DNA from: an uncultured Saprospiraceae bacterium | GTDB taxonomy: Bacteria; Bacteroidota; Bacteroidia; Chitinophagales; Saprospiraceae | Length of the DNA stretch: 64,000 nucleotides | Direction of reading: 5' to 3' | Assembly (NCBI GenBank): GCA_937951685.1 | Contig: CALFBG010000176.1 | Coordinates: 1-64,000 of the forward strand | Shown: positions 1 to 64,000 of the stretch, piece by piece | Numbering within the stretch: position 1 is the first letter of the stretch | Layout: every line of letters begins with the position of its first letter | Made by a program: the position numbers and the translations under genes | The notes under the pieces: generated by a model | The model's input: only the letters and a program-made list of their open reading frames with translations | Database searches by the model: none | Told to the model about the DNA's origin: nothing

Positions 1-313
1 TTTTGTTTTAATAAAAAATAATAGTGTTAAGTACCAATACAAATTATCTTACTTATTAACTTGCATCATCTTTCGATCAGTCTCTTCGTTACTCAAAGCC
101 TTCCTAAGCAAAGGCTTAGGGCGGTTTTCGTGCCTCAATACTGATCAAAATCTAACACAATTTAATGGCAAATTAATTTTGTCTTAGTACTTAGCGTTTT
201 TTTATTAAACAATTTCTTTGTGTATCTTAAAGATTGATTTTCTCTGATAATGCTCAAGCGTTGGTGCTTTGATTTAAATCTGTTTTTTGCTTTGATGATA
301 AATTGCTTGTAAA
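1..313. other. Intergenic region with nested inverted repeats, left edge
   Basis: No coding region is visible here. The stretch contains an inner hairpin (CCTAAGC at 103-109 with GCTTAGG at 114-120), an outer pairing (GATCAGT at 75-81 with ACTGATC at 140-146) and a 43-base segment at 152-194 that recurs at 38542-38584. No consensus TAnnTTTG promoter element is clear before the gene that starts at 314. The gene to the left lies outside the window, so part of this may be its terminator region. Confidence 0.5.
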
Positions 314-847
314 ATGGTCTCAATAAAAACTCAAAAAAAAGGAATTATACTTTTAGGCAGTGCTAACAGTCGAGGAGAAACTTTTCAAGTAGCTCATCAT
401 GTAAGCCTTGCGACGGGATTTCCAATCATCGATTTGAAAACAAAGTCGATTGGTGCTTTTGACTACGAATTTAAAAATCAGGGAGATGATTTTCTTCCAT
501 TGATTAAAGCGATCGTAGCCAACTACGAGTTGATTGTCTTTGCCACGCCCGTCTATTGGTACACAATGAGCGGCATCCTAAAAACCTTTTTTGATCGCCT
601 GTCGGATTGTTTAATGATTGAAAAAGCAACGGGAAGGAAGTTGCGCGGGATGGAAATGGCCGTACTGAGTTGTGGTGCAGATCGGGAATTAAAAGCGGGA
701 TTTCATATGCCCTTTCGGGAAACAGCAAATTACCTTGGAATGCCATACCTCGGGGAGGTACACACTTGGCTAGAAAAAGAAAAAATTCCTGCGAGCGTCG
801 AAAACAACTTGCAGGAATTCCTCAAACAGATTTGTTCGAAAACTTGA
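314..847 (+). CDS. NAD(P)H-dependent FMN reductase / flavodoxin-fold oxidoreductase
   Basis: A cytoplasmic 177-residue protein of the flavodoxin-like NAD(P)H-dependent oxidoreductase group, expected to bind FMN and reduce quinones, azo compounds or flavin. What shows this: an N-terminal beta strand followed by a phosphate-binding loop GSANSRG at residues 15-21, and the characteristic ATPVYWYTMSG segment at residues 77-87 that packs against the flavin ring in this family. Its length fits the family (170-200 residues). It stands alone on the plus strand and converges with the S41 protease, only 3 bases separating the two stop codons. The physiological substrate cannot be told from sequence. Confidence 0.8.
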   Translation: MVSIKTQKKGIILLGSANSRGETFQVAHHVSLATGFPIIDLKTKSIGAFDYEFKNQGDDFLPLIKAIVANYELIVFATPVYWYTMSGILKTFFDRLSDCLMIEKATGRKLRGMEMAVLSCGADRELKAGFHMPFRETANYLGMPYLGEVHTWLEKEKIPASVENNLQEFLKQICSKT

Positions 848-850
848 AGC

Positions 851-2065
851 TTAAAATCCTTTCGCAATATATTCCTGTACTTGCTCAATCCAACTTCGTT
901 CATAATCTAAATAAACCAAGGGCGTGATTCCTTGCGATTCAATTGGTAAATACTTCTTATGTTTCTTCGAAGTCAATACGGCGATATACTTTTCGCAAGG
1001 TAAATTAAAAATGCTGTTTTTGATTTCAAACGCAGCCGTACCATTCGTACGATCGCCGAAAGTAACACAACGATCAGAAAGTTTGGTTATTTTCATGGTG
1101 AAATGCTCTGCGTTACTGGCCATCGTGTGATTGGTCAGAACGTAAACGCTATTTTTCTTGAGGTACTTTTTAAGTATTTTTAGGAGGATATTAGAGTTGC
1201 GTGCTCCGCCGCCAGGATTGTCTCTTAGATCGAGGATTAGGTGTTTTTTCGTTAAACTATTTTCCAAAGTTTTATAAAAAGCTTCCGCTTCTGCGAGTTT
1301 GGGGTAAAAGGAATTGAAACTGCCTACTTTCAAATAGCTGATTTCATCCGTCAATTCAAGGCGGTAAAAGCTAGTATCAGGGTAAGGCGATTTTGAGAAA
1401 TTGAGCATGGCTTTGTCTTTTTTCCAACCCAAAGTTAAAAATCGTCCTTGGCTAATGCGCTCGTTAAATGAGATTAATCGTTTATTGCTATACTTGGCGC
1501 CAAAGCCCAAAAGATAATCGTTTCCGTAAGGTAAAAAACGATAGATCAATTCGCCAACTTGCCAAATCGAAGCATCCGTTTTAAGAATAATTGCTCGGTA
1601 TGCATCGGCGTCTTTTTCCCGATAAACGGCAATTTCTAGTCCTTCTCTACCATAATAAATGCCTTCTTTGTCTTTTAAAGGCTTCGTCGCTAGGCTTTCC
1701 CGCAAACTTTCCAGTTCCGACATTGGCTTTTCTAAAAGATTGGTCGCAACTGCCTCGGTGGAATCAAGCACGCCATAAATTTTAGCGTGATTATCATTTA
1801 AAGGGTGAAGCATTCGATTCATCAAACTAAAACATTCATAGTTGGTTTGTACGGTTGGTAATGCTGTTAAGACCTTTTGATAACTTGCCGTATACTCTTT
1901 TTTGTTCATTTTGTAAACGGGCATCTGCTTAATTTTTTCGTGTAGAAAATTGATGTCCGTCGTACAATCACAAGTGCTGCTTTGCGCAGTAATAGTTACA
2001 TTGCTGAGGCAACATAAAAATAATCCAATAACTTTTATCCATTGTATGGTCATAGAAAAGAGCAT
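851..2065 (-). CDS. Secreted S41-family (C-terminal processing type) peptidase
   Basis: A 404-residue exported protein with an S41 tail-specific/tricorn-type protease core. An N-terminal hydrophobic segment (residues 9-28) looks like a signal peptide; translation could also begin at Met5. Two family landmarks are visible: LILDLRDNPGG at residues 276-286, the strand and loop that form the oxyanion side in S41 enzymes, and TMASNAEHF at residues 314-322, where Ser317 occupies the nucleophile position. A later GDRTNGTAA at residues 337-345 corresponds to the downstream conserved loop. No PDZ domain is obvious. DNHAKIYG at residues 91-98 matches the conserved N-terminal segment seen in Bacteroidota S41 proteins. 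It probably acts in the periplasm or at the cell surface on an unknown substrate. Confidence 0.82.
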   Translation of the reverse strand: MLFSMTIQWIKVIGLFLCCLSNVTITAQSSTCDCTTDINFLHEKIKQMPVYKMNKKEYTASYQKVLTALPTVQTNYECFSLMNRMLHPLNDNHAKIYGVLDSTEAVATNLLEKPMSELESLRESLATKPLKDKEGIYYGREGLEIAVYREKDADAYRAIILKTDASIWQVGELIYRFLPYGNDYLLGFGAKYSNKRLISFNERISQGRFLTLGWKKDKAMLNFSKSPYPDTSFYRLELTDEISYLKVGSFNSFYPKLAEAEAFYKTLENSLTKKHLILDLRDNPGGGARNSNILLKILKKYLKKNSVYVLTNHTMASNAEHFTMKITKLSDRCVTFGDRTNGTAAFEIKNSIFNLPCEKYIAVLTSKKHKKYLPIESQGITPLVYLDYERSWIEQVQEYIAKGF

Positions 2066-2230
2066 TTTACGGTCGGTAAAAGACCAATGATGAGTAGGTT
2101 TATATATTAATATGGCTAATTCAAAGTGCGCTGTAGCGAAGACTTTGAGTCATTTTGTAGTGATATTGTAGTTGGAAAACAAAGCAAACCATAGAAGGTT
2201 CAATGAGTTACAGGGTATACTTACACCCGC

Positions 2231-4324
2231 TCAACTTAGCGATTGAAGCCATTCGACTTGGTCCATGCGTTTGATGTAAAAATAAGTTTCTAGCTGCGAG
2301 CGAACCATTAGATTCGGGTCGCCCGTGACGTATTTGTTGCTCATGGCTTCGTCGATAATTCTGGATTTGACATTGTCGCGTAGTTGAATGTCGATAAAGT
2401 CTTTGATGATTTTTCGGCAAGCTGGATTGTAGATTGGGAAAATGGTTTCAATGCGATAACTTAGGTTTCGCACCATCCAATCGGCAGAAGAGAGGTAGAT
2501 TTTTTCGCGACCATTATTGTGAAAAATAAAAATACGTGCGTGTTCCAAAAAGCGATCTACGATACTGATCACTCGAATATTTTCGCTAAAACCTTTAATC
2601 CCGGGCACCAAAGAACAAAGCCCTCGAATGATCAGTTGAATGTTAACGCCTGCGCCACTGGCTTCGTAGAGTTTTTCAATCATCTTCTGGTCCTGCAAGC
2701 TATTCATTTTTAAAATGATGGCTGCCGGTTTTCCCGCTTTGGCATTTTTAATTTCTTGATTGATGCACTTATTCAGGTCTTTTCGAAGATTGAACTGTCC
2801 AACTAACAAATGCTTGAAATCTTCTTGGGGCACTTTAATGGTTTCCAAAAAAGTAAATACTCGATTCGCCTCCAAAGTAATCCGTGGATCAACGGTAAAA
2901 AATCCAAAGTCACTATAAATCTTTGCGGTGTCTTCGTGAAAATTTCCGGTACTCATATAAGCGTATATCTTATTTTTCTCTCGTTCGGTTCGAATGACAA
3001 TGGCTAATTTTGAGTGTACCTTAACGCCCGGTAAGCTGTAATGTACCTTAACGCCGGCTTGTTCCAAACGCTCGCCCCAAGCTAGATTGGCTTCTTCGTC
3101 AAAACGTGCTTTTACTTCGATAAACACGGTTACTAGTTTTCCTACTTTGACAGCGTCCATCAAAGCTTTCATGATTCGAGATTTCTTGGCTACTCGGTAC
3201 TGAATGACTTTAATGTGCGTAACGTTGGGATCTTTTGCCGCATCTTCAAAATAACGGATAACGGATTCGTAGGAATGGTAAGGCACGTGAATCAGATGGT
3301 CGCGTTGCCGAATAGCCGTGAAAATGTTCTTCGCATTTTCCAATGGTGGATACGGAATTGGCGGCATTGGCGTATTCTTTAAATGCTGCAAATTAAAATC
3401 TGGAAATTGGAAAAAATCAAAATTGTTATGATAGCGTCCTTCCGGTAATAAGTCGAAATCTTCTAATTCAAAAGTATTGATCAAATACGCTAGCAAAGAC
3501 TTCGGCATGGTTCGGTCGTACACAAAACGAGAGGCAGGACCAACGTGCCGTTTCAGCAAACTTTTCTTGATTTTTTTAATCAAATCTCCTGAAAATTCAT
3601 CGTCGATGTACAACTCTGCATCCCGTGTTAATTTTAAGGAGTAGGTATTTTCAATCGTGTAACCCGGAAATAACCACAAGGCACTATGTCTTACAACGTC
3701 ATCGAGCAAAATGATTTCTTTAATTTTAGGATCGCTAGAAGGCAATAAGATAAAACGATCCAAGTGATCTGAGGGAATTTTAACTACTGCGTAGCGATCG
3801 AGTTCCCCCGAATCAGAATCTTCGTCCTTAGATTTCAAATCTAAGGCGAGATACAAGGCCGCGTTATTAAGGAAAGGACGGATTTTGTTTTTGATTAAAA
3901 CTACAGGTTGTACAAAGGGGAGGAGCTTATCTTGAAAAAAGTTTTCTACAAATTCGACTTGCTCTTGGCTAAGGTCTTTCCGTTTGAGGAGATAGATGTT
4001 ATTCTCACGGAGCTCGTTGAGGATTTGATTTTCAAAAATATCACTAAATTCTTCTTGCTGGCGATTAAGAATATCGTGCAATTGATCCAATAAGCTAACG
4101 GGATCAAAGTCCAATTGCTTCCGCGTTTTTTTTCCCACCCGCACCAAATGTCGAATATTAGCCACTCGTACCCTGAAAAATTCATCAAGATTGCTACTGT
4201 AAATAGCCAAAAATTTAATCCTTTCCATCAAAGGTACACTAGGATCTTTAGCTTCCTGTAGGACGCGATAGTTAAAAGATAACCAACTGATATCTCGGTG
4301 AACGTAAGGGAATTTTGTCTCCAT
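2231..4324 (-). CDS. ppk1: Polyphosphate kinase 1
   Basis: Makes inorganic polyphosphate from the gamma phosphate of ATP, reversibly. The 697 residues match the usual PPK1 length, and the order of domains is recognisable: an N-terminal helical domain (FPYVHRDISWLSFNYRVLQEA begins at residue 5), a head domain, and two phospholipase-D-like catalytic domains. His437 in VKVHSKLAIV corresponds to the phosphorylated histidine (His435 in Escherichia coli), and STGNFHEDTAKIYSDFG at residues 458-474 is a strongly conserved PPK1 block. It lies 27 bases downstream of the DUF72 gene on the same strand, so the two are probably cotranscribed. No exopolyphosphatase gene is adjacent. Confidence 0.96.
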   Translation of the reverse strand: METKFPYVHRDISWLSFNYRVLQEAKDPSVPLMERIKFLAIYSSNLDEFFRVRVANIRHLVRVGKKTRKQLDFDPVSLLDQLHDILNRQQEEFSDIFENQILNELRENNIYLLKRKDLSQEQVEFVENFFQDKLLPFVQPVVLIKNKIRPFLNNAALYLALDLKSKDEDSDSGELDRYAVVKIPSDHLDRFILLPSSDPKIKEIILLDDVVRHSALWLFPGYTIENTYSLKLTRDAELYIDDEFSGDLIKKIKKSLLKRHVGPASRFVYDRTMPKSLLAYLINTFELEDFDLLPEGRYHNNFDFFQFPDFNLQHLKNTPMPPIPYPPLENAKNIFTAIRQRDHLIHVPYHSYESVIRYFEDAAKDPNVTHIKVIQYRVAKKSRIMKALMDAVKVGKLVTVFIEVKARFDEEANLAWGERLEQAGVKVHYSLPGVKVHSKLAIVIRTEREKNKIYAYMSTGNFHEDTAKIYSDFGFFTVDPRITLEANRVFTFLETIKVPQEDFKHLLVGQFNLRKDLNKCINQEIKNAKAGKPAAIILKMNSLQDQKMIEKLYEASGAGVNIQLIIRGLCSLVPGIKGFSENIRVISIVDRFLEHARIFIFHNNGREKIYLSSADWMVRNLSYRIETIFPIYNPACRKIIKDFIDIQLRDNVKSRIIDEAMSNKYVTGDPNLMVRSQLETYFYIKRMDQVEWLQSLS

Positions 4325-4351
4325 TAGGGTAATAAATTTTCAAAAGAATGC

Positions 4352-5266
4352 TTAAAATAAACTCATTTGCTGCGGTTCATTGTTGTCTAAATTAGGACCT
4401 CTAACGATCACTTCACAATGTTGTTGCAACTGCTCATATACGTACAATGCCAATTCTGGCGCTAATATATTGTCTGGTTCGTGTGGAAAAAAGTAAACTT
4501 CTTGTAAGCCTTGCGCAAACCAAGTTTTTAGGCGTTGCACCCAAGCATCAATGCGCGTATAATCACTCGGCACTAAACCATTGCCTACAAACCGAATCAT
4601 CGTGCGTTGCGTCGTTAGTTGTTGATGCAAAACATCGCGTCTGCCAGCAACGTCCGTAATCACTGCCGTTACACCTTGCTCTTCCAATAGTCCAAAAAGC
4701 GCTTGCTGTGTGGCTTCGTCTTTAAACCAATCCTCGTGTCGGACTTCCACGGCGAGGGGAATGTGATCCGGAAAACTTTGCAGAAAGTGCTTTAAAATCG
4801 TTAAGCGATCGGGCGCAAAGTAAGGTGGCAGTTGCATAAAGCAACAACCTAGTTTTTCTTTTAACCCTTGGATCGAATCACAAAAATGGAGTAAGTTGCC
4901 CGAGCCGTACGCAAAGTTTGTCCGGTGGCTAATCGACTGCGGAATCTTTGGACAAAACTTGAAGTCCGGAGCCGCTTCTTGATACCATTTATCAATCGTT
5001 GCTTGGTCAGGCGTACGGTAATGCGTCGTATTGAGCTCGATGGTGTTAAATTGCTTGCTGTATTGTTTGAGGTAGTCTTTGGTTTTAGTCCCTTTTGGGT
5101 AAACGGTACCGATCCATTCTTTCATGCTCCAGCCAGTACAGCCAATATAAACTTTGGGTAAACTTTCACTCGGGCGAAGCTGAGCAAGAAAATCGGTATT
5201 GCGAGGAGGATCATCGGGTAAATCGAAGTTGATTTGATCAAGATGTGCTACTTTACCGAATTTCAT
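4352..5266 (-). CDS. DUF72 family protein (YecE-like)
   Basis: A 304-residue DUF72 protein, a TIM-barrel-like family of unknown biochemical function. Family signatures: YIGCTGWSMKEWIGTVYPKG near residues 40-60, the FNTIELNTTHYRTP block, FCPKIPQSISHR and the C-terminal VYFFPHEPDNILAPELA. The chain is a little longer than many homologues because of about 35 extra N-terminal residues before the first barrel strand. It is the first gene of a probable two-gene unit with polyphosphate kinase. No function should be inferred from that pairing alone. Confidence 0.85.
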   Translation of the reverse strand: MKFGKVAHLDQINFDLPDDPPRNTDFLAQLRPSESLPKVYIGCTGWSMKEWIGTVYPKGTKTKDYLKQYSKQFNTIELNTTHYRTPDQATIDKWYQEAAPDFKFCPKIPQSISHRTNFAYGSGNLLHFCDSIQGLKEKLGCCFMQLPPYFAPDRLTILKHFLQSFPDHIPLAVEVRHEDWFKDEATQQALFGLLEEQGVTAVITDVAGRRDVLHQQLTTQRTMIRFVGNGLVPSDYTRIDAWVQRLKTWFAQGLQEVYFFPHEPDNILAPELALYVYEQLQQHCEVIVRGPNLDNNEPQQMSLF

Positions 5267-5436
5267 GTGGAACTACCTTTTTTAAGTGGCTAATTATTTT
5301 GCAAGATAGGGGCTAAGACAATTTGAATGGTCATTGAATTGCCTTAGTGTTTATCTAGTGCAAAGAAGTCATTTTTATGACCAATCTACACTTGCAATAA
5401 TAGGGAATTTTTCGACTTATTTCCTAATTTCGCAGC

Positions 5437-6570
5437 ATGTTAAGTCTGGATTCTAAAATAAACAACAAATTAAGTCTGCGTCGAGCAAAAGATAGCTTTC
5501 GGTCACTGGTCGATTACGGTTCCGCAAGGATTGATTTTTGTTCTAACGACTACCTTGGTTTTGCTCGAAATGCTGACTTAAAACGTCGGATTCACGAGCG
5601 TTTGGAAGCGGATATACCGCCAATTGGTGCGACGGGTTCTCGCTTGATTTCTGGTAATAGCCATTTTTGTGAAGCATTGGAAGCGAAGATTGCGGAGTTT
5701 CATGAGGCAGCGGCAGGCTTGATTTTTAATTCGGGTTACGATGCTAACTTGGGTTTGTTGGCTTGTTTAAGCGATCGAAACGATACCATTATCTACGATG
5801 AATTGGCACACGCGTCCATTCGAGATGGGATTCGGCTGTCTCGAAGTAAGGCTTTTTCTTTTCGTCATAATGATTTGTCTGATCTCGAAAAAAAATTACA
5901 ACACGCAAAAGAAGGCGCGCGAATTATTGTGGTAGAAAGTATCTATTCGATGGATGGCGATCAAGCGCCTTTATTGGAAATCCATCAAATCGCAGAGCAA
6001 TACGGAGCAGCTTTGATCGTAGATGAAGCGCACGCAACGGGCGTAGTCGGTCCACAAGGCAAAGGTTTGGTGGTGGAACTGGGCTTGACGCAAAAAGTGT
6101 TTGCTCGGATTCATACTTTCGGAAAAGCATTAGGTTGCCACGGTGCAATCGTGTTGGGGAATGATAATCTACGGAATTATCTGATTAATTATGCCCGTTC
6201 TTTTATTTATACGACGGCCTTACCTTGGGATAGTTTAATCGCGATCGACGAAGCGTATCAGTTACTTGCACACACGCAAGCTCAGCAGCAGTTAGTCGAA
6301 CTACAAGCACATTTTAAAAAAGTGATTCCGCCAGCTATTTTAGCAAATTTTATTCCGGCGGAAAGTCCTATAAAATCTTTACTCATTCCGGGAAATCAAG
6401 CCGCCAAAAAATTAGCGCAAAGCTTTGCGCAACAAGGGATTGCCATCAAAGCAATTCTCGCGCCTACCGTTCCTGCCGGACAAGAGCGTTTGCGGATTTG
6501 TTTGCACAGTTTTAATACTCTGGCAGAAATCAATACCTTAGCGGAAATTTTGAACCAAGAATTATGTTAA
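5437..6570 (+). CDS. bioF: 8-amino-7-oxononanoate synthase
   Basis: Condenses pimeloyl thioester with L-alanine to give 8-amino-7-oxononanoate, using pyridoxal phosphate. The 377-residue protein shows the alpha-oxoamine synthase landmarks: the glycine-rich IGATGSRLISGN at residues 63-74, ESIYSMDGD at 167-175, DEAHATGVVG at 196-205 and the HTFGKALGCHGA block with the cofactor lysine at Lys230. It opens a five-gene biotin operon; its stop overlaps the start of bioD by 7 bases. The ATG at 5437 directly follows TAATTTCG at 5425-5432, a near match to the Bacteroidota -7 element, so a very short leader is possible but unproven. Confidence 0.95.
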   Translation: MLSLDSKINNKLSLRRAKDSFRSLVDYGSARIDFCSNDYLGFARNADLKRRIHERLEADIPPIGATGSRLISGNSHFCEALEAKIAEFHEAAAGLIFNSGYDANLGLLACLSDRNDTIIYDELAHASIRDGIRLSRSKAFSFRHNDLSDLEKKLQHAKEGARIIVVESIYSMDGDQAPLLEIHQIAEQYGAALIVDEAHATGVVGPQGKGLVVELGLTQKVFARIHTFGKALGCHGAIVLGNDNLRNYLINYARSFIYTTALPWDSLIAIDEAYQLLAHTQAQQQLVELQAHFKKVIPPAILANFIPAESPIKSLLIPGNQAAKKLAQSFAQQGIAIKAILAPTVPAGQERLRICLHSFNTLAEINTLAEILNQELC

Positions 6571-7184
6571 AAAAGAAAGATCAATTTTTTGTCACCGGTA
6601 TTGATACCGAAGTGGGGAAGACGGTTGTCTCCGCCATTTTGGTGGAAGCGCTCGGTGCAGATTACTGGAAACCAATCCAGTGTGGAGATTTAGAACATAC
6701 TGACGCTAACAAAGTAAGGGATTTAATCAGTCATCCAACGACTACTTTTTTCCCCGAACGTTATTTGCTACAAGCGCCGATGTCTCCCCACGCTGCCGCC
6801 GCCAAAGAAGGTGTTGAGTTGTCTCTTGGTGATTTTGTACCACCAATTACCCAAAATCCATTGATTATCGAAGGCGCAGGCGGTTTGATGGTGCCATTCA
6901 ACGAAAAAGACTGCATGATTGATTTGATGGAAAAATTAAATTTCCCCGTCATTTTAGTTTCTAAAATATACCTTGGGAGCATCAATCATACCTTACTAAG
7001 TATTGAAGCCCTGAAACGACGGGCAATCGAGATCAAAGGGATTATTTTTGTTGGGGAGGAACACCCAACTACCGAAGAGATTATTGCACAACAGGGACAA
7101 GTACCCATTCTAGGGCGCATTGATTGGTTGGCGGAACTTAATCCAAATTCCATTAAAAAAGCTGCTCAAAACATTCAATTATGA
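6564..7184 (+). CDS. bioD: ATP-dependent dethiobiotin synthetase
   Basis: Closes the ureido ring of dethiobiotin from 7,8-diaminononanoate, CO2 and ATP. The P-loop variant GIDTEVGKT is at residues 12-20, and IIEGAGGLMVPF follows near residue 100, both diagnostic of BioD. At 206 residues it is normal in size. The start overlaps the end of bioF by 7 bases and its stop overlaps bioA by 4 bases, which indicates translational coupling inside the biotin operon. Confidence 0.94.
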   Translation: MLKKKDQFFVTGIDTEVGKTVVSAILVEALGADYWKPIQCGDLEHTDANKVRDLISHPTTTFFPERYLLQAPMSPHAAAAKEGVELSLGDFVPPITQNPLIIEGAGGLMVPFNEKDCMIDLMEKLNFPVILVSKIYLGSINHTLLSIEALKRRAIEIKGIIFVGEEHPTTEEIIAQQGQVPILGRIDWLAELNPNSIKKAAQNIQL

Positions 7185-8458
7185 GTTTATCCTTATTAGA
7201 AAAAGATCGCCGCTACATCTGGCATCCGTATACACAAATGCTAACCGCTCCAGCACCGCTACCAATTGTAAGAGCGAAAGATACCTTGCTTTACGATGAT
7301 CAAGGCAATGCGTACATTGATGCCGTTGCTTCTTGGTGGGTGAATCCACACGGGCACGCCAAAGAATACATTGCTAAAAAAGTGTTGGCACAAATGCTCG
7401 AACTAGAACACGTGATTTTCGCAGGTTTTACGCATCGACCTGCCGTAGAATTGGCGGAACGATTATTAAAGGTATTGCCTTCCAATCAATCCAAAGTCTT
7501 TTTCTCTGATAATGGTTCTACTGCGGTAGAAATCGGAATCAAAATGGCCATTCAGTATTTTCATAATCTCGGTAAACCACGGTCGCGCTTAATTGCTTTT
7601 GATCACGGCTTTCACGGAGAAACTTTTGGGGCAATGTCGGCAAGTGGTGATCTTTCCCTCAATAATCCTTTCAAAAAACAACTCTTTTCGGTTGATCGTA
7701 TTCCTGTTCCCGTTCCAGGGAAAGAAGCGGAGAGTATTCAAGCGTTAAAAAAAGCTTTGGCGGGGGGAGATGTGTATGCATTTTTGTTTGAACCATTGGT
7801 TTTAGGCGCGGGTGGAATGTTGATGTACGAACCGGAAGTGCTAGATGAGCTGATTACCATTTGTCATGAAAATGATGTGCTTTGCATCGCAGATGAAGTA
7901 ATGACGGGTTTTGGTAGAACGGGCAAGTTGTTTGCTTGTAATTACTTGAAAACTTCCCCCGATATTATGTGCCTCTCCAAATGTTTGACGGGGGGCACTT
8001 TGCCGATGGCAACTACGATTTGTACCCAAGATATTTTTGATGCTTTCCTATCGGAAGATAAATACAAAACTTTTTTTCATGGACATTCGTATACGGCTAA
8101 TCCGGTCGGTTGCGCAGCAGCTTTGGCCAGCTTAGATTTATTTGAAGATCCGGCTTGTTGGGAACAAATTAGAATGATCGAAGCCAGTCATAAAAAATAC
8201 CAAGAAAAAATCAAAGATCATCCTCGCTTACGAGCGATTCGACAACGAGGAACGATCTTAGCCTTAGAGTTCAGCTCCCCCGAAGACACTTCTTATTTCA
8301 ATGAAATTCGGGATCAATTGTATGATTTCTTTTTGAAAAATGGTGTACTTTTACGCCCTTTGGGTAACGTTATTTATATTATGCCGCCGTATTGCATTAC
8401 GAAAGAGCAACTCAACAAAGTATATCAATTAATCAAACAGGCACTAGATCAATTTTAG
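7181..8458 (+). CDS. bioA: Adenosylmethionine-8-amino-7-oxononanoate aminotransferase
   Basis: Transfers the amino group of S-adenosylmethionine to 8-amino-7-oxononanoate to make 7,8-diaminononanoate. It is a class III aminotransferase of 425 residues. The early RYIWHPYTQM at residues 11-20 is a BioA signature that separates it from ornithine and GABA aminotransferases. SDNGSTAVEIGIKMA at 109-123 binds the cofactor phosphate, ADEVMTGFGRTG at 237-248 holds the pyridine-binding aspartate, and Lys267 in CLSKCLTGG is the Schiff-base lysine. It overlaps bioD by 4 bases and is followed after 2 bases by the ketoacyl synthase gene. Confidence 0.95.
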   Translation: MSLSLLEKDRRYIWHPYTQMLTAPAPLPIVRAKDTLLYDDQGNAYIDAVASWWVNPHGHAKEYIAKKVLAQMLELEHVIFAGFTHRPAVELAERLLKVLPSNQSKVFFSDNGSTAVEIGIKMAIQYFHNLGKPRSRLIAFDHGFHGETFGAMSASGDLSLNNPFKKQLFSVDRIPVPVPGKEAESIQALKKALAGGDVYAFLFEPLVLGAGGMLMYEPEVLDELITICHENDVLCIADEVMTGFGRTGKLFACNYLKTSPDIMCLSKCLTGGTLPMATTICTQDIFDAFLSEDKYKTFFHGHSYTANPVGCAAALASLDLFEDPACWEQIRMIEASHKKYQEKIKDHPRLRAIRQRGTILALEFSSPEDTSYFNEIRDQLYDFFLKNGVLLRPLGNVIYIMPPYCITKEQLNKVYQLIKQALDQF

Positions 8459-8460
8459 GA

Positions 8461-9621
8461 ATGTCAACAGCGATTGGGATTGTAGGAATGGGCTCCATTT
8501 CTGCCTTGGGAAATAGTAGCGAAGCGGTTTGGGAAGCGTATCAAAAGCCAGAAAGTTTGATTCAATACCAGACGGATTTAGGAGCTTTGGTTTGTGAGTT
8601 GGATGACTTAGGTGCGCAGCGAATTTTAGCATTAAAGCGTAGCAACAAAAATTATCTAGCGCTTGATCGATCCGTATTACTGGGAATGCTGGCGGCGGAG
8701 CAAGCCGTTAAGCAAGCCGCTTGGAAAACGGATAGTGTCTACGGAATTAACATCGGCTCTTCGCGGGGCGCCACGGAAAAATTTGAAAAATATCATCACG
8801 CATTCGCCACACATACTGCTGACAAACTTTCTCCGTTGAGTTCGCCAACTACTACTTTAGGTAACTTGTCCTATTGGCTTGGTAATCATTTAAGTCAGCA
8901 AGGTTTGCGTTTTGATCACTCGATTACTTGTAGCAGTGCCTTACATAGTGTTTTAAATGGAATTGCTTGGTTGAAAGCAGGCTTGTCGGAACAGTTTTTA
9001 GTAGGTGGAACGGAGGCGCCACTTACCGCTTTTACGCTGGCACAAATGAAAGCCCTCCGCATTTATGCAAAAGATTCAACGGCGGCATTTCCCTGTCGGT
9101 CTTTGGATTTGGAAAAGACACAAAATACGATGGTGCTAGGAGAAGGCGCAGCGTGTTTTGCGTTGTCTAACAACGTAGAAAATGCGTTAGCCCTAATTGA
9201 AGGATATGGTTTCGCCTCGGAGAAAGTGCCACATCATACCGCGATCTCCAAAGCTGGTGATAGTTTATTTAAATCCATGCAAGCGGCCATCAAAGATATT
9301 GACCAAGATCAAGTGGACTTGGTAGTTTGTCATAGTCCGGGAACTTGCCAAGGAGACTGGGCAGAACAGAGCGCCATTCAGCGGTTGTTTGGCAAAAATA
9401 TCCCCGCGTTGACTACAAACAAATGGAAAATTGGTCATACCTTAGGTGCTTCGGGTGCCATGAGTATGGAAATGGTCATCTTGATGCTCCAGCAGCAAAG
9501 TTTGGTCGCAAGTCCTCCTTGGTTATCTACCACCAAAACACCCGAAAAACTAGCGCGCATTCTCTTTAATGCAATTGGATTTGGAGGCAATGCAGTTAGT
9601 CTTTTATTACGGAAAGCCTAA
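8461..9621 (+). CDS. FabF-like beta-ketoacyl synthase in the biotin operon
   Basis: A 386-residue decarboxylating Claisen condensing enzyme of the FabF/KAS-II fold. All catalytic positions are present (numbering from the ATG at 8461): Cys157 in ITCSSALHS, His291 in CHSPGTCQGDWAE (aligned with the usual HGTxT..D..E block), Lys321 and His326 in NKWKIGHTLGASGA. An in-frame start exists at 8392 inside bioA, but the ATG at 8461, two bases after the bioA stop, gives a normal N-terminus (IGIVGMGSISALG). Its place between bioA and bioB suggests it helps build the pimeloyl chain consumed by BioF; that is inference. No bioC or bioH is visible in the window. Confidence 0.85.
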   Translation: MSTAIGIVGMGSISALGNSSEAVWEAYQKPESLIQYQTDLGALVCELDDLGAQRILALKRSNKNYLALDRSVLLGMLAAEQAVKQAAWKTDSVYGINIGSSRGATEKFEKYHHAFATHTADKLSPLSSPTTTLGNLSYWLGNHLSQQGLRFDHSITCSSALHSVLNGIAWLKAGLSEQFLVGGTEAPLTAFTLAQMKALRIYAKDSTAAFPCRSLDLEKTQNTMVLGEGAACFALSNNVENALALIEGYGFASEKVPHHTAISKAGDSLFKSMQAAIKDIDQDQVDLVVCHSPGTCQGDWAEQSAIQRLFGKNIPALTTNKWKIGHTLGASGAMSMEMVILMLQQQSLVASPPWLSTTKTPEKLARILFNAIGFGGNAVSLLLRKA

Positions 9622-9659
9622 AAATTATACTTGATACTTAAAATAAATTTTGGAAAATA

Positions 9660-10769
9660 ATGGAAGCAACTACCGCTTGGACCTTAGAAAAAATTAAAGC
9701 CCTTTACAATCAACCCCTAATGGATTTAGTGTACGAAGCTGCGCGTGTACATCGCGAGCATCACGATCCTAACGAAGTGCAAATTAGTACCCTTTTATCA
9801 ATTAAGACGGGCGGTTGCCCAGAGGATTGTTCGTACTGCCCACAGGCGGCTCGTTATCACACGGATATTGAAAAAAATGATTTGCTTTCGGTAGAACAAG
9901 TGCGTTCGGCGGCATTAGGAGCACAAGCTACTGGCTCGTCCCGTTTGTGCATGGGAGCTGCTTGGCGAAATGTAAAAGACGATGCTGATTTTGACCACGT
10001 TCTTGACTTGGTGAAAACAGTCTACGATTTGAATATGGAAGTATGCTGTACGCTCGGTATGTTGAGCGAAAATCAAGCGAAGAAGTTGGCTAATGCGGGA
10101 CTTTATGCTTACAATCATAACTTAGATTCGTCGGAAGATTTTTATAAAGAAATTATTTCTACGCGAGGATACGAAGATCGTTTAAAAACTTTAGACAACG
10201 CGCGTAAAGCCAAACTGACCATCTGCTCGGGAGGAATTATCGGAATGGGCGAATCCATCGAAGATCGTTGTCAGATGCTCTTGACTTTGGCAAGTTTGAA
10301 GCCGCAACCGGAGTCGGTGCCAATCAATGCTTTAGTAGCCGTAGAAGGTACGCCTTTGGAAGAACAAAAACCCGTTGAAATTTGGGAAATGGTAAGAATG
10401 GTAGCGACTACAAGAATCGTGATGCCTACCACAACCGTTCGACTTTCTGCGGGAAGAACCGAAATGTCACCAGAAGGACAGGCGCTTTGTTTCTTAGCGG
10501 GTGCAGGTTCTATTTTTGCGGGTGCTAAATTGTTAACTACTCCGAATCCCGAAGAAGATGAAGATAATGCTTTGTTCAAGGCTTTAGGTTTGCAACCTCG
10601 TGCCGCTTACGCCAAAGCGGAAAATAGTCAACGACCCGAATTAGCAGTCAACGAAACGGCAGCCAGTGAGCAGTGGAGTAGACCAGGGCATAAAATCGAA
10701 GCAAATATCAAGTATAAGGAATTAGCCAAGGAAAAGCGGCAAAACCTAAAAGATGAACAAAAGGCGTAG
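9660..10769 (+). CDS. bioB: Biotin synthase
   Basis: Radical S-adenosylmethionine enzyme that inserts sulfur into dethiobiotin. The [4Fe-4S] motif CPEDCSYC supplies Cys53, Cys57 and Cys60. Cysteines for the second, sacrificial cluster are visible in SSRLCMGAAWR, MEVCCTLGML and LTICSGGIIGMGES, and the late VRLSAGRTEM block holds the conserved arginine. The 369 residues include a polar C-terminal tail of about 40 residues beyond the TIM barrel. It is the last gene of the biotin operon, 38 bases after the ketoacyl synthase. Confidence 0.96.
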   Translation: MEATTAWTLEKIKALYNQPLMDLVYEAARVHREHHDPNEVQISTLLSIKTGGCPEDCSYCPQAARYHTDIEKNDLLSVEQVRSAALGAQATGSSRLCMGAAWRNVKDDADFDHVLDLVKTVYDLNMEVCCTLGMLSENQAKKLANAGLYAYNHNLDSSEDFYKEIISTRGYEDRLKTLDNARKAKLTICSGGIIGMGESIEDRCQMLLTLASLKPQPESVPINALVAVEGTPLEEQKPVEIWEMVRMVATTRIVMPTTTVRLSAGRTEMSPEGQALCFLAGAGSIFAGAKLLTTPNPEEDEDNALFKALGLQPRAAYAKAENSQRPELAVNETAASEQWSRPGHKIEANIKYKELAKEKRQNLKDEQKA

Positions 10770-10840
10770 CGTATAGTTAAAGAATCAGATGAACCGCGAT
10801 GGCATCAAGCTTAATTACGATCTTCATAAACAACTAGTAG

Positions 10841-11509
10841 ATGAAATTTTTACCAATTCTAAAAAAAGTATTGCTTTGGTCGACCTTGATCGTTGTACTG
10901 ACCGGCGCTTTTGTATTTTTTTGTAATTATTGGGTGTTTAAATATTCCAAGGATCGCGTTTTTGCTGATTTGGATAGCTTGCCAGCAAATGATGTTGCCT
11001 TGGTTTTGGGGACGAATCCTTATATTCATCGTAAAGATACTAAGTTCAAAAATTTGTATTTTGAATATCGTTTGAACGCCGCGATTGCTTTGTACGAAGC
11101 GGGAAAAGTAAAACATTTCATTTTGAGTGGAGATAATAGTCGCAAAACTTACGACGAACCTACCGAGATGAAAGCGGGACTGATGGCGCGTGGCGTTCCC
11201 GAAGCTGCGATTACGCTGGATTACGCAGGTTTCCGTACCTTGGATTCCGTGGTGCGAAGTAAGGCTATTTTTCAGCAGCAAAAATTAACGATTATTTCCC
11301 AAGAATTTCATAACTACCGTGCTGTTTTCCTCGCTGGTCAACATGGTATTGATGCTGTAGCATTTAACGCCAAAACGGTGCCTTATCGGGGTAGTAAATT
11401 ACGCATCGAAGTACGGGAATTTTTAGCACGAACCAAGGCAATTCTGGATGTGTTTGTCTTACGAAAGTCTCCTAAATTTTTGGGAGAGAAAATTACCATT
11501 CAGCTTTAG
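10841..11509 (+). CDS. SanA/YdcF-like DUF218 membrane protein
   Basis: A 222-residue protein with one N-terminal membrane anchor (about residues 9-32) and a DUF218 domain facing the periplasm. Landmarks are DVALVLGTNP, the RLNAAIALYEAGKVKHFILSGDN block and the later LTIISQEFHNYRAVFLA, which fit the SanA branch (SanA is known in E. coli as a vancomycin-permeability protein). The molecular activity of the family is not settled. It starts 71 bases after bioB; whether it belongs to the operon is unclear. Confidence 0.78.
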   Translation: MKFLPILKKVLLWSTLIVVLTGAFVFFCNYWVFKYSKDRVFADLDSLPANDVALVLGTNPYIHRKDTKFKNLYFEYRLNAAIALYEAGKVKHFILSGDNSRKTYDEPTEMKAGLMARGVPEAAITLDYAGFRTLDSVVRSKAIFQQQKLTIISQEFHNYRAVFLAGQHGIDAVAFNAKTVPYRGSKLRIEVREFLARTKAILDVFVLRKSPKFLGEKITIQL

Positions 11510-11535
11510 CTTTACCGCGAGCACTTTTTTAATAA

Positions 11536-11642
11536 TGAAGTTGTTTAAAAACGCTAAGCTTTAAGTTGAACAGAAAAACGCTGCTTGCTTGCGGGAAGGC
11601 AAAGCCTTTCTCTACTGCTTTTAGAATGATTAAACAACTTCA
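11536..11642. repeat. Terminal-inverted-repeat element of about 107 bases
   Basis: Perfect 13-base inverted arms TGAAGTTGTTTAA (11536-11548) and TTAAACAACTTCA (11630-11642) enclose about 80 bases with an inner AAGGC/GCCTT hairpin near 11595-11607. The outer arm sequence GTTTTTAAACAACTTCA also occurs at 36997-37013 and, with changes, at 40688-40702 and 40783-40798. It lies just upstream of tpiA and could be a small non-autonomous repeat or a terminator-like structure. Confidence 0.5.
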
Positions 11643-11686
11643 ATTTCTAAATTTTTCTAAATTTAAAATCCAACAAAAAAAATATT

Positions 11687-12442
11687 ATGAGTCGAGTATC
11701 TATCGTTGCAGGAAATTGGAAAATGAATAAGACCTTTAAAGAAGGTTTAAAACTTACTCAATCTGTCATCAATAAAGCTAAAAAAACGGAAGCTACCGTA
11801 GTTTTGGCTACGCCTTATATTCACTTAGCCGCCGTTGCGGACTTGATCAAAGCAGCACCCAACGTAAAGCTTGCTGCGCAGAATTGTCACCACGAAGAAA
11901 GTGGTGCACACACGGGAGAAATTTCAGTGGGTATGTTGAAATCTATCGGGGTAGATTATGTCCTAATCGGTCACTCTGAACGCCGCGCTGATTTTGGAGA
12001 GAAAAGTGCTTTGCTGGCACAAAAAGTAGATCGTGTTTTGGGCGCAAAAATGCAAGCTATCTTTTGCTGTGGAGAAGCACTCTCTGTACGCGAAGCGAAG
12101 AAGGCAAATACTTTTGTTTCAAAACAATTGCGAGATGGTCTTTTTCACCTGTCGGCAAAATCAATGTCGAAAGTCGTAATCGCTTACGAACCAATCTGGG
12201 CGATTGGAACGGGAGTTACTGCAAGTGCGGAGCAAGCACAAGAAATGCATGCGACCATCAGAAAAGTAGTCGCCAAAAAATACGGAGAAAAGATTGCTCA
12301 AAATCTAACCATCCTTTACGGCGGTAGCGTTAAGCCTGGGAATGCCAAAGAATTGTTTGCAAAACCAGACGTTGACGGTGGTTTGGTAGGAGGCGCATCA
12401 TTAAAAGCCAGTGATTTTGGTGGAATTATTAATGCAATCTAG
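11687..12442 (+). CDS. tpiA: Triosephosphate isomerase
   Basis: Interconverts dihydroxyacetone phosphate and glyceraldehyde 3-phosphate in glycolysis. All active-site residues are in place over 251 residues: Asn10 and Lys12 in GNWKMN, His96 in IGHSERR, Glu168 in the YEPIWAIGTG loop (167-176), and the phosphate-binding LYGGSV and GGLVGGASL near the C-terminus. It appears monocistronic, with a G-rich hairpin directly after the stop. Confidence 0.97.
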   Translation: MSRVSIVAGNWKMNKTFKEGLKLTQSVINKAKKTEATVVLATPYIHLAAVADLIKAAPNVKLAAQNCHHEESGAHTGEISVGMLKSIGVDYVLIGHSERRADFGEKSALLAQKVDRVLGAKMQAIFCCGEALSVREAKKANTFVSKQLRDGLFHLSAKSMSKVVIAYEPIWAIGTGVTASAEQAQEMHATIRKVVAKKYGEKIAQNLTILYGGSVKPGNAKELFAKPDVDGGLVGGASLKASDFGGIINAI

Positions 12443-12454
12443 CTCGTTTTTTTA

Positions 12455-12483
12455 GTCACGGTTTGGGGGGGAAACGCCCGTGA
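12455..12483 (+). terminator. Imperfect hairpin after tpiA
   Basis: TCACG-GTTT pairs with AAAC-(gcc)-CGTGA around a G7 loop, 13 bases after the tpiA stop. A T7 run precedes rather than follows the stem, so it is not a standard intrinsic terminator in the plus direction. Confidence 0.3.
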
Positions 12484-12499
12484 AATATAAGTTTATGGC

Positions 12500-12526
12500 T
12501 TGTTTTAAGTTAGGATGCTATCTTTG
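12500..12526 (+). promoter_or_regulatory. Putative Bacteroidota promoter for the S24 regulator
   Basis: TATCTTTG at 12519-12526 fits the TAnnTTTG -7 consensus and TTG at 12500-12502 lies 16 bases upstream. A second -7-like TACCTTTG at 12598-12605 is closer to the gene but lacks a clear upstream TTG. Either would serve the gene that starts at 12696. Confidence 0.4.
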
Positions 12527-12695
12527 AAAAAATGATAGAGTGTAACTAATTTGGATAGATTTTTAAGGAAAATTACGCATTTTAGGAACAAAAGTATTAC
12601 CTTTGGTACGAACTGTAAATAAAACGCTGTAATTATTGGTAAGCCTATTGAAGTGCTTCCCAGTTGTCAGTTAGTCTGATCTTAAAATTTTAGTT

Positions 12696-13538
12696 ATGAA
12701 TAGTATCGTCACACAACGCTTCATTAAGTGTCACCAAAAGTTACGCGATGAAAATCGAGTACGCTCTAGTCGCCAATTTGCACTTTCTCTAGAGTATCTC
12801 CCGCAAAGTTTGAGTGAAATTCTGAAAGGAAGAAGAGACGTTACCATCGAACTATTGCGGAAAGCCGTCGAAAAATATAAGGTCAATCCCGTTTATATTT
12901 ACACCGGAGAAGGACCAATGTTCATGAGCGAAGAAGATCATAAGAGTTTTCGGGTATTGACGATTGTTACTAATTCACAAGATGATGAACGGATTGTTCA
13001 CGTTCCTGTTCCAGCGCAAGCGGGTTACGCAGGAGAATTAGCGGATCCGACTTTTATCCAAGATTTGCCTTCTTTTTCCTTGCCAGATTATAAATATAAA
13101 GTGGGTACGCACCGCTCTTTTGACGTAGCTGGAGATAGCATGGAACCGACCTTATTTGAAGGCGATAAAGTAATTTGTAGTTTCTTGGAACCTACGCTCT
13201 GGGAAAGTTCCTTAAAAGATAGTTACGTCTATATTATTGTCACCCGTGGAGACGTAGTAGTTAAGCGCGTTGCAAACCAATTGAAAGACCAAAAGCGTTT
13301 GCTCTTGAGCTCAGATAATTCTTTTTATGAACCATACCCGGTCAACGTGGGAGATATCCGAGAAATCTGGTACGTGCGCGCCAAAATTAGTCCTTTTTTG
13401 CCTTCGCCGCAAAACCTCCAAATTACCTTGCACGACGAAGTCAATGAATTGCGTCAAACCATTTCACAACAGTCTCGCTTGATCGAAAATCTTAATCTAA
13501 CGATCGAAAAATTGTTGAAACAATCGGGTACTTTGTAA
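12696..13538 (+). CDS. XRE-type HTH regulator with S24 (LexA/CI-like) domain
   Basis: A 280-residue DNA-binding regulator. Residues about 10-65 form a lambda-repressor-like helix-turn-helix (SLEYLPQSLSEILKGRRDV contains the turn and recognition helix), followed by a linker and an S24 peptidase domain with the nucleophile in FDVAGDSMEPTL and the general-base lysine in VVVKRVANQL. AGYAG in the linker could be the Ala-Gly self-cleavage site. The last 40 residues are a predicted coiled coil, possibly an extra dimer contact. The family includes SOS-type repressors and many host stress regulators; no phage genes are nearby. Confidence 0.8.
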   Translation: MNSIVTQRFIKCHQKLRDENRVRSSRQFALSLEYLPQSLSEILKGRRDVTIELLRKAVEKYKVNPVYIYTGEGPMFMSEEDHKSFRVLTIVTNSQDDERIVHVPVPAQAGYAGELADPTFIQDLPSFSLPDYKYKVGTHRSFDVAGDSMEPTLFEGDKVICSFLEPTLWESSLKDSYVYIIVTRGDVVVKRVANQLKDQKRLLLSSDNSFYEPYPVNVGDIREIWYVRAKISPFLPSPQNLQITLHDEVNELRQTISQQSRLIENLNLTIEKLLKQSGTL

Positions 13539-13662
13539 CTGCTGCTTGACGCCGTTCAAAGCACTCGCCGTCAAAATGTTTAATTCTGTAGAAAAAATGA
13601 ATCAATTCTTAGATTTTCTATTAGTTTTAAGTTTTGAAAAACAACTTCATTAATATTTTATC

Positions 13663-13893
13663 ATGGCAAAAAAGATTTCAGGAACAGTTAAATTTCAACA
13701 TTTAGGAATGGGATTTTGGGGCGTTATTGGTGATAACGCCGAGGAATGGCGACCAGTCAATATGCCCGAACAGCTCAAGTCGGAAGGGGCAAAAGTAGAG
13801 CTAAAAGTTGAGGTGTTAAAAGAGGATATGTCTATGTTTATGTGGGGGAAAGCCGTAAAGGTTATCAGCTTTCACACCCTTTCTGCCAAATAG
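13663..13893 (+). CDS. Small beta-rich protein, DUF5818/OB-like
   Basis: A 76-residue protein with no signal peptide or membrane span. The pattern SGTVKFQHLGMGFWGVIGDNAEEWRPVNMPEQL resembles small one-domain proteins annotated as DUF5818-like, in which a GxV strand, a GFWGI(V/I)GD turn and an (I/V)N(L/M)PE block recur; a compact beta barrel is likely. The function is unknown. The gene converges with the biotin carboxylase gene, the stops being 11 bases apart, and it is well preserved in length, which argues that it is real. Confidence 0.65.
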   Translation: MAKKISGTVKFQHLGMGFWGVIGDNAEEWRPVNMPEQLKSEGAKVELKVEVLKEDMSMFMWGKAVKVISFHTLSAK

Positions 13894-13904
13894 CTTCAAG
13901 CTAC

Positions 13905-15365
13905 TTATTTCCAATTTGTTGTATCGTGCGCAACTACTTTCAGATTTTTGCGCTCTTCCAATAAGAGTTTAAGGGCAACTTGTGCCGCAATTTTTGCGCG
14001 TTCTTCTTGCGCGGCTTTCAAATGCTTAGGGTCGTAATATTGTTTTACGAAATGCGTGTCGAAATTCCCCGAAAGAAAGGCTTCGTGCTCAAAAACAAAT
14101 TGTCCAAAACCCAGCGTTGTTTCTACGCCTTCAATTTGATAATTTTGAATCGCTTCTCGAATGCGCTGGATCGCCGCGGATCGCGTCGGTCCGTAGCAAA
14201 TAAGTTTGGAAATCATCGGATCGTAGTAAATCGGAATATCCATCCCTTCTTCAAAACCATCATCAACTCTAATTCCTTCTCCTTCGGGCGCTTGGTAAAC
14301 TTCTAAATTCCCAACACTCGGTAAGAAATTATTTAGTGGATCCTCAGCGTATACGCGCAATTCTACGGCGTGTCCTGTAATGCTTAAGTCCGCTTGCGAA
14401 AATGCCAAATCTTCTCCGTTAGCTACTTTAATTTGCTGTTCTACCAAATCAATTCCAGTAATCAACTCCGTTACGGGATGTTCTACCTGTAAGCGAGTGT
14501 TCATTTCAAGAAAATAATAGTTGAGATTTTCGTCTAATAAAAACTCAACGGTACCTGCTCCCGTATACTGACAAGATTGTGCAACTTTTACGGCATCTTT
14601 TCCCATCGCTGCTCGCAGGGCAGGCGTCAAGACTGCGGAAGGTGCTTCTTCAACTACTTTTTGGTGCCGACGTTGGATGCTACATTCTCTTTCAAAAAGA
14701 TGTACGGTATTACCGGCTTCGTCGGCAAGCACTTGAATTTCAATGTGTCGGGGCGAAGCAACATATTTTTCAATAAAGACAGAACCATCTCCAAAAGCAG
14801 AAACGGCTTCACTAATGGCTCGCTTCATTTGTTCCGCTAATTCTTCCTCGTGTTCCACAATTCGCATTCCTTTTCCACCACCACCTGCGGAGGCTTTAAT
14901 GAGAATCGGGAAACCAATTTTTTTAGCAATGGCTTTGGCTTCTTCAACGTCCTCAATGGCTTCGTCTATTCCCGGAACCATGGGAATATCATAAGCTTTG
15001 ACGGCTGCTTTCGCTGCGAGCTTACTTCCCATAATTTCAATAGAGTGGGGCGAAGGACCAATGAATTTAATGCCACTTTCCGTTACTTTACGCGCAAAGT
15101 CCGCGTTCTCACTGAGGAAACCATAGCCCGGATGAATGCCATCCACGCCTAAAGCTTTCGCCATTTCAATGATTTTATCACCGAGTAAATAAGACTGGTT
15201 AGAAGGCGGTGGACCTAAGCAAATGGCTTCGTCTGCAAAAATAACGTGAGGAGAATGACGATCTATTTCAGAATATACGGCAACGGTTTTGATACCCATT
15301 TTTCGGATGGTCCGTAGAATACGCAGAGCAATTTCTCCTCGATTAGCAACAAGTATTTTTTTCAT
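13905..15365 (-). CDS. accC: Biotin carboxylase (acetyl-/acyl-CoA carboxylase subunit)
   Basis: Carboxylates the biotin of a carrier protein using ATP and bicarbonate, the first half-reaction of acetyl-CoA or another acyl-CoA carboxylase. The 486 residues contain an N-terminal domain (KKILVANRGEIALRI), an ATP-grasp domain with the KASAGGGGKGMRIV glycine loop and EMNTRLQVEHPVTE metal/bicarbonate block, and a C-terminal lid. About 35 residues extend past the usual end. No carboxyltransferase or carrier gene is adjacent, so the acyl-CoA it serves is uncertain. Its start overlaps the stop of the aminotransferase gene by 4 bases (ATGA). Confidence 0.9.
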   Translation of the reverse strand: MKKILVANRGEIALRILRTIRKMGIKTVAVYSEIDRHSPHVIFADEAICLGPPPSNQSYLLGDKIIEMAKALGVDGIHPGYGFLSENADFARKVTESGIKFIGPSPHSIEIMGSKLAAKAAVKAYDIPMVPGIDEAIEDVEEAKAIAKKIGFPILIKASAGGGGKGMRIVEHEEELAEQMKRAISEAVSAFGDGSVFIEKYVASPRHIEIQVLADEAGNTVHLFERECSIQRRHQKVVEEAPSAVLTPALRAAMGKDAVKVAQSCQYTGAGTVEFLLDENLNYYFLEMNTRLQVEHPVTELITGIDLVEQQIKVANGEDLAFSQADLSITGHAVELRVYAEDPLNNFLPSVGNLEVYQAPEGEGIRVDDGFEEGMDIPIYYDPMISKLICYGPTRSAAIQRIREAIQNYQIEGVETTLGFGQFVFEHEAFLSGNFDTHFVKQYYDPKHLKAAQEERAKIAAQVALKLLLEERKNLKVVAHDTTNWK

Positions 15366-16207
15366 TTTGTATCGGCTTCAATGACTAATTTTTGTAAAGA
15401 TTGAACGAATATAGTAGCAATAAGTTTTCCATAATGTTGATCTTTGAATTGAGCTACCCAACGTAGCCCCGTAATCGCATTACTCAACCATACTTCCTCT
15501 ACCATTTTCATTCGGCTTAAAGATAGCGGAATTTCATTAATTGTAAAATTTAAATTACGAGCAATTTCAAGGATTAATTTCCGACAAGTACCATCGAGAC
15601 AAGCTTCGCTCAAAGGAGGCGTCCAAATCTCTTTTCCGCTTACGAGAAATATATTGGCGCTCGAAGCTTCTGCGATGCGTTGCTGGTGATTGAGCAAGAG
15701 GCAATCGTCGAGCTGATTTTCTTTTTTGTATAATCCGGCAAGGATGTACGGTAACGCATTGCACGTTTTTAAACTGCTCGTCGCCGTAGGAAAGAGTTGA
15801 ACGGAATCGCAAAGACCGAGTGTTAAACCTTGCTCGTTAAGGGCGAAGTTATCCGTAGTTAGTACTTGAGCTTCGATTAAAAAACTAGCGTTTAGCTCCG
15901 TCGGCGTATAGCGACCCGCGCCATTTCTAAAGACGGTGATGCGCACCCTGAAATTCCCCGATTTACCGATCAGTTTATGGATTTCATTAGCAACGAAATC
16001 GAGTTTCTGTAAGGCTGGATGAACCAAGCGCAAGTGTTGCATACCTCGCGTCAATCGTTCCAAGTGGTATTGCAAAAACGGTATCTTGCCGCTAAAAACA
16101 CGAATGGTTTCAAATAAACCATCTCCGTAATGAAAAGCGCGATTATCGGCACGGAAAATCGGCTGATCGGCCGCTTGAAGTACACCATTGAGGTTAAGCT
16201 GATTCAT
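15362..16207 (-). CDS. Class IV PLP aminotransferase / aminodeoxychorismate lyase-like
   Basis: A 281-residue fold-type IV pyridoxal phosphate enzyme. FHYGDGLFETIRV at about residues 26-38 is the family's opening signature, the lysine in SLKTCNALPYILA is the likely Schiff-base residue, and EASSANIFLV is the conserved phosphate-binding block. The group includes branched-chain and D-amino-acid aminotransferases and aminodeoxychorismate lyase (PabC); FETIR and the short length fit PabC-like proteins slightly better, but this is not decisive. It is translationally coupled to the downstream biotin carboxylase gene. Confidence 0.78.
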   Translation of the reverse strand: MNQLNLNGVLQAADQPIFRADNRAFHYGDGLFETIRVFSGKIPFLQYHLERLTRGMQHLRLVHPALQKLDFVANEIHKLIGKSGNFRVRITVFRNGAGRYTPTELNASFLIEAQVLTTDNFALNEQGLTLGLCDSVQLFPTATSSLKTCNALPYILAGLYKKENQLDDCLLLNHQQRIAEASSANIFLVSGKEIWTPPLSEACLDGTCRKLILEIARNLNFTINEIPLSLSRMKMVEEVWLSNAITGLRWVAQFKDQHYGKLIATIFVQSLQKLVIEADTK

Positions 16208-16315
16208 GCAGCGAAGATAGCTAATTGACTCCCATTAAGCAAGTAGCGACTCAATGAGTTCGTGTTTAGCTTAGTTGTTTTGTTAAATGGAATTTTATAC
16301 AACTTCTAGCAATAC

Positions 16316-17878
16316 TTACTTCATTTTCTTCATCAAATCTACAATGCAAAGTCGAATATCCCGACGAAGGTCATTTTCATCTTCTGCATTCGGTTTATGA
16401 ATGTTGAGAATGCCTGGCGTTTTTTCAGTCAAAAACGCCATATCTTTTTCTAGACCAAGGAGCAAAAAGTCGTTTAGCGCTACGACGTAAGATTGATCGT
16501 CTTCAATGATTTTATCCTGAATTTTCCAAACTTGCTCATTGGGCTCAAAGTATACCCGAAACCATTGTAAATAACCTCCGGAACCTTTATTCTTAAGACC
16601 TACTTCTAGTATTTTCTTTAAGAGCGTGCCCGTCATTTCTACTTCGTAAACGGCACCGCCAAATGGCAAGGTACGAATGATATCAAATTGATAAATACTA
16701 CCTTGTAACTGATCATCTAGCCGAACCGAGCCACTATTGAAAAAGGCACAGTCTGGATTCATTTTTCCCGCAGCAAAGCAAGCTTGAGCAATTCGCTTTC
16801 CAAGATTGGTTTGGTGATGCCGAATACTAGTTTCTCTGCCATCGAGTGGCGTATTGCTAATTGCGACGATTTCATTGGGGTCAAAGCCACTTTCTCTAAA
16901 ACTTTTATCGGCGATGTCTGTCCACTTTTTTACTACTTTTGCCACGGTTGGATCTTCTTTAATACTTGTATCAATGGAATGTAATTTAGATTTTAATGCT
17001 GTTTGCTTAGTCTTTTTGTCAAAATTAATGGTGTGTACATAAGCTGTTTTAGCATTAGCATCTGCTTTCGCTATGGTGGTTTGCTTAACTTTTTCCAATA
17101 AATGATCGTGGTCATGGCCACCAATAAACAAAGGTACTCCAATTATTTTTTCGGCTAAAATGAGATCGTCTGCTAAGTTTAAGTGCGTAATTCCAATGAC
17201 CAAGTCGACTTCCTTCCGCAACGCTTTTGCCGTTTCTAGGGCGCTTTTGATAAAATCATTGTAATGCACATAATCTTTACGATTTGACGGCAGCGTCACC
17301 CCGAAGAAGCCAACTTTCAAGGTCGTCCCATCTTGATCCGCTACATTCCAAATCCAAGTTTTGGGAATAGTTTTTTGCTGATTATTTTGAAGTTTATAAA
17401 ACGCTTCCAAACGATCACCAACTTTATGCTGCACATTAGAACTAACCCAATCAAAAGTGGATTCGTTCAGTCGTTTTTGCAAATCTTTTTCTTTCAGATC
17501 GAATTCGTGGTTGCCAAAAGTGGCCAAATCAATTTTGGCTGCATTCATGGCGTCAATCATTTGCCGACCGTTGATGCGTTCTCCTTCGTATTTCATCGTA
17601 GCAATTAAGGAAGGATAAAGAAAATCTCCTGCGTGAATGGCAAGGGTGTTGGGGTTTTGTCGCAATAAATCTTTTTTAAGCGTTGCAACACGGGCCATTC
17701 CTCCTACGGTTCCTGCTTGGAGTGGAGCGATTTCGTAGACATCATTAATCTGTAGTAGGACAATTTCTATTTTTTGATCATCCGTATTTAGCTCACTTTG
17801 CGATTTTTTTAGAGGCTTACAACTGGTACAAAGTAAAAAACTAAGGACAAATACGGGAAAGAATATTCTAGTTGTCAT
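16316..17878 (-). CDS. Lipoprotein 5'-nucleotidase / metallophosphatase
   Basis: A 520-residue outer-envelope phosphoesterase of the UshA/5'-nucleotidase family. The first 20 residues form a lipoprotein signal with the lipobox ending at Cys20 (LLCTSC). The N-terminal calcineurin-like domain shows the metal ligands in QINDVYEI, HAGDFLYPS, TFGNHEFD, ITHLN and GGHDHDH. The C-terminal substrate domain carries RHHQTNLGKRIAQA, FNSGSVR and RTLPFGGAVYEVEMTG. It probably releases phosphate from nucleotides at the cell envelope. It lacks neighbours in a shared operon. Confidence 0.88.
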   Translation of the reverse strand: MTTRIFFPVFVLSFLLCTSCKPLKKSQSELNTDDQKIEIVLLQINDVYEIAPLQAGTVGGMARVATLKKDLLRQNPNTLAIHAGDFLYPSLIATMKYEGERINGRQMIDAMNAAKIDLATFGNHEFDLKEKDLQKRLNESTFDWVSSNVQHKVGDRLEAFYKLQNNQQKTIPKTWIWNVADQDGTTLKVGFFGVTLPSNRKDYVHYNDFIKSALETAKALRKEVDLVIGITHLNLADDLILAEKIIGVPLFIGGHDHDHLLEKVKQTTIAKADANAKTAYVHTINFDKKTKQTALKSKLHSIDTSIKEDPTVAKVVKKWTDIADKSFRESGFDPNEIVAISNTPLDGRETSIRHHQTNLGKRIAQACFAAGKMNPDCAFFNSGSVRLDDQLQGSIYQFDIIRTLPFGGAVYEVEMTGTLLKKILEVGLKNKGSGGYLQWFRVYFEPNEQVWKIQDKIIEDDQSYVVALNDFLLLGLEKDMAFLTEKTPGILNIHKPNAEDENDLRRDIRLCIVDLMKKMK

Positions 17879-18431
17879 TGGGGAAGTTTTGTAGCCGTTT
17901 GCTGAAATCTATAGCAACGATATAGCAACGACTTTGGTGAATTGGATGGTGTATTTACGATTGGCTGCCGATAATCCTGATTTAGTAGTGTTAAATCTTA
18001 TTGTTTTGTCAAAGATATACTAAATAATTGTAGGGATTTTGTTGGATTATCAAACTTATTAATATACAAATGAAATAACTATTATTTGGCTTTTTGTGAC
18101 ATTATTACAAAACCACTTCGCTCAAAAGTTAATGCGCTTATCTCCAATTAACGACCTATTTTGAGCAAGTCCAAATATATTCGCTATTCAAAAAAAACAA
18201 GCTGTTTTAGTTGGTTTTATCATATTTTAGGGAGTTTTGCAACAAATAATTGACTTTTAATAATCACTAACTCTGGGAAAACACCAAAGTTATACATTTT
18301 TAAAAATATAATTTAATTAAAGCTTATGGAAAAGCTTTATAAATTTGTTACTTTTAGGGAGGTAGCATAGTCAAAATCAGTGACAGTACTACTTTTATGA
18401 GATAATTTTTTAACCAACTAAGTTTTGTTCT
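17879..18431. other. 550-base intergenic region between divergent genes
   Basis: No gene is visible. It must contain the promoters of the nucleotidase (minus) and the YegP-repeat protein (plus), but I find no clean TTG/TAnnTTTG pair. It contains a duplicated TATAGCAACGA near 17910-17935 and a nested inverted repeat at 18120-18166. Confidence 0.5.
18120..18166. repeat. Nested inverted repeat
   Basis: Outer arms GCTCAAAA (18120-18127) and TTTTGAGC (18159-18166) and inner arms GTTAAT (18128-18133) and ATTAAC (18147-18152) form one long hairpin with a 13-base loop. No T-run follows, so it is more like an operator or RNA leader element than a terminator. Confidence 0.5.
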
Positions 18432-21400
18432 ATGAGAATAAGAACCTTTAAAACGAAAAAAAGTCAGCTTTACTTTTTCAACTTCCTAACGGACGATGGA
18501 GAGCCGGTTTTGAAAAGTCAGGGGTATCAAACGAAAGAAGCTTGCGCAAACGGCAAGGATTCGGTATTGGAAAACGCCTCGAATGACGCAAATTATGAAC
18601 GTAAAGTGGACGACGAGGGAAATCACTTTTTTAACTTGAAAGCAGCTAATGGCCAAGTAATCGGTACCAGCGTTACTTTTGCTTCTGAGGCGGAGTTAAA
18701 TAGCGCGGTTGCCTTGATGAAAACCTTGCGCGCATCCAAAACGGTCGAAGGCGATCCTACGGCTACCGATCCAGCGGCAACCGTTATTATGCCTAAAACT
18801 ACTGAATCGAGTAAAGTAAGTGATGATTATCGACCCTTAGCTTTCTATGAAGGTAAAATTAGTGGAGAAGAAAATGGTTTTGATCGTTTTTACGACGAAG
18901 AAGGAAATGAACATTACTTTAGTTATAACTTAGACAAACTTGTTGTCCTGATTAGTGAAGGCTATTCTTCGGAAGCTTCTCGAGACAATGGGATTGCATC
19001 GGTTACCAAAAATATGTCAATTGAAGCGCGATACAAGCGCGGTCAGCACAGTAATGGTAAACATTATTTTGGGATAAGAGCAGGCAACAATCAAGAAGTT
19101 GCTACGAGTCGCTGGTTTGACACGGCGGAGGACATGGACAAAGTAATTGCCTTGCTACTTTCTGGAGGGAAAGGAAATGGTATTGTAAGCGGAATTTTTG
19201 CTCCGGCTAGTGATGCGGTAGGCATTTATAAGGAGTACAAGCCATTGGGCTTTTATCAAGAAAGAATTGCGGGAGAGGATTTTGGTTTTGATGCTTTCGA
19301 CGAAGCGGATAAGTACTACTTTTCGGTCAATTATGAAAAAGAACCGCTTTTAATTAGTGAAGATTATACTTCCGCAGCGGGAAGAGATAACGGAATCAAA
19401 TCCGTAAAGAAGAATGTCAAGAAGGAAAATCGGTATGTCCGAATGGTTCATCCAAACGGCAATCATTATTTCAACTTGTTGGCAGGTAATAAACAAGAAA
19501 TTGCAACGAGCCGTTGGTTTGAAAGCGAAAAAGAAATGGAAAAGGCAATCACTTGGTTGCAAAGTACTGGAGGAACCCGCAAACGCAAAAAAGCAACACG
19601 AGTCAAAAAAGAAGCTGTAGAACGAACTTACATTGCGCAAAATCAGGATTATTTATGCAATAATTTGAAATATGATTCTTTCCAGAGTGGCGGGAATCAG
19701 CAATATTACTTTGTTTTTAAAAGCCCTGAAGGAAAAGCGGTATTGATTAATGGTGACGTGCGTGGTTTTAAGACACAGGAGGATTTAGAGAATGGGATCA
19801 AAGATTTATTCGCAAATGCTCCCAACGATAAGATGTATGAAATCAAGGAAACGAAGAATGGAAAGACCTATTTCTACATCAAAAATAAAGACGGTAAAAA
19901 TGTAGGTCGTAGTAGTCTGTTCTACGATAATGAGGAAGATATGAAAGCGGCCATGCGCTTATTACAATGCGTGGGCGTTCCTATGGTTGGAGGCGCAGCA
20001 GGAGCAGCCAGTGGAGGAGACATCGATGAGTACTTGCCCTGCGAAGCTTATCCTACTCAAGTAGACGGTGGCTTCTCTCGCTTTACGAACGAAGAAAATG
20101 GAGAACACTATTTCTGTTATAATCACAGTGAAGGGAAAGTACTTTTACGTAGTGAAGGTTACAAATCTGAATCGGCTCGGGAAAATGGAATAGAATCTGT
20201 CATCAAAAATTCTCCAGTTGCTGGAAGATACACGATTAAAGAAGAAGCGGGAGAATTTTTCATTTGCCTCAAAGCAGGTAACCATCAAGAAATTGCTAGA
20301 AGTTGTGGATATGCTTCTACTGCTGCGGCACAAGCTGATTTAGATTGGTTGATGGGCGAACGATCTACCATTGGCGCAGGCGCACAACTCGTCAGTGGTG
20401 CTTGGATGTCAGCCTGGATGATTCGTCAGAAAGAAGAAGAAGCGGCAAGAATCGCAGCGGAAGCAGAAGCAAAGCGCAAAGCAGAAATGGAGGCGGCACG
20501 GCTCAAAGCAGCAGAAGAATCTAAAGCCGCACAGGCAGCTGAAGCGGCAAAATTAGCAGCAGCAGCAGAGCGCAATGCGATGCGAACGGATGACTATCTA
20601 CCTTGTAAAGCTTACCACCAAGCTGGCGATGGTTTCCAAAAGTTTGATGCAGAAGGAGAGCATTATTTCAGCTTCATGGGCAACGAAGGAAAAGTCCTGT
20701 TGCGTAGCGAAGGCTATAAAAGTGAAGCCGCTCGAGATAATGGAATCGAATCGGTCATTAAAAATGCACCATTGGACGAGCGTTGGAAAACGGAAAGTGT
20801 TTTAAATGGTAAATATCATTTTTATTATTTGCGGGCCGGAAATAACCAAGAAATTGCCAGAAGTTGCGCGTACCAATCAGAAGCCGACATGATGGCTGCC
20901 TTTAATTGGTTACGTGGTGATCGTTCCACGCTTGGAATGGGCTCCAAATTAGTTGGTGGCACCATGATGTCCGCTTGGATGATTAGCCAGGAAGAGGAAA
21001 AAGCAAAAGCCAAAGCAGCAGCGGAAGCAGCTCGATTGAAAGCGGAAGCGGAAGCAAAGGCGGCGGAAGCAGCTCGAGCAAAAGCAGCAGCTGAGGCAAA
21101 AGCCAAAGCAGAAGCCGAAGCAAAAGCAGCCGCGGAAGCAAAAGCAGCAGCCGAAGCAAAGGCCAAAGCGGAGGCTGAAGCAAAAGCGGCAGCAGCAGCG
21201 GCGGCGGCAACGGCAGCGGCAAAACTAGCAGCAGACAAAGCAGCAGAAGATGCAAGAAGAAAAGCGTTACGCTTAGATGATTATTTGCCCTGCGATCAAT
21301 ATAAAGGAGCACCAGGCTTCCATAAGTTTGAGCAGAACGGGGAGTTTTATTTTGCTTACAATGATAAAGATGGCAATACTTTATTGCGTAGTGAAGGTTA

Positions 21401-22763
21401 CAAATCTCCAGCAGCACGTGATAATGGTATCGAATCCGTGAAAAAGAATGCACCCATCAAAGCGCGTTGGGAAGAACAAACGGCGCTGAATGGTAAGTAT
21501 CATTTTTCTATCTTGAAAGCAGGCAATCATCAAGAAATTGCTAGAACTTGTTACAAAACTGAAAAAGCAGGTATGCTTGCGGGTTTAGGTCTACTAACGG
21601 CTGCTTTTGCTCCCGTTGCAGTGGCTGCTACGCCTAAAGTTACGGCGGTACCACCAGTCGCGGAGGTTCCTAAAGATAAAGAAGATGACTATTTGGTTTG
21701 TAAAGAATATGCTAATCGTAAGGTTACTGACAAGCAAAATAATGTAGCTCTTTTCCAACATGAGAATGGTCAGTACTACTTTGCATTTTATAATCAAAAC
21801 GGTAGCGTTCGCTTGCGGAGTGAAGGTTTTAGAACTACCAAAGAGCGCGAGGTCGAACTTTCAGCTGCACTTAAGCACGTCAACAATAAGGACATGTATT
21901 CTCGAATCAAACGGGGAGAGTATTACATCGACGTCTTAAAAGATATGACAGGACGAGAAGTCGGTCGTACTTGTGCACACAAAAACAAAGCAGCAATCGT
22001 GATTCCACCGGCAGTCGGAGCAACTTCTGCGGCAGCGGCGGCAGTAGCAGCAGCACCTATCGTAGCAGCAGCGAGTACTTCGAAGAAAACGGTTGTTACC
22101 AAAGAAAAGGTAATCGTACCACCGCCACCAGCAGAAGAAAGAGGTGGCTGTATGAGATTTTGGTGGTTACTTTTATTGTTGCCATTATTGATCTTGTTGT
22201 ATTGTTATTTCTGCCCAGAGCAATGTGGTTGCAATAAAGCGCAGCCTGCACCAGTAACGAAAACGGAGGTTCCGGTAACACCAGAGGAAACACCAGAAGT
22301 AGTAGAAAAAGTAGTTGATCCTTACTTGAGTGCTTTAGAATACGAAAAAGGTTCTTTCATTGGAAACATTGCAGATTACTTGAAAGCAACGGACGGAGAT
22401 ACGCCTAAGAAATTTGCGTTGGATAAACTAAGGTTTAATTCCAATAAAGCGAATTTAAATGCTGGCGGTAAAGCTCAAATTAAAGAGTTAGCAGCCTTCT
22501 TGAAAGCTTGTCCTAATATTTCCATTGATCTGTATGGTCACATTGACGGTAGAGAAAGTGGTTTGTACGGCGGTAGTGGAAAAGACCTGACTTTATCCGA
22601 TGTGCGTGCGCAAAACGTGTACAAGAGATTAATCAGAGAAGGTATTTCTGAAAATCGAATTAACTACGAAGGTATGGGTAACGTTGACCCTAGCGATAGT
22701 AACGATACGAAAGCGGGTCGAGCAAACAATCGACGCGTAGAGGTGCGTTTCAGAAAGAACTAG
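18432..22763 (+). CDS. Eight-module YegP (DUF1508) repeat protein with membrane span and C-terminal OmpA domain
   Basis: A 1443-residue multidomain protein. Eight modules of about 100 residues start near residues 1, 131, 268, 406, 532, 720, 949 and 1085. Each has two YegP-like halves: a (H/Y)YFxFxxxEGKxLLRSEGYxSxxARDNGIxSV half and a YHFxLxAGNxQEIARS half. Ala/Glu/Lys-rich coiled-coil linkers separate modules 5-6 and 6-7. A single strongly hydrophobic span lies at about 1243-1262 and an OmpA/MotB-type peptidoglycan-binding domain at 1326-1443 (LYGHIDGRESG, NRRVEVRF). There is no N-terminal signal peptide, and basic residues precede the span, so the repeats are predicted to be cytoplasmic and the OmpA domain periplasmic. 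The function is unknown. Confidence 0.85.
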   Translation: MRIRTFKTKKSQLYFFNFLTDDGEPVLKSQGYQTKEACANGKDSVLENASNDANYERKVDDEGNHFFNLKAANGQVIGTSVTFASEAELNSAVALMKTLRASKTVEGDPTATDPAATVIMPKTTESSKVSDDYRPLAFYEGKISGEENGFDRFYDEEGNEHYFSYNLDKLVVLISEGYSSEASRDNGIASVTKNMSIEARYKRGQHSNGKHYFGIRAGNNQEVATSRWFDTAEDMDKVIALLLSGGKGNGIVSGIFAPASDAVGIYKEYKPLGFYQERIAGEDFGFDAFDEADKYYFSVNYEKEPLLISEDYTSAAGRDNGIKSVKKNVKKENRYVRMVHPNGNHYFNLLAGNKQEIATSRWFESEKEMEKAITWLQSTGGTRKRKKATRVKKEAVERTYIAQNQDYLCNNLKYDSFQSGGNQQYYFVFKSPEGKAVLINGDVRGFKTQEDLENGIKDLFANAPNDKMYEIKETKNGKTYFYIKNKDGKNVGRSSLFYDNEEDMKAAMRLLQCVGVPMVGGAAGAASGGDIDEYLPCEAYPTQVDGGFSRFTNEENGEHYFCYNHSEGKVLLRSEGYKSESARENGIESVIKNSPVAGRYTIKEEAGEFFICLKAGNHQEIARSCGYASTAAAQADLDWLMGERSTIGAGAQLVSGAWMSAWMIRQKEEEAARIAAEAEAKRKAEMEAARLKAAEESKAAQAAEAAKLAAAAERNAMRTDDYLPCKAYHQAGDGFQKFDAEGEHYFSFMGNEGKVLLRSEGYKSEAARDNGIESVIKNAPLDERWKTESVLNGKYHFYYLRAGNNQEIARSCAYQSEADMMAAFNWLRGDRSTLGMGSKLVGGTMMSAWMISQEEEKAKAKAAAEAARLKAEAEAKAAEAARAKAAAEAKAKAEAEAKAAAEAKAAAEAKAKAEAEAKAAAAAAAATAAAKLAADKAAEDARRKALRLDDYLPCDQYKGAPGFHKFEQNGEFYFAYNDKDGNTLLRSEGYKSPAARDNGIESVKKNAPIKARWEEQTALNGKYHFSILKAGNHQEIARTCYKTEKAGMLAGLGLLTAAFAPVAVAATPKVTAVPPVAEVPKDKEDDYLVCKEYANRKVTDKQNNVALFQHENGQYYFAFYNQNGSVRLRSEGFRTTKEREVELSAALKHVNNKDMYSRIKRGEYYIDVLKDMTGREVGRTCAHKNKAAIVIPPAVGATSAAAAAVAAAPIVAAASTSKKTVVTKEKVIVPPPPAEERGGCMRFWWLLLLLPLLILLYCYFCPEQCGCNKAQPAPVTKTEVPVTPEETPEVVEKVVDPYLSALEYEKGSFIGNIADYLKATDGDTPKKFALDKLRFNSNKANLNAGGKAQIKELAAFLKACPNISIDLYGHIDGRESGLYGGSGKDLTLSDVRAQNVYKRLIREGISENRINYEGMGNVDPSDSNDTKAGRANNRRVEVRFRKN
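20423..20577 (+). repeat. Ala/Glu/Lys low-complexity coding repeat between modules 5 and 6
   Basis: In-frame GCA/GCG/GAA/AAA-rich codons encode an alanine-rich charged helix (about residues 665-715 of the YegP-repeat protein). A long open frame on the opposite strand here is only a product of this composition. Confidence 0.7.
20985..21265 (+). repeat. Ala/Glu/Lys low-complexity coding repeat between modules 6 and 7
   Basis: About 90 codons of imperfect AEAKAKAEAEAKAAAEAK-type repeats predict a long single alpha helix or coiled coil linking two YegP modules. Such tracts vary in copy number between strains. They also create long spurious Ser/Ala- and Leu-rich frames on the minus strand. Confidence 0.75.
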
Positions 22764-23127
22764 TCTTTCTAAGTAATATTTCTAAACGAATAAAAAATGT
22801 CTGTCAGCCAATTGGTTGATGGACATTTTTTTTTGCCTACGAAAAGTATTAAAGGGTGTTGTTTTTTGAAACTTGAAACTAAGGGCTTGTTTAAATCTGA
22901 TTAAGCTAGTGACGGGGACAAACTTTATAAGGAATTTACCATCAAATTTTTAAACAGTTCCTATATTTTTTTAGGAAAAAAAAAGCAAAAGCACCAAAAG
23001 AAGGATTCTCCGCATCTAGAAAAGTAAGTCACCAAGATTAGCAATCAGTGTTAATTTTTATTGGGTACTTATTTCGTCGATAAAAACTATTGAACTATTT
23101 TTTCACAGTTCGATATCAAAAAAAAGA
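22764..23127. other. Intergenic region before the macroglobulin gene
   Basis: After the terminator at 22792-22834 there is no coding region. A TIR-like pair (CTTGTTTAAA near 22889, TTTTTAAACA near 22954) resembles the element before tpiA. No consensus promoter is clear upstream of 23128. Confidence 0.4.
22792..22834 (+). terminator. Intrinsic terminator after the YegP-repeat gene
   Basis: AAAAAATGTC (from 22792) pairs with GACATTTTTT around an inner CAGCCAATTGGTTG hairpin, ending in a run of nine T. It starts about 28 bases after the stop codon. Confidence 0.85.
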
Positions 23128-26100
23128 ATGAAAAAGATTTTACTTTATCCCATGGTGCTGCTTATCAGTACCGCGTTTTTGTTAGGTGTTGTAGCCTTTA
23201 CCGTTGAGGGGAAAACGGATCCTTTCTTAACAAAAATTACGCAACAAATTACGCGGTATTGGAAACATACCGCACCAGAAAAAGTCTACGTTCAATTGGA
23301 TCGTACTTTATACGTGCCAGGAGAAACCATTTGGTTGAACGCCTTTTTGCGAGCTGCTAAATCCTTGCGGGTGAGCGAGCGAAGCGAGGTACTTTACGTG
23401 GAGTTATACAGTCCTAAGTCGAGTCTGATCAAGCAATTGCGATTGCACACTAAGGATGGTGCGGCGCACGGAGACTTTCAATTATCAGCCAATGCGGTGG
23501 GCGGAAGGTATAAAATTAAAGCGTATACGCAGTGGCAAAAGAATGAGCAAACTTATTTTGAAAAAGAAATTCTCGTACAACGTTCGGTTTTACCTAATCT
23601 TAAAATGAAACTGGATTTTGATCGAAAAGCTTTTGGTCCAGGTGCGGAGGTGGTGGCAACACTCGATTTGCAAAGTCTAACGAATAAAGCTTTAGCCAAT
23701 CATCCCTTTGAATTTGTAGTGCAATTGCAAGGGAGTAATTATCTAAAAAAGAAAGCAAAAACCGACGCTTTAGGAAAAGCGAAGGTGACATTTAGCTTAC
23801 CGAAAGATTTAGCAACCACGGACGGCTTACTGAATGTACTAATCAATTATCAAGGTCAGCGAGAATCAATCGCTCGTTCTATTCCCATTGTGTTGAATGA
23901 TATTGATTTACAATTTTTACCAGAAGGCGGCCTGGGGATTGTAGGTATGCCAATAAAGTACGCTTTCAAAGCCATCAATGAATATGGGAAACCGGCAGAC
24001 GTGGAAGGTGTCATCTATGATCAAAATGATAAGTTTGTTAGCAGCTTTAAGAGCTTTCACCAAGGAATGGGAGCTGTTCAATTTACTCCCGCACATGGCG
24101 TTTCGTATTATGCGAAAATTACTCATCCCGCCAAACTGGAGAAAAAGTATTTATTACCAAGTTCGCTGCTGGAAGGTTACACCATTGCCGTAAATGAAAT
24201 CAAAAAATCGGGCGTTTACTTAAGTATTAATAATAAGGTGTTGAACGAATCTGTCTTCTTAATTGCTCAAGTAAATGGGCAGGTCGTCTTTAAAAAGCAG
24301 TATCAGCTTTCAGGGGTGCCCCAAAAAGTTTTTATTTCTACGCGCAAACTTCCGATTGGCGTGTTACAAATTACCTTATTTGATAGTCGGGAAAGCGTGC
24401 GAAGCGAGCGGCTAGTTTTTATTAATAAACAACAACAACTTAAGGTTGATATCCAAACGGATAAAAAAGAATATTTGCCTCGTGAAAAAGTCAAGATGAG
24501 TGTGCAGGTAAAAGATGCGAAAGGGAAACCCGTACAAGGAAGTTTTTCACTCGCCGTTTCCAACGATCAATTATTAAACTTTGCGGATGATAAACAAGCC
24601 ACTATTTTAGCCAGTTTACTCTTGGAAAGTGAGTTGAAGTCGAAGGTAGAAGAGGCTAACTTTTATTTTGATCCTACGGAAAAAAAGGCCGATCAGGCTT
24701 TAGATTATCTCATGCTGACGCAAGGCTGGCGTGGTACCATTTGGAAAGCGATCCAAAACGATAAGTTACCTAATTTTGCGTTTCAAAATGAATGTTTAGG
24801 ACTGAGTGGGAAAGTTACGGATCTTTACGGTAAGGTAATTCCGCAAGCCCGAGTAGCTTTGATTGAGCCATACTTATTGTCTCACAGTAAAGATAATGGC
24901 GCTTTTGATTTACCGCTAGAAGATTTTACCTACGAAAGCAGAATAGTCGTTTCTGCGGAGGGGTACGAAGCGCAATACCTCACGGTGACGGATTACACGA
25001 AACCAATGGAGGTTCGCTTAAAAAAAGCACCTTGGACAATCTTGGAGGAAGATGCCGAGGAGAATGTAATTAACGGGATTGTTATTGATCAAAGTACTGG
25101 CGAACCTTTGCCTTTTACTACGGTAACGATTAACCAGCGCGGCAAGATTTTAACTGGAGTGAATACTGATTTTGATGGAAAGTACAAACTTGATATTCCC
25201 GCTGGAGTAGTTGGGGATATTCAGTTGGAATATAAATATGTTGGTTTCAATACCACGAAGGTTCCACTCTGGCTAGGAACAGCAAATCGCCAATATTCCA
25301 TCCAAGTTCGCCTGCAAGAAGGAGTGACTAATTTGTCCGTAGGTGGTCCTTCTCCGCTTCGGTTAAGAAATACGGAAGATATCGTTTTGGCAGGAACGGT
25401 AAGCCAAGTGACGACTACGGATATGCTTGCGGAACTGTCAGAAGAAGAGCTACCAAGGTTGTTAAGCAGCAGCGAAGTGATCGAGGAAGATGAACTGGAA
25501 GCAGCCATTCCTCCCGTAACGGCGGTACCCGTAGCGGAAGAGCCAGAATTAGATCGGATGGAATCGCTCGTAGGAGAAACTAAGGCAAAGAAAGATCGGT
25601 CGATTGCTAAGCAACAAGCTGATCACAAAGCGTTAGCACCGCCACCACCACCCGTAATGGAAAAAGAGGAAATTTTCAGCGTTGTAGAAGAAATGCCTCG
25701 TTATTATTCGGCGGCTTGTGAATCTTTGCCCACACAAAAGGAACGCAACCAATGTGCGAATGAAAGTTTGAGCGGAGCGATTTATCAACGGTTAAAATAT
25801 CCCAAAGAAGCGCTGCTTAATGGCATCCAAGGAAGGGTAATCGTAAGCTTTACCGTCGACAAGGAAGGAAGGTTGAAAGACTTAACTTTAGTTCGGGATA
25901 TCGGTGGCGGTTGCGGGCAAGCAGCTTTGGAATCGGTACACGCAAATGTACACGAATTTGTACCGGGGAAACAAAGAGGAGTAGCGGTTCCGGTACGCTA
26001 TAATATGCCGATTAGCTTTAGGCTGGCACAAGGTTTAGAGGAAAGCAACAAGCATGTTCCGTTGCGATCCACACACCGAGCAAAAGCTAATACTAAGTTT

Positions 26101-28212
26101 TATTTGGCAAAGCAATATTACACGCCGAAGTATGAAAGCAATGCTCCCGTGGCAAAACGTACTGATTTCCGATCTACCATTTATTGGAATCCCAACTTAG
26201 TATTAGATAAGCAGGGACGAGCGGAGGTGGAGTTTCCAGCGTCGGATGAGATTACTGCCTTTCGAGCTACTTTGGAAGGACTGAGTCAGGAGGGAGGAAT
26301 TGGACAAGGAGTTGCTAAATTTTATACCCAAAGGCCTTTTAATGTCTTGGCTAAATTACCGACGCGAGTCTTGACGGGCGATCAATTGCAAATTCCAATT
26401 ACTTTGGTCAACAATACGGAGGAGGTTTTGAAAGGAGAATTACAAGTAACGAGTCCGAGTAATTTTGAGTTGTTAGATCGTAAGGCAAAACAGTCAGTGC
26501 GGTTAAAAGCCTTTGGGAAAAAGACTGTTTATTTGAAGTACTTGGTTAAGGATGAACTAGTTGATGGTGCCTTGGCTATTCGCTTTGCAGCGAATGGGGT
26601 AGCGGATGAATTGGCAAGTTCGATTCGTACGTATAGTCGAGGTTTTCCGGTGGTGAGCAATCAGGTAGGCACTCGACAGTTACAACAAGATTTTGAATTG
26701 GATTTGCAGCAAGCTATTGACGGTTCAGTAGCAGCGACCTTGAATTTTTTTCCTAGTGTTTTGAGTGAAGTGATTACGGGCATGGACAAAATGTTACGCC
26801 ATCCGGGTGGTTGTTTTGAACAAACTTCTAGCAGTAATTATCCTAACGTATTAGTTTTAAATTATTTGCGGAAATACAATTTGGCGGAAGCAGAAATAGA
26901 AACCAAAGCGAAGCAGTATTTACAAGTTGGTTACGCTCGACTAACGGGATTTGAAGCGAAAACGGGAGGCTTTGAATGGTACGGAAGAGATCCCGGACAC
27001 GAAGCTTTAACGGCATACGGTATCATGCAATTCGTTGATATGGCAAAGGTATTTAACGTAGATCCAAAAATGATTGAGCGAACTTCAAAATGGCTTTTGG
27101 GGCGCAGAGATGGCAAAGGCGGTTGGTTGTCGAATGGCAGCCACGGTTGGTATGTCAATAATGAAATTGGTGGTGCTTACGTGGTATGGGCTTTGTGTGA
27201 AGCGGGTTTCGGCGAAGCTTTGGCTATGGAGTTAAATCAATCTTACGCGGATGCTTTGAAAAGTGAGGATCCATACCTAATGGCTTTGATGGCTAATTCC
27301 TTGCAACGAGTAGGAGATGTTCGGGCGATGGATTTATTAGCAGATTTAATGACTCGACAAAATAAGGACGGCAGTTGGAAAGGGCAATCGCATTCGGGGA
27401 CGCGTTCGCGAGGGGACGCGTTGACTATTGAAACGACGGCGTTGGTTGCAATGGCGATGATGAATGCAAAAAAAACAGGGAATGTTTTGAATCAAGCGAT
27501 TCAGTTTATTACCAAGTCAAAAAACAATTATGGTTTTGGGAATACCCAGTCAACGATCTTGGCTTTGAAGGCTTTAATTCAATTTGCGGAGCTGAGTAAA
27601 CGCACAGCAGGTTCGGGAAAGATTGTGGTAAAAGTGAATGGCAAAAAAGTAAAACGTATTGTCTACGATCGGAGCCAAGCAGACGCTTTGAAAATTGACA
27701 ACTTAGCGCAATATCTAAAGCCAGGAAAGCAAACGGTATCGGTAGCATTTTTGGAAACGAAGGAACCGTTGGACTTAGAGCTTTCATTGAAATATACCAG
27801 TCGACAGCCCGCCTCCGACGCAGCGTGTCGACTAGGCTTAAGCACTAAATTGCAGCGCAAAAAAATCAAGATGGGCGAAACGGTTCGCTTCACTGGAACC
27901 CTGACGAACTTGACGAAGGAAGTGCTGGCTTCACCGATTGCCATGATTGGTATTCCGGCCGGATTGAGTGTACAAGCTTGGCAACTTAAGGAAATGCAAG
28001 AACGCCAAGAAATGGCTTTTTATGAAATTTTTGAAGACCAATTGGTTTTTTATTACGACGATTTAGCGGCGCAAGCGCAGCATACGATTCGCTTAGACTT
28101 GAAGGCCGATATTCCGGGGACGTACGAAGCGCCCGCCTCTAAAGTGTACGAGTATTATCAGAATGAATGGCAAGCGTGGAGTGAGCCGGAGGTTGTGGTG
28201 ATCCGGAAATAG
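23128..28212 (+). CDS. Alpha-2-macroglobulin family protein with embedded carboxypeptidase-regulatory and TonB-C domains
   Basis: A 1694-residue exported protein related to bacterial alpha-2-macroglobulins, which trap proteases by covalent thioester capture. A signal peptide or anchor spans about residues 1-28. An MG2-type domain begins near residue 50 (EKVYVQLDRTLYVPGETIW). A CarboxypepD_reg-like beta sandwich sits near 647-740, a Pro-rich linker near 838, and a TonB C-terminal domain near 884-970 (RLKYPKEALLNGIQGRVIVSFTV is its core). The macroglobulin core resumes at about 1013. The thioester motif GGCFEQ is intact, with Cys1229 and Gln1232, followed by an alpha-alpha toroid region. No pbpC, a frequent partner of such genes, is adjacent. 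Confidence 0.88.
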   Translation: MKKILLYPMVLLISTAFLLGVVAFTVEGKTDPFLTKITQQITRYWKHTAPEKVYVQLDRTLYVPGETIWLNAFLRAAKSLRVSERSEVLYVELYSPKSSLIKQLRLHTKDGAAHGDFQLSANAVGGRYKIKAYTQWQKNEQTYFEKEILVQRSVLPNLKMKLDFDRKAFGPGAEVVATLDLQSLTNKALANHPFEFVVQLQGSNYLKKKAKTDALGKAKVTFSLPKDLATTDGLLNVLINYQGQRESIARSIPIVLNDIDLQFLPEGGLGIVGMPIKYAFKAINEYGKPADVEGVIYDQNDKFVSSFKSFHQGMGAVQFTPAHGVSYYAKITHPAKLEKKYLLPSSLLEGYTIAVNEIKKSGVYLSINNKVLNESVFLIAQVNGQVVFKKQYQLSGVPQKVFISTRKLPIGVLQITLFDSRESVRSERLVFINKQQQLKVDIQTDKKEYLPREKVKMSVQVKDAKGKPVQGSFSLAVSNDQLLNFADDKQATILASLLLESELKSKVEEANFYFDPTEKKADQALDYLMLTQGWRGTIWKAIQNDKLPNFAFQNECLGLSGKVTDLYGKVIPQARVALIEPYLLSHSKDNGAFDLPLEDFTYESRIVVSAEGYEAQYLTVTDYTKPMEVRLKKAPWTILEEDAEENVINGIVIDQSTGEPLPFTTVTINQRGKILTGVNTDFDGKYKLDIPAGVVGDIQLEYKYVGFNTTKVPLWLGTANRQYSIQVRLQEGVTNLSVGGPSPLRLRNTEDIVLAGTVSQVTTTDMLAELSEEELPRLLSSSEVIEEDELEAAIPPVTAVPVAEEPELDRMESLVGETKAKKDRSIAKQQADHKALAPPPPPVMEKEEIFSVVEEMPRYYSAACESLPTQKERNQCANESLSGAIYQRLKYPKEALLNGIQGRVIVSFTVDKEGRLKDLTLVRDIGGGCGQAALESVHANVHEFVPGKQRGVAVPVRYNMPISFRLAQGLEESNKHVPLRSTHRAKANTKFYLAKQYYTPKYESNAPVAKRTDFRSTIYWNPNLVLDKQGRAEVEFPASDEITAFRATLEGLSQEGGIGQGVAKFYTQRPFNVLAKLPTRVLTGDQLQIPITLVNNTEEVLKGELQVTSPSNFELLDRKAKQSVRLKAFGKKTVYLKYLVKDELVDGALAIRFAANGVADELASSIRTYSRGFPVVSNQVGTRQLQQDFELDLQQAIDGSVAATLNFFPSVLSEVITGMDKMLRHPGGCFEQTSSSNYPNVLVLNYLRKYNLAEAEIETKAKQYLQVGYARLTGFEAKTGGFEWYGRDPGHEALTAYGIMQFVDMAKVFNVDPKMIERTSKWLLGRRDGKGGWLSNGSHGWYVNNEIGGAYVVWALCEAGFGEALAMELNQSYADALKSEDPYLMALMANSLQRVGDVRAMDLLADLMTRQNKDGSWKGQSHSGTRSRGDALTIETTALVAMAMMNAKKTGNVLNQAIQFITKSKNNYGFGNTQSTILALKALIQFAELSKRTAGSGKIVVKVNGKKVKRIVYDRSQADALKIDNLAQYLKPGKQTVSVAFLETKEPLDLELSLKYTSRQPASDAACRLGLSTKLQRKKIKMGETVRFTGTLTNLTKEVLASPIAMIGIPAGLSVQAWQLKEMQERQEMAFYEIFEDQLVFYYDDLAAQAQHTIRLDLKADIPGTYEAPASKVYEYYQNEWQAWSEPEVVVIRK

Positions 28213-28314
28213 GAAGTAGTGCATTTTGTTAAAGTTATCATCTCAATAATGAGTTGTTAAAATTACTGCCATGTTTCTGTGTATATATTGTTGTGTATAT
28301 GTTTTTTATAACCT

Positions 28315-28470
28315 ATGAAATGTAAAAATATGAAAGACACAATTCGAAATTTTGCGCAGCACTTAGGAATGGATCAGCTAGTTTCATCGGATCAGTCATT
28401 AAGTTTACGCGGTGGGAATATTGTGCAAGGAGGTTCCAGTTTTATTGTTGATGATATAAATGGGATTTAG
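28315..28470 (+). CDS. Small peptide with double-glycine leader motif (RiPP/bacteriocin-precursor-like)
   Basis: A 51-residue reading frame, 102 bases downstream of the macroglobulin gene on the same strand. The N-terminal part is a charged, helical leader; residues 29-34 read LSLRGG, matching the L-x-GG cleavage motif of Bacteroidota natural-product and bacteriocin-like precursors; the 17 residues after GG are Gly/Ser/Ile/Asp-rich with no cysteine. An alternative start is Met6 at 28330. No peptidase-containing ABC transporter or modifying enzyme is within the window. The start has an AT-rich upstream region (TTTTTTATAACCT), usual for this phylum. The match to a GG-leader family is by motif only. 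Confidence 0.5.
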   Translation: MKCKNMKDTIRNFAQHLGMDQLVSSDQSLSLRGGNIVQGGSSFIVDDINGI

Positions 28471-28493
28471 TTTGATCTAATAATATTTGAAAG

Positions 28494-28531
28494 TAACTTT
28501 GTGGGTAGTATCCAACTATTCCACAAAGTTA
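28494..28531. terminator. Hairpin between convergent genes
   Basis: TAACTTTGTGG (28494-28504) pairs perfectly with CCACAAAGTTA (28521-28531), ending at the stop of the minus-strand gene. T-runs are weak on both sides, so it is a moderate bidirectional terminator candidate. Confidence 0.5.
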
Positions 28532-29950
28532 TTATTCAAGCTCTGCAATTTTCTCTTCTAGCCATTTTCTGTCTCCGGCGATCGGTTTACTGTTGAGTTC
28601 TTGTTTCAGTTTTTCGATTGCTTTTTTATCTCTAGGGCCAGTTTTGGTCAGTAACTTTAAAAAACTAATTAAATTTAAATAATTTGTTCTTCGATTGGTA
28701 GGAATATCTTTATGCCGATTGAGGTACGTTCTAAAACTCTCCATTAAAGAATAGAGCGCTTCAATTTCTTCTGTATCGTAGTAAATAACTAGTAGCATCG
28801 CTTTTGACGAAAGGTTGTATGAAAAGTCATCGTATTCAACCGTTTGAAGTAAAGACACAACCTCTCGGTGCTTTTTTTGATAAAAATATAATCGGGCTAA
28901 ATTAAAAGTTACGGCATTTTCTCTTTGCACCTCTGGCAAAAGCTTCTGATAGTTCTTAATGAAGTTTTCGGTCCATTCATATTCTTCTAGTCTCAAAGCA
29001 ATTAATACTGTATTCTGAAACTTCCAAGGGGAGAGATAACCATTCTCAATGAGAATATCTGTTTCTAGAAGTTCATCGTAAAAGTCAAGATATTCCTTCA
29101 AGAATTTTGATTGTCCTGAGTTAATTTTTCGAATGCAATAATTTAAAGCTGAAGTATAAATAAATTGCGCTTCAATAATCGGGAATTGCTTGCCATATTT
29201 TTCTAGTAAAGATTTTAATTTGTAATAATGTTCTTGCTTATTATTCTCTAGTTGTGTCAGAACGATTTGCGAATAAATCGCAATAGGAGGTATTTCTTCA
29301 AAACCTGGTGCTTGAATATGTTCCATAATCTCATCAATTAAGAGCACTTTATAATCGTGCGAGATAATATTTTGTCGACTTAGAATGGTGCAATAGGTTC
29401 TTAATTTTTCCGATAGGTAAAAATGATCTAAATTATTGATAATATCTTCGATATTGGACTTACTGGCCCGCTTCATCTCAAAATCGGTCAATTCATAGTA
29501 ATTATTCTCAATCAGGTACTGATCCAGATAAAACTTGGAATTGCGATAATATTGTCGTTCGGCGGTTCTACGAGCAGCAGTCATGGTCGTATTATAGAGT
29601 TTGGTCAGTTTTTTTCTACCAACGGCTTTAATCAGGTTGGTAGCTTCTTTAATTGGATTTTCTTCGTAGACCTGCTGCGCCAGAAATTTTTCTACCAATC
29701 GTAACAAATCAGAACAGGCTTTCCGAAAGCGCACATCATCAAAGGCTTGCTTCGGGTGTAATTTTTTCCAAAATGTTTCTTTACTTAACTCTTCTGTTTT
29801 CTCTTTGTTAATTTGCTTAATAAATATTTCGAATAGCTTGATGAGCGTATTACTTTTATTAAAATAAGGAGAAGACAAAAATTTGCGCAAACGATTTTGT
29901 TCGTAACGGTCGAGAAAACTAAGAATGGAGTATAATTTATTATTCTGCAT
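28532..29950 (-). CDS. Uncharacterised all-helical protein
   Basis: I do not recognise a named family. The frame opens at a TTG (29959), but the ATG at 29950 gives a better start (MQNNKLYSILSFLDRYEQNR) and 472 residues. The protein is rich in Lys, Glu, Leu and aromatic residues, lacks a signal peptide and membrane spans, and looks like consecutive helical hairpins of TPR/HEAT character. The opening (LSFLDRYEQNRLRKFLSSPYFNKSNTLIKLFEIF) resembles a group of roughly 480-residue proteins that I associate with Saprospiria-type genomes, though I cannot verify this here. The very AT-rich DNA upstream differs from the surrounding housekeeping genes. Confidence 0.6.
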   Translation of the reverse strand: MQNNKLYSILSFLDRYEQNRLRKFLSSPYFNKSNTLIKLFEIFIKQINKEKTEELSKETFWKKLHPKQAFDDVRFRKACSDLLRLVEKFLAQQVYEENPIKEATNLIKAVGRKKLTKLYNTTMTAARRTAERQYYRNSKFYLDQYLIENNYYELTDFEMKRASKSNIEDIINNLDHFYLSEKLRTYCTILSRQNIISHDYKVLLIDEIMEHIQAPGFEEIPPIAIYSQIVLTQLENNKQEHYYKLKSLLEKYGKQFPIIEAQFIYTSALNYCIRKINSGQSKFLKEYLDFYDELLETDILIENGYLSPWKFQNTVLIALRLEEYEWTENFIKNYQKLLPEVQRENAVTFNLARLYFYQKKHREVVSLLQTVEYDDFSYNLSSKAMLLVIYYDTEEIEALYSLMESFRTYLNRHKDIPTNRRTNYLNLISFLKLLTKTGPRDKKAIEKLKQELNSKPIAGDRKWLEEKIAELE

Positions 29951-30558
29951 GTACGGCAAGCGTTTGTAGAAATTTTTCTTGAAAATGAGGCTAATTGCAG
30001 GGTATTGTAAAGTTTTAGTTAAAACAGCTTCGTAATAAAATCTAGCTATAATTAAATAAAATCTAAATATTTCCTTATATTAGCCTTTAAGTTTAATTGT
30101 GAAAATATTTAATTTGTTCTTTTGTCTTGATACAAATTATTAAAATTTCGGACAATTCAAAAACTTAGTTTCACAAAGTATTAGAGAAAAACTACCCTAA
30201 AAGATGTATTTTTCTGATATTTAACTAGCTATATAGGGCAAATATTTTTTATATTTAATAAATAAATATAATATTGTAGATAAATTGTCCTTGAAACCGA
30301 TATATTTTCCATGCAAATTGCTAGTAAATAGCAAAATCCGATGAAAAGCTTTTCTTTTTGAGAAAAGTAAAAAACGAATGTTAATAGAAAAATTTTGTTG
30401 TTTTTGTTTTTAAAACTTACAAAGTTAGCCAAAACAAAGCTTACAAACAGAGAACAAACCTAAAACCCAATAACTATGGGCGTACTCTGATTTGTTTATT
30501 CAACCTAATTTTTTTATTGGATCTACTTTATGTAGATTTTAAACATGATAAACCCAAG
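29951..30558. other. AT-rich intergenic region between divergent genes
   Basis: About 600 bases, strongly AT-rich (especially 30020-30280), with no convincing gene. A minus-strand promoter-like pair lies at 30420-30447: CAAAGTTA at 30420-30427 reads TAACTTTG on the minus strand, with TTTG 16 bases upstream (CAAA at 30444-30447). If used, it would give the helical-protein gene a leader of over 400 bases, or make a separate RNA. Confidence 0.4.
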
Positions 30559-33078
30559 ATGATGAATATATCTTTACCTAACCTAAAAAAGCTGATCTTG
30601 TATCTGTCGATACTGATGCTCCCTGCATCTATGTTTGGACAGGAGTTTGAATCCATTCAGCTTACGATGAACGAAAGTTTGACGTATCCTTTTTATTCCG
30701 TTAATGCACCTAATATTACGACGCCACCGAGCCACGGTTTTGCCTCTTTGGGTGGCCCAAATCCAAATTTCGGAAATTTCGGGAATAATATTTTAGTTTA
30801 CCAACCAGATGTAGATTTTCAAGGAATAGATTCTATACAAATGAATTATTGGGCTTTTGACAACTCGGTTGTCCAATTGACCCACAAAATTATCGAAATA
30901 CGAGTATCTGCTTCCGTTGTACAGGCAGAAGATGACTTTGTTACGACCAATATTAATACTCCCGTTACCATTGATGTTTTAGGAAATGATTATTCCAGTA
31001 CTGGAGCGATTGATTTGACGAGTATTATGGTGGTCAATAACGGAACTGCCGTTGTCAACCCCGATAATGTTTCTATTGATTTTACGCCTAACCCCGGATA
31101 CGAAGGGATGGCGCAATTTAATTATACGACTTGCGATTCTCTTGGGACTTGTGACGCTGCTGTTGTTACGGTTTTCGTTCAGAATGATAATGTAGCTACG
31201 AATGACACGGTTTATTTAACCACACCGAAAAATACCCCAATCAGTGTATTGGTACCTTTACAACAAGGATATTTAATCGGATATAATCCTGATCATGGTG
31301 CGGTCAATTACGCCAACGCAGGAACTTTAGAATACACGCCAGACTTGGACTACGTTGGCATGGATAATTTTACAGTTGTTTATAATACAATTGATCCTAA
31401 TGCACCAACTTCTGCGCTTACGGTAATGATTACCGTTTTCGATGCACCCGATCCTAATACATTCGCTTTTGATGACTATGCTTTTACCGCTATCGGTGAA
31501 TCAGTTGATGTAGACGTTACGTTGAATGATTTTGGAGATCCATTATTCGTAAATCCTAACCTTTTAGAGCAACCTGCTTTCGGTACGGTTACTTATTTAG
31601 GCGATGGTGTATTTAGCTATGATCCAGAAGATTACGAAGGCGGAGTCGTTAAATTTCGATATAAAGTATCTACTTTATTTGGATTATTTGAATATGCAGA
31701 TGTCTTTATTGCCGTTGGAAATCATAATCCAAATCCAGAAACGTTTAACCTGGTAACGCTTAAAAATACACCTTTAATCGTTAATTATGACGTACCGATT
31801 GATTTCGATTTCGTTGTAACGGACGATGCCGGAGGAAAGGTAAATTACTATCCAGGATATACTTCTACTACTATTAATGGTCAAACCGTTACGGGGACGA
31901 ACCTGATTGTATATACACCTGAGGAAGACTTTATTGGCTATGATGATTTCGAATTAAATTATTGTGTAGGAAGTACCTGTACAACGGTTAAAATCGAAGT
32001 CCACATCAAGGAAGTTTATCCGCAGCCTTTATTCTGTATTGATGATTGCGTTTGGGCAGGTGATGCCAATTACGATGGCGTGGTCGATATGCGAGATTTA
32101 TTGCCACTGGGTTATTGTGTGGGTATCGCAGGCGTCGAAAGACCGCAAGCGAGCTTAGAATGGTACGGACAATATTGTGAAGATTGGGATAATGGTTTTG
32201 AAGTTAGTGATTCTGACTTGAAGCACATTGACACCAATGGAGACGGTTTAATCTCTGCGGCGGATACGGCAGCGCTATTATCGTCTTACACTAGATTGCA
32301 TACATTAACACCAGATCAAGAATATTACGTCGCAAACCTTCCTTTATATCTGGTTCCTCGGAATCCGAATATTGTACCAGGGGATTTATTAGTGATGGAT
32401 ATTGTATTGGGGACGGAAGCAACGCCGGCCTTTGATATGCATGGTTTTACTTTTTCTTTCAGATATAATAGTAGTGTGGTCGAGGAAGGAACGTTAGAGA
32501 TTGATTTTCTCAATCAAAACTGGATGTCCTACAATTCTCCCATGTTAGGCTTAACGAAAAAACCTTTTAGCAATATTAATAAAATTGATGTTGGATATAC
32601 GAGAACTTCCGGTGTTTCTGTGAGTGGCTTTGGTTCCGTAGGAACAGTGAAGTTCATCGTGGATGATGCTGTTGATGGTTTCCGCCCAGACCAAGATCGA
32701 AAACTACGCATCGACTTAGGAGACGCCTTATACTTAACGCCTTCTGGTCAATACATTGCGCTTACTACGAAAAACTTAGAGCTTACGATTCAGGAAGCAC
32801 CTAATTATGATAATGGCATTGATCCATCTTTATTGATTGCTTATCCTAATCCTGCACAAGACTTTTTGAATCTACATTTGAATGGTACCGTTCCAATGGA
32901 ACAGATTCTGATGTATAACCTTAATGGTCAAGTGATATACAACTCTGGTAATAAGGTAGATCTCAAGAAAACAGCAATTGATGTGACGAACATTGCCAAC
33001 GGTCTTTACGTTGTAGAAGTAATCACCGAAGAAGGTGTGATTACCAAGAAAGTTGAAGTAATGAAGTTTAAAAACTAA
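30559..33078 (+). CDS. T9SS-exported multidomain protein with dockerin-like and cohesin-like segments
   Basis: An 839-residue secreted protein. The frame is open from 30517, but the ATG at 30559 begins a good signal peptide (KKLILYLSILMLPASMFGQ). Four or five Ig/cadherin-like beta domains follow (VLGNDYS, TPNPGYEG and similar turns). Residues about 499-581 carry two calcium-loop motifs, GDANYDGVVDMRDLLPLGYC and IDTNGDGLISAADTAALL, as in type I dockerins. Residues about 595-719 look like a cohesin-type domain. The last 80 residues form a T9SS sorting domain (YPNPAQDFLNLHLNG, GQVIYNSGNKV, LYVVEVI). It is probably anchored at the outer surface. The ligand is unknown. Confidence 0.85.
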   Translation: MMNISLPNLKKLILYLSILMLPASMFGQEFESIQLTMNESLTYPFYSVNAPNITTPPSHGFASLGGPNPNFGNFGNNILVYQPDVDFQGIDSIQMNYWAFDNSVVQLTHKIIEIRVSASVVQAEDDFVTTNINTPVTIDVLGNDYSSTGAIDLTSIMVVNNGTAVVNPDNVSIDFTPNPGYEGMAQFNYTTCDSLGTCDAAVVTVFVQNDNVATNDTVYLTTPKNTPISVLVPLQQGYLIGYNPDHGAVNYANAGTLEYTPDLDYVGMDNFTVVYNTIDPNAPTSALTVMITVFDAPDPNTFAFDDYAFTAIGESVDVDVTLNDFGDPLFVNPNLLEQPAFGTVTYLGDGVFSYDPEDYEGGVVKFRYKVSTLFGLFEYADVFIAVGNHNPNPETFNLVTLKNTPLIVNYDVPIDFDFVVTDDAGGKVNYYPGYTSTTINGQTVTGTNLIVYTPEEDFIGYDDFELNYCVGSTCTTVKIEVHIKEVYPQPLFCIDDCVWAGDANYDGVVDMRDLLPLGYCVGIAGVERPQASLEWYGQYCEDWDNGFEVSDSDLKHIDTNGDGLISAADTAALLSSYTRLHTLTPDQEYYVANLPLYLVPRNPNIVPGDLLVMDIVLGTEATPAFDMHGFTFSFRYNSSVVEEGTLEIDFLNQNWMSYNSPMLGLTKKPFSNINKIDVGYTRTSGVSVSGFGSVGTVKFIVDDAVDGFRPDQDRKLRIDLGDALYLTPSGQYIALTTKNLELTIQEAPNYDNGIDPSLLIAYPNPAQDFLNLHLNGTVPMEQILMYNLNGQVIYNSGNKVDLKKTAIDVTNIANGLYVVEVITEEGVITKKVEVMKFKN

Positions 33079-33170
33079 TCAACGCAATTTCAATAAATTT
33101 TTATACTGATGATGATTATTCGTCATCCCCTCATTTTGGATATATTCATTGGATTTATATAATTTTCAAG

Positions 33171-33195
33171 AAGTCGCACTTTGTGCGACTTTTCT
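33171..33195 (+). terminator. Intrinsic terminator after the T9SS protein gene
   Basis: AAGTCGCAC (33171-33179) and GTGCGACTT (33183-33191) form a 9-base-pair stem with a 3-base loop followed by TTTC and more T-rich sequence. Confidence 0.7.
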
Positions 33196-33726
33196 TTTGC
33201 CCCTTGGTGAAGAAACGTACTTGTTTGCTTAGTTAAACTCCTAAAGTTGTAAGGAATTGATGCGCTGAATAGGAGAGGGGGAAGCTTTAAAAGCTTGCGC
33301 TTGCCAGCCTTAGCCGTTCGGAATGGAAATAATAAGATTACAATTTGCCGAATTGAATATAAAATCCACTTTTTTACGTAGATTTTTTGCTAAATGAGAT
33401 CAAATTATATTCACAAAAATGGAAGTACGAATCTATTACAAGAAGACTAATTCGTTGATATGTAATATTTAATACAATTTATTAAAATAAATTTTAATAT
33501 TTTAAATATAATTGTCGTGCTATTTTGTCTTTGTCGATGCTGGATGTAGCGCCTATATTTGTATTAACAATAAAGCAAAAAACAAAAACTTATCCTTTTC
33601 AAAAGATAAGTAAAAACAAAAACTAAGTCTGGTCAGAAAAGTAGCGCAGCGATAAGAAAAAGAGACCAGCCGGCTAATTCAGTTTAGCCCACCAATTTGG
33701 ATATGTTCATGGGATTATAATTTGTT

Positions 33727-33768
33727 AATCAAGCCGTATTTCTACCAAGAAGTACGGCTTGATTTTTT
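33727..33768 (+). terminator. Intrinsic terminator with no gene immediately upstream
   Basis: AATCAAGCCGTA (33727-33738) pairs perfectly with TACGGCTTGATT (33753-33764), followed by TTTT. The nearest plus-strand gene ends 650 bases earlier and already has its own terminator, so a short untranslated transcript may end here. Confidence 0.65.
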
Positions 33769-33822
33769 ATGTTCTGAGGGGAAAGCATTCTTGTTTGTTG
33801 TGCACAATTAAAGTTAGAAACA

Positions 33823-34404
33823 GTGAATCCAATAATTAAAGAAATATTTGAGGACGTTATATTTACGGAGGACGAATCAACATTTCTCTACCACCAACTG
33901 GAAAAGATAAGCCTTAAGAAAGGAGATTTTTTACTAAAGGAAGGGGAAGAAATTAAAGAAATATTTTATGTGCATACGGGTTGCTTAAGAAGTTATTTTA
34001 TCGATAAAGAAGGTAAAGAACATATTCTACAGTTTGCAGTTAAAGCTTGGTGGATTAGTGATTATATTACGCTTTATGGAAGTACAAATACGAAAGCGGT
34101 CTCCTATATTGAATGTATCCAAGAAGCAGTGGTTTACAGAATTTCTAAACGAGAATTTGATCGTCTTTGTGAGCAGTTCCCCAGGATCGGATTTTTTTAT
34201 ATTAAAAAAATGGAAGGAGCATTTGCAAGTTTTCAAAATCGAATCTTAGAAAATTTAACCTTGACGGCAAAAGATCGGTACCTGAATTTTGTCAATGCTT
34301 ATCCTACGATTGAGCGCAAGGTGAAAAACTACCACATTGCTTCCTTTTTAGGAATTACGACCGAGAGTTTAAGTAGAATTAGAAAAGAAATATCCTTAAC
34401 TTAA
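33823..34404 (+). CDS. Crp/Fnr family transcriptional regulator
   Basis: A 193-residue regulator starting at GTG. Residues about 20-130 form a cyclic-nucleotide-binding-like beta barrel (LKKGDFLLKEGEEIKEIFYVHTGCLRSYF is the opening), and residues about 145-190 carry the winged helix-turn-helix (YHIASFLGITTESLSRIRKEI). No Fe-S cysteine cluster is present, so it is not FNR-like in sensing. The barrel lacks an obvious cAMP-binding RxAS motif; the signal is unknown. It precedes the Hsp31/DJ-1 gene by 78 bases on the same strand and may control it. Confidence 0.85.
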   Translation: MNPIIKEIFEDVIFTEDESTFLYHQLEKISLKKGDFLLKEGEEIKEIFYVHTGCLRSYFIDKEGKEHILQFAVKAWWISDYITLYGSTNTKAVSYIECIQEAVVYRISKREFDRLCEQFPRIGFFYIKKMEGAFASFQNRILENLTLTAKDRYLNFVNAYPTIERKVKNYHIASFLGITTESLSRIRKEISLT

Positions 34405-34482
34405 TTTATTACCATAGATCAATTTTTAGGGAGGAAGGAAGTACTACCTTTATACTTTATTTCAAGCTATAAATTCAAATTA

Positions 34483-35337
34483 ATGTTCAAAAGATTACTG
34501 GGTCTTGCTCCAAAATTGGAGGCAGATGGCTCTTACAGTCCTTCAAGGGTTGCTTTGTGGATGGCAACTTCTGCTAAAACTGATTTTGAAAAAATCTCTT
34601 ACCCAAAATATCAAGGAAAGCAGTCAAAAATTTTGGTGATTTTTACGGAACAAAAAAACATGACCATGCAAAATGGTAAAATGTTTTCTACGGGCAACCA
34701 TCCAGTAGAATCCCTTGTACCAATGTTACATCTAAAAAATGCAGGGTTTGATTTTGAAATCGCTACGCTAACGGGAAAACCAGTCGTTTTCGAAATGTGG
34801 GCTTTCCCAAATAAAGACGAGAACGTACAAGCTATTTACAAAGCATATAAGTCAAGCTTTGAGCAACCCAAGAAATTGCAAGCATTTGTTGATCATTCCC
34901 TTACGGATTCTGCCTCTTACGCAGCAGTGTTTGTACCCGGTGGGCATGGAGCTATGCTAGGTATTCCCGAAGACAAAAATGTTGGAAAAATATTGAGATG
35001 GGCGCAGGAAGAAGGTCTGTTTACAATAACGCTTTGTCATGGACCAAGTTCCCTTTTAGCAACCACTTTGGATAATCAGAAATTTTTATATGATGGATAT
35101 AAAATGGCCGTGTTTCCTGATTCTGTTGACAAACAAACGCCAATGATTGGCTACTTGCCAGGGCATATGCCTTGGGGCTTAAGTGAAAAATTAAAGCATT
35201 TAGGAGCCACTATTGTGAATACAAAGTCAGATGATACTGTTTGCTTAGATAGGAAACTAATCACTGGCGCAAGTCCATTAGCATCGGATAAATTGGGGAA
35301 ATTAGCAGCTAATACTTTACTAAAAGAATTGAGCTAA
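34483..35337 (+). CDS. hchA: Hsp31-type DJ-1/PfpI protein (chaperone/glyoxalase III)
   Basis: A 284-residue member of the large Hsp31 subgroup of the DJ-1 superfamily. The nucleophile Cys185 lies in TITLCHGPSSLL, His186 follows it, and Glu76 in GNHPVESL is the partner acid. Extended N-terminal and lid regions (MWAFPNKDENV, PGHMPWGL) set it apart from small PfpI proteins. E. coli Hsp31 removes methylglyoxal and acts as a holding chaperone; the same is expected here in the cytoplasm. The preceding Crp/Fnr gene suggests stress-responsive expression. Confidence 0.87.
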   Translation: MFKRLLGLAPKLEADGSYSPSRVALWMATSAKTDFEKISYPKYQGKQSKILVIFTEQKNMTMQNGKMFSTGNHPVESLVPMLHLKNAGFDFEIATLTGKPVVFEMWAFPNKDENVQAIYKAYKSSFEQPKKLQAFVDHSLTDSASYAAVFVPGGHGAMLGIPEDKNVGKILRWAQEEGLFTITLCHGPSSLLATTLDNQKFLYDGYKMAVFPDSVDKQTPMIGYLPGHMPWGLSEKLKHLGATIVNTKSDDTVCLDRKLITGASPLASDKLGKLAANTLLKELS

Positions 35338-35446
35338 AACTTACTTTCAACGGTTCAATTGTCAATATGGTCTAGATTGCGATATGGCATTTAATGAAAC
35401 GGTCAACGAGGAATGATTATTTGGTACTATTGGGTACAACAAATCA

Positions 35447-35483
35447 CAAAAGCCCGGAACACAATTCGTATTCCGGGCTTTTG
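35447..35483. terminator. Strong bidirectional terminator between hchA and the DEAD-box gene
   Basis: CAAAAGCCCGGAA (35447-35459) pairs perfectly over 13 bases with TTCCGGGCTTTTG (35471-35483), with A- and T-runs on either side of the GC core. It separates two convergent genes. Confidence 0.85.
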
Positions 35484-35511
35484 TCCTATCTGGCGATAAA
35501 GTAATAACTAG

Positions 35512-36747
35512 TTAGCGCTTAGTGAAACGGCGTTTTCCTCCACCACCTTTTTTACGGTGTTTCCCAAAACTCTTGCGCGGTGGTCGTTTATTTGGATCAT
35601 AGACTGGTCCTTCGCCCAATGCCTTCGGTAGCGGAATCTTTAAAATGTCCATTTTAATCAATTGTTCGATATTGTGAAAACGAGCCTGATCTTTATCGGA
35701 GATGAAGGTCAGTGCCACCCCCGTCGCATCCGCTCTCGCCGTTCTTCCGATCCGGTGAACATAATCTTCCGCATCTTGTGGGACATCGTAATTGATGACT
35801 AAACTAATACCTTTGATATCAATACCCCGCGCCAAAATATCAGTGGCGACGAGAATCTGTGTTTTATTGCTTTTGAAGTCCAATAGCGCTTGTTCTCGCT
35901 CTTTTTGTTCTAAATCCGAAGAGATCGCTTGCACCGCATATTTCTTATGTTTGAGCGCGAGGGTAATCTCTCTCACCATTTTCTTCGTAGAAGTGAAAAT
36001 AATAATGCTAGGATAGTTTTTCTTACCTGAAAGTAAGCTTTCGATCAAATTGATTTTCTGACTGTCATACGCAAGATAAGCCCCTTGAAGCACCCCTTCC
36101 GCAGGTTTCGAAATTGCAATATTAAGCTGAACAGGATCTTTTAAAATCTTACTCGTTAGCGATCTAATCTTAGAAGGCATCGTCGCAGAAAAAAGCAAGT
36201 TTTGCCGCTGTTTTGGAAGTTTAGAAACAATCTTAGCAATATCATCAGAAAAACCCATGTCTAGCATCCGATCAGCTTCGTCTAAAACTAGATGCTGTAA
36301 ATGATCTAATTTGACGTACCCCATATTCAAGTGAGCAATCAACCGACCAGGCGTCGCAATGACGATGTCTGCACCAGATTTCAACGCTTGTTTTTGTTGG
36401 TCCCAACTCGTGCTGCTTCCTCCTCCGTATACCGGAATCGAACTAATCCCCATGAAATAACTAAACCCTTCGACTTGTTGGTCGATTTGTAAAGCAAGTT
36501 CTCGGGTAGGAGCAATTACTAAGGTGTTGATGCTTTCTTTGCGATCAGGATTACTAGCAATCGCATTTAAGATCGGAAGTAAAAAGGCGGCGGTCTTACC
36601 CGTTCCCGTTTGGGCACAAGCAATAATGTCTCTTTTAGCTAAAATAACGGGAATCGCTTGCTCTTGTATTGGAGTTGGTTGTGTAAAACCCATCGCCGCT
36701 AAGGCTTCGCATAATTCTGGTGTAAAATTGAAATCCTCGAATGTCAT
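35512..36747 (-). CDS. DEAD-box RNA helicase, RhlE-like
   Basis: A 411-residue ATP-dependent RNA helicase. Motifs in order: Q motif GFTQPTPIQEQAIP, motif I AQTGTGKTA, Ia PTRELALQ, II DEAD in LVLDEADRMLDMGF, III SAT, IV IIIFTSTKK, V VATDILARGIDI and VI HRIGRTARA. The C-terminal tail is short and basic (GKHRKKGGGGKRRFTKR), suited to RNA binding. It probably helps ribosome assembly or RNA turnover at low temperature. It appears monocistronic. Confidence 0.95.
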   Translation of the reverse strand: MTFEDFNFTPELCEALAAMGFTQPTPIQEQAIPVILAKRDIIACAQTGTGKTAAFLLPILNAIASNPDRKESINTLVIAPTRELALQIDQQVEGFSYFMGISSIPVYGGGSSTSWDQQKQALKSGADIVIATPGRLIAHLNMGYVKLDHLQHLVLDEADRMLDMGFSDDIAKIVSKLPKQRQNLLFSATMPSKIRSLTSKILKDPVQLNIAISKPAEGVLQGAYLAYDSQKINLIESLLSGKKNYPSIIIFTSTKKMVREITLALKHKKYAVQAISSDLEQKEREQALLDFKSNKTQILVATDILARGIDIKGISLVINYDVPQDAEDYVHRIGRTARADATGVALTFISDKDQARFHNIEQLIKMDILKIPLPKALGEGPVYDPNKRPPRKSFGKHRKKGGGGKRRFTKR

Positions 36748-37345
36748 ATGTAGACTTCTTGTCGTGTTAATCTTGAAATTATTCTTTCAGTTGTGTCCGC
36801 AAAAAACGGAATCTATCTTTTGTAAAGTTGGTTAAAATTTTCGATAAGCCAATTACAAAATAGGAAAAATATAGTTTTAAGCACCAATCCGATCAAATTA
36901 AAGGTATTTCTTATTTAATTTGAACCGTTTCCTGCGCTTATCTGGCTTTTTATCCAAAAAGTAGGTCACGCTAAGGGCATACGAGGCTTTTATGGAGTTT
37001 TTAAACAACTTCAATGTATAAAATGGATGCTTGCTAGTGCCTTTCGCTTTATAAGTTCATATACGCATTCCTTTTAATAAGGTTACAGGCCTAAAAGGGA
37101 CTAAATTGAGCTTGAAATGACAAGTATTTATTATTTAAGTGTTAAAATTATCTTAAGAGGAATACTTTTGTTGCTATTTGGCGTTATTTTCTAAAGCTTT
37201 AAGGTATTAACTTATAAATTAGCTGACAAGTTGTTTTGGAGTTTAGAAAATAGAATGTTTTTGGAAAGCCTCTAGGAACAACTTTATTAAAGTTCTAAGC
37301 GCTTTTAAGCTTTAAGGCAGCAGCTTGTAATAGAAAATAACGCAT

Positions 37346-37403
37346 AAAAAAGCCAGTAATTGTGATTGTAGTTGTTTGTTGATGTGTTTTAATCGGCTTT
37401 TTT
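37346..37403. terminator. AT-flanked hairpin, possible bidirectional terminator
   Basis: AAAAAAGCC (37346-37354) and GGCTTTTTT (37395-37403) pair across a 40-base loop. In the minus direction it could end the fructosamine-kinase-like transcript, whose stop lies about 155 bases away. Confidence 0.4.
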
Positions 37404-37473
37404 TCATTTCTAGGTTCGATCAAAGAACTGGGAATCATTAACTGTTTTTAGTTGGTTTTGTTTGTTAGATATT

Positions 37474-37507
37474 AAGGATACAACTTTGGTTGTATCCTTA
37501 TTTTTTT
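37474..37507 (+). terminator. Plus-oriented intrinsic terminator without an upstream plus gene
   Basis: AAGGATACAAC (37474-37484) and GTTGTATCCTT (37489-37499) form an 11-base-pair stem with loop TTTG, followed by ATTTTTTT on the plus strand only. Confidence 0.7.
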
Positions 37508-37559
37508 ACCTCATTTTTTTAGTTAAAAACGTTTACTTTAGCAGCAATGATCGAGCTCG

Positions 37560-38432
37560 CTACTGGTATTTTTTTAAAATACGAACCACCTGTCCCAAGA
37601 ATGCTACGCCAAAAAGATTGACGTGTACCAACAAATAATAAAGTTGATAAATTTCTAATCGTTCCTCGTAATCTTTTTCTAGCGGAAAACTTTGCTGGTA
37701 ATGCTCATAAAATGCTGCTGGAAATCCACCAAAAAGTCGCGTCATGGCGAGATCCATTTCTCGATGTCCAAAGTATACCGCAGGATCAATTAAAATGGGT
37801 TTTTGCCCCAGTCCGACCATGGTGTTTCCACGCCATAAGTCACCGTGTAAAAGACTTGGTTTTTCTTCGGGAAGTAGTTGGGCTAATCGCTGATAGAGCC
37901 GCTCAAATTGTTGTTGGATACTACCGGAGAGTATCCCTTGATCAACGCCTTTCTTGATTTGTGGCTGTAGCCGTTCGCTTAATAAAAAATCAATCCATTT
38001 GGCTTTTGGTCGATTGGATTGGGGTAATTTTCCAATGTAATTATCATGGTCCAAACCAAAGTTAGTAGAACTAATGCGATGTAATTGAGCTAAGGCTTTT
38101 CCTAGATTTCCCCAGTAAGCCGTCCGTGCCGTTTCGGTAGGAAGAAAACGAAGTATCAAAAAAGCGTGTTGCCCAACACAATTTGTATTTATAACCTCGG
38201 GAACGCTGCAAGCGCTTGCTTGGCGCAAATAGGCTAGTCCGAGGGCTTCTTTTTGAAACATATCTTCCGCAAAATTCGCCGTATTGTATTTAATGAAATA
38301 AGCTACTTCTCCAACTTTAAATCGATAAGCAACATTGATGTCTCCGCCAGTAAGAGGCGTGAGTTCCCGAATCGGTTTTTCAAAAAAATGCTCACAGTAG
38401 GCGAGGATTAAGGAAGGAAATTTCTTTGGCAT
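37560..38432 (-). CDS. Fructosamine kinase family protein
   Basis: A 290-residue kinase of the fructosamine-3-kinase/ketosamine kinase group, which phosphorylates sugar adducts on protein amines so they fall off. The frame is open from a TTG at 38459, but the ATG at 38432 (MPKKFPSLILAYCEHFF) is the better start. Landmarks: LTGGDINVAYRFKVG nucleotide loop, FIKYN with the ATP-binding lysine, the catalytic HGDLWRGN, and metal-binding DPAVYFGHREMDLAM. The fold is aminoglycoside-phosphotransferase-like. It acts alone as far as the context shows. Confidence 0.85.
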   Translation of the reverse strand: MPKKFPSLILAYCEHFFEKPIRELTPLTGGDINVAYRFKVGEVAYFIKYNTANFAEDMFQKEALGLAYLRQASACSVPEVINTNCVGQHAFLILRFLPTETARTAYWGNLGKALAQLHRISSTNFGLDHDNYIGKLPQSNRPKAKWIDFLLSERLQPQIKKGVDQGILSGSIQQQFERLYQRLAQLLPEEKPSLLHGDLWRGNTMVGLGQKPILIDPAVYFGHREMDLAMTRLFGGFPAAFYEHYQQSFPLEKDYEERLEIYQLYYLLVHVNLFGVAFLGQVVRILKKYQ

Positions 38433-38536
38433 ATTGCTTTTTATTGCGTATAGATTCAAAATGAGTAAAAGCTATTCATCCACGGATCAATAGCTTTTAA
38501 GGGTATGCTTACATTTTTAGAATGGAGCGTACACGT

Positions 38537-38584
38537 AAGTACTAATACAATTGAATGGCAAAGTAATTTTGTCTTAGTACTAAA
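38537..38584. repeat. Intergenic repeat copy 2 (imperfect inverted repeat)
   Basis: AGTACTAATAC (38538-38548) and GTCTTAGTACT (38571-38581) are inverted arms (10 of 11 matches) around TTGAATGGCAAAGTAATTTT. The segment 38542-38584 matches 152-194 closely, with 36 of the first 39 bases identical. Confidence 0.6.
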
Positions 38585-38589
38585 GTAGA

Positions 38590-39318
38590 TTATAAACGAT
38601 TCTTATTGATGATCGCCAGCAATTCTTCTCGGTAATTCTTACCAATTGGAATATGTTTCGCTTGCCCTTTTTCCGTAATCTCAATCATGTTACCAACAAC
38701 GGCGTTGATCTTATTGACATTGACGATGTACGAACGATGAATCCGCTTAAAAAGTTGTTGTGGTAACTTGTCTTCCAAGCTTTTCATAGTTTGTAAAGTA
38801 ATCACTCGATTATCATTTTGGCGAATGATAACATAATCCTTCAATCCTTCAATGTAAACAATATCTTCATATTTTACCTTGATTAATTTCTTATCTGCTT
38901 TTACGAAAATAAAATCGGGTCCATCAGCTTCTTTAACGACTGCGGGTTCTCCTTTACGTTGCAATTCAACTTGTTCAAGTGCTTTATTGGTTGCTTTGAT
39001 AAAACGCTCAAAAGAAATCGGCTTAAGCAAATAATCGATCGCATTTAACTCAAATCCTTCCAAAGCATAATTGGCATAAGCAGTAGTAAAAATAACTAAA
39101 GGTGGCTTGGCTAAGGTCTTCAAAAAATCAATTCCCGTTAATTGCGGCATTTGAATATCCAAAAACATTAAATCAATATCGTGATCCTTCAACGCTTGAT
39201 TCGCTTCTAAGGCATTATTACATTTCTGTACCAGGTTAATTTCTGGCATTTTGTCAAGGTAAGTTTCAAGCACGTCTAGGGCTAAAGGTTCGTCGTCAAC
39301 AATGATGGCATTTATCAT
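38590..39318 (-). CDS. LytTR-type response regulator
   Basis: A 242-residue two-component regulator with a receiver domain (phospho-acceptor Asp54 in LMFLDIQMPQLTG, acidic pocket DDE at 8-10, conserved Lys in LLKPISF) and a LytTR DNA-binding domain from about residue 133 (FIFVKADKKLIKVKYEDIVYIEG, RIHRSYIVNVNKI). It lies 33 bases downstream of its histidine kinase on the same strand. Such LytS/LytTR pairs are common in Bacteroidota and the regulon is unknown here. Confidence 0.93.
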   Translation of the reverse strand: MINAIIVDDEPLALDVLETYLDKMPEINLVQKCNNALEANQALKDHDIDLMFLDIQMPQLTGIDFLKTLAKPPLVIFTTAYANYALEGFELNAIDYLLKPISFERFIKATNKALEQVELQRKGEPAVVKEADGPDFIFVKADKKLIKVKYEDIVYIEGLKDYVIIRQNDNRVITLQTMKSLEDKLPQQLFKRIHRSYIVNVNKINAVVGNMIEITEKGQAKHIPIGKNYREELLAIINKNRL

Positions 39319-39351
39319 AAGGCTATTGTTTTGATTGCGTGATTAAGTTTA

Positions 39352-40401
39352 TCAAAGATTAATGATCAGATTTACACCGTAGGAGTCTGGATTATCTTTG
39401 ATGGTCAGTTCGTATTGTTCGGGGTAAAGTAGATTGAGTCGGCGGCGTACGTTGACCAATCCAATTCCTCCGCTGCGTTTGTGTTCTTGCAAAGGCAAGG
39501 TTTCGGGTTTGCTATTTTCAATAAAAAGATGTACTGATTTATCCTGTACGTCTAAGTAAATATTGACAAATCCGTGGGCGATCTGATTGCTCAAACCGTG
39601 TTTAAAACTATTTTCCAGAAATGGAATAAACATTAAGGGGGCAATTTTTTGATGAAGCACTTGCCCTTGTATTTCAAAATTAATTTCTACATTTTTCCCT
39701 TGTCTCAGTTTTTCGAGATCGAGGTAATTCTTAAGGTAATGAATTTCCTTACTTAAAAGTACGCGTTTTTCGTTACATTCATAAAGCATATAGCGCATCA
39801 TTTCCGAAAGTTTAATCACAATTTCTGGCGCTTTATCCGATTTTTTGAGCGTTAAAGCGTACAGGTTATTCAAGGTATTAAACAGAAAGTGCGGATTGAT
39901 TTGAGACTTTAGAAACTTCAACTCCGATTGCATCGTCTGTGTCTGTAAGTCTTTTCGATCTCGCTGGTATTTCATCCAATCAGAGATGATTTTGAACAGG
40001 GTAGAAGTACCCGCCGCCAAAAAGATGGAGATAAAGTGCCAAATCTGATTGCTAATAATCGTTTCTGGACTTTTAGAAAACAAAGAAAAGATCCAGTAAA
40101 AAATGAAAAGCTTGATGGGGGTAATGATCGCAATGGAAGCCAGCAATAAGAAACAGTAATTCAGGAATTTCTTTTCCGTAAGGTAATTTGGAATTAGGAA
40201 ATATAAGTTGAAATAAACAATCGTTGCGTAAAAGAGTACGTTAACAAACTCCCAAGTCATGGTAAAGGTAAAGCTTTGACTGTAGTCAAAGAAGACTAAA
40301 ATCCACAACAACAATCCCCAAAAAATGGAATGAGATACCCAAGGATTAGAAAAGAAACCCCAAATTTTTCTCCGTATATTTTTCTTAAATGCCGTATCCA
40401 T
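39352..40401 (-). CDS. LytS/YehU-type membrane histidine kinase
   Basis: A 349-residue sensor kinase with four hydrophobic spans in the first 140 residues and a His_kinase domain in which His171 lies in SQINPHFLFNTLNNLYAL. The degenerate ATPase part has PLMFIPFLENSFKHGL (N box) and GGIGLVNVRRRL (G box). There is no separate periplasmic sensor domain, so the signal is probably sensed in or at the membrane. Paired with the LytTR regulator downstream. Confidence 0.93.
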   Translation of the reverse strand: MDTAFKKNIRRKIWGFFSNPWVSHSIFWGLLLWILVFFDYSQSFTFTMTWEFVNVLFYATIVYFNLYFLIPNYLTEKKFLNYCFLLLASIAIITPIKLFIFYWIFSLFSKSPETIISNQIWHFISIFLAAGTSTLFKIISDWMKYQRDRKDLQTQTMQSELKFLKSQINPHFLFNTLNNLYALTLKKSDKAPEIVIKLSEMMRYMLYECNEKRVLLSKEIHYLKNYLDLEKLRQGKNVEINFEIQGQVLHQKIAPLMFIPFLENSFKHGLSNQIAHGFVNIYLDVQDKSVHLFIENSKPETLPLQEHKRSGGIGLVNVRRRLNLLYPEQYELTIKDNPDSYGVNLIINL

Positions 40402-40872
40402 TTTCAGAGTGTATCAACGTGAGGAAATCCATCACTTGCTGATCTGCTTTTTCAAATTAATTTTACGAATTGATGCGTATCGCATCATTTGTTTCTAGAT
40501 TCAACTTCTATATACTGTCTAAAACATAGCTGCAAGTAAGCATTATTCTCCTAAAAGGCTCAACTAAATAGATGAATAAAGACTAGTTTTAGATGAAAAT
40601 CATTTTTTAGTGCTTTCAAGGGCAATTTAGTCATAATTCCGCTTTTGTAAGCTATTATTTTGTGCAATTAGACTTTATGCGCGGCTAGTTTTAAACAACT
40701 TCTCAAAGTTGATCATCCGTATAGCTTTCTTCGAGATCAAGTATTCCCACATTTTAGGATTAGAATAGCACTACTAAATGGAGTTTTTAATCAACTTCTT
40801 TGTATTTTTGCGGCTGAAAACGCTGAAATAAAAACAAAAACAAGTTTTACTTGTTACAAAAAGGCAATCAAG
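40402..40872. other. Intergenic region upstream of the pterin genes
   Basis: No gene is visible. Two copies of a (G)TTTTAAACAACTTC-like motif occur at 40688-40702 and 40783-40798; the second is part of ATGGAGTTTTTAATCAACTTC, nearly the same as ATGGAGTTTTTAAACAACTTC at 36992-37012. Confidence 0.45.
40803..40810 (+). promoter_or_regulatory. -7-like element before the pterin genes
   Basis: TATTTTTG fits TAnnTTTG, 62 bases before the ATG at 40873. No TTTG is found at the usual upstream spacing. Confidence 0.3.
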
Positions 40873-41283
40873 ATGGTTTATCTGACACGAAAGGAGAGAT
40901 TTAATGCTGCCCACAAACTTTGGGTGGACGAATGGAGCGAAGAAAAGAATTTTGCCGTGTTTGGTCGTTGTGCAAATAAGAACTGGCACGGTCATAATTA
41001 CGCTCTGTTTATTACGGTAAAAGGAATGCCCGATCCATTGACAGGCTTTGTAATGGATGCGAAGAAATTGAGTAAACTTGTTAGAGAAAAAGTGATTGAT
41101 AAGTTAGATCACTCGAACCTCAACCTTGATGTAGATTTTGTTCCAGCAAAAATGCAACCCACCACGGAAAATATGGTGATTTTGATCTGGAAGGAATTGG
41201 TAGATCACATTAAAGATTGTGAACTGCACGCCGTTAAATTGTACGAAACTGAAAACATTTACGCTGAGTATTTTGGAGACTAA
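40873..41283 (+). CDS. 6-pyruvoyltetrahydropterin synthase-type protein
   Basis: A 136-residue T-fold enzyme acting on dihydroneopterin triphosphate, the product of FolE. Zinc ligands are His14, His39 and His41. The catalytic cysteine is Cys33 in CANKNWHGH, a C-x5-HGH spacing as in true 6-pyruvoyltetrahydropterin synthases, whereas QueD has C-x3-HGH. The Asp-His pair is in KLDHSNLN and the pterin-anchoring glutamate in LYETENIYAEY. It lies 65 bases before folE on the same strand, so the two probably form a pterin operon. The biological product (tetrahydropterin or a deazapurine precursor) is inferred only from the motif. Confidence 0.87.
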   Translation: MVYLTRKERFNAAHKLWVDEWSEEKNFAVFGRCANKNWHGHNYALFITVKGMPDPLTGFVMDAKKLSKLVREKVIDKLDHSNLNLDVDFVPAKMQPTTENMVILIWKELVDHIKDCELHAVKLYETENIYAEYFGD

Positions 41284-41348
41284 TTTTCTGATATTCAGGG
41301 TGTTTTAATACTTGAATATTCATTTTACACAAACTGTATAAACTAATT

Positions 41349-41945
41349 ATGTCTTACAAGAAAGTAGAAACTTACGATACGGGAATTACTAAGAATCTGA
41401 TCAAAAAATATGAAAGTATTTTAAATAAAATCGGCGAAGATCCAGAACGAGAAGGTTTACTTAAAACGCCAGAACGAGCGGCTAAAGCCATGCAATTTCT
41501 TACCCACGGTTATGACCTCGATGCCAACAAAATTCTCAAGTCGGCAATGTTTAAGGAAGAATATAGCGAAATGGTCGTCGTCAAAGATATTGAAGTCTTT
41601 TCACTTTGCGAACACCATATTTTACCCTTTTTCGGAAAAGCACACGTAGCTTACATTCCTAACGGTCACATCGTAGGATTGAGTAAGATTCCACGGGTAA
41701 TCGACGTTTTTGCTCGTCGTTTGCAAGTCCAAGAGCGTTTAACACACGAAATTTTACACTGTATCCAAAATACGATGAATCCCGTCGGCGTTGCGGTAGT
41801 GATCGAAGCGCGACATATGTGCATGATGATGCGGGGCGTACAAAAGCAAAATTCTGTCACGACAACTTCTGCCTTTACCGGAGAATTTGAAAAAGAAGAA
41901 ACAAGAAGTGAGTTTTTGCACCTCATTGGTACTAAATTACACTAA
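41349..41945 (+). CDS. folE: GTP cyclohydrolase I
   Basis: Converts GTP to 7,8-dihydroneopterin triphosphate, the entry to folate and pterin pathways. The 198 residues include [13 protein letters not shown], the zinc and active-site block [18 protein letters not shown], and the late [14 protein letters not shown] with the third zinc ligand. Directly downstream of the PTPS-type gene; followed within 10 bases by a 17-base-pair perfect hairpin. Confidence 0.96.
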
Positions 41946-41954
41946 ATGAAAAGC

Positions 41955-41990
41955 GTAAGTATGGACGTAAACCTTTACGTCCATACTTAC
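41955..41990 (+). terminator. 17-bp perfect hairpin after folE
   Basis: GTAAGTATGGACGTAAA (41955-41971) and TTTACGTCCATACTTAC (41974-41990) are fully complementary with a 2-base gap. No T-run follows, so it may stabilise the 3' end or bind a protein rather than terminate by itself. Confidence 0.6.
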
Positions 41991-42102
41991 ACTTATTAAA
42001 TGAATCGCTGGTTCTGTGCCAGACAATCGTTTTTTTTTGCTTTTATACACTTTATAAAAGCATTTAATTTAACGAGCTTTCCAAATATTTTGACCAAGTG
42101 CT

Positions 42103-42110
42103 TATATTTG
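42103..42110 (+). promoter_or_regulatory. -7-like element before fabD
   Basis: TATATTTG fits TAnnTTTG about 94 bases before the fabD ATG. The nearest TTTG upstream is only 10 bases away, so the -33 partner is unclear. Confidence 0.35.
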
Positions 42111-42203
42111 TCCCATCAAACCAAATCTGATAAGTGTTCTTTGGATAAAATCAGTAAATTGTTACTTAATTTTATCTGAGCATTTACAAATAAAAAACAT
42201 CAT

Positions 42204-43082
42204 ATGAGAGCATTTGTTTTTCCGGGACAAGCCTCCCAATTCGAAGGGATGGGAAAAGACCTTTATGAAACTTCTGAAGTCGCCAAAGAAACTTTTGAAG
42301 CCGCAAATCAAATTTTAGGCTTCCGATTGAGTGACGTTATGTTCGAAGGAACCGCAGAAGATCTAATGGAAACGCGCATTACTCAGCCCGCCGTTTTCTT
42401 ACATTCCATCGTCAAAGCAAGAATGAATCGAGAAAATTTTGATCCCGCTGCCGTAGCAGGACATTCTTTGGGCGAATTTTCTGCCTTAGTAGCGAATGGG
42501 GTGCTATCTTTTGAAGATGGCTTACTGCTCGTACAAAAGCGCGCGCTTGCCATGCAGGAAGCTTGTGAAAAAAGAGCGGGTACGATGGCAGCGATTGTTG
42601 GTTTAGAGGATGAAGTCGTTCAGGAAATTTGTGCAAACATCGAAGCCCTAGTCGTTCCTGCCAATTATAATTGTCCGGGGCAATTGGTGATTTCTGGAAC
42701 GGTAGAAGGGGTAGAAGCAGCCATGCTAAAAATGGAAGCCGCCGGCGCTAGAAAGATTGTGCGACTCGCCGTTAGCGGTGCTTTTCATTCGCCACTAATG
42801 GAACCGGCTAAAGATCAACTCAAAGCGTCGATTGATCAGGTGAATTTTCAACCCGCCACTTGTCCTATTTACCAAAATTTTACAGCAAAAGCCGAAACGG
42901 ATCCCGCACTCATCAAGCAAAACTTGATTGATCAACTTACGGCTCCGGTGCGTTGGACAGAAACGATTCAAAACATGATTGCCGATGGAATGGAAAGTTT
43001 CGCAGAAGTCGGTGGAAAAGGAAAAACCTTGCGGGCAATGATTCGACGAATCAATCGGGAGATTCCTTCTGAAGTTTTCTAA
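42204..43082 (+). CDS. fabD: Malonyl-CoA:ACP transacylase
   Basis: Loads malonyl groups onto acyl carrier protein for fatty acid synthesis. Over 292 residues: FPGQASQFEGMGKDL at 6-20, the nucleophile Ser88 in GHSLGEFSAL, the substrate-binding arginine in QKRALAMQ, the catalytic histidine in AVSGAFHSPLM, and a late EVGGKGKTL. Monocistronic in appearance, away from other fab genes. Confidence 0.95.
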   Translation: MRAFVFPGQASQFEGMGKDLYETSEVAKETFEAANQILGFRLSDVMFEGTAEDLMETRITQPAVFLHSIVKARMNRENFDPAAVAGHSLGEFSALVANGVLSFEDGLLLVQKRALAMQEACEKRAGTMAAIVGLEDEVVQEICANIEALVVPANYNCPGQLVISGTVEGVEAAMLKMEAAGARKIVRLAVSGAFHSPLMEPAKDQLKASIDQVNFQPATCPIYQNFTAKAETDPALIKQNLIDQLTAPVRWTETIQNMIADGMESFAEVGGKGKTLRAMIRRINREIPSEVF

Positions 43083-43428
43083 AATAACTTCAAACTTTAA
43101 AAGCCAAATAAATAAGCCTAGTCGTTAACTTGTCGCAACTTTTAGAAGTTAAACGGAGCTATTTGTCAAATAAAAATTTGGAAAATAGCTCCATTTCTTA
43201 CATTTTGGTATAAATAATGAAATAGCTTAAGTATGGCTTTAGGTTTTTAGGATTGCAATAAATGGTACGAAATTCATTTTACCGCGGTACGCGCGCAGGA
43301 ATAGCATTTTAAATCCACTCCGCATTAGGCATTAATTTATTGTAAAGCCTCGCAAATAATTGAAGCTATTGCAAACACGAGCTACCAATAACTGCGGTGT
43401 TTGTATGTACTAAACTAAATGATCCAAT
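43083..43428. other. Intergenic region with a hairpin
   Basis: No gene. GGAGCTATTT (43155-43164) pairs with AAATAGCTCC (43183-43192), a possible weak terminator for fabD. Palindromic ACCGCGGT occurs in TTTTACCGCGGTACG near 43277-43291. Confidence 0.4.
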
Positions 43429-43986
43429 ATGACAAAAAAATCGGCTCAACCTGGTGAAATATTGCTCGCAGAACCTTTTATGATTGATCCCAATTTCAAA
43501 CGGTCGGTCGTGCTATTATGTGAACACGAGAAAGAAGGTAGTTTAGGATTTATCCTCAATAAAATTTTAGATATTAAAGTAAATGAACTTATCTCGGATT
43601 TTCCTGAGTTTGAGGCAAACATTTATTACGGTGGTCCAGTACAAACGGATACCATTCACTATGTACATAACGTTGGTAATTTGCTAGAAGATAGCCAAAA
43701 GGTGAATCCTGGCATTTATTGGGGCGGTGATTTCGATAAGCTCAAATCACTGATTGCTGCAAAACAGGTTCAACCGGAAAATATTCGATTTTTTGTTGGT
43801 TACACGGGTTGGTCAGGTGGTCAATTGAAAGAAGAGATTAGCCTTGGCTCTTGGGTTTCTGCTAAGATGGATATCAATTATCTTTTTGCCGATAAATCTG
43901 TCGATCTTTGGGAAGAGGTAATGAAGAATAAAGGAGACGTTTACTCGGTTATTTCGCAAGTTCCTAAAACGGGAAATTGCAATTAA
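43429..43986 (+). CDS. YqgE/AlgH family protein
   Basis: A 185-residue UPF0301 protein. The opening GEILLAEPFMIDPNFKRSVVLLCEHEKEGSLG and the central YYGGPVQTDTIHYVHN, FVGYTGWSGGQLKEEI are the family's conserved blocks. AlgH was first linked to alginate regulation in Pseudomonas, but the biochemical role is unknown. No signal peptide; cytoplasmic. It stands alone on the plus strand. Confidence 0.9.
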   Translation: MTKKSAQPGEILLAEPFMIDPNFKRSVVLLCEHEKEGSLGFILNKILDIKVNELISDFPEFEANIYYGGPVQTDTIHYVHNVGNLLEDSQKVNPGIYWGGDFDKLKSLIAAKQVQPENIRFFVGYTGWSGGQLKEEISLGSWVSAKMDINYLFADKSVDLWEEVMKNKGDVYSVISQVPKTGNCN

Positions 43987-44347
43987 GCTTACTGCTGGCT
44001 TTCTTTAAAAACAATGCTAGTAATTCCTAGCACAAAGCATCGTATTCAATAGCGTAGAACCCATTGGTTTACGCTTTTGTAGTTTTAGGCAAATCGCTTC
44101 TGGCTCCGGTTCATTTTGCTGCATTCCATCGCCAATTTTCTAGATTTTGGCTTTTTCTTTTCAATAGCCTTCCTCGAAAGGGCAATTTTAGGACAACTTC
44201 TTTTATAAAAGTAATATTCTTTGCATCTTGCGGGAAATTAGACTCAACGATGATAAAATACTACCAACTGATTCGAATTTTCGAACTCAGTGGAGCGTAG
44301 AAGAGTTGAAGAAACTTACCGTTGAGTGAAGTTAAAGCGACAGCATA
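43987..44347. other. Intergenic region before the ABC-F gene
   Basis: No supported gene; a 78-codon frame at 44064-44300 has no recognisable composition or start context. It should carry the ABC-F promoter; AATATTCTTTGC near 44212-44223 is close to, but not, a TAnnTTTG element. Confidence 0.4.
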
Positions 44348-46261
44348 ATGATTAGAGGATCAAATATTTACATCCAGTACGGCGATCGAATTTTATTGAA
44401 TAACGTCAATTTAGTCATCGGAGAGCGAGACAAGTTGGGCTTGGTAGGGAGAAATGGAGCTGGAAAATCCACCATCTTGAAGTTACTGGCTGGCGTCAAA
44501 AAAGGCGACACGGGACAAATTGATCGACCAAAGGGTTCGAGTTTAGGTTTTTTGCACCAAGAAATGAATTTGCCGAAAGGTAAAACGGTTCTCGACGAAA
44601 CACTTACCGCTTTTGAAGAAGTGAAAGCAATTGAAGAACAAATTGAAGTCATCAACGAAGCGTTAGGAACGCGGACGGATTACGAAAGTGCTGCGTACAC
44701 GCAGTTGATCGAAGATTTGTCTGAAGCTAATGAGCAATTCTTGGTAATGGGCGGTAATTCCATGGATGCCGATGCAGAGAAAATATTGAAAGGACTTGGT
44801 TTTAAAGATAGTGATTTTCACCGCTTGACGGATGAGTTTAGTGGGGGCTGGCAAATGCGGATCGAATTGGCAAAAATGCTATTGCGGAAACCGGATTATT
44901 TACTACTGGATGAGCCCACAAACCACCTAGATATCGAATCGATCATTTGGTTGGAGTCTTTCTTGAAAGATTACCCCGGTGCAGTAGTACTCATTTCGCA
45001 CGATAAACAATTTTTGGATAAGATCACCAAGCGCACGATTGAGGTAGAATTAGGAAAGTTGTTTGATTACAAAGCTTCTTACAGTAAGTTTGTGACCATG
45101 CGCCAAGAGCGTCGAGAAATGCAAGCATCGGCTTTCAAAAATCAGCAAAACCAAATCGCACACAAAGAAAAAATTATCAATAAATTCATGGCGAAAGCGA
45201 CCAAAACCAAAATGGCGCAATCCATGAAAAAGCAACTGGACAAAGTAGAACGAATCGAAATTGATTCCGAGGATGTTGCTGCGATGAATATTACTTTTCC
45301 GCCTGCCCCGCGCTCAGGAGAAGTCGTGCTCAATACCAAAAACCTGGTGAAGCAATACGGCGATTTAATGGTGTTGGAAAATATTGAGTTAAAATTAGAT
45401 CGTGGTGATCGAGTGGCTTTCGTTGGTCAAAATGGACAAGGGAAAACGACGCTCGCCAAAATTATCGTCAATGAATTATCCGCGACGAGTGGTGATCTAA
45501 ATCTTGGGCATAATGTTCAAATTGGATATTACGCTCAGAATCAGTCGGACGCTTTATTTCCAAATATGACTTTGCTAGAAACCATGGAAGCGGCTTCACC
45601 GCCAGAAATGCGTACGAAGTTGCGGAGCATTCTCGGTGCGTTTATGTTTAGCGGAGAAGATGTAGAAAAAAAAGTATCGGTTTTGTCAGGAGGAGAACGG
45701 GCGCGTTTAGCACTCGCTTGTTTGCTTTTGAAACCATTCAATTTGCTAGTTCTGGATGAGCCGACGAATCACTTGGATATTATTTCTAAAGATGTTTTAA
45801 AACGAGCACTGATTGATTATGATGGAACCTTAATTGTAGTTTCACACGATCGAGAATTTTTAGTGGGCTTAACGAATCGTACGGTAGAATTTAGAGATCG
45901 ACAATTATATAATCACATCGGTGATGTTAAGAATTTCTTAGAAAAAAGAGCCATCGAAAGTATGCGTTTGCTCGCGATGAATAAAACGCAGGCAAAGAAG
46001 GAAAAAGCTGCGGAGAAAAAAGAAATGTCAGAAGAGGAGCGCAAAGAAAAGAAGAAATTAGAAAGAGCCGTACAAAATGCAGAGCGTAAAATTGAAGACC
46101 TCGAAGCTAAAATTGCAAAACTAGAAGTCGATATGGGCGTGGTAGGTTTTTACGAAAATCCTGATCATACAAAGGTGATTGAAAAGTATCAAAAGCTCAA
46201 AAATGAGCTAGATACGGCCATGCAAGTTTGGGAAGATGCGCAAGAGGCTTTAGAAAGTTAA
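44348..46261 (+). CDS. ABC-F family ATPase (Uup/EttA-type)
   Basis: A 637-residue soluble protein with two ABC nucleotide-binding domains and no membrane spans. First domain: Walker A GRNGAGKST, signature FSGGWQMR, Walker B YLLLDEPTNHLD. Linker (P-site tRNA interaction motif) around residues 245-310 with paired coiled-coil helices. Second domain: GQNGQGKTT, LSGGERAR, LLVLDEPTNHLD. A C-terminal coiled-coil extension (KKEKAAEKKEMSEEERKEK onward) resembles Uup. ABC-F proteins act on the ribosome to resolve stalled complexes; some give antibiotic resistance, which cannot be judged here. Confidence 0.94.
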   Translation: MIRGSNIYIQYGDRILLNNVNLVIGERDKLGLVGRNGAGKSTILKLLAGVKKGDTGQIDRPKGSSLGFLHQEMNLPKGKTVLDETLTAFEEVKAIEEQIEVINEALGTRTDYESAAYTQLIEDLSEANEQFLVMGGNSMDADAEKILKGLGFKDSDFHRLTDEFSGGWQMRIELAKMLLRKPDYLLLDEPTNHLDIESIIWLESFLKDYPGAVVLISHDKQFLDKITKRTIEVELGKLFDYKASYSKFVTMRQERREMQASAFKNQQNQIAHKEKIINKFMAKATKTKMAQSMKKQLDKVERIEIDSEDVAAMNITFPPAPRSGEVVLNTKNLVKQYGDLMVLENIELKLDRGDRVAFVGQNGQGKTTLAKIIVNELSATSGDLNLGHNVQIGYYAQNQSDALFPNMTLLETMEAASPPEMRTKLRSILGAFMFSGEDVEKKVSVLSGGERARLALACLLLKPFNLLVLDEPTNHLDIISKDVLKRALIDYDGTLIVVSHDREFLVGLTNRTVEFRDRQLYNHIGDVKNFLEKRAIESMRLLAMNKTQAKKEKAAEKKEMSEEERKEKKKLERAVQNAERKIEDLEAKIAKLEVDMGVVGFYENPDHTKVIEKYQKLKNELDTAMQVWEDAQEALES

Positions 46262-46309
46262 TTCATAGAATAGCTATTGATCCTTGTAAAAAAGATTACA
46301 ATCGCATAC

Positions 46310-46349
46310 ATTTTGGCAGAAAGACTTTTATAGGTTTTCTGCCAAAATA
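46310..46349. terminator. Bidirectional hairpin between convergent genes
   Basis: ATTTTGGCAGAAA (46310-46322) pairs perfectly over 13 bases with TTTCTGCCAAAAT (46337-46349). It separates the ABC-F gene and the glycosyltransferase gene. Confidence 0.75.
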
Positions 46350-46370
46350 ATATTAGAACTTTCCTAATGT

Positions 46371-48029
46371 TTATTCTTTTACTCGTTTAAAAAATACAAA
46401 ACCATTCTTCCCGCCAATTCGGCTTAAGGTCGGTTCCTGCTTTTTCAATCGCTCCTCGTATTGAATTTTGGTGATAACGTAGACGTCTTTATCAATCTCA
46501 CCTTCCATCAACCAACGCCATTTATAACTGTCTGGATTCGTAACGGCAGGTTTCTGGGTATAAAATAATTGTCCGTAAGACTTGAAGCCGTGTGGAACGA
46601 CGTAGCAATCTTCGGTCGCTTTGGATTTATAAAATTCAATCGCGGAATTTTGAGAATAGCCTTCGATGCGATTGATAAAAAAGATTAAGGTTAGCAAAAC
46701 AAAACATCCCGAACCGAGAAACAAGGTTTTAAAACCCGTCGCAAATTGATCGCGTTTCAAGGCACGCAAGGCAAAAAATAAAACACCTGCCAAAAATAAA
46801 CCCGGGAGCATTTCCACGCCACTCCAATCTACCTCGGCATCCAAACTCGCTACGGCGAAAGGATCATTAAAAAGGGGTTTTAAAATTTCAATATTCCAAG
46901 CGACAAATGGCAGCGCAACCGTGGCTAAAATGAAAAGGCCTCCCGTAAAAATTAAACCCGCCTTCATCCATCCATTGAATCGAATTTCCCGCTCAAAAAT
47001 TTGATGAATACTAACGGCGGCTAAGAAACTCAAAGGATAATAACACATAGAAGAGTAATGCACTATTTTCGACTGAACAATGCTGAACAGTATTAAAACC
47101 ACCCAAAATAAAATACTCATCCAAAGCTTAAAATCGGATTGATACGCTTTGCTCGCCTTGGGAGATTTAAAAAATGCACGAATGGTAAAGATGGAAGCGG
47201 GAAAACAACCCACTAGTAGCACCACAAAGTGATAACCAAAGAAACCCTTGTGACCAGCATCTTCCGTAGTAAATAAACGATATTGATATCGAGTAAACTC
47301 TTCGGCAAACCAAGGACCATTCTTCCAAGTCTCAACCCCGAGCCAGGCCAAGCTAACCAAGGAGGCGATGAGGAGAAAAAATAAAAACTCCGGCACGTTG
47401 ATGTACATTCGCAAGCGCTGAAAGAACCAGTAAATCATCATACACAATCCAGCAATCGCTAAGGCCACCGGACCTTTTGTAATCAAGCCTAAACCGATAA
47501 ATATGCCCGCGACTAGGAGGTAAGTCCATTTGCTGTTAAAGAGCGCAATATCAAATTGATTTTTCTTCCAATGTGCCTTGATGAAGTAATACATTCCAAG
47601 GAAAATAAATAAATTCAAGTAAGGGTCGATGATACCCGATTTAAAATAAAGATGGGGAAGTATGGAGCCAAAATAAGCACCTGCCCAAATTAAACCGAAG
47701 CGGGTATCGTAAAGTGTTTTTCCAATATTGAAGAGTACAACCAAGGTAATAATTCCACAAATAGCGTTGGGTAAGCGCGCCGAAAATTCGTTGATGCCAA
47801 AAATATTCATGGCAAAGGCTTGCATCCAAAAAAACAAAGGCGGTTTTTCCCAGAAAGGAAGATAGTTGATGTGAACGCGCAAGTAATCCTTCAAGACAAT
47901 CATCTCGCGGCTAACTTCCGCAAAATTGATCTCATCCCAATCAAACAAATGGGCATTTCCATTAAAGAGCAGGAAGAAAAAGGCTGCCAGTAAAGCAAAA
48001 AGCAGGGAATATTTTAAGCGTTCTGTCAT
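46371..48029 (-). CDS. GT39/ArnT-like membrane glycosyltransferase
   Basis: A 552-residue polytopic protein of the PMT_2/ArnT group, which moves sugars from polyprenyl phosphate donors to lipids or proteins on the outer side of the inner membrane. The conserved acidic motif is in HLFDWDEINFAEVSREM (residues about 27-43), followed by PFWEKPPLFFWMQ. Around eleven hydrophobic spans are visible and a soluble C-terminal domain follows. It ends a same-strand group with RluA, an SH3-domain protein and RibF-GT2. Acceptor unknown. Confidence 0.85.
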   Translation of the reverse strand: MTERLKYSLLFALLAAFFFLLFNGNAHLFDWDEINFAEVSREMIVLKDYLRVHINYLPFWEKPPLFFWMQAFAMNIFGINEFSARLPNAICGIITLVVLFNIGKTLYDTRFGLIWAGAYFGSILPHLYFKSGIIDPYLNLFIFLGMYYFIKAHWKKNQFDIALFNSKWTYLLVAGIFIGLGLITKGPVALAIAGLCMMIYWFFQRLRMYINVPEFLFFLLIASLVSLAWLGVETWKNGPWFAEEFTRYQYRLFTTEDAGHKGFFGYHFVVLLVGCFPASIFTIRAFFKSPKASKAYQSDFKLWMSILFWVVLILFSIVQSKIVHYSSMCYYPLSFLAAVSIHQIFEREIRFNGWMKAGLIFTGGLFILATVALPFVAWNIEILKPLFNDPFAVASLDAEVDWSGVEMLPGLFLAGVLFFALRALKRDQFATGFKTLFLGSGCFVLLTLIFFINRIEGYSQNSAIEFYKSKATEDCYVVPHGFKSYGQLFYTQKPAVTNPDSYKWRWLMEGEIDKDVYVITKIQYEERLKKQEPTLSRIGGKNGFVFFKRVKE

Positions 48030-48188
48030 GATGGTAAAACGGATATTTCGGTTTAGGATAAGCTAAAATTTGGATATGTTACAAACATTGTTTACCGATA
48101 AATTATTTAAAAAATGATGCCTGCAACCGAAACTGTTTGCTGATCAGGAGCAGGCAGTGCTAGAGCACTTGTAAACCCAAAGGAAATG

Positions 48189-48917
48189 CTACTTCGTCCA
48201 TTTTCTCAGTTGATTCAATAAAGCCTTAAAGTCTTTAGGTAAAATAGATTCCATCTCAATTCGCTCACCCGTTACTGGATGATCTAGGGCTAAATAATGG
48301 GCATGGAGCGTACAACGACCCATTAAGGGACGTTCTACTTCCTCACGATTAGAGCGATATTTCTTTAACTTTAATTCCGAAAGGAAAAAAGCATCTTTTC
48401 TGCCGTAAAGTGGATCGACCATCAAGGGATGACCAATCGACTTGAAATGTACACGAATTTGGTGTGTACGACCCGTTTTGATGTTGGCTTCCACCAAACA
48501 GTAATTGTTGAATGTTTCGAGAATTCGATATTCCGTTAAAGATTTTTTACCCTTTGCGGCAACCATCATTTTTCCCGGTCGTTGTAGGTTTTTAGCAATG
48601 GATTTGTCAATGCTTCCTTCGGGTTTGCTTGGAATGCCATCGAGTAGGCAGTGATAAATTTTATCCACACTTCGACTTTCAAATTGCTGACTGAGGTTTT
48701 TGTGTGCTTCTGCCGTTCGGGCAAAACACATGATTCCACTCGTCTCCATATCCAATCGGTGTACCGTAAAAACTTCCCCAAATTTTTGTCTCAAATAGCC
48801 TAAAATATTCGGTTTGTCCGGCGTATAACGATCAGGAATACTCAGGTAATTGGCGGGTTTATTAACCAAGATAATGGCTTCGTCCTGATGGAGGATTTGT
48901 ACTTTTTCTTTCTTCAT
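48189..48917 (-). CDS. RluA-family pseudouridine synthase
   Basis: A 242-residue RNA uridine isomerase. The catalytic aspartate is Asp56 in VHRLDMETSG, with the opening VNKPANYLSIPD, the KTGRTHQIRVH motif and a C-terminal LHAHYL block. No S4 domain is present, as in RluA and TruC-type members. The RNA target (rRNA or tRNA position) cannot be assigned. The SH3-domain gene ends 16 bases upstream, so cotranscription is likely. Confidence 0.9.
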   Translation of the reverse strand: MKKEKVQILHQDEAIILVNKPANYLSIPDRYTPDKPNILGYLRQKFGEVFTVHRLDMETSGIMCFARTAEAHKNLSQQFESRSVDKIYHCLLDGIPSKPEGSIDKSIAKNLQRPGKMMVAAKGKKSLTEYRILETFNNYCLVEANIKTGRTHQIRVHFKSIGHPLMVDPLYGRKDAFFLSELKLKKYRSNREEVERPLMGRCTLHAHYLALDHPVTGERIEMESILPKDFKALLNQLRKWTK

Positions 48918-48933
48918 GAAGACTTTTCTTTAA

Positions 48934-49989
48934 CTATCGAATGCTAATTTTGAGGTAATGAAATCGTTTCCCTTCCGATGGCGGAACAACATTCTTTGCT
49001 TCCTCAACGTATACCACGATCGGTTGATCTGCTCGCGCACTACTTACTTTGATCAAAATCGTTCGGTCGTCTATCCATACCACTTGATCGGCGTAGACCC
49101 AATTTTTAAACGAGAAAGCAAAAATAGCTTTAATTTTATCATTTTCCACGGCAAAAAGGGCTAAATAACTACCCGCAAGGTCTTCAAAATCTGCGGCTAA
49201 ACTCATAATATGCTTTGAGCCGGGAGAAACGCTAGGATAACCCAAGCATCGAGCCTGCATTTCTTCCGCTTCGGTATCTACAAAAAGATAGTCTCCACTT
49301 TCCCAATAACTTCCTGCAACCAAGTGCTTGTCGAGTTGCGCATGATAGCCTAAGTATTCATAAACTTCCCTAAAATCTTCGTTTCCATTTTTCCCGAAAG
49401 GGTAGCTGACGACCGGATACCATGGTTGTTTCGCCTTGGTGCGCAGTAAAATGGTATCTCCGCGCAATTGGTAAAGTTGTTTTTGTTGTATAAACTGAGC
49501 GGTTGCTGTTTTGAAATGTTTTGCAAAAGTAGTTGCCGGAATGAAATCAATTTGTAAGGCTGCTTTGGCCTTTGCGGTCGCTGCCGTATCTGTATTTTCG
49601 TACAAATCTTTAGCGTACAAACGATGGCGAAAATGCTCGCAGTCAATATAGCTTGTATAAGTTTCAGCATAAAAAAGGTAGCCGATCGCTTCGGTTTCAA
49701 AACTGCCATCTAACTTTGGGTATAAAATAATTTCAACCCATTCCCCTCGTACCGTTTCTGATCCATCTGTTAACGTTTGGAAAATCCCCGTCTCACCGTC
49801 GGAAAAATAAGCAAAAGTATCTCCCTGCGCGAGTACGTGTAAGACTTTGCTATCCAAGCTAGGTTTTTCACGTACATTTAAGCCATTTGGAGCAAGGACG
49901 CGACCACAGATTTTATCCGCCCAAACTTCCGTAGGAAAGCAGAGGAGACAAAGTAAACTTATGATAAAAAGAAAAGGACTACGCATCAT
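48934..49989 (-). CDS. Exported SH3-domain (SH3b) protein
   Basis: A 351-residue protein with a signal peptide (about residues 1-24, ending LCFPTEVWADKI). The first 70 mature residues form a bacterial SH3 domain (GRVLAPNGLNVREKPSLDSKVLHVLAQGD), a fold often used to bind peptidoglycan peptides. The remaining 250 residues are beta-rich with an Ala/Thr-rich segment; I recognise no enzyme motif. Probably periplasmic. It follows the RibF-GT2 gene by 105 bases. Confidence 0.75.
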   Translation of the reverse strand: MMRSPFLFIISLLCLLCFPTEVWADKICGRVLAPNGLNVREKPSLDSKVLHVLAQGDTFAYFSDGETGIFQTLTDGSETVRGEWVEIILYPKLDGSFETEAIGYLFYAETYTSYIDCEHFRHRLYAKDLYENTDTAATAKAKAALQIDFIPATTFAKHFKTATAQFIQQKQLYQLRGDTILLRTKAKQPWYPVVSYPFGKNGNEDFREVYEYLGYHAQLDKHLVAGSYWESGDYLFVDTEAEEMQARCLGYPSVSPGSKHIMSLAADFEDLAGSYLALFAVENDKIKAIFAFSFKNWVYADQVVWIDDRTILIKVSSARADQPIVVYVEEAKNVVPPSEGKRFHYLKISIR

Positions 49990-50094
49990 GCATCGGCTTG
50001 ATCGGTATTAAAAAAAGTTGTTTGGGTACTTCGGCTAACTAGCAAACGTAATTTTGGAGAAACTAGTTTTCAGCGCAGCAGCAAGGACGATTCG

Positions 50095-52101
50095 TTAGAG
50101 TTGCGTAAAGTATTTTTTTCGGAGGGCGTAATACTTCCAGATAATACTGCCCGCTAAGATTCCAGTGCGGTTTTCTTGTGGAGCAATCCGCGTTTTTTGA
50201 ATCAGCTCATCATAAAATTTTCGCTTTTTTAGCGTATGCTGAAAGTGCCGAAAAAAAGACCAATGTGCCTGAACGATGGATTGGATATGTCGAAATTTAC
50301 CACTAAATAAAAACAATACGCCAGCCATTCCATCAACAATTAAGCGGGTTGGGATTACCCAAAGTAGCTTTTGGAACGGCTCATTTTTAAGCAGCATGAA
50401 AAGGCTATTTCTAAAGTTGAGGTAGGTCTTTTTAGGATTGTTGTAATTCAAGGTGCCGCCACCAAAATGATAGACGGTGGAGCTAGGAACCGTCATGACC
50501 TTATAGCCCGCTCTTTTTATTCGCCAACACAAATCAATTTCTTCGACGTGCGCAAAAAAGTCTGCATCAAAGCCGTCCAAATCGTGAAAGAGCTGCGCGC
50601 GAATGAAAAAAGCGGCTCCGGAAGCCCAAAAAATCTCTTCAATTTGATCGTATTGCCCTTGGTCTTTTTCCAAAACATCAAAAATGCGACCTTTACAAAA
50701 AGGAATGCCCATCGCATCAATCCATCCACCCGCACCACCCGCATACTCAAAAACACTTTTGTCTTGGTAGGAAATGATTTTTGGCTGACAAGCCCCAATA
50801 CTAGCATCTCGTTCCATTTGCTCAATAACTGGTTGAATCCAATTGGGGCTAACTTCTACGTCGGAGTTGAGCAGAACATAATAATCTGCGTCAATGTGTT
50901 TCAAACATTGATTGTATCCTCCCGCGAAACCATAGTTTTTCCCCATCCGAATCACCTGTAAATCTGGATATTGCTTTTTAAGAAAGTCCAAGGAAGTATC
51001 CGTTGAGCCATTATCAGCGATAATGATTTCAAGGTTTTCGTAGCTCGTTTTTAGTAGCGTAGGCAAAAACTTTTGTAAATATTCTAAGCCATTATAATTT
51101 AAAATTACGACCGATACGCTGGGTAATTTTTTCACGACTTCACTAACGCTCGTAGTTGCTACGGTTGAATAAGCCTGTAATATTGTTTCGGTACTGATTT
51201 TATCTTTGCGAAGTTGATCTTTTAAACCTTCCAAGGAGTCAAACTTAACGTCGTGGCGAATGAAGTCTACAAACTCAACCGTAATGATCTCCTCATAAAT
51301 ATCTTGATCGAAGTCGAAAATATTTACCTCAATCGTGATGTTGGTCTTTTTATCTACCGTTGGGCGATCGCCAATGTAGAGCATTCCATCGTAGCGCTTT
51401 TGCTGATGATAGGTGTAAACGGCATAAATTCCTTGCGGGGGAATCAGTTTGTGCCGATCGCCTATGTGAATATTCGCCGTTGGATAACCCAACTCTTTTC
51501 CAATACCAGCACCGCGCACTACCGTTCCTGACAAGGAATAAAAATGATTGAGCAGTAGCTTTGCCGTTTGCATTTCGCCATTTTCTACGGCCGTTCTTAC
51601 TTTAGTAGAACTGACGGCAATATCTTCGACTTCTTGCTTTGCAATTTCTACAATTTCGAATCCTTGTTGCGTACTAAACTTACGCAGATAGGCAATATCT
51701 CCCTTGCGATCTTTCCCAAATTTGTGGTCGTAGCCAATCACGATGCAAGCTGGGTTAAATTTGTCGATCAAAAAACTTTGAATGTACGTTTCGGGGCTTT
51801 GACTGGAAAATTCTTTATTGAAAGGAACAATGACTACGTTATCAATACCATATTTCTCTAGCAATTGGACTTTCTCCTCAATGGTAGATAGCAACTTCAG
51901 CGAATCGTCGTTTGGGTAAATGACGTGCCTCGGGTGAGGATGAAAAGTAATTAAAATGCTCTCCCCATCAATGGCTTTTGCCAATTCCTTAAGTCTTTCG
52001 ATAATTTTTTGATGACCAGAGTGCACACCGTCGAAGGAACCAATGGTAAGCACGGCATTTTTAAACTGGGGTAAGTTTGCTAAGTTATTGTAGACATTCA
52101 T
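50095..52101 (-). CDS. RibF (riboflavin kinase/FAD synthetase) fused to a GT2 glycosyltransferase
   Basis: One 668-residue frame with two unrelated enzymes. Residues 1-310 are a complete RibF: FAD synthetase nucleotidyltransferase motifs TIGSFDGVHSGHQKI and ITFHPHPRHV, then ISSTKVR-like AVSSTKVRTA, and a riboflavin kinase domain with GIGKELGYPTANIH and GIYAVYTY. Residues about 311-327 are a linker. Residues 328-600 are a family 2 glycosyltransferase (VSVVILNYNGLEYLQKFLP, IADNGSTDTS, NYGFAGGYNQ, LLNSDVEV, HVEEIDLCWRIKRAGY), with a C-terminal amphipathic or hydrophobic region. RibF is normally about 310 residues and stands alone. Confidence 0.85.
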   Translation of the reverse strand: MNVYNNLANLPQFKNAVLTIGSFDGVHSGHQKIIERLKELAKAIDGESILITFHPHPRHVIYPNDDSLKLLSTIEEKVQLLEKYGIDNVVIVPFNKEFSSQSPETYIQSFLIDKFNPACIVIGYDHKFGKDRKGDIAYLRKFSTQQGFEIVEIAKQEVEDIAVSSTKVRTAVENGEMQTAKLLLNHFYSLSGTVVRGAGIGKELGYPTANIHIGDRHKLIPPQGIYAVYTYHQQKRYDGMLYIGDRPTVDKKTNITIEVNIFDFDQDIYEEIITVEFVDFIRHDVKFDSLEGLKDQLRKDKISTETILQAYSTVATTSVSEVVKKLPSVSVVILNYNGLEYLQKFLPTLLKTSYENLEIIIADNGSTDTSLDFLKKQYPDLQVIRMGKNYGFAGGYNQCLKHIDADYYVLLNSDVEVSPNWIQPVIEQMERDASIGACQPKIISYQDKSVFEYAGGAGGWIDAMGIPFCKGRIFDVLEKDQGQYDQIEEIFWASGAAFFIRAQLFHDLDGFDADFFAHVEEIDLCWRIKRAGYKVMTVPSSTVYHFGGGTLNYNNPKKTYLNFRNSLFMLLKNEPFQKLLWVIPTRLIVDGMAGVLFLFSGKFRHIQSIVQAHWSFFRHFQHTLKKRKFYDELIQKTRIAPQENRTGILAGSIIWKYYALRKKYFTQL

Positions 52102-52363
52102 TGCGCTGCAAATGTATAAATTTGATGGCAGATTCCCGCTAGTTTGAGGGGATTTCCTGAGCGAACGGAGATTAATTTTTGTAAACTTGTCCTATATCAT
52201 TTAAAATACTCAAAACGAAGTGCTAAGTTCGGTGAAAATGTAGGAATAAATTCAACTCAACTTTGAGTAAACGGCGCTTTTAGTCTTTCCTTCCGCTTAG
52301 CATCATGGTTATTTTAAGGGACGAAACTTTCACTTTACTAAAAACATACTTTTCTGAAAACTG

Positions 52364-52392
52364 TTTGATCCCATTATTTGTTTGTAACTTTG
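52364..52392 (+). promoter_or_regulatory. Bacteroidota-type promoter for the Mrp gene
   Basis: TTTG (52364-52367), 17 bases, TAACTTTG (52385-52392) fit the TTG/TAnnTTTG pattern of Bacteroidota sigma. Initiation near 52397 would leave a 15-20-base leader before the ATG at 52413. The element lies inside the open frame that begins at 52305, which argues against that longer start. Confidence 0.65.
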
Positions 52393-52412
52393 TACCACAA
52401 TACAAAATACGA

Positions 52413-53510
52413 ATGAGTAATATTGAAAAGCCTAAATTAATTGAATGTCTTAGTCAAGTAATTGATCCAAAATCAGGAAAAGACATTCTCGCACAAAGAA
52501 TGGTAAGGGACTTAGTCGTTGACGGTCTTAACGTCAATTTTAAGCTAGAACTGGCCTCCCTTAACGGACCCGATAAGTCGCAACTGAATTTCGCCTGTAT
52601 CACGGAAATTCAAAAAGTTTATCCGGATGCACTCGTTAATATCCACGTAATTACCAAAACGGAAACCGCTCAACAATCTACGAGTACGGTACCTCAAATC
52701 AAAAATATCATTGCTGTTGCTTCGGGAAAAGGCGGCGTTGGAAAATCTACCGTTTCCTCTAATTTGGCGCTCGGCTTGAAAGATTTAGGGTACAAAGTAG
52801 GTTTATTGGATGCCGACTTGTATGGTCCTTCCATTCCCACGATGTTTGGTTTGCAAGGAGAACGACCCAAAGTGCAAGAAGTCAATGGAAAAGCGAAATT
52901 AGTTCCGCTCAACGCACACGGCATTCCTTTGATGTCGATTGGTTTTATTATAGAACCACAGCAAGCCGTTGTTTTACGAGGACCACGATTAGCCGCAATC
53001 ATCAAGCAGTTTTTTAATGATTGTATCTGGCCGGATCTAGACTATTTGATCGTCGACTTGCCTCCGGGAACGGGAGATATTCAATTGACGCTCGTACAAA
53101 CGGTGCCCGTAACGGGCGCTATTTTGGTCACTACACCGCAAGAAGTCGCCGTAGCAGATGCAATTAAAGCAATGAATATGTTTTTATTGCCTTCGGTGAA
53201 TGTGCCGATCTTAGGCGTAGTGGAAAATATGAGTTGGTTCACACCAGCAGAATTGCCTGATCATAAGTATTACCTTTTCGGAAAAGGGGGAGGAGCGCGT
53301 TTGGCAAAATTAAGCGAAGCTAGTTTATTGGGGCAAGTACCGATCGTCCAAGGTATTCGAGAAGCAGGAGATTTGGGTAAGCCGATCGTTTTACATAACG
53401 AACCGATGACCAACCGAACGTTTATGCAACTCGCAGAAAATACCGTAAAAGAGGTCAATCGAAGAAACGAAGAGCAATCGCCAACTCAAAAAGTTGAAAT
53501 TAAGATTTAG
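52413..53510 (+). CDS. Mrp/ApbC family iron-sulfur cluster carrier ATPase
   Basis: A 365-residue P-loop ATPase that carries or transfers Fe-S clusters. An N-terminal DUF59/MIP18 domain (about residues 1-80) precedes the Mrp domain with GKGGVGKST at 105-113, DADLYGPSIPTMFG, DLPPGTGDIQLTL and VVENMSWFTPAELP. The usual C-terminal CxxC of enterobacterial ApbC is not visible. I chose the ATG at 52413 because a promoter overlaps the upstream open frame (which starts at 52305) and the DUF59 domain begins right after. The NifU-like gene follows 131 bases later. Confidence 0.92.
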   Translation: MSNIEKPKLIECLSQVIDPKSGKDILAQRMVRDLVVDGLNVNFKLELASLNGPDKSQLNFACITEIQKVYPDALVNIHVITKTETAQQSTSTVPQIKNIIAVASGKGGVGKSTVSSNLALGLKDLGYKVGLLDADLYGPSIPTMFGLQGERPKVQEVNGKAKLVPLNAHGIPLMSIGFIIEPQQAVVLRGPRLAAIIKQFFNDCIWPDLDYLIVDLPPGTGDIQLTLVQTVPVTGAILVTTPQEVAVADAIKAMNMFLLPSVNVPILGVVENMSWFTPAELPDHKYYLFGKGGGARLAKLSEASLLGQVPIVQGIREAGDLGKPIVLHNEPMTNRTFMQLAENTVKEVNRRNEEQSPTQKVEIKI

Positions 53511-53588
53511 ATATATTATCTTGTTAGATCATACGAATGTTTTTTACATTTAAACTTTACAAACCAGCATGACCCAAAATAGAGTAAC

Positions 53589-53612
53589 TTGATCTTAGTA
53601 CTTAAAGATCAA
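53589..53612. repeat. Hairpin between Mrp and NifU genes
   Basis: TTGATCTT (53589-53596) pairs with AAGATCAA (53605-53612) around AGTACTTA. The central CTTAGTACTTA resembles the right arm of the 152-194/38542-38584 repeat. Confidence 0.45.
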
Positions 53613-53641
53613 ATTGCTATTTTGAATGCGAACTTAATCAT

Positions 53642-53899
53642 ATGTCTTTAACAGAAAAAGAAGAGTTAATCGGACAGGTAGATATTGCGCTTGATGATAT
53701 TCGACCTCACTTAGCGGTAGACGGTGGAAATATCGAAGTAGTAGACGTTACGGACGATTTTCAAGTAAAAATCAAATGGCTAGGCAATTGTGAAAATTGT
53801 TCTATGTCTGCGATGACGATGCGCGCTGGGGTGGAAGAAACCCTGCGCAGTAAATTTCCGGAGATTACCGGTGTGGTTGCCATTAACGGAGTTGCCTAA
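53642..53899 (+). CDS. NifU C-terminal-domain iron-sulfur scaffold
   Basis: An 85-residue single-domain NifU-like (Nfu) protein. The cluster-binding CxxC is Cys-Glu-Asn-Cys in LGNCENCSMSAMTMRAGVE, and the opening DIRPHLAVDGGNIEVVDV is typical. Next to the Mrp gene it supports a local Fe-S assembly or delivery role. Confidence 0.93.
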   Translation: MSLTEKEELIGQVDIALDDIRPHLAVDGGNIEVVDVTDDFQVKIKWLGNCENCSMSAMTMRAGVEETLRSKFPEITGVVAINGVA

Positions 53900-54036
53900 A
53901 GCGGGAAACTGCGTGCGCCATTTTTGAAGCCTTAACGGCAAATGCTAGTTTTGTGCCTTAGCATTTCTCACTAATTTATCAAGCTGGATTGAAATATTAT
54001 CCATTCCTCTAGTTGTTCTATCAATTACAATTGTTT

Positions 54037-54864
54037 ATGAATCGTCAATTTCTGCTGCAAGAAATACAAAAGAAACAAAGTTATTTATGCGTAGGTTTAG
54101 ATGCCGATATGGATCGAATTCCGACTCATTTACACCAATACGATGATCCTATTTTTGAGTTTAACCGCCAAATCATCGACGCCACTAAAGATTATTGTAT
54201 TGCCTACAAACCTAATATCGCTTTTTATGAAGCGCTAGGAAATAAAGGATGGACAGCTTTACAAAAAACTTTAGAATATATTCCGGACGAACATTTCGTC
54301 ATTGCAGATGCTAAGCGAGGAGATATTGGTAACACTTCCCGGCTTTACGCCAAAGCTTTTTTTGAAACTTTCAACTTCGATGCGGTTACCGTTGCGCCTT
54401 ACATGGGCATTGACTCGGTGCAACCCTTTTTAGAATTTGAAGATAAGTGGGTGATTTTGTTAGGCTTGACGTCAAACAAAGGAAGCCAAGATTTTCAATT
54501 TGCACAGCAAGACCAAGAAATGCCCCTCTACGAAAAGGTGATGCGCAAAGCACAGACTTGGGGCAATCCAGATAATTTGATGTTCGTTACCGGAGCAACG
54601 CATCCAGAAAAATTTGCGGAACTCCGAGCAATTGCGCCCGATAATTTCTTCCTAGTTCCAGGTATTGGAGCGCAAGGTGGCGATCTTCGTAAAGTTTCAG
54701 CGTATGGTTTGAATGCGATGGCGGGACTTTTGGTAAATTCTTCCCGAGGTATCATCTACGCAGGCAACGGCGAAGACTTCGCGAATCATGCTCAACGAGT
54801 AGCAATTGTGCTACAACAAGAAATGGCAGAAATCCTCAGCAATAAGTTTTCCACTGAGGTATAA
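54037..54864 (+). CDS. pyrF: Orotidine 5'-phosphate decarboxylase (long bacterial type)
   Basis: Decarboxylates OMP to UMP in pyrimidine synthesis. The ATG at 54037 (MNRQFLLQEIQKKQSYLCVGLDADMDRIP) is preferred over a TTG at 54013; this gives 275 residues, the size of the PyrF type 2 family. The catalytic Lys-Asp array is in VIADAKRGDIGNTS; VAPYMGIDSVQPF, VTGATHPEKF and VPGIGAQGG form the phosphate-binding parts of the barrel. Confidence 0.94.
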   Translation: MNRQFLLQEIQKKQSYLCVGLDADMDRIPTHLHQYDDPIFEFNRQIIDATKDYCIAYKPNIAFYEALGNKGWTALQKTLEYIPDEHFVIADAKRGDIGNTSRLYAKAFFETFNFDAVTVAPYMGIDSVQPFLEFEDKWVILLGLTSNKGSQDFQFAQQDQEMPLYEKVMRKAQTWGNPDNLMFVTGATHPEKFAELRAIAPDNFFLVPGIGAQGGDLRKVSAYGLNAMAGLLVNSSRGIIYAGNGEDFANHAQRVAIVLQQEMAEILSNKFSTEV

Positions 54865-54930
54865 ATATTTTCAAAAGATGACGATCAGTGCGCGTTTTAT
54901 GAACTAAAACGATGAACTTTTAACGCTACG

Positions 54931-56325
54931 CTAAAATGGAACCACTTTAGCGTGGTGCTTTCCGTTCAGAAAACGCCGAATAATTCGAATGGTGTCTGGG
55001 TTATTGTTATAGTTAACGATGCATTCTTTAAGATCTTCGATGCTGCCATTATTTTCTTCCATATCTATGTAGCCAAACCCTTGGTAAGCACCATCTTCAA
55101 TCAAAACAATTGCCTTTTCCCCCGTAGTCCTTCCTTCGTCGATAATCACAAAATCATCTTGAAAATAGCTCGTCAGCGCTTCAACCGCTAGTGTTGCTCG
55201 TTCGTTGTAGGTCTCGGGAGCTTCTTCGGTGATACAGGCACCGTGACATTTTTTGATGTGATAATAAAAACAAGCACCTTCTCCCGCTTCGATTTGGCAA
55301 AGTTTATTACAAAGTTCAAATTGATTGAGAATATACTTCAAGGCAGACTTGGCGGAAGGTGCCTTGGGATATTCCGAAATTACGTTTAAGGTTTTTCTCA
55401 TTTTGACGGTCGCTTTGCAGGAACCAAAGCAAATGTATCCGTCTTCGTTCAGGTAATGAAAAATGACGTAAGGGAAATGACTACGCCGTTGCGCGCGATT
55501 GATTACCGGTTTTAATTTTTTAATTTCGTCATCTTCCAGCAGCAATGCGACTAATTCACTGCCCGTTAATTCATAAGTAATTTCGTGTACGCTCTTTTGG
55601 AGTTTTTCGCCTTTATCGGTCTTATCGGCAAAATGCTCCATCATTCGTTTTTTGATGTTAATGCTCTTACCGACGTAAACTACTTTCCCATTTTTATCAT
55701 AAAAATAATAAATACCACATTGCTCAGGCAAAGCGTGCAATTGTTCCAGCTTAATATTAGCCGGTAACTTGGCTTCCTTAATGCCCAAATTGATGAGATC
55801 GAAAGCTTGTGCTTCCCCAGACTCTTGGGCGAGTATTTTTTCAAAAACTTCAACGGTCGCTAATACATCCGCCATTGCACGGTGGCGATCATTGACAGGA
55901 ATTCCGAAATGTTTGATCAAATTTCCCAAAGCGTAAGAACGCAGCCCCGGAAAAGCCTTTCTACTCAAGCGCACCGTACACAATTGTTTGCGTACGTAAG
56001 TAAAGCCTAGGCGCCGAAACTCTTCCACAATAAAACCGTAATCAAAGCGTACATTATGGGCAACGAAAATAGTACCTTCGGTGAGTTCAACTATTTTTTT
56101 AGCCAATTCATAAAATTTCGGAGCATGCTCCACCATTTCTTGGGTAATCCCCGTGATTTGAGTAATATTGTAGGGAATCGACCGTTCGGGATTAACGAGA
56201 CTTTCAAAGCGATCAATAATTTGTGTTCCATCGTGAAGTACAACTGCGATCTCCGTAATTTTATCGCGAGAAGCTTTTCCTCCCGTGGTTTCAATGTCAA
56301 TAATGGCGTATATCTTTTTCTTCAT
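54931..56325 (-). CDS. DnaQ-like 3'-5' exonuclease fused to a GIY-YIG nuclease domain
   Basis: A 464-residue nuclease. Residues 5-165 are a DEDDh exonuclease with Asp10 and Glu12 in IDIETTGG, HNVRFDYGF (Asp95), and His148/Asp153 in DRHRAMADVLA. Residues 203-285 are a UvrC/Cho-like GIY-YIG domain (GIYYFYDKNGKVVYVGKS at 204-221, Arg227 in NIKKRMMEHF). The remaining 180 residues include a Cys-containing region (LCNKLCQIEAGEGACFYYHIKKCHGAC) like the UvrC middle part. This fusion is known in several phyla and is thought to act in DNA repair. A terminator-like hairpin lies 73 bases upstream, in its orientation. Confidence 0.9.
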   Translation of the reverse strand: MKKKIYAIIDIETTGGKASRDKITEIAVVLHDGTQIIDRFESLVNPERSIPYNITQITGITQEMVEHAPKFYELAKKIVELTEGTIFVAHNVRFDYGFIVEEFRRLGFTYVRKQLCTVRLSRKAFPGLRSYALGNLIKHFGIPVNDRHRAMADVLATVEVFEKILAQESGEAQAFDLINLGIKEAKLPANIKLEQLHALPEQCGIYYFYDKNGKVVYVGKSINIKKRMMEHFADKTDKGEKLQKSVHEITYELTGSELVALLLEDDEIKKLKPVINRAQRRSHFPYVIFHYLNEDGYICFGSCKATVKMRKTLNVISEYPKAPSAKSALKYILNQFELCNKLCQIEAGEGACFYYHIKKCHGACITEEAPETYNERATLAVEALTSYFQDDFVIIDEGRTTGEKAIVLIEDGAYQGFGYIDMEENNGSIEDLKECIVNYNNNPDTIRIIRRFLNGKHHAKVVPF

Positions 56326-56397
56326 GTTGTTGAAAACCGTAAAGCGTCATTCCTAGAAAGTATTGGTAAATGGGGACTAGATAAGGTCGCTTTTTAC

Positions 56398-56462
56398 AAA
56401 AAAAAACAGGATTACACAATTACAAACCTCCCCAAACTGGGAAATTTGTAATTCGAATCCTG
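56398..56462 (-). terminator. Minus-oriented terminator between divergent genes (possible attenuator)
   Basis: CAGGATT...AATTACAAA (56407-56426) pairs with TTTGTAATT..AATCCTG (56445-56462) with a small internal loop; on the minus strand it is followed by nine T (A-run at 56398-56406). No minus-strand gene lies to its right, so it sits in the leader of the nuclease gene or ends a short RNA. Confidence 0.6.
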
Positions 56463-56494
56463 CGTTGATTAAATCGAAGCTTTAAATTACAATT

Positions 56495-57757
56495 ATGTTA
56501 GCAAAACTAAAAATTCTCCTCGCTTTTCTTTTCTTTTTACCCAATGCACCACAAGGTTGTAGCGATCAAACGACAGCTAAAACGGCAGAAATTGCATCCG
56601 AAGAGGAAATAGATGAGATTCGAGATACGATACAACTCGCCCCGGAAGAAATTATTGTAGGTGCAGCGCGACTCAAGGATTACCACGATTTGTTGCGCGA
56701 TAAAAGGGTAGGACTCGTTGTTAATCAAACGTCAATGATTGGTAATGATCATTTGGTTGATCGATTGCGATTTCACGAATTGAACGTCAAGAAAATATTT
56801 TCTCCGGAGCATGGTTTTCGTGGGACAGCAGATGCGGGCGCGCAGATTAAAGATGGGAAGGACCTCAAAACGGGGATTCCTTTATTGTCCCTTTACGGGA
56901 AAAAGAAAAAGCCATCGCCCAGCGATTTAGCCAATTTGGATATTCTGGTTTTTGATATTCAGGATGTCGGTGCAAGGTTTTATACTTACATTTCTACGCT
57001 GGCTTACGTGATGGAAGCTTGTGCGGAAAACAACTTGCCACTGCTGATTTTAGATCGTCCAAACCCGAATGGACATTATGTGGATGGTCCCGTGTTAGAC
57101 CTCGCATATCGCTCTTTTGTCGGAATGCACGAAGTGCCAATCGTGCACGGTATGACGGTAGGAGAATACGCAAGAATGCTCAACGGAGAAGGCTGGCTAA
57201 AAAACGGTGTTGTTTGTGATGTACAGATCATTACTTGTATCAATTATAGTCACAAAGTATTCTATCGCTTACCCGTAAAACCTTCGCCTAATTTGCCGAA
57301 TATGCGCTCGATTTATTTGTATCCTTCGCTGTGTCTTTTTGAAGGCACCGAGGTGAGCATTGGGCGAGGCACGGATCGACAATTTCAAGTCATTGGGCAT
57401 CCAGATTTTAAGATGGGCGACTTTAGTTTTATTCCACAGCCGAAAGCAGGAGCACAATCTCCCAAGCACCAAGGAAAAACTTGTAAGGGATACGATTTGA
57501 GTTATTTGGAAGTAGCGGACTTGCGGCGCGCGCGAGAATTGAATCTAAACTACTTAATTGATTTTTATCATAATTTTCCGAAGCCTGCCAACTTCTTTTT
57601 GAAGAATAATTTCTTTGATAAATTAGCAGGGTCTTCCGTGCTTCGAAAGCAAATTCAAAATGGTTTTGACGCTGCGGCGATACGAGAAAGTTGGCAAGAG
57701 GATTTGAATGAATTTAAAAAGACGAGACAGCAATACTTGTTGTACGAAGACTTTTAA
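56495..57757 (+). CDS. namZ: DUF1343 lipoprotein, NamZ-like exo-beta-N-acetylmuramidase
   Basis: A 420-residue lipoprotein (lipobox ending at Cys22, NAPQGC). Family DUF1343 is known as NamZ, which removes terminal N-acetylmuramic acid from peptidoglycan fragments. Conserved blocks: RVGLVVNQTSMIG, IFSPEHGFRGTADAGA, PLLSLYG, DIQDVGARFYTYIST, LDRPNPNGHYVDGPVL and EGTEVSIGRGTDRQFQVIGHP. It probably works at the outer or inner membrane in cell-wall recycling. It is divergent from the nuclease gene and convergent with rocD. Confidence 0.9.
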   Translation: MLAKLKILLAFLFFLPNAPQGCSDQTTAKTAEIASEEEIDEIRDTIQLAPEEIIVGAARLKDYHDLLRDKRVGLVVNQTSMIGNDHLVDRLRFHELNVKKIFSPEHGFRGTADAGAQIKDGKDLKTGIPLLSLYGKKKKPSPSDLANLDILVFDIQDVGARFYTYISTLAYVMEACAENNLPLLILDRPNPNGHYVDGPVLDLAYRSFVGMHEVPIVHGMTVGEYARMLNGEGWLKNGVVCDVQIITCINYSHKVFYRLPVKPSPNLPNMRSIYLYPSLCLFEGTEVSIGRGTDRQFQVIGHPDFKMGDFSFIPQPKAGAQSPKHQGKTCKGYDLSYLEVADLRRARELNLNYLIDFYHNFPKPANFFLKNNFFDKLAGSSVLRKQIQNGFDAAAIRESWQEDLNEFKKTRQQYLLYEDF

Positions 57758-57782
57758 AAGATTTTTTTTTATCTTAAAATGC

Positions 57783-57822
57783 ATAAAGCCTGATTTTCAC
57801 AATTGCGAAAATCAGGCTTTAT
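57783..57822. terminator. Bidirectional terminator between namZ-like gene and rocD
   Basis: ATAAAGCCTGATTTTC (57783-57798) pairs perfectly over 16 bases with GAAAATCAGGCTTTAT (57807-57822), with T-rich flanks on both sides. Confidence 0.85.
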
Positions 57823-57855
57823 TTAAATTATTTGAATCGTATTGCTGCGCTAAAA

Positions 57856-59139
57856 TTAATTAGCAGGAAACGCTAAAATTGTTTTTTCAATAATATCACA
57901 ACAAGCATGAATTTGCTCCTCGGTAATGACCAAGGGTGGTGCAAATCGAATGATGTTACCGTGCGTGGGTTTTGCTAATAAGCCATTTTCCTTAAGTGCT
58001 ACACAAATATCCCAACCCGTAGAACTTTCCTCATCGTCATTAATTACAATCGCATTCAAGAGTCCCTTTCCGCGCACGAGTGTCACGAGATCACTTTTAT
58101 CGACTAAGTCTTGCATTCTTTTACGAAATACTTTTCCTAACCGCATTGCATTCTCCATCAATGCCTCTTCTTTCACAATGTTGAGTGCTTCAACGGCAAC
58201 GACACAAGCCAGAGGATTCCCTCCGAAAGTAGAACCATGTTCTCCCGGCTTAATCGACAACATTATTTCATCGTTGGCCAATACCGCAGATACGGGAAAT
58301 ACACCACCGGAAAGCGCTTTGCCTAGAATCAAAATATCAGGTTTGATTTCTGGTTTATTTTCACAATGAGATTGGCAATTACAATTACCGCAAGTCGCCA
58401 GTAACGTTCCCGTTCTAGCGATGCCAGTTTGTACTTCGTCGGCGATGAACAGCACCTTTTTTGAAGCACAAAGTGCTTTTGCCTTTGACAAATAACCTTC
58501 GTCAGGAACAACCACTCCTGCTTCTCCTTGAATCGGTTCAACGAGAAAACCAGCTACCGTAGGATCTTCTAATGCTTCTTTCAAGGCCTCTAAATCGTTG
58601 TAAGGAATAATGATGTATCCCGGCATATAAGGTCCAAACCCTTTTGTACTAGCAGGATCTACCGAACCAGAGATAATCGCCATGGTACGACCGTGGAAGT
58701 TACCCGAAACAAAAACAATTTTTGCTTCGTTATTAGGGATTCCTTTTACTTCGTAAGCCCATTTACGGCAAAGTTTTAAAGCAGTTTCTACTGCTTCCAC
58801 GCCAGTATTCATGGGTAATACTTTATCATAGTTAAAGTATTCCGACATGAATTTTTCGTATTCTCCGAGGCGATTATTATAGAATGCTCTAGAGGTTAAG
58901 GTCAGCGTATTTGCCTGTTTGGATAAAGCATCTACAATTCGAGGATGACAATGCCCTTGATTTACTGCTGAGTAAGCAGAAAGGAAGTCAAAATATTTTT
59001 TTCCTTCAACGTCCCAAACGTAAACGCCTTCTCCTTTTGCTAAAACTACTGGCAAAGGATGATAATTATGGGCACCATATTTATCTTCCATTTTCATTAA
59101 CTCCACGGAGGAAAGCTTTGTATTAGTCTCTTTAATCAT
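57856..59139 (-). CDS. rocD: Ornithine--oxo-acid aminotransferase with a Cys-rich insert
   Basis: Converts ornithine and 2-oxoglutarate to glutamate semialdehyde and glutamate. The 427-residue class III aminotransferase opens with [48 protein letters not shown] and [13 protein letters not shown] follow, and Lys274 in ILGKALSGG is the Schiff-base residue. An extra loop at residues 250-263 holds [10 protein letters not shown] (Cys250, 253, 255, 259) between the cofactor-binding Asp and the lysine, where many orthologues have a short stretch such as ACDHE. It may bind metal; that is inference. It lies 120 bases from ald on the same strand. Confidence 0.92.
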
Positions 59140-59259
59140 AATTTAGTCTTTTAAAGGAAATCAACTTTTAAAATAACCTCTTAGTATAAATATAAATAGC
59201 AGTTGCGGAGCGCATAAATATAAAGATTGAATTATCGCTCAGCAACTGCTTTAATCTTT

Positions 59260-60372
59260 TTAGATAAAATCGTTTACATCTTCGTATTTCAAATCAAATG
59301 CTTCTGCCACGCCTTTGTATACGACGTGACCATTGATAACATTTAAACCTAATTTCAAAGAAGCATTCTCTTGACAAGCCTTTTTCCAGCCTTTATTCGC
59401 TAATTGAATGGCGTAAGGAAGCGTAGCGTTGGTCAAGGCAATCGTAGAAGTGTACGGCACTGCACCGGGCATATTGGCGACGCAGTAGTGAACGATATCG
59501 TCGATGATGAAAGTTGGTTTGACGTGTGTCGTTGGTTTACAAGTTTCAATACAACCGCCTTGATCTACGGCGACATCTACTAAAACGGTGCCAGGACGCA
59601 TATCTTTCAACATCTCTCTAGAGACCAAGTTGGGGGCTTTGGCACCAGGAATGAGCACTGCGCCGACAATTAAATCGTGATCTTGAATCAAACGACGAAT
59701 GTTATATTCATTTGAGTAAAGTGTCGTAACGTTTGCAGGCATAATATCTGCTAAGTAGCGCAAGCGATTCAAGTTGATATCCAAAATGGTAACTTGAGCA
59801 CCTAAGCCCGCTGCCATTTTAGCGGCTTGTGTTCCTACAACACCACCACCTAAGACAAGTACTTTTCCTGGCGCAACACCTGGAACACCACCTAATAATA
59901 CACCACGACCTTTGGCTGGTTTTTCCAAGTATTTAGCTCCCTCTTGTATGGCCATTCTACCGGCTACTTCTGACATAGGCACCAAAAGCGGAAGACTATG
60001 ATCCGTCAATTCAACGGTTTCGTAAGCCAAGCAAACGGATTTGCTTTTAATCATGGCTGTCGTTAAGGGTTTATGAGACGCAAAGTGGAAATAAGTAAAG
60101 ACGAGTTGATCTTCTCGGATGAGTTTATATTCTGATTTGATCGGTTCTTTTACTTTAATGATCATCTCAGCCTTTTTGTAGGTATCCTCGATCGTCTTAG
60201 AGATCTTTGCACCAGCCGACTGGTAATCACTATCTGCAAATCCACTACCTTCACCAGCAGTGCTTTGTATGTAAACGGTATGACCTCGTTTGGTTAATTC
60301 CAATGCTCCTGCTGGATTAAGCGCTACACGGTTTTCGTGGGATTTAATTTCCTTGGGTACGCCAATAATCAT
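59260..60372 (-). CDS. ald: Alanine dehydrogenase
   Basis: NAD-dependent deamination of L-alanine to pyruvate and ammonia. Over 370 residues: MIIGVPKEIKSHENRVALNPAGA opening, YQSAGAKI, FTYFHFASHKPLT with the catalytic histidine, the Rossmann loop VLVLGGGVVGTQAAKMAAGLGA, DVAVDQGGCIETCKPTTH with the catalytic aspartate, and NMPGAVPYTSTIALTNATLPY. All expected positions are present. With rocD it forms an amino-acid catabolic pair. Confidence 0.96.
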   Translation of the reverse strand: MIIGVPKEIKSHENRVALNPAGALELTKRGHTVYIQSTAGEGSGFADSDYQSAGAKISKTIEDTYKKAEMIIKVKEPIKSEYKLIREDQLVFTYFHFASHKPLTTAMIKSKSVCLAYETVELTDHSLPLLVPMSEVAGRMAIQEGAKYLEKPAKGRGVLLGGVPGVAPGKVLVLGGGVVGTQAAKMAAGLGAQVTILDINLNRLRYLADIMPANVTTLYSNEYNIRRLIQDHDLIVGAVLIPGAKAPNLVSREMLKDMRPGTVLVDVAVDQGGCIETCKPTTHVKPTFIIDDIVHYCVANMPGAVPYTSTIALTNATLPYAIQLANKGWKKACQENASLKLGLNVINGHVVYKGVAEAFDLKYEDVNDFI

Positions 60373-60414
60373 AGTGTATTTTTTTGGTTAGTAATTATGA
60401 TTGGCAAATATAAT

Positions 60415-60422
60415 TGTAATTT
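60415..60422 (-). promoter_or_regulatory. -7-like element for ald
   Basis: CAAATATA on the plus strand reads TATATTTG on the minus strand, 43 bases before the ald ATG. No matching -33 TTTG was found. Confidence 0.35.
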
Positions 60423-60674
60423 TAGGAAACTTAAGGTTTAGAGCAAGATTATTTTGCCCATTAAAAGGCTTAGTGCTGTTGGCAAAATGGAAGGAATATT
60501 TTTCTTGTTCCCTTTAGATTAATCCCTTTCGAAAAATGTATCGTCGCGCAAACCAAAAGATTCTTTTTTAGAGAAAGCAGCCTTAAAAATTAGGTGCTGA
60601 AATTAGGATAGAAATCTTATTAGTTTTATGGCGAGGCAAATAGTTAAACAAGTAGTCAGGGAGTTTAATACATT

Positions 60675-60720
60675 ATATTGCAAAGTATTAAATTTAGATA
60701 TTGCAAAGTATTAAATTTAG
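60675..60720. repeat. Perfect 23-base tandem duplication
   Basis: Two adjacent identical 23-base units, 60675-60697 and 60698-60720, beginning ATATTGCAAAGTATT. It lies between mqnD and ald and has no coding role. Confidence 0.9.
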
Positions 60721-60729
60721 GGTAGGGGC

Positions 60730-60756
60730 AAAAAAAATGCCCGTGTGAAACGGGCA
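60730..60756 (-). terminator. Intrinsic terminator of mqnD
   Basis: TGCCCG (60738-60743) and CGGGCA (60751-60756) form the stem; the A-run at 60730-60737 is a T-run in minus orientation, about 90 bases past the mqnD stop. Confidence 0.75.
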
Positions 60757-60842
60757 AATGAAAAAACGAATCTTACAATTCTTTAACCAAAACTTACACT
60801 TATACTCTTTGCAATGAGTATGCCAAAAGCCTAGTTTTTGCT

Positions 60843-61670
60843 TTAAATGAATAGTTTTTTATTTGTTTTTGGTAAAATACTTTGCTGTATTGCTTTTTGG
60901 AATAATGTGTTAACGGCATTTTCTCCTTTTTCTCCTAAAGTCTCCGTAAAATTATTGACGTACAAACCAATATGCTGTTGCATCACTTCCGTCGACATGG
61001 CTTGCGCGTGTTGGCTAACATAGTCGAGACTATCCTCTGGATGATCAAACGCGTAGCGAACGCTACGTTGCAACACTCGGTTGATTTTTTGTTGTAAATC
61101 GGGGGCAAAGGATCGGCGCGTCACGATGCCACCGAGTGGAATGGGAAGTTGTGTACTTTCTTCCCAGTATTCTCCTAAATCGCGCAATTTGACAAGTCCT
61201 TTTTCTTGATAGGTAAATCTATTTTCATGAATGATTAAACCGATCTCAACTTGATCGCTAAGAATCGCATTTTCAATATCTGAAAATAAAAAAACTTGCT
61301 TGTTCGTAGCAGCAGGGTAGGCGAGGCTCAATAAAAAATTAGCCGTTGTCATTTTTCCGGGAATTGCAATCCTCGCTTCGTTGATGGCTGCTTCGGTCAT
61401 CGCTTGCTTGGCGATGAGTAGTGGTCCGCAATTATTGCCCAACGCACTTCCCGATTTGAGGAGCACGTAATCTTCTAAAACGTAGGCATAAGCGTGATAA
61501 CTCAGCTTGGTGATATCCAAACGGGTTTCTACGGCGCGTTGATTTAGCCATTCTACATCTTCTAAATAGGTTTCAAAACTCAAACCTTCCGTATCAATTT
61601 TATGATGAATCATAGCATCGAAAATATAGGTATCGTTCGGGCAAGGCGAAAATCCAAGTGATAATTTCAT
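60843..61670 (-). CDS. mqnD: 1,4-dihydroxy-6-naphthoate synthase (futalosine pathway)
   Basis: Makes 1,4-dihydroxy-6-naphthoate from cyclic dehypoxanthine futalosine on the way to menaquinone. The 275-residue periplasmic-binding-protein-like fold opens with LGFSPCPNDTYIFDAMIHHKID, then DITKLSYHAYAYVLEDYVLLKSGSALGNNCGPLL, VEIGLIIHENRFTYQEKGL and LPIPLGGIVTRR, all typical of MqnD rather than MqnA. No other mqn gene is in the window. Its presence implies menaquinone synthesis by the futalosine route. Confidence 0.93.
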   Translation of the reverse strand: MKLSLGFSPCPNDTYIFDAMIHHKIDTEGLSFETYLEDVEWLNQRAVETRLDITKLSYHAYAYVLEDYVLLKSGSALGNNCGPLLIAKQAMTEAAINEARIAIPGKMTTANFLLSLAYPAATNKQVFLFSDIENAILSDQVEIGLIIHENRFTYQEKGLVKLRDLGEYWEESTQLPIPLGGIVTRRSFAPDLQQKINRVLQRSVRYAFDHPEDSLDYVSQHAQAMSTEVMQQHIGLYVNNFTETLGEKGENAVNTLFQKAIQQSILPKTNKKLFI

Positions 61671-61901
61671 TTTTTTCCTTTTCTTTGTGGAGTTATTGTA
61701 GGAAATCTCATAAAAAATGCTAAAATAACTAGATTATGAGATAGAAGTTATTGTAAAAGTGGCTATTCTTTTCGCATTTATGGATAACTTCTACAATTAA
61801 ATGCTTGATCAGTGCTAATTGTTTAAGGATAAGTACATTGGCGATATTTCCTAGATTTCATTTTTGGAAGAAAAATCCATTCAGTCTTTTTAAAAATAGT
61901 T

Positions 61902-62609
61902 ATGTTAGATATTAGTGGTTTACAAGTTTTGTACGAAGATAATCATTTGATTGCGGTGCATAAACCTGCAGGTTGGCTCTCCCAAGGAGACAAAACCGGA
62001 GATACGGCAATGCCAGATTATGTAAAAGCCTATATTAAAAAAAAGTACAAAAAAGAGGGAGATGTTTTCTTGGGTTCCATTCATCGCTTAGATCGTCCGG
62101 TTAGTGGCGTTTTAGTTTTTGCGCGTACGAGCAAAGCCTTGACGCGGATGAACAAACTTTTTCAGGATCAAGAAGTCGATAAAATATACTGGGCCATTAC
62201 CAGCCAACGACCGGATCCCATTTCGGGGACTTTAGAACATTTCCTACTCAAAGATCGGACGCGTAATATCACTAAAGCTTATGATAAGCTTAGTAACCGG
62301 GCGGCAGGTGCAAAAAAGTCGACGTTAAAGTATAAGTTGATCGGACAATCTGCCGACAACCATTTGATTGAGGTCAAACCCATGACGGGACGTTCTCACC
62401 AAATTAGGGTGCAGCTTGCAACCATAGGGTGTTCGATTCGAGGAGATTTAAAATATGGTTATCCCCGTGCAAATAAAGATTCAAGCATTCATTTACACTG
62501 TACCTCGATGTCTTTTATTCATCCGGTAAAAAAGGAGCGAATTAAGATTTCATCTCGACCACCCAAAGATCAGATTTGGGGGCATTTTAAGCATTTTTTT
62601 GAATACTAA
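61902..62609 (+). CDS. RluA-family pseudouridine synthase
   Basis: A 235-residue pseudouridine synthase without an S4 domain. Asp64 in SIHRLDRPVSGVLVF is catalytic; VHKPAGWLSQGD opens the domain and PMTGRSHQIRVQL and LHCTSMSFIHP close it. It is the second RluA-type gene in the window, distinct in sequence from the one at 48189-48917. The RNA target is unknown. A small secreted protein gene starts 16 bases after its stop, so the two are likely cotranscribed. Confidence 0.9.
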   Translation: MLDISGLQVLYEDNHLIAVHKPAGWLSQGDKTGDTAMPDYVKAYIKKKYKKEGDVFLGSIHRLDRPVSGVLVFARTSKALTRMNKLFQDQEVDKIYWAITSQRPDPISGTLEHFLLKDRTRNITKAYDKLSNRAAGAKKSTLKYKLIGQSADNHLIEVKPMTGRSHQIRVQLATIGCSIRGDLKYGYPRANKDSSIHLHCTSMSFIHPVKKERIKISSRPPKDQIWGHFKHFFEY

Positions 62610-62625
62610 CCCGAATTTCAACGAT

Positions 62626-63453
62626 ATGTCTTTTAAATCTTATGCTTTTGTTTTAGGAATTTCTTTTTTATTGGGAACCCCATTCATTGCACTAGCCCAA
62701 ACGGTTATTCCCTATCCGGATAATTCTACCGACGTTGCAGGCTTTTTAAAGAATGGCATTCCACCTATTCATCAAGTTTGGACTCCCGAAACCTACGAAA
62801 AAGCTTTCGAGGTTTTATTTAAGATTTATGAATTGGATAAGTATTCCATGCCACGCTATCAAAGTCAGACTTCTGCGCCCGTTTTTGCACGCTTAGTCGC
62901 TGCGGAAAACTTTGATTACCTTCTCGATTCAAATTTTACGCTAAAAGATAGAATTGTTGCCCTTGAGCGTTATGCTTATCTACCAGATCGCTTACTAGGT
63001 ATTTATGCAGAAAAAGAAGCCAACTACGAACGTTTCGGCGGTGAGGTGCTAGAAATTATGCGATTAACTACCCGACTAACAAGCCATGCAGTGCTGCTAC
63101 TCAATGAACTTAAATCTTCGATCGGCAAGCAAGCAGATACGGAAGGGTTTAAAGAAGGGTATAATAATATTTTGAATGCACATGAAAGTTCGGTTGCGAG
63201 TATTATTGATGTTTTGGAAAATAGTAAGGAGCGCTATCCTGCCTTGGCACTTGAGGATTTTAGTTGTACCATGTTGGTATTTATTCCCGAGGTTTGGCCC
63301 CAACTCAAAGTTACGGATCGCAAAGCGCTACGGTCAAGGATCGAAATTCTTGCTAAGACTTACCCACAAAAAAAACTGAGAAAGCGCTTACGCAAACTAA
63401 GGAAGAACTTAAAAAAGCTAGATAAAAGCTTAGACAAAAAGTCGAGTATCTAA
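62626..63453 (+). CDS. Exported helical protein of unknown function
   Basis: I do not recognise the family. The frame is open from a TTG at 62599, but the ATG at 62626 begins directly with a signal peptide (SYAFVLGISFLLGTPFIALAQ) and avoids overlap with the upstream gene; this gives 275 residues. The mature part is mainly helical with an acidic and aromatic first half and a very basic C-terminal tail (KKLRKRLRKLRKNLKKLDK). No enzyme motif or lipobox is seen. Probably periplasmic. Confidence 0.6.
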   Translation: MSFKSYAFVLGISFLLGTPFIALAQTVIPYPDNSTDVAGFLKNGIPPIHQVWTPETYEKAFEVLFKIYELDKYSMPRYQSQTSAPVFARLVAAENFDYLLDSNFTLKDRIVALERYAYLPDRLLGIYAEKEANYERFGGEVLEIMRLTTRLTSHAVLLLNELKSSIGKQADTEGFKEGYNNILNAHESSVASIIDVLENSKERYPALALEDFSCTMLVFIPEVWPQLKVTDRKALRSRIEILAKTYPQKKLRKRLRKLRKNLKKLDKSLDKKSSI

Positions 63454-63459
63454 AAAATC

Positions 63460-63496
63460 AAAAAAGTCATAGCAGAGGAACTGCTATGACTTTTTT
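63460..63496. terminator. Bidirectional terminator before the adhesin gene end
   Basis: AAAAAAGTCATAGCAG (63460-63475) and CTGCTATGACTTTTTT (63481-63496) form a 16-base-pair stem with a 5-base loop and a T-run on each strand. It separates convergent genes. Confidence 0.88.
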
Positions 63497-63557
63497 TTAT
63501 GAATGAATTAGCTGCTTTTTTCAACACTGAACTTCAGCATTTTTTCAGCATTTAAAG

Positions 63558-64000
63558 TTATTTTAAGATCACAAATCTTCTTGCCGTCTTCTTGCCTTCT
63601 GATTCGAGAACCATGAAGTAACTTCCTGCTGGTGCATCACTAATATCTACTTGATACTGGAAATGCTGATCTCTCGTTACCGGATAGCGTCTCACCACTT
63701 GTCCGACTGAATTGCTGATAAACATCCCCATCGACTTCGCTTCCGAGAAATCCACGTTGACGTTGAATAAGCCATCCGAAGGATTCGGGAACAATTCCAA
63801 AGATAATAAGCCTGCAATTTCAGTCGTACTCGTCGCAACGGAGATATCTACCGTTTGTGTGCTTGAGCAACCATTGGCGTCCGTCACGGTTACGGTATAA
63901 ATTCCGTTGGCAAGGTTTTCAAGGAAGGCACCATTTTCACCATTATTCCAATTGTAAGTAAATGGTGGTGTGCCACCCGAAACAATTGCCGTTGCCGTAC
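63558..64000 (-). CDS. C-terminal end of an SprB-like T9SS adhesin (partial)
   Basis: The reading frame continues without a stop to the right edge, so only about the last 147 codons are seen. Upstream of residue VTDANGCSS the frame reads an SprB-type repeat (SGGTPPFTYNWNNGENG, LANGIYTVTVTDANGC), and the last 85 residues are a T9SS sorting domain (LELFPNPSDGLFNVNVDF, SVGQVVRRYPV, PAGSYFMVLESEGKKTARRFVILK). SprB-repeat proteins include large surface adhesins used in gliding in some relatives. The full length and the start lie outside the window. Confidence 0.88.
   Translation of the reverse strand, partial: TATAIVSGGTPPFTYNWNNGENGAFLENLANGIYTVTVTDANGCSSTQTVDISVATSTTEIAGLLSLELFPNPSDGLFNVNVDFSEAKSMGMFISNSVGQVVRRYPVTRDQHFQYQVDISDAPAGSYFMVLESEGKKTARRFVILK

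Follow-up and report, generated by a model that had tools for sequence, protein, structure and literature searches.

A short open reading frame in a 64,000-nucleotide stretch of DNA from an uncultured Saprospiraceae bacterium (the whole stretch is called here the window) raises the question of whether it encodes an exported peptide and, if so, with which genes that peptide belongs. The 51-codon frame reported by an earlier, sequence-only reading is found exactly at 28315–28470 on the forward strand, where the motif LSLRGG precedes a 17-residue tail, NIVQGGSSFIVDDINGI; the full translation is MKCKNMKDTIRNFAQHLGMDQLVSSDQSLSLRGGNIVQGGSSFIVDDINGI. The frame list gives a start at 28315 and a product of 51 residues, but the ATG at 28330 (MKDTIRNF...) is the likelier start judged by the family alignment, because most members of the family described below open with MK 20–30 residues before the GG. 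The resulting double-glycine precursor of 46 residues (28330–28470, forward strand), delineated with a leave-window-out family profile and the family alignment, comprises a 29-residue leader, MKDTIRNFAQHLGMDQLVSSDQSLSLRGG (28330–28416), which fits the family leader pattern, and a 17-residue core (28417–28467), cleavage by a C39 peptidase being presumed to occur after the GG. Taken alone, this frame is no more remarkable than chance. Shuffling of the window's intergenic DNA leads to an expectation of 0.36 comparable L-x-GG frames, and the codon score of the frame is 0.016, with real genes at 0.127 ± 0.086 and out-of-frame ORFs at −0.106 ± 0.089. Single-sequence searches with the window peptide over this genome, related genomes and public ones returned noise only, apart from one match (L049), and revealed no close homologue of the window peptide in 398 Saprospiraceae genomes.

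The L049 match, one of the weak tblastn hits to the window peptide in these 398 genomes, is a 44-residue double-glycine frame convergent to a gene for 492 residues that lies 12 bp away and is distantly paralogous (22% identity, E value of 9e-16) to the gene next to the window peptide at 28532–29959. A second case (L078) was met among orthologues of the latter gene, whose product has 475 residues, and 80 public orthologue loci yielded further peptides at L102, L118 (Flavilitoribacter nigricans, two copies), L119, L133 (frame-broken, from a metagenome assembly), L173 and L159, the last of which sits on the other side of its locus, behind the divergent surface gene. A family profile built from ten of these peptides and searched over Saprospiraceae gave matches in 86 of 398 genomes, belonging to 42 of 112 genera, with up to 17 in a single genome (E value of 0.05 or below in each case).

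The members of this family share the aligned leader pattern MK..[ST][LI]..F....[LI]...Q....KGG. The precursors are mostly 37–55 residues long and their cores mostly 9–24, with a composition rich in Ile and Val (30%, of which 21.5% Ile) and in Asp and Glu (26%, of which 20% Asp) and poor in Lys and Arg (1.5%). Values of dN/dS of 0.08–0.33 in four related pairs indicate coding constraint. Judged by their sequences, these double-glycine precursors of Saprospiraceae constitute an unnamed and undescribed family. A literature search that took in few subscription papers and no preprints found such a peptide/TPR pair in no title or abstract. When the window sequence is left out and the profile is made from the other 39 aligned peptides, the window frame ranks first among 1,878 window frames, with an E value of 0.013 against 2 for the runner-up. 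This rank, together with a convergent neighbour of the same gene family as at the other loci, raises the frame above chance. The window peptide gene is almost certainly real, and sequence comparison places it in the family as a divergent but credible member.

The leaders of the window peptide (...QSLSLRGG) and of the family (...[IVL]KGG) are charged and show GG at positions −2/−1 and a hydrophobic residue at −4, the features looked for in substrates of C39-containing (PCAT) exporters. Family leaders are devoid of a Sec signal sequence, the only exception being the Fn3 variant in L113. Consistent with the earlier expectation of a GG-peptidase transporter somewhere in the genome, five PF03412 matches lie above cut-off, four of them strong C39-ABC loci and one weaker. 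They are located on contigs C99, C289, C259, C92 and C333 and the window peptide on contig C176, so that the exporter is not adjacent. All 33 peptide-positive genomes tested have C39, as do 11 of the 22 peptide-negative ones, a set not matched for size. Two of the C39 loci in this genome have ordinary double-glycine precursors alongside, and frames of this kind near its C39 loci were rejected as family members, being ordinary precursors with different cores. One such locus, L019 on contig C99, has a C39-ABC gene flanked by three different precursors, two of which have Cys-containing cores, and is likely a separate export locus. Elsewhere in the phylum, the search met double-glycine arrays in f25, another family of the same class; their cores are unrelated and they have no TPR partner. 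Loci L282–L287 and L290 of f25 each carry three to five precursors in tandem, with leaders that are nearly identical and cores of GNGKGS or GGNGN type.

While the double-glycine precursor with a distant exporter stands, the sequence-only reading had also called the peptide an orphan and allowed for coexpression with the alpha-2-macroglobulin gene, and neither of these points is supported. The conserved partner is the convergent gene for a 475-residue TPR-like protein at 28532–29959 on the reverse strand, which ends 61 bp from the peptide gene. Among 67 of the better-scoring peptide loci from other genomes, found by the peptide profile alone, 47 have a gene of the 475-residue family convergent to the peptide, the 3′ ends of the paired genes being −10 to 369 bp apart and mostly less than 100 bp; as a genome holds 14–26 or more members of the family, chance would account for a few tenths of a locus at most. 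About seven of the 67 loci had provided seeds for the profile, and the picture is the same without them. At the other 20 the partner is absent from the convergent spot, in some owing to contig ends. A control over 766 kb around 80 orthologous 475-residue genes gave eight profile matches, seven at the 3′ convergent spot and the eighth (L159) behind the divergent surface gene, and none elsewhere. A conserved pairing of the peptide with the TPR family is near certain. Most 475-residue paralogues have no adjacent peptide, including 13 of the 14 in this genome, so ligands other than the peptide, or in addition to it, must exist for the TPR family.

Between the two convergent genes of the window, a strong hairpin at 28486–28540 (RNA fold of −23.6 kcal/mol, z of −5.9 on the forward and −4.05 on the reverse strand) is probably a terminator that they share; a consensus terminator scan found none. 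The alpha-2-macroglobulin gene (23128–28212, forward strand, 1,694 residues) is an incidental neighbour. Macroglobulin was seen at none of the other peptide loci examined, and coexpression with it was dropped as a defining link. Its product has an unusual architecture of its own, in which a TonB C-terminal domain and carboxypeptidase-regulatory-like repeats lie between the MG2 and A2M/TED parts.

Several loci show other arrangements. Two related-looking proteins of about 520 residues without Pfam matches (L235, 3859–5400; L258, 995–2593) lie near double-glycine peptides that have no 475-residue partner, and are possibly a second partner family. Some unpaired peptides (L276, 3049–3957; L206 and L216) abut a convergent LytTR response regulator or a two-component propeller histidine kinase. 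At L208 (3–2513), a TPR protein of about 730 residues directly precedes one peptide/TPR pair and contains HATHG...SSCESG motifs that look like those of a CHAT protease.

The gene at 28532–29959 has a listed TTG start, and its orthologues start at an ATG equivalent to 29950. This genome holds 14 members of its family, and relatives hold up to at least 26. The family is present in 54 of the 61 genomes searched, and its members in relatives mostly have 465–500 residues. The AlphaFold model of the window protein is all-helical (pLDDT of 88.7, pTM of 0.76). Comparison of the family profile with designed TPR proteins locates a TPR motif at residues 331–370 (E value of 3.2e-18), and several members show weak matches to Pfam TPR_2, ANAPC3 and TPR_1. 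A Foldseek search with the whole model retrieves TPR proteins in general, none below an E value of 0.001, with NprR at about 0.01 among them; the window protein has no NCBIfam match and matches no receptor family in Pfam. The first 110 or so residues, folded alone, reach a pLDDT of 90. The best-probability fold match of this N-terminal domain is the CadC winged helix (probability of 0.57, but E value of 5.2). Pfam gave nothing significant for the domain, nor did hhalign against an OmpR-type profile, in a comparison with a thin profile (four sequences, one row out of frame). DNA binding by the N-terminal domain is thus no more than a hypothesis.

On its 5′ side the TPR gene is divergent from a gene for a surface protein of about 840 residues (30517–33078, forward strand), in which Pfam recognizes three Big_9/cadherin-like repeats, a dockerin, a cohesin-like module and a T9SS sorting domain. 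Nearly every ortholog locus has a gene for about 840 residues in this divergent position. Most of the TPR paralogues in this genome that have an intact 5′ flank are likewise divergent from T9SS-type secreted proteins, and at some other peptide pairs a LytTR or AraC regulator, a sigma factor or a small Mor-like HTH protein is divergent to the TPR gene. A TPR gene divergent from a candidate target has the arrangement expected of a regulator. A recurrent protein of about 100 residues is found at the divergent, 5′ side of the TPR gene in L217, L224, L261, L264, L266 and L277; it ends in ...L(S/A)DR[FY]N[LI]S.R[ST][IV]W.I[LI]K and is weakly Mor-like (HTH, E value of 0.029), with no Pfam family above cut-off.

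The reading that we favour, and to which we give about an even chance, is that the peptide and the TPR protein are a signal/receptor pair, the peptide being exported by C39 and the adjacent TPR protein being its cognate partner. The double-glycine leader of the precursor would be recognized and cut by a C39-containing ABC exporter whose gene lies elsewhere, with release of an acidic, Ile/Asp-rich core; it is the leader type and the presence of exporters that point to such cleavage. The convergent 475-residue protein would be an intracellular partner specific to the peptide, a putative binding suggested by the TPR being a peptide-binding fold and by the expansion of matched pairs. In its peptide-bound form, the TPR protein would regulate the gene divergent to it, which in the ortholog group of the window encodes the T9SS surface protein and at some other pairs a small transcription regulator. 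The pairing and the divergent arrangement are features of the genomes themselves, from which we infer peptide binding and gene regulation.

Signalling by short peptides that act on cytoplasmic TPR receptors has been described mainly in Gram-positive bacteria. RRNPP pairs (Rap-Phr, Rgg-SHP, PlcR-PapR, NprR-NprX and AimR) belong to Firmicutes, export their propeptides by Sec or PptAB, take the mature peptide back up for binding by the TPRs and, in most subfamilies, have an N-terminal helix-turn-helix. They are delimited by a small propeptide of 10–100 residues, a TPR receptor of 250–500 residues and genes that are direct neighbours (PMC10075063). The Saprospiraceae pair agrees in propeptide size, receptor length, TPR fold and adjacency (47 of 67 loci), and also in the many paralogous pairs per genome and the short hydrophobic-acidic cores. 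It differs in occurring in Bacteroidota, in a double-glycine leader for a C39 exporter in place of Sec or PptAB export, in a convergent orientation almost throughout, in the lack of homology to RRNPP receptors and in a DNA-binding domain that is hypothetical only. The short hydrophobic-acidic cores of the Saprospiraceae peptides recall SHP pheromones. The latter carry an Asp or a Glu (PMC7018657). By analogy, it is an even call that the Saprospiraceae pair works like an RRNPP pair, yet by sequence and export route it stands outside RRNPP. Double-glycine pheromones of the ComC/CSP type are also short peptides exported in this way, and LytTR regulators occur at a few of the Saprospiraceae loci; however, the Saprospiraceae partner is a soluble TPR-like protein, there is no constant membrane histidine kinase, and the cores are acidic.

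What such a core might resemble is indicated by its C-terminus. In the window this is SFIVDDINGI, which matches both the family tail and a strand, GFGSVGTVKFIVDDAVDGFRP (32626–32688, forward strand), that the neighbouring surface protein has in its cohesin-like module; this is the segment resembled by cores of the ortholog group. All 67 complete surface-protein partners of about 840 residues share the strand as G[FYH]G.[IV]G..F[IV][IV].[DE]D[IVL].G with local variation, which includes the conserved stretch F-[IV]-[IV]-x-[DE]-D-[IVL]-x-G. On a PSSM built from 60 of these partners alone, without peptides, 12 of 14 ortholog-group cores score 14.8–28.7 bits, the window core 14.8. Shuffled ortholog-group cores reach 14.8 bits in 0.18% of cases and the shuffled window core in 39 of 20,000, and none of 54,435 other 10-mers from the partner proteins reaches even 10 bits. 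The two cores that fail are those of L118b and L119 (IIVDIIGP type). Cores at paralogous pairs average 0.3 bits, near background, and the resemblance therefore belongs to the window's ortholog group. In L113 and L123, the convergent spot is taken by a fibronectin-III protein with this tail at its C-terminus (the one of L113 with a Sec signal, that of L123 frame-broken), so that the C-terminal tail, not the export route, is what persists. The papers searched hold no description of peptide copies of a cohesin strand.

These observations bear on an alternative that we regard as possible but doubtful, in which the exported core acts outside the cell as a strand mimic on assembly of the neighbouring T9SS surface protein, by complementing a strand or competing at a contact of cohesin-dockerin type, and the TPR protein does no more than regulate the locus. 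The strand shared by the 67 partners, the PSSM scores of the cores and the two Fn3 proteins with the same tail all speak for it, and as in cohesin-dockerin systems the resembled strand belongs to a cohesin-like module, and the protein in question carries a dockerin as well. Yet the similarity of this module to a solved cohesin is weak (ScaC cohesin, E value of 0.075), the cores of paralogous pairs score near background, and the paralogous pairs checked have regulators or other genes replacing the surface protein. The resemblance also admits a signalling interpretation, itself tentative and rather unlikely, in which the peptide is a free copy of a strand of the surface protein, whose gene is two genes away, and the TPR protein encoded between the two reads this motif, from the peptide and/or from unexported surface protein, and sets expression of the surface protein.

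It is improbable that the peptide is a bacteriocin or, as the sequence-only reading had allowed, a RiPP precursor, with the TPR protein as an immunity or maturation factor. Double-glycine leaders with C39 exporters are the usual route of bacteriocins, and 12 of 40 leaders weakly resemble TIGR04149 (best E value of 8.4e-6), a family of radical-SAM RiPP precursors, and five resemble Bacteroid_pep or ComC. The general leader type ending in KGG is indeed common to TIGR04149 and PF14406 (Bacteroid_pep) precursors of Bacteroidota. Unlike these, the Saprospiraceae peptides fall below the curated cut-off (the window peptide has no TIGR04149 match, and its genome none over cut-off), have another core and are in fixed pairing with a TPR gene; no radical-SAM or other RiPP modification enzyme was recognized among the annotated neighbours at the loci examined. 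Moreover, the short length and the acidity of the cores are out of keeping with known class II bacteriocins, and the large TPR protein that accompanies them has paralogues that mostly lack any peptide.

TPR proteins are often adaptors, and most paralogues with an intact 5′ flank in this genome are divergent from T9SS-secreted proteins, as would suit a role as chaperone or adaptor, with binding of the precursor or of the surface protein ahead of export, rather than a role as regulator. This too is an unlikely explanation, given divergent and convergent gene orientations that form no operon and the transcription regulators adjoining some other pairs. That the window frame is a spurious intergenic ORF, for which the chance expectation, the equivocal codon score and the lack of a close orthologue in single-sequence searches might speak, is highly improbable in the face of its leave-one-out rank, a conserved partner at conserved distance and orientation, and a core that matches the partner's strand.

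Under the favoured reading of a signal/receptor pair, the large unannotated family of double-glycine peptides with their TPR proteins would make Saprospiraceae a source of matched candidates for signal and receptor, some of them in cultured species such as Flavilitoribacter nigricans DSM 23189. That the core matches a strand of the T9SS surface protein is an unusual and tangible clue to what is recognized. If the TPR protein does read a free copy of that strand, the expanded paralogous pairs would represent a peptide-signalling repertoire in a Gram-negative phylum. The pairing with the peptide gives a handle on the many unnamed paralogues of about 475 residues in Saprospiraceae genomes.
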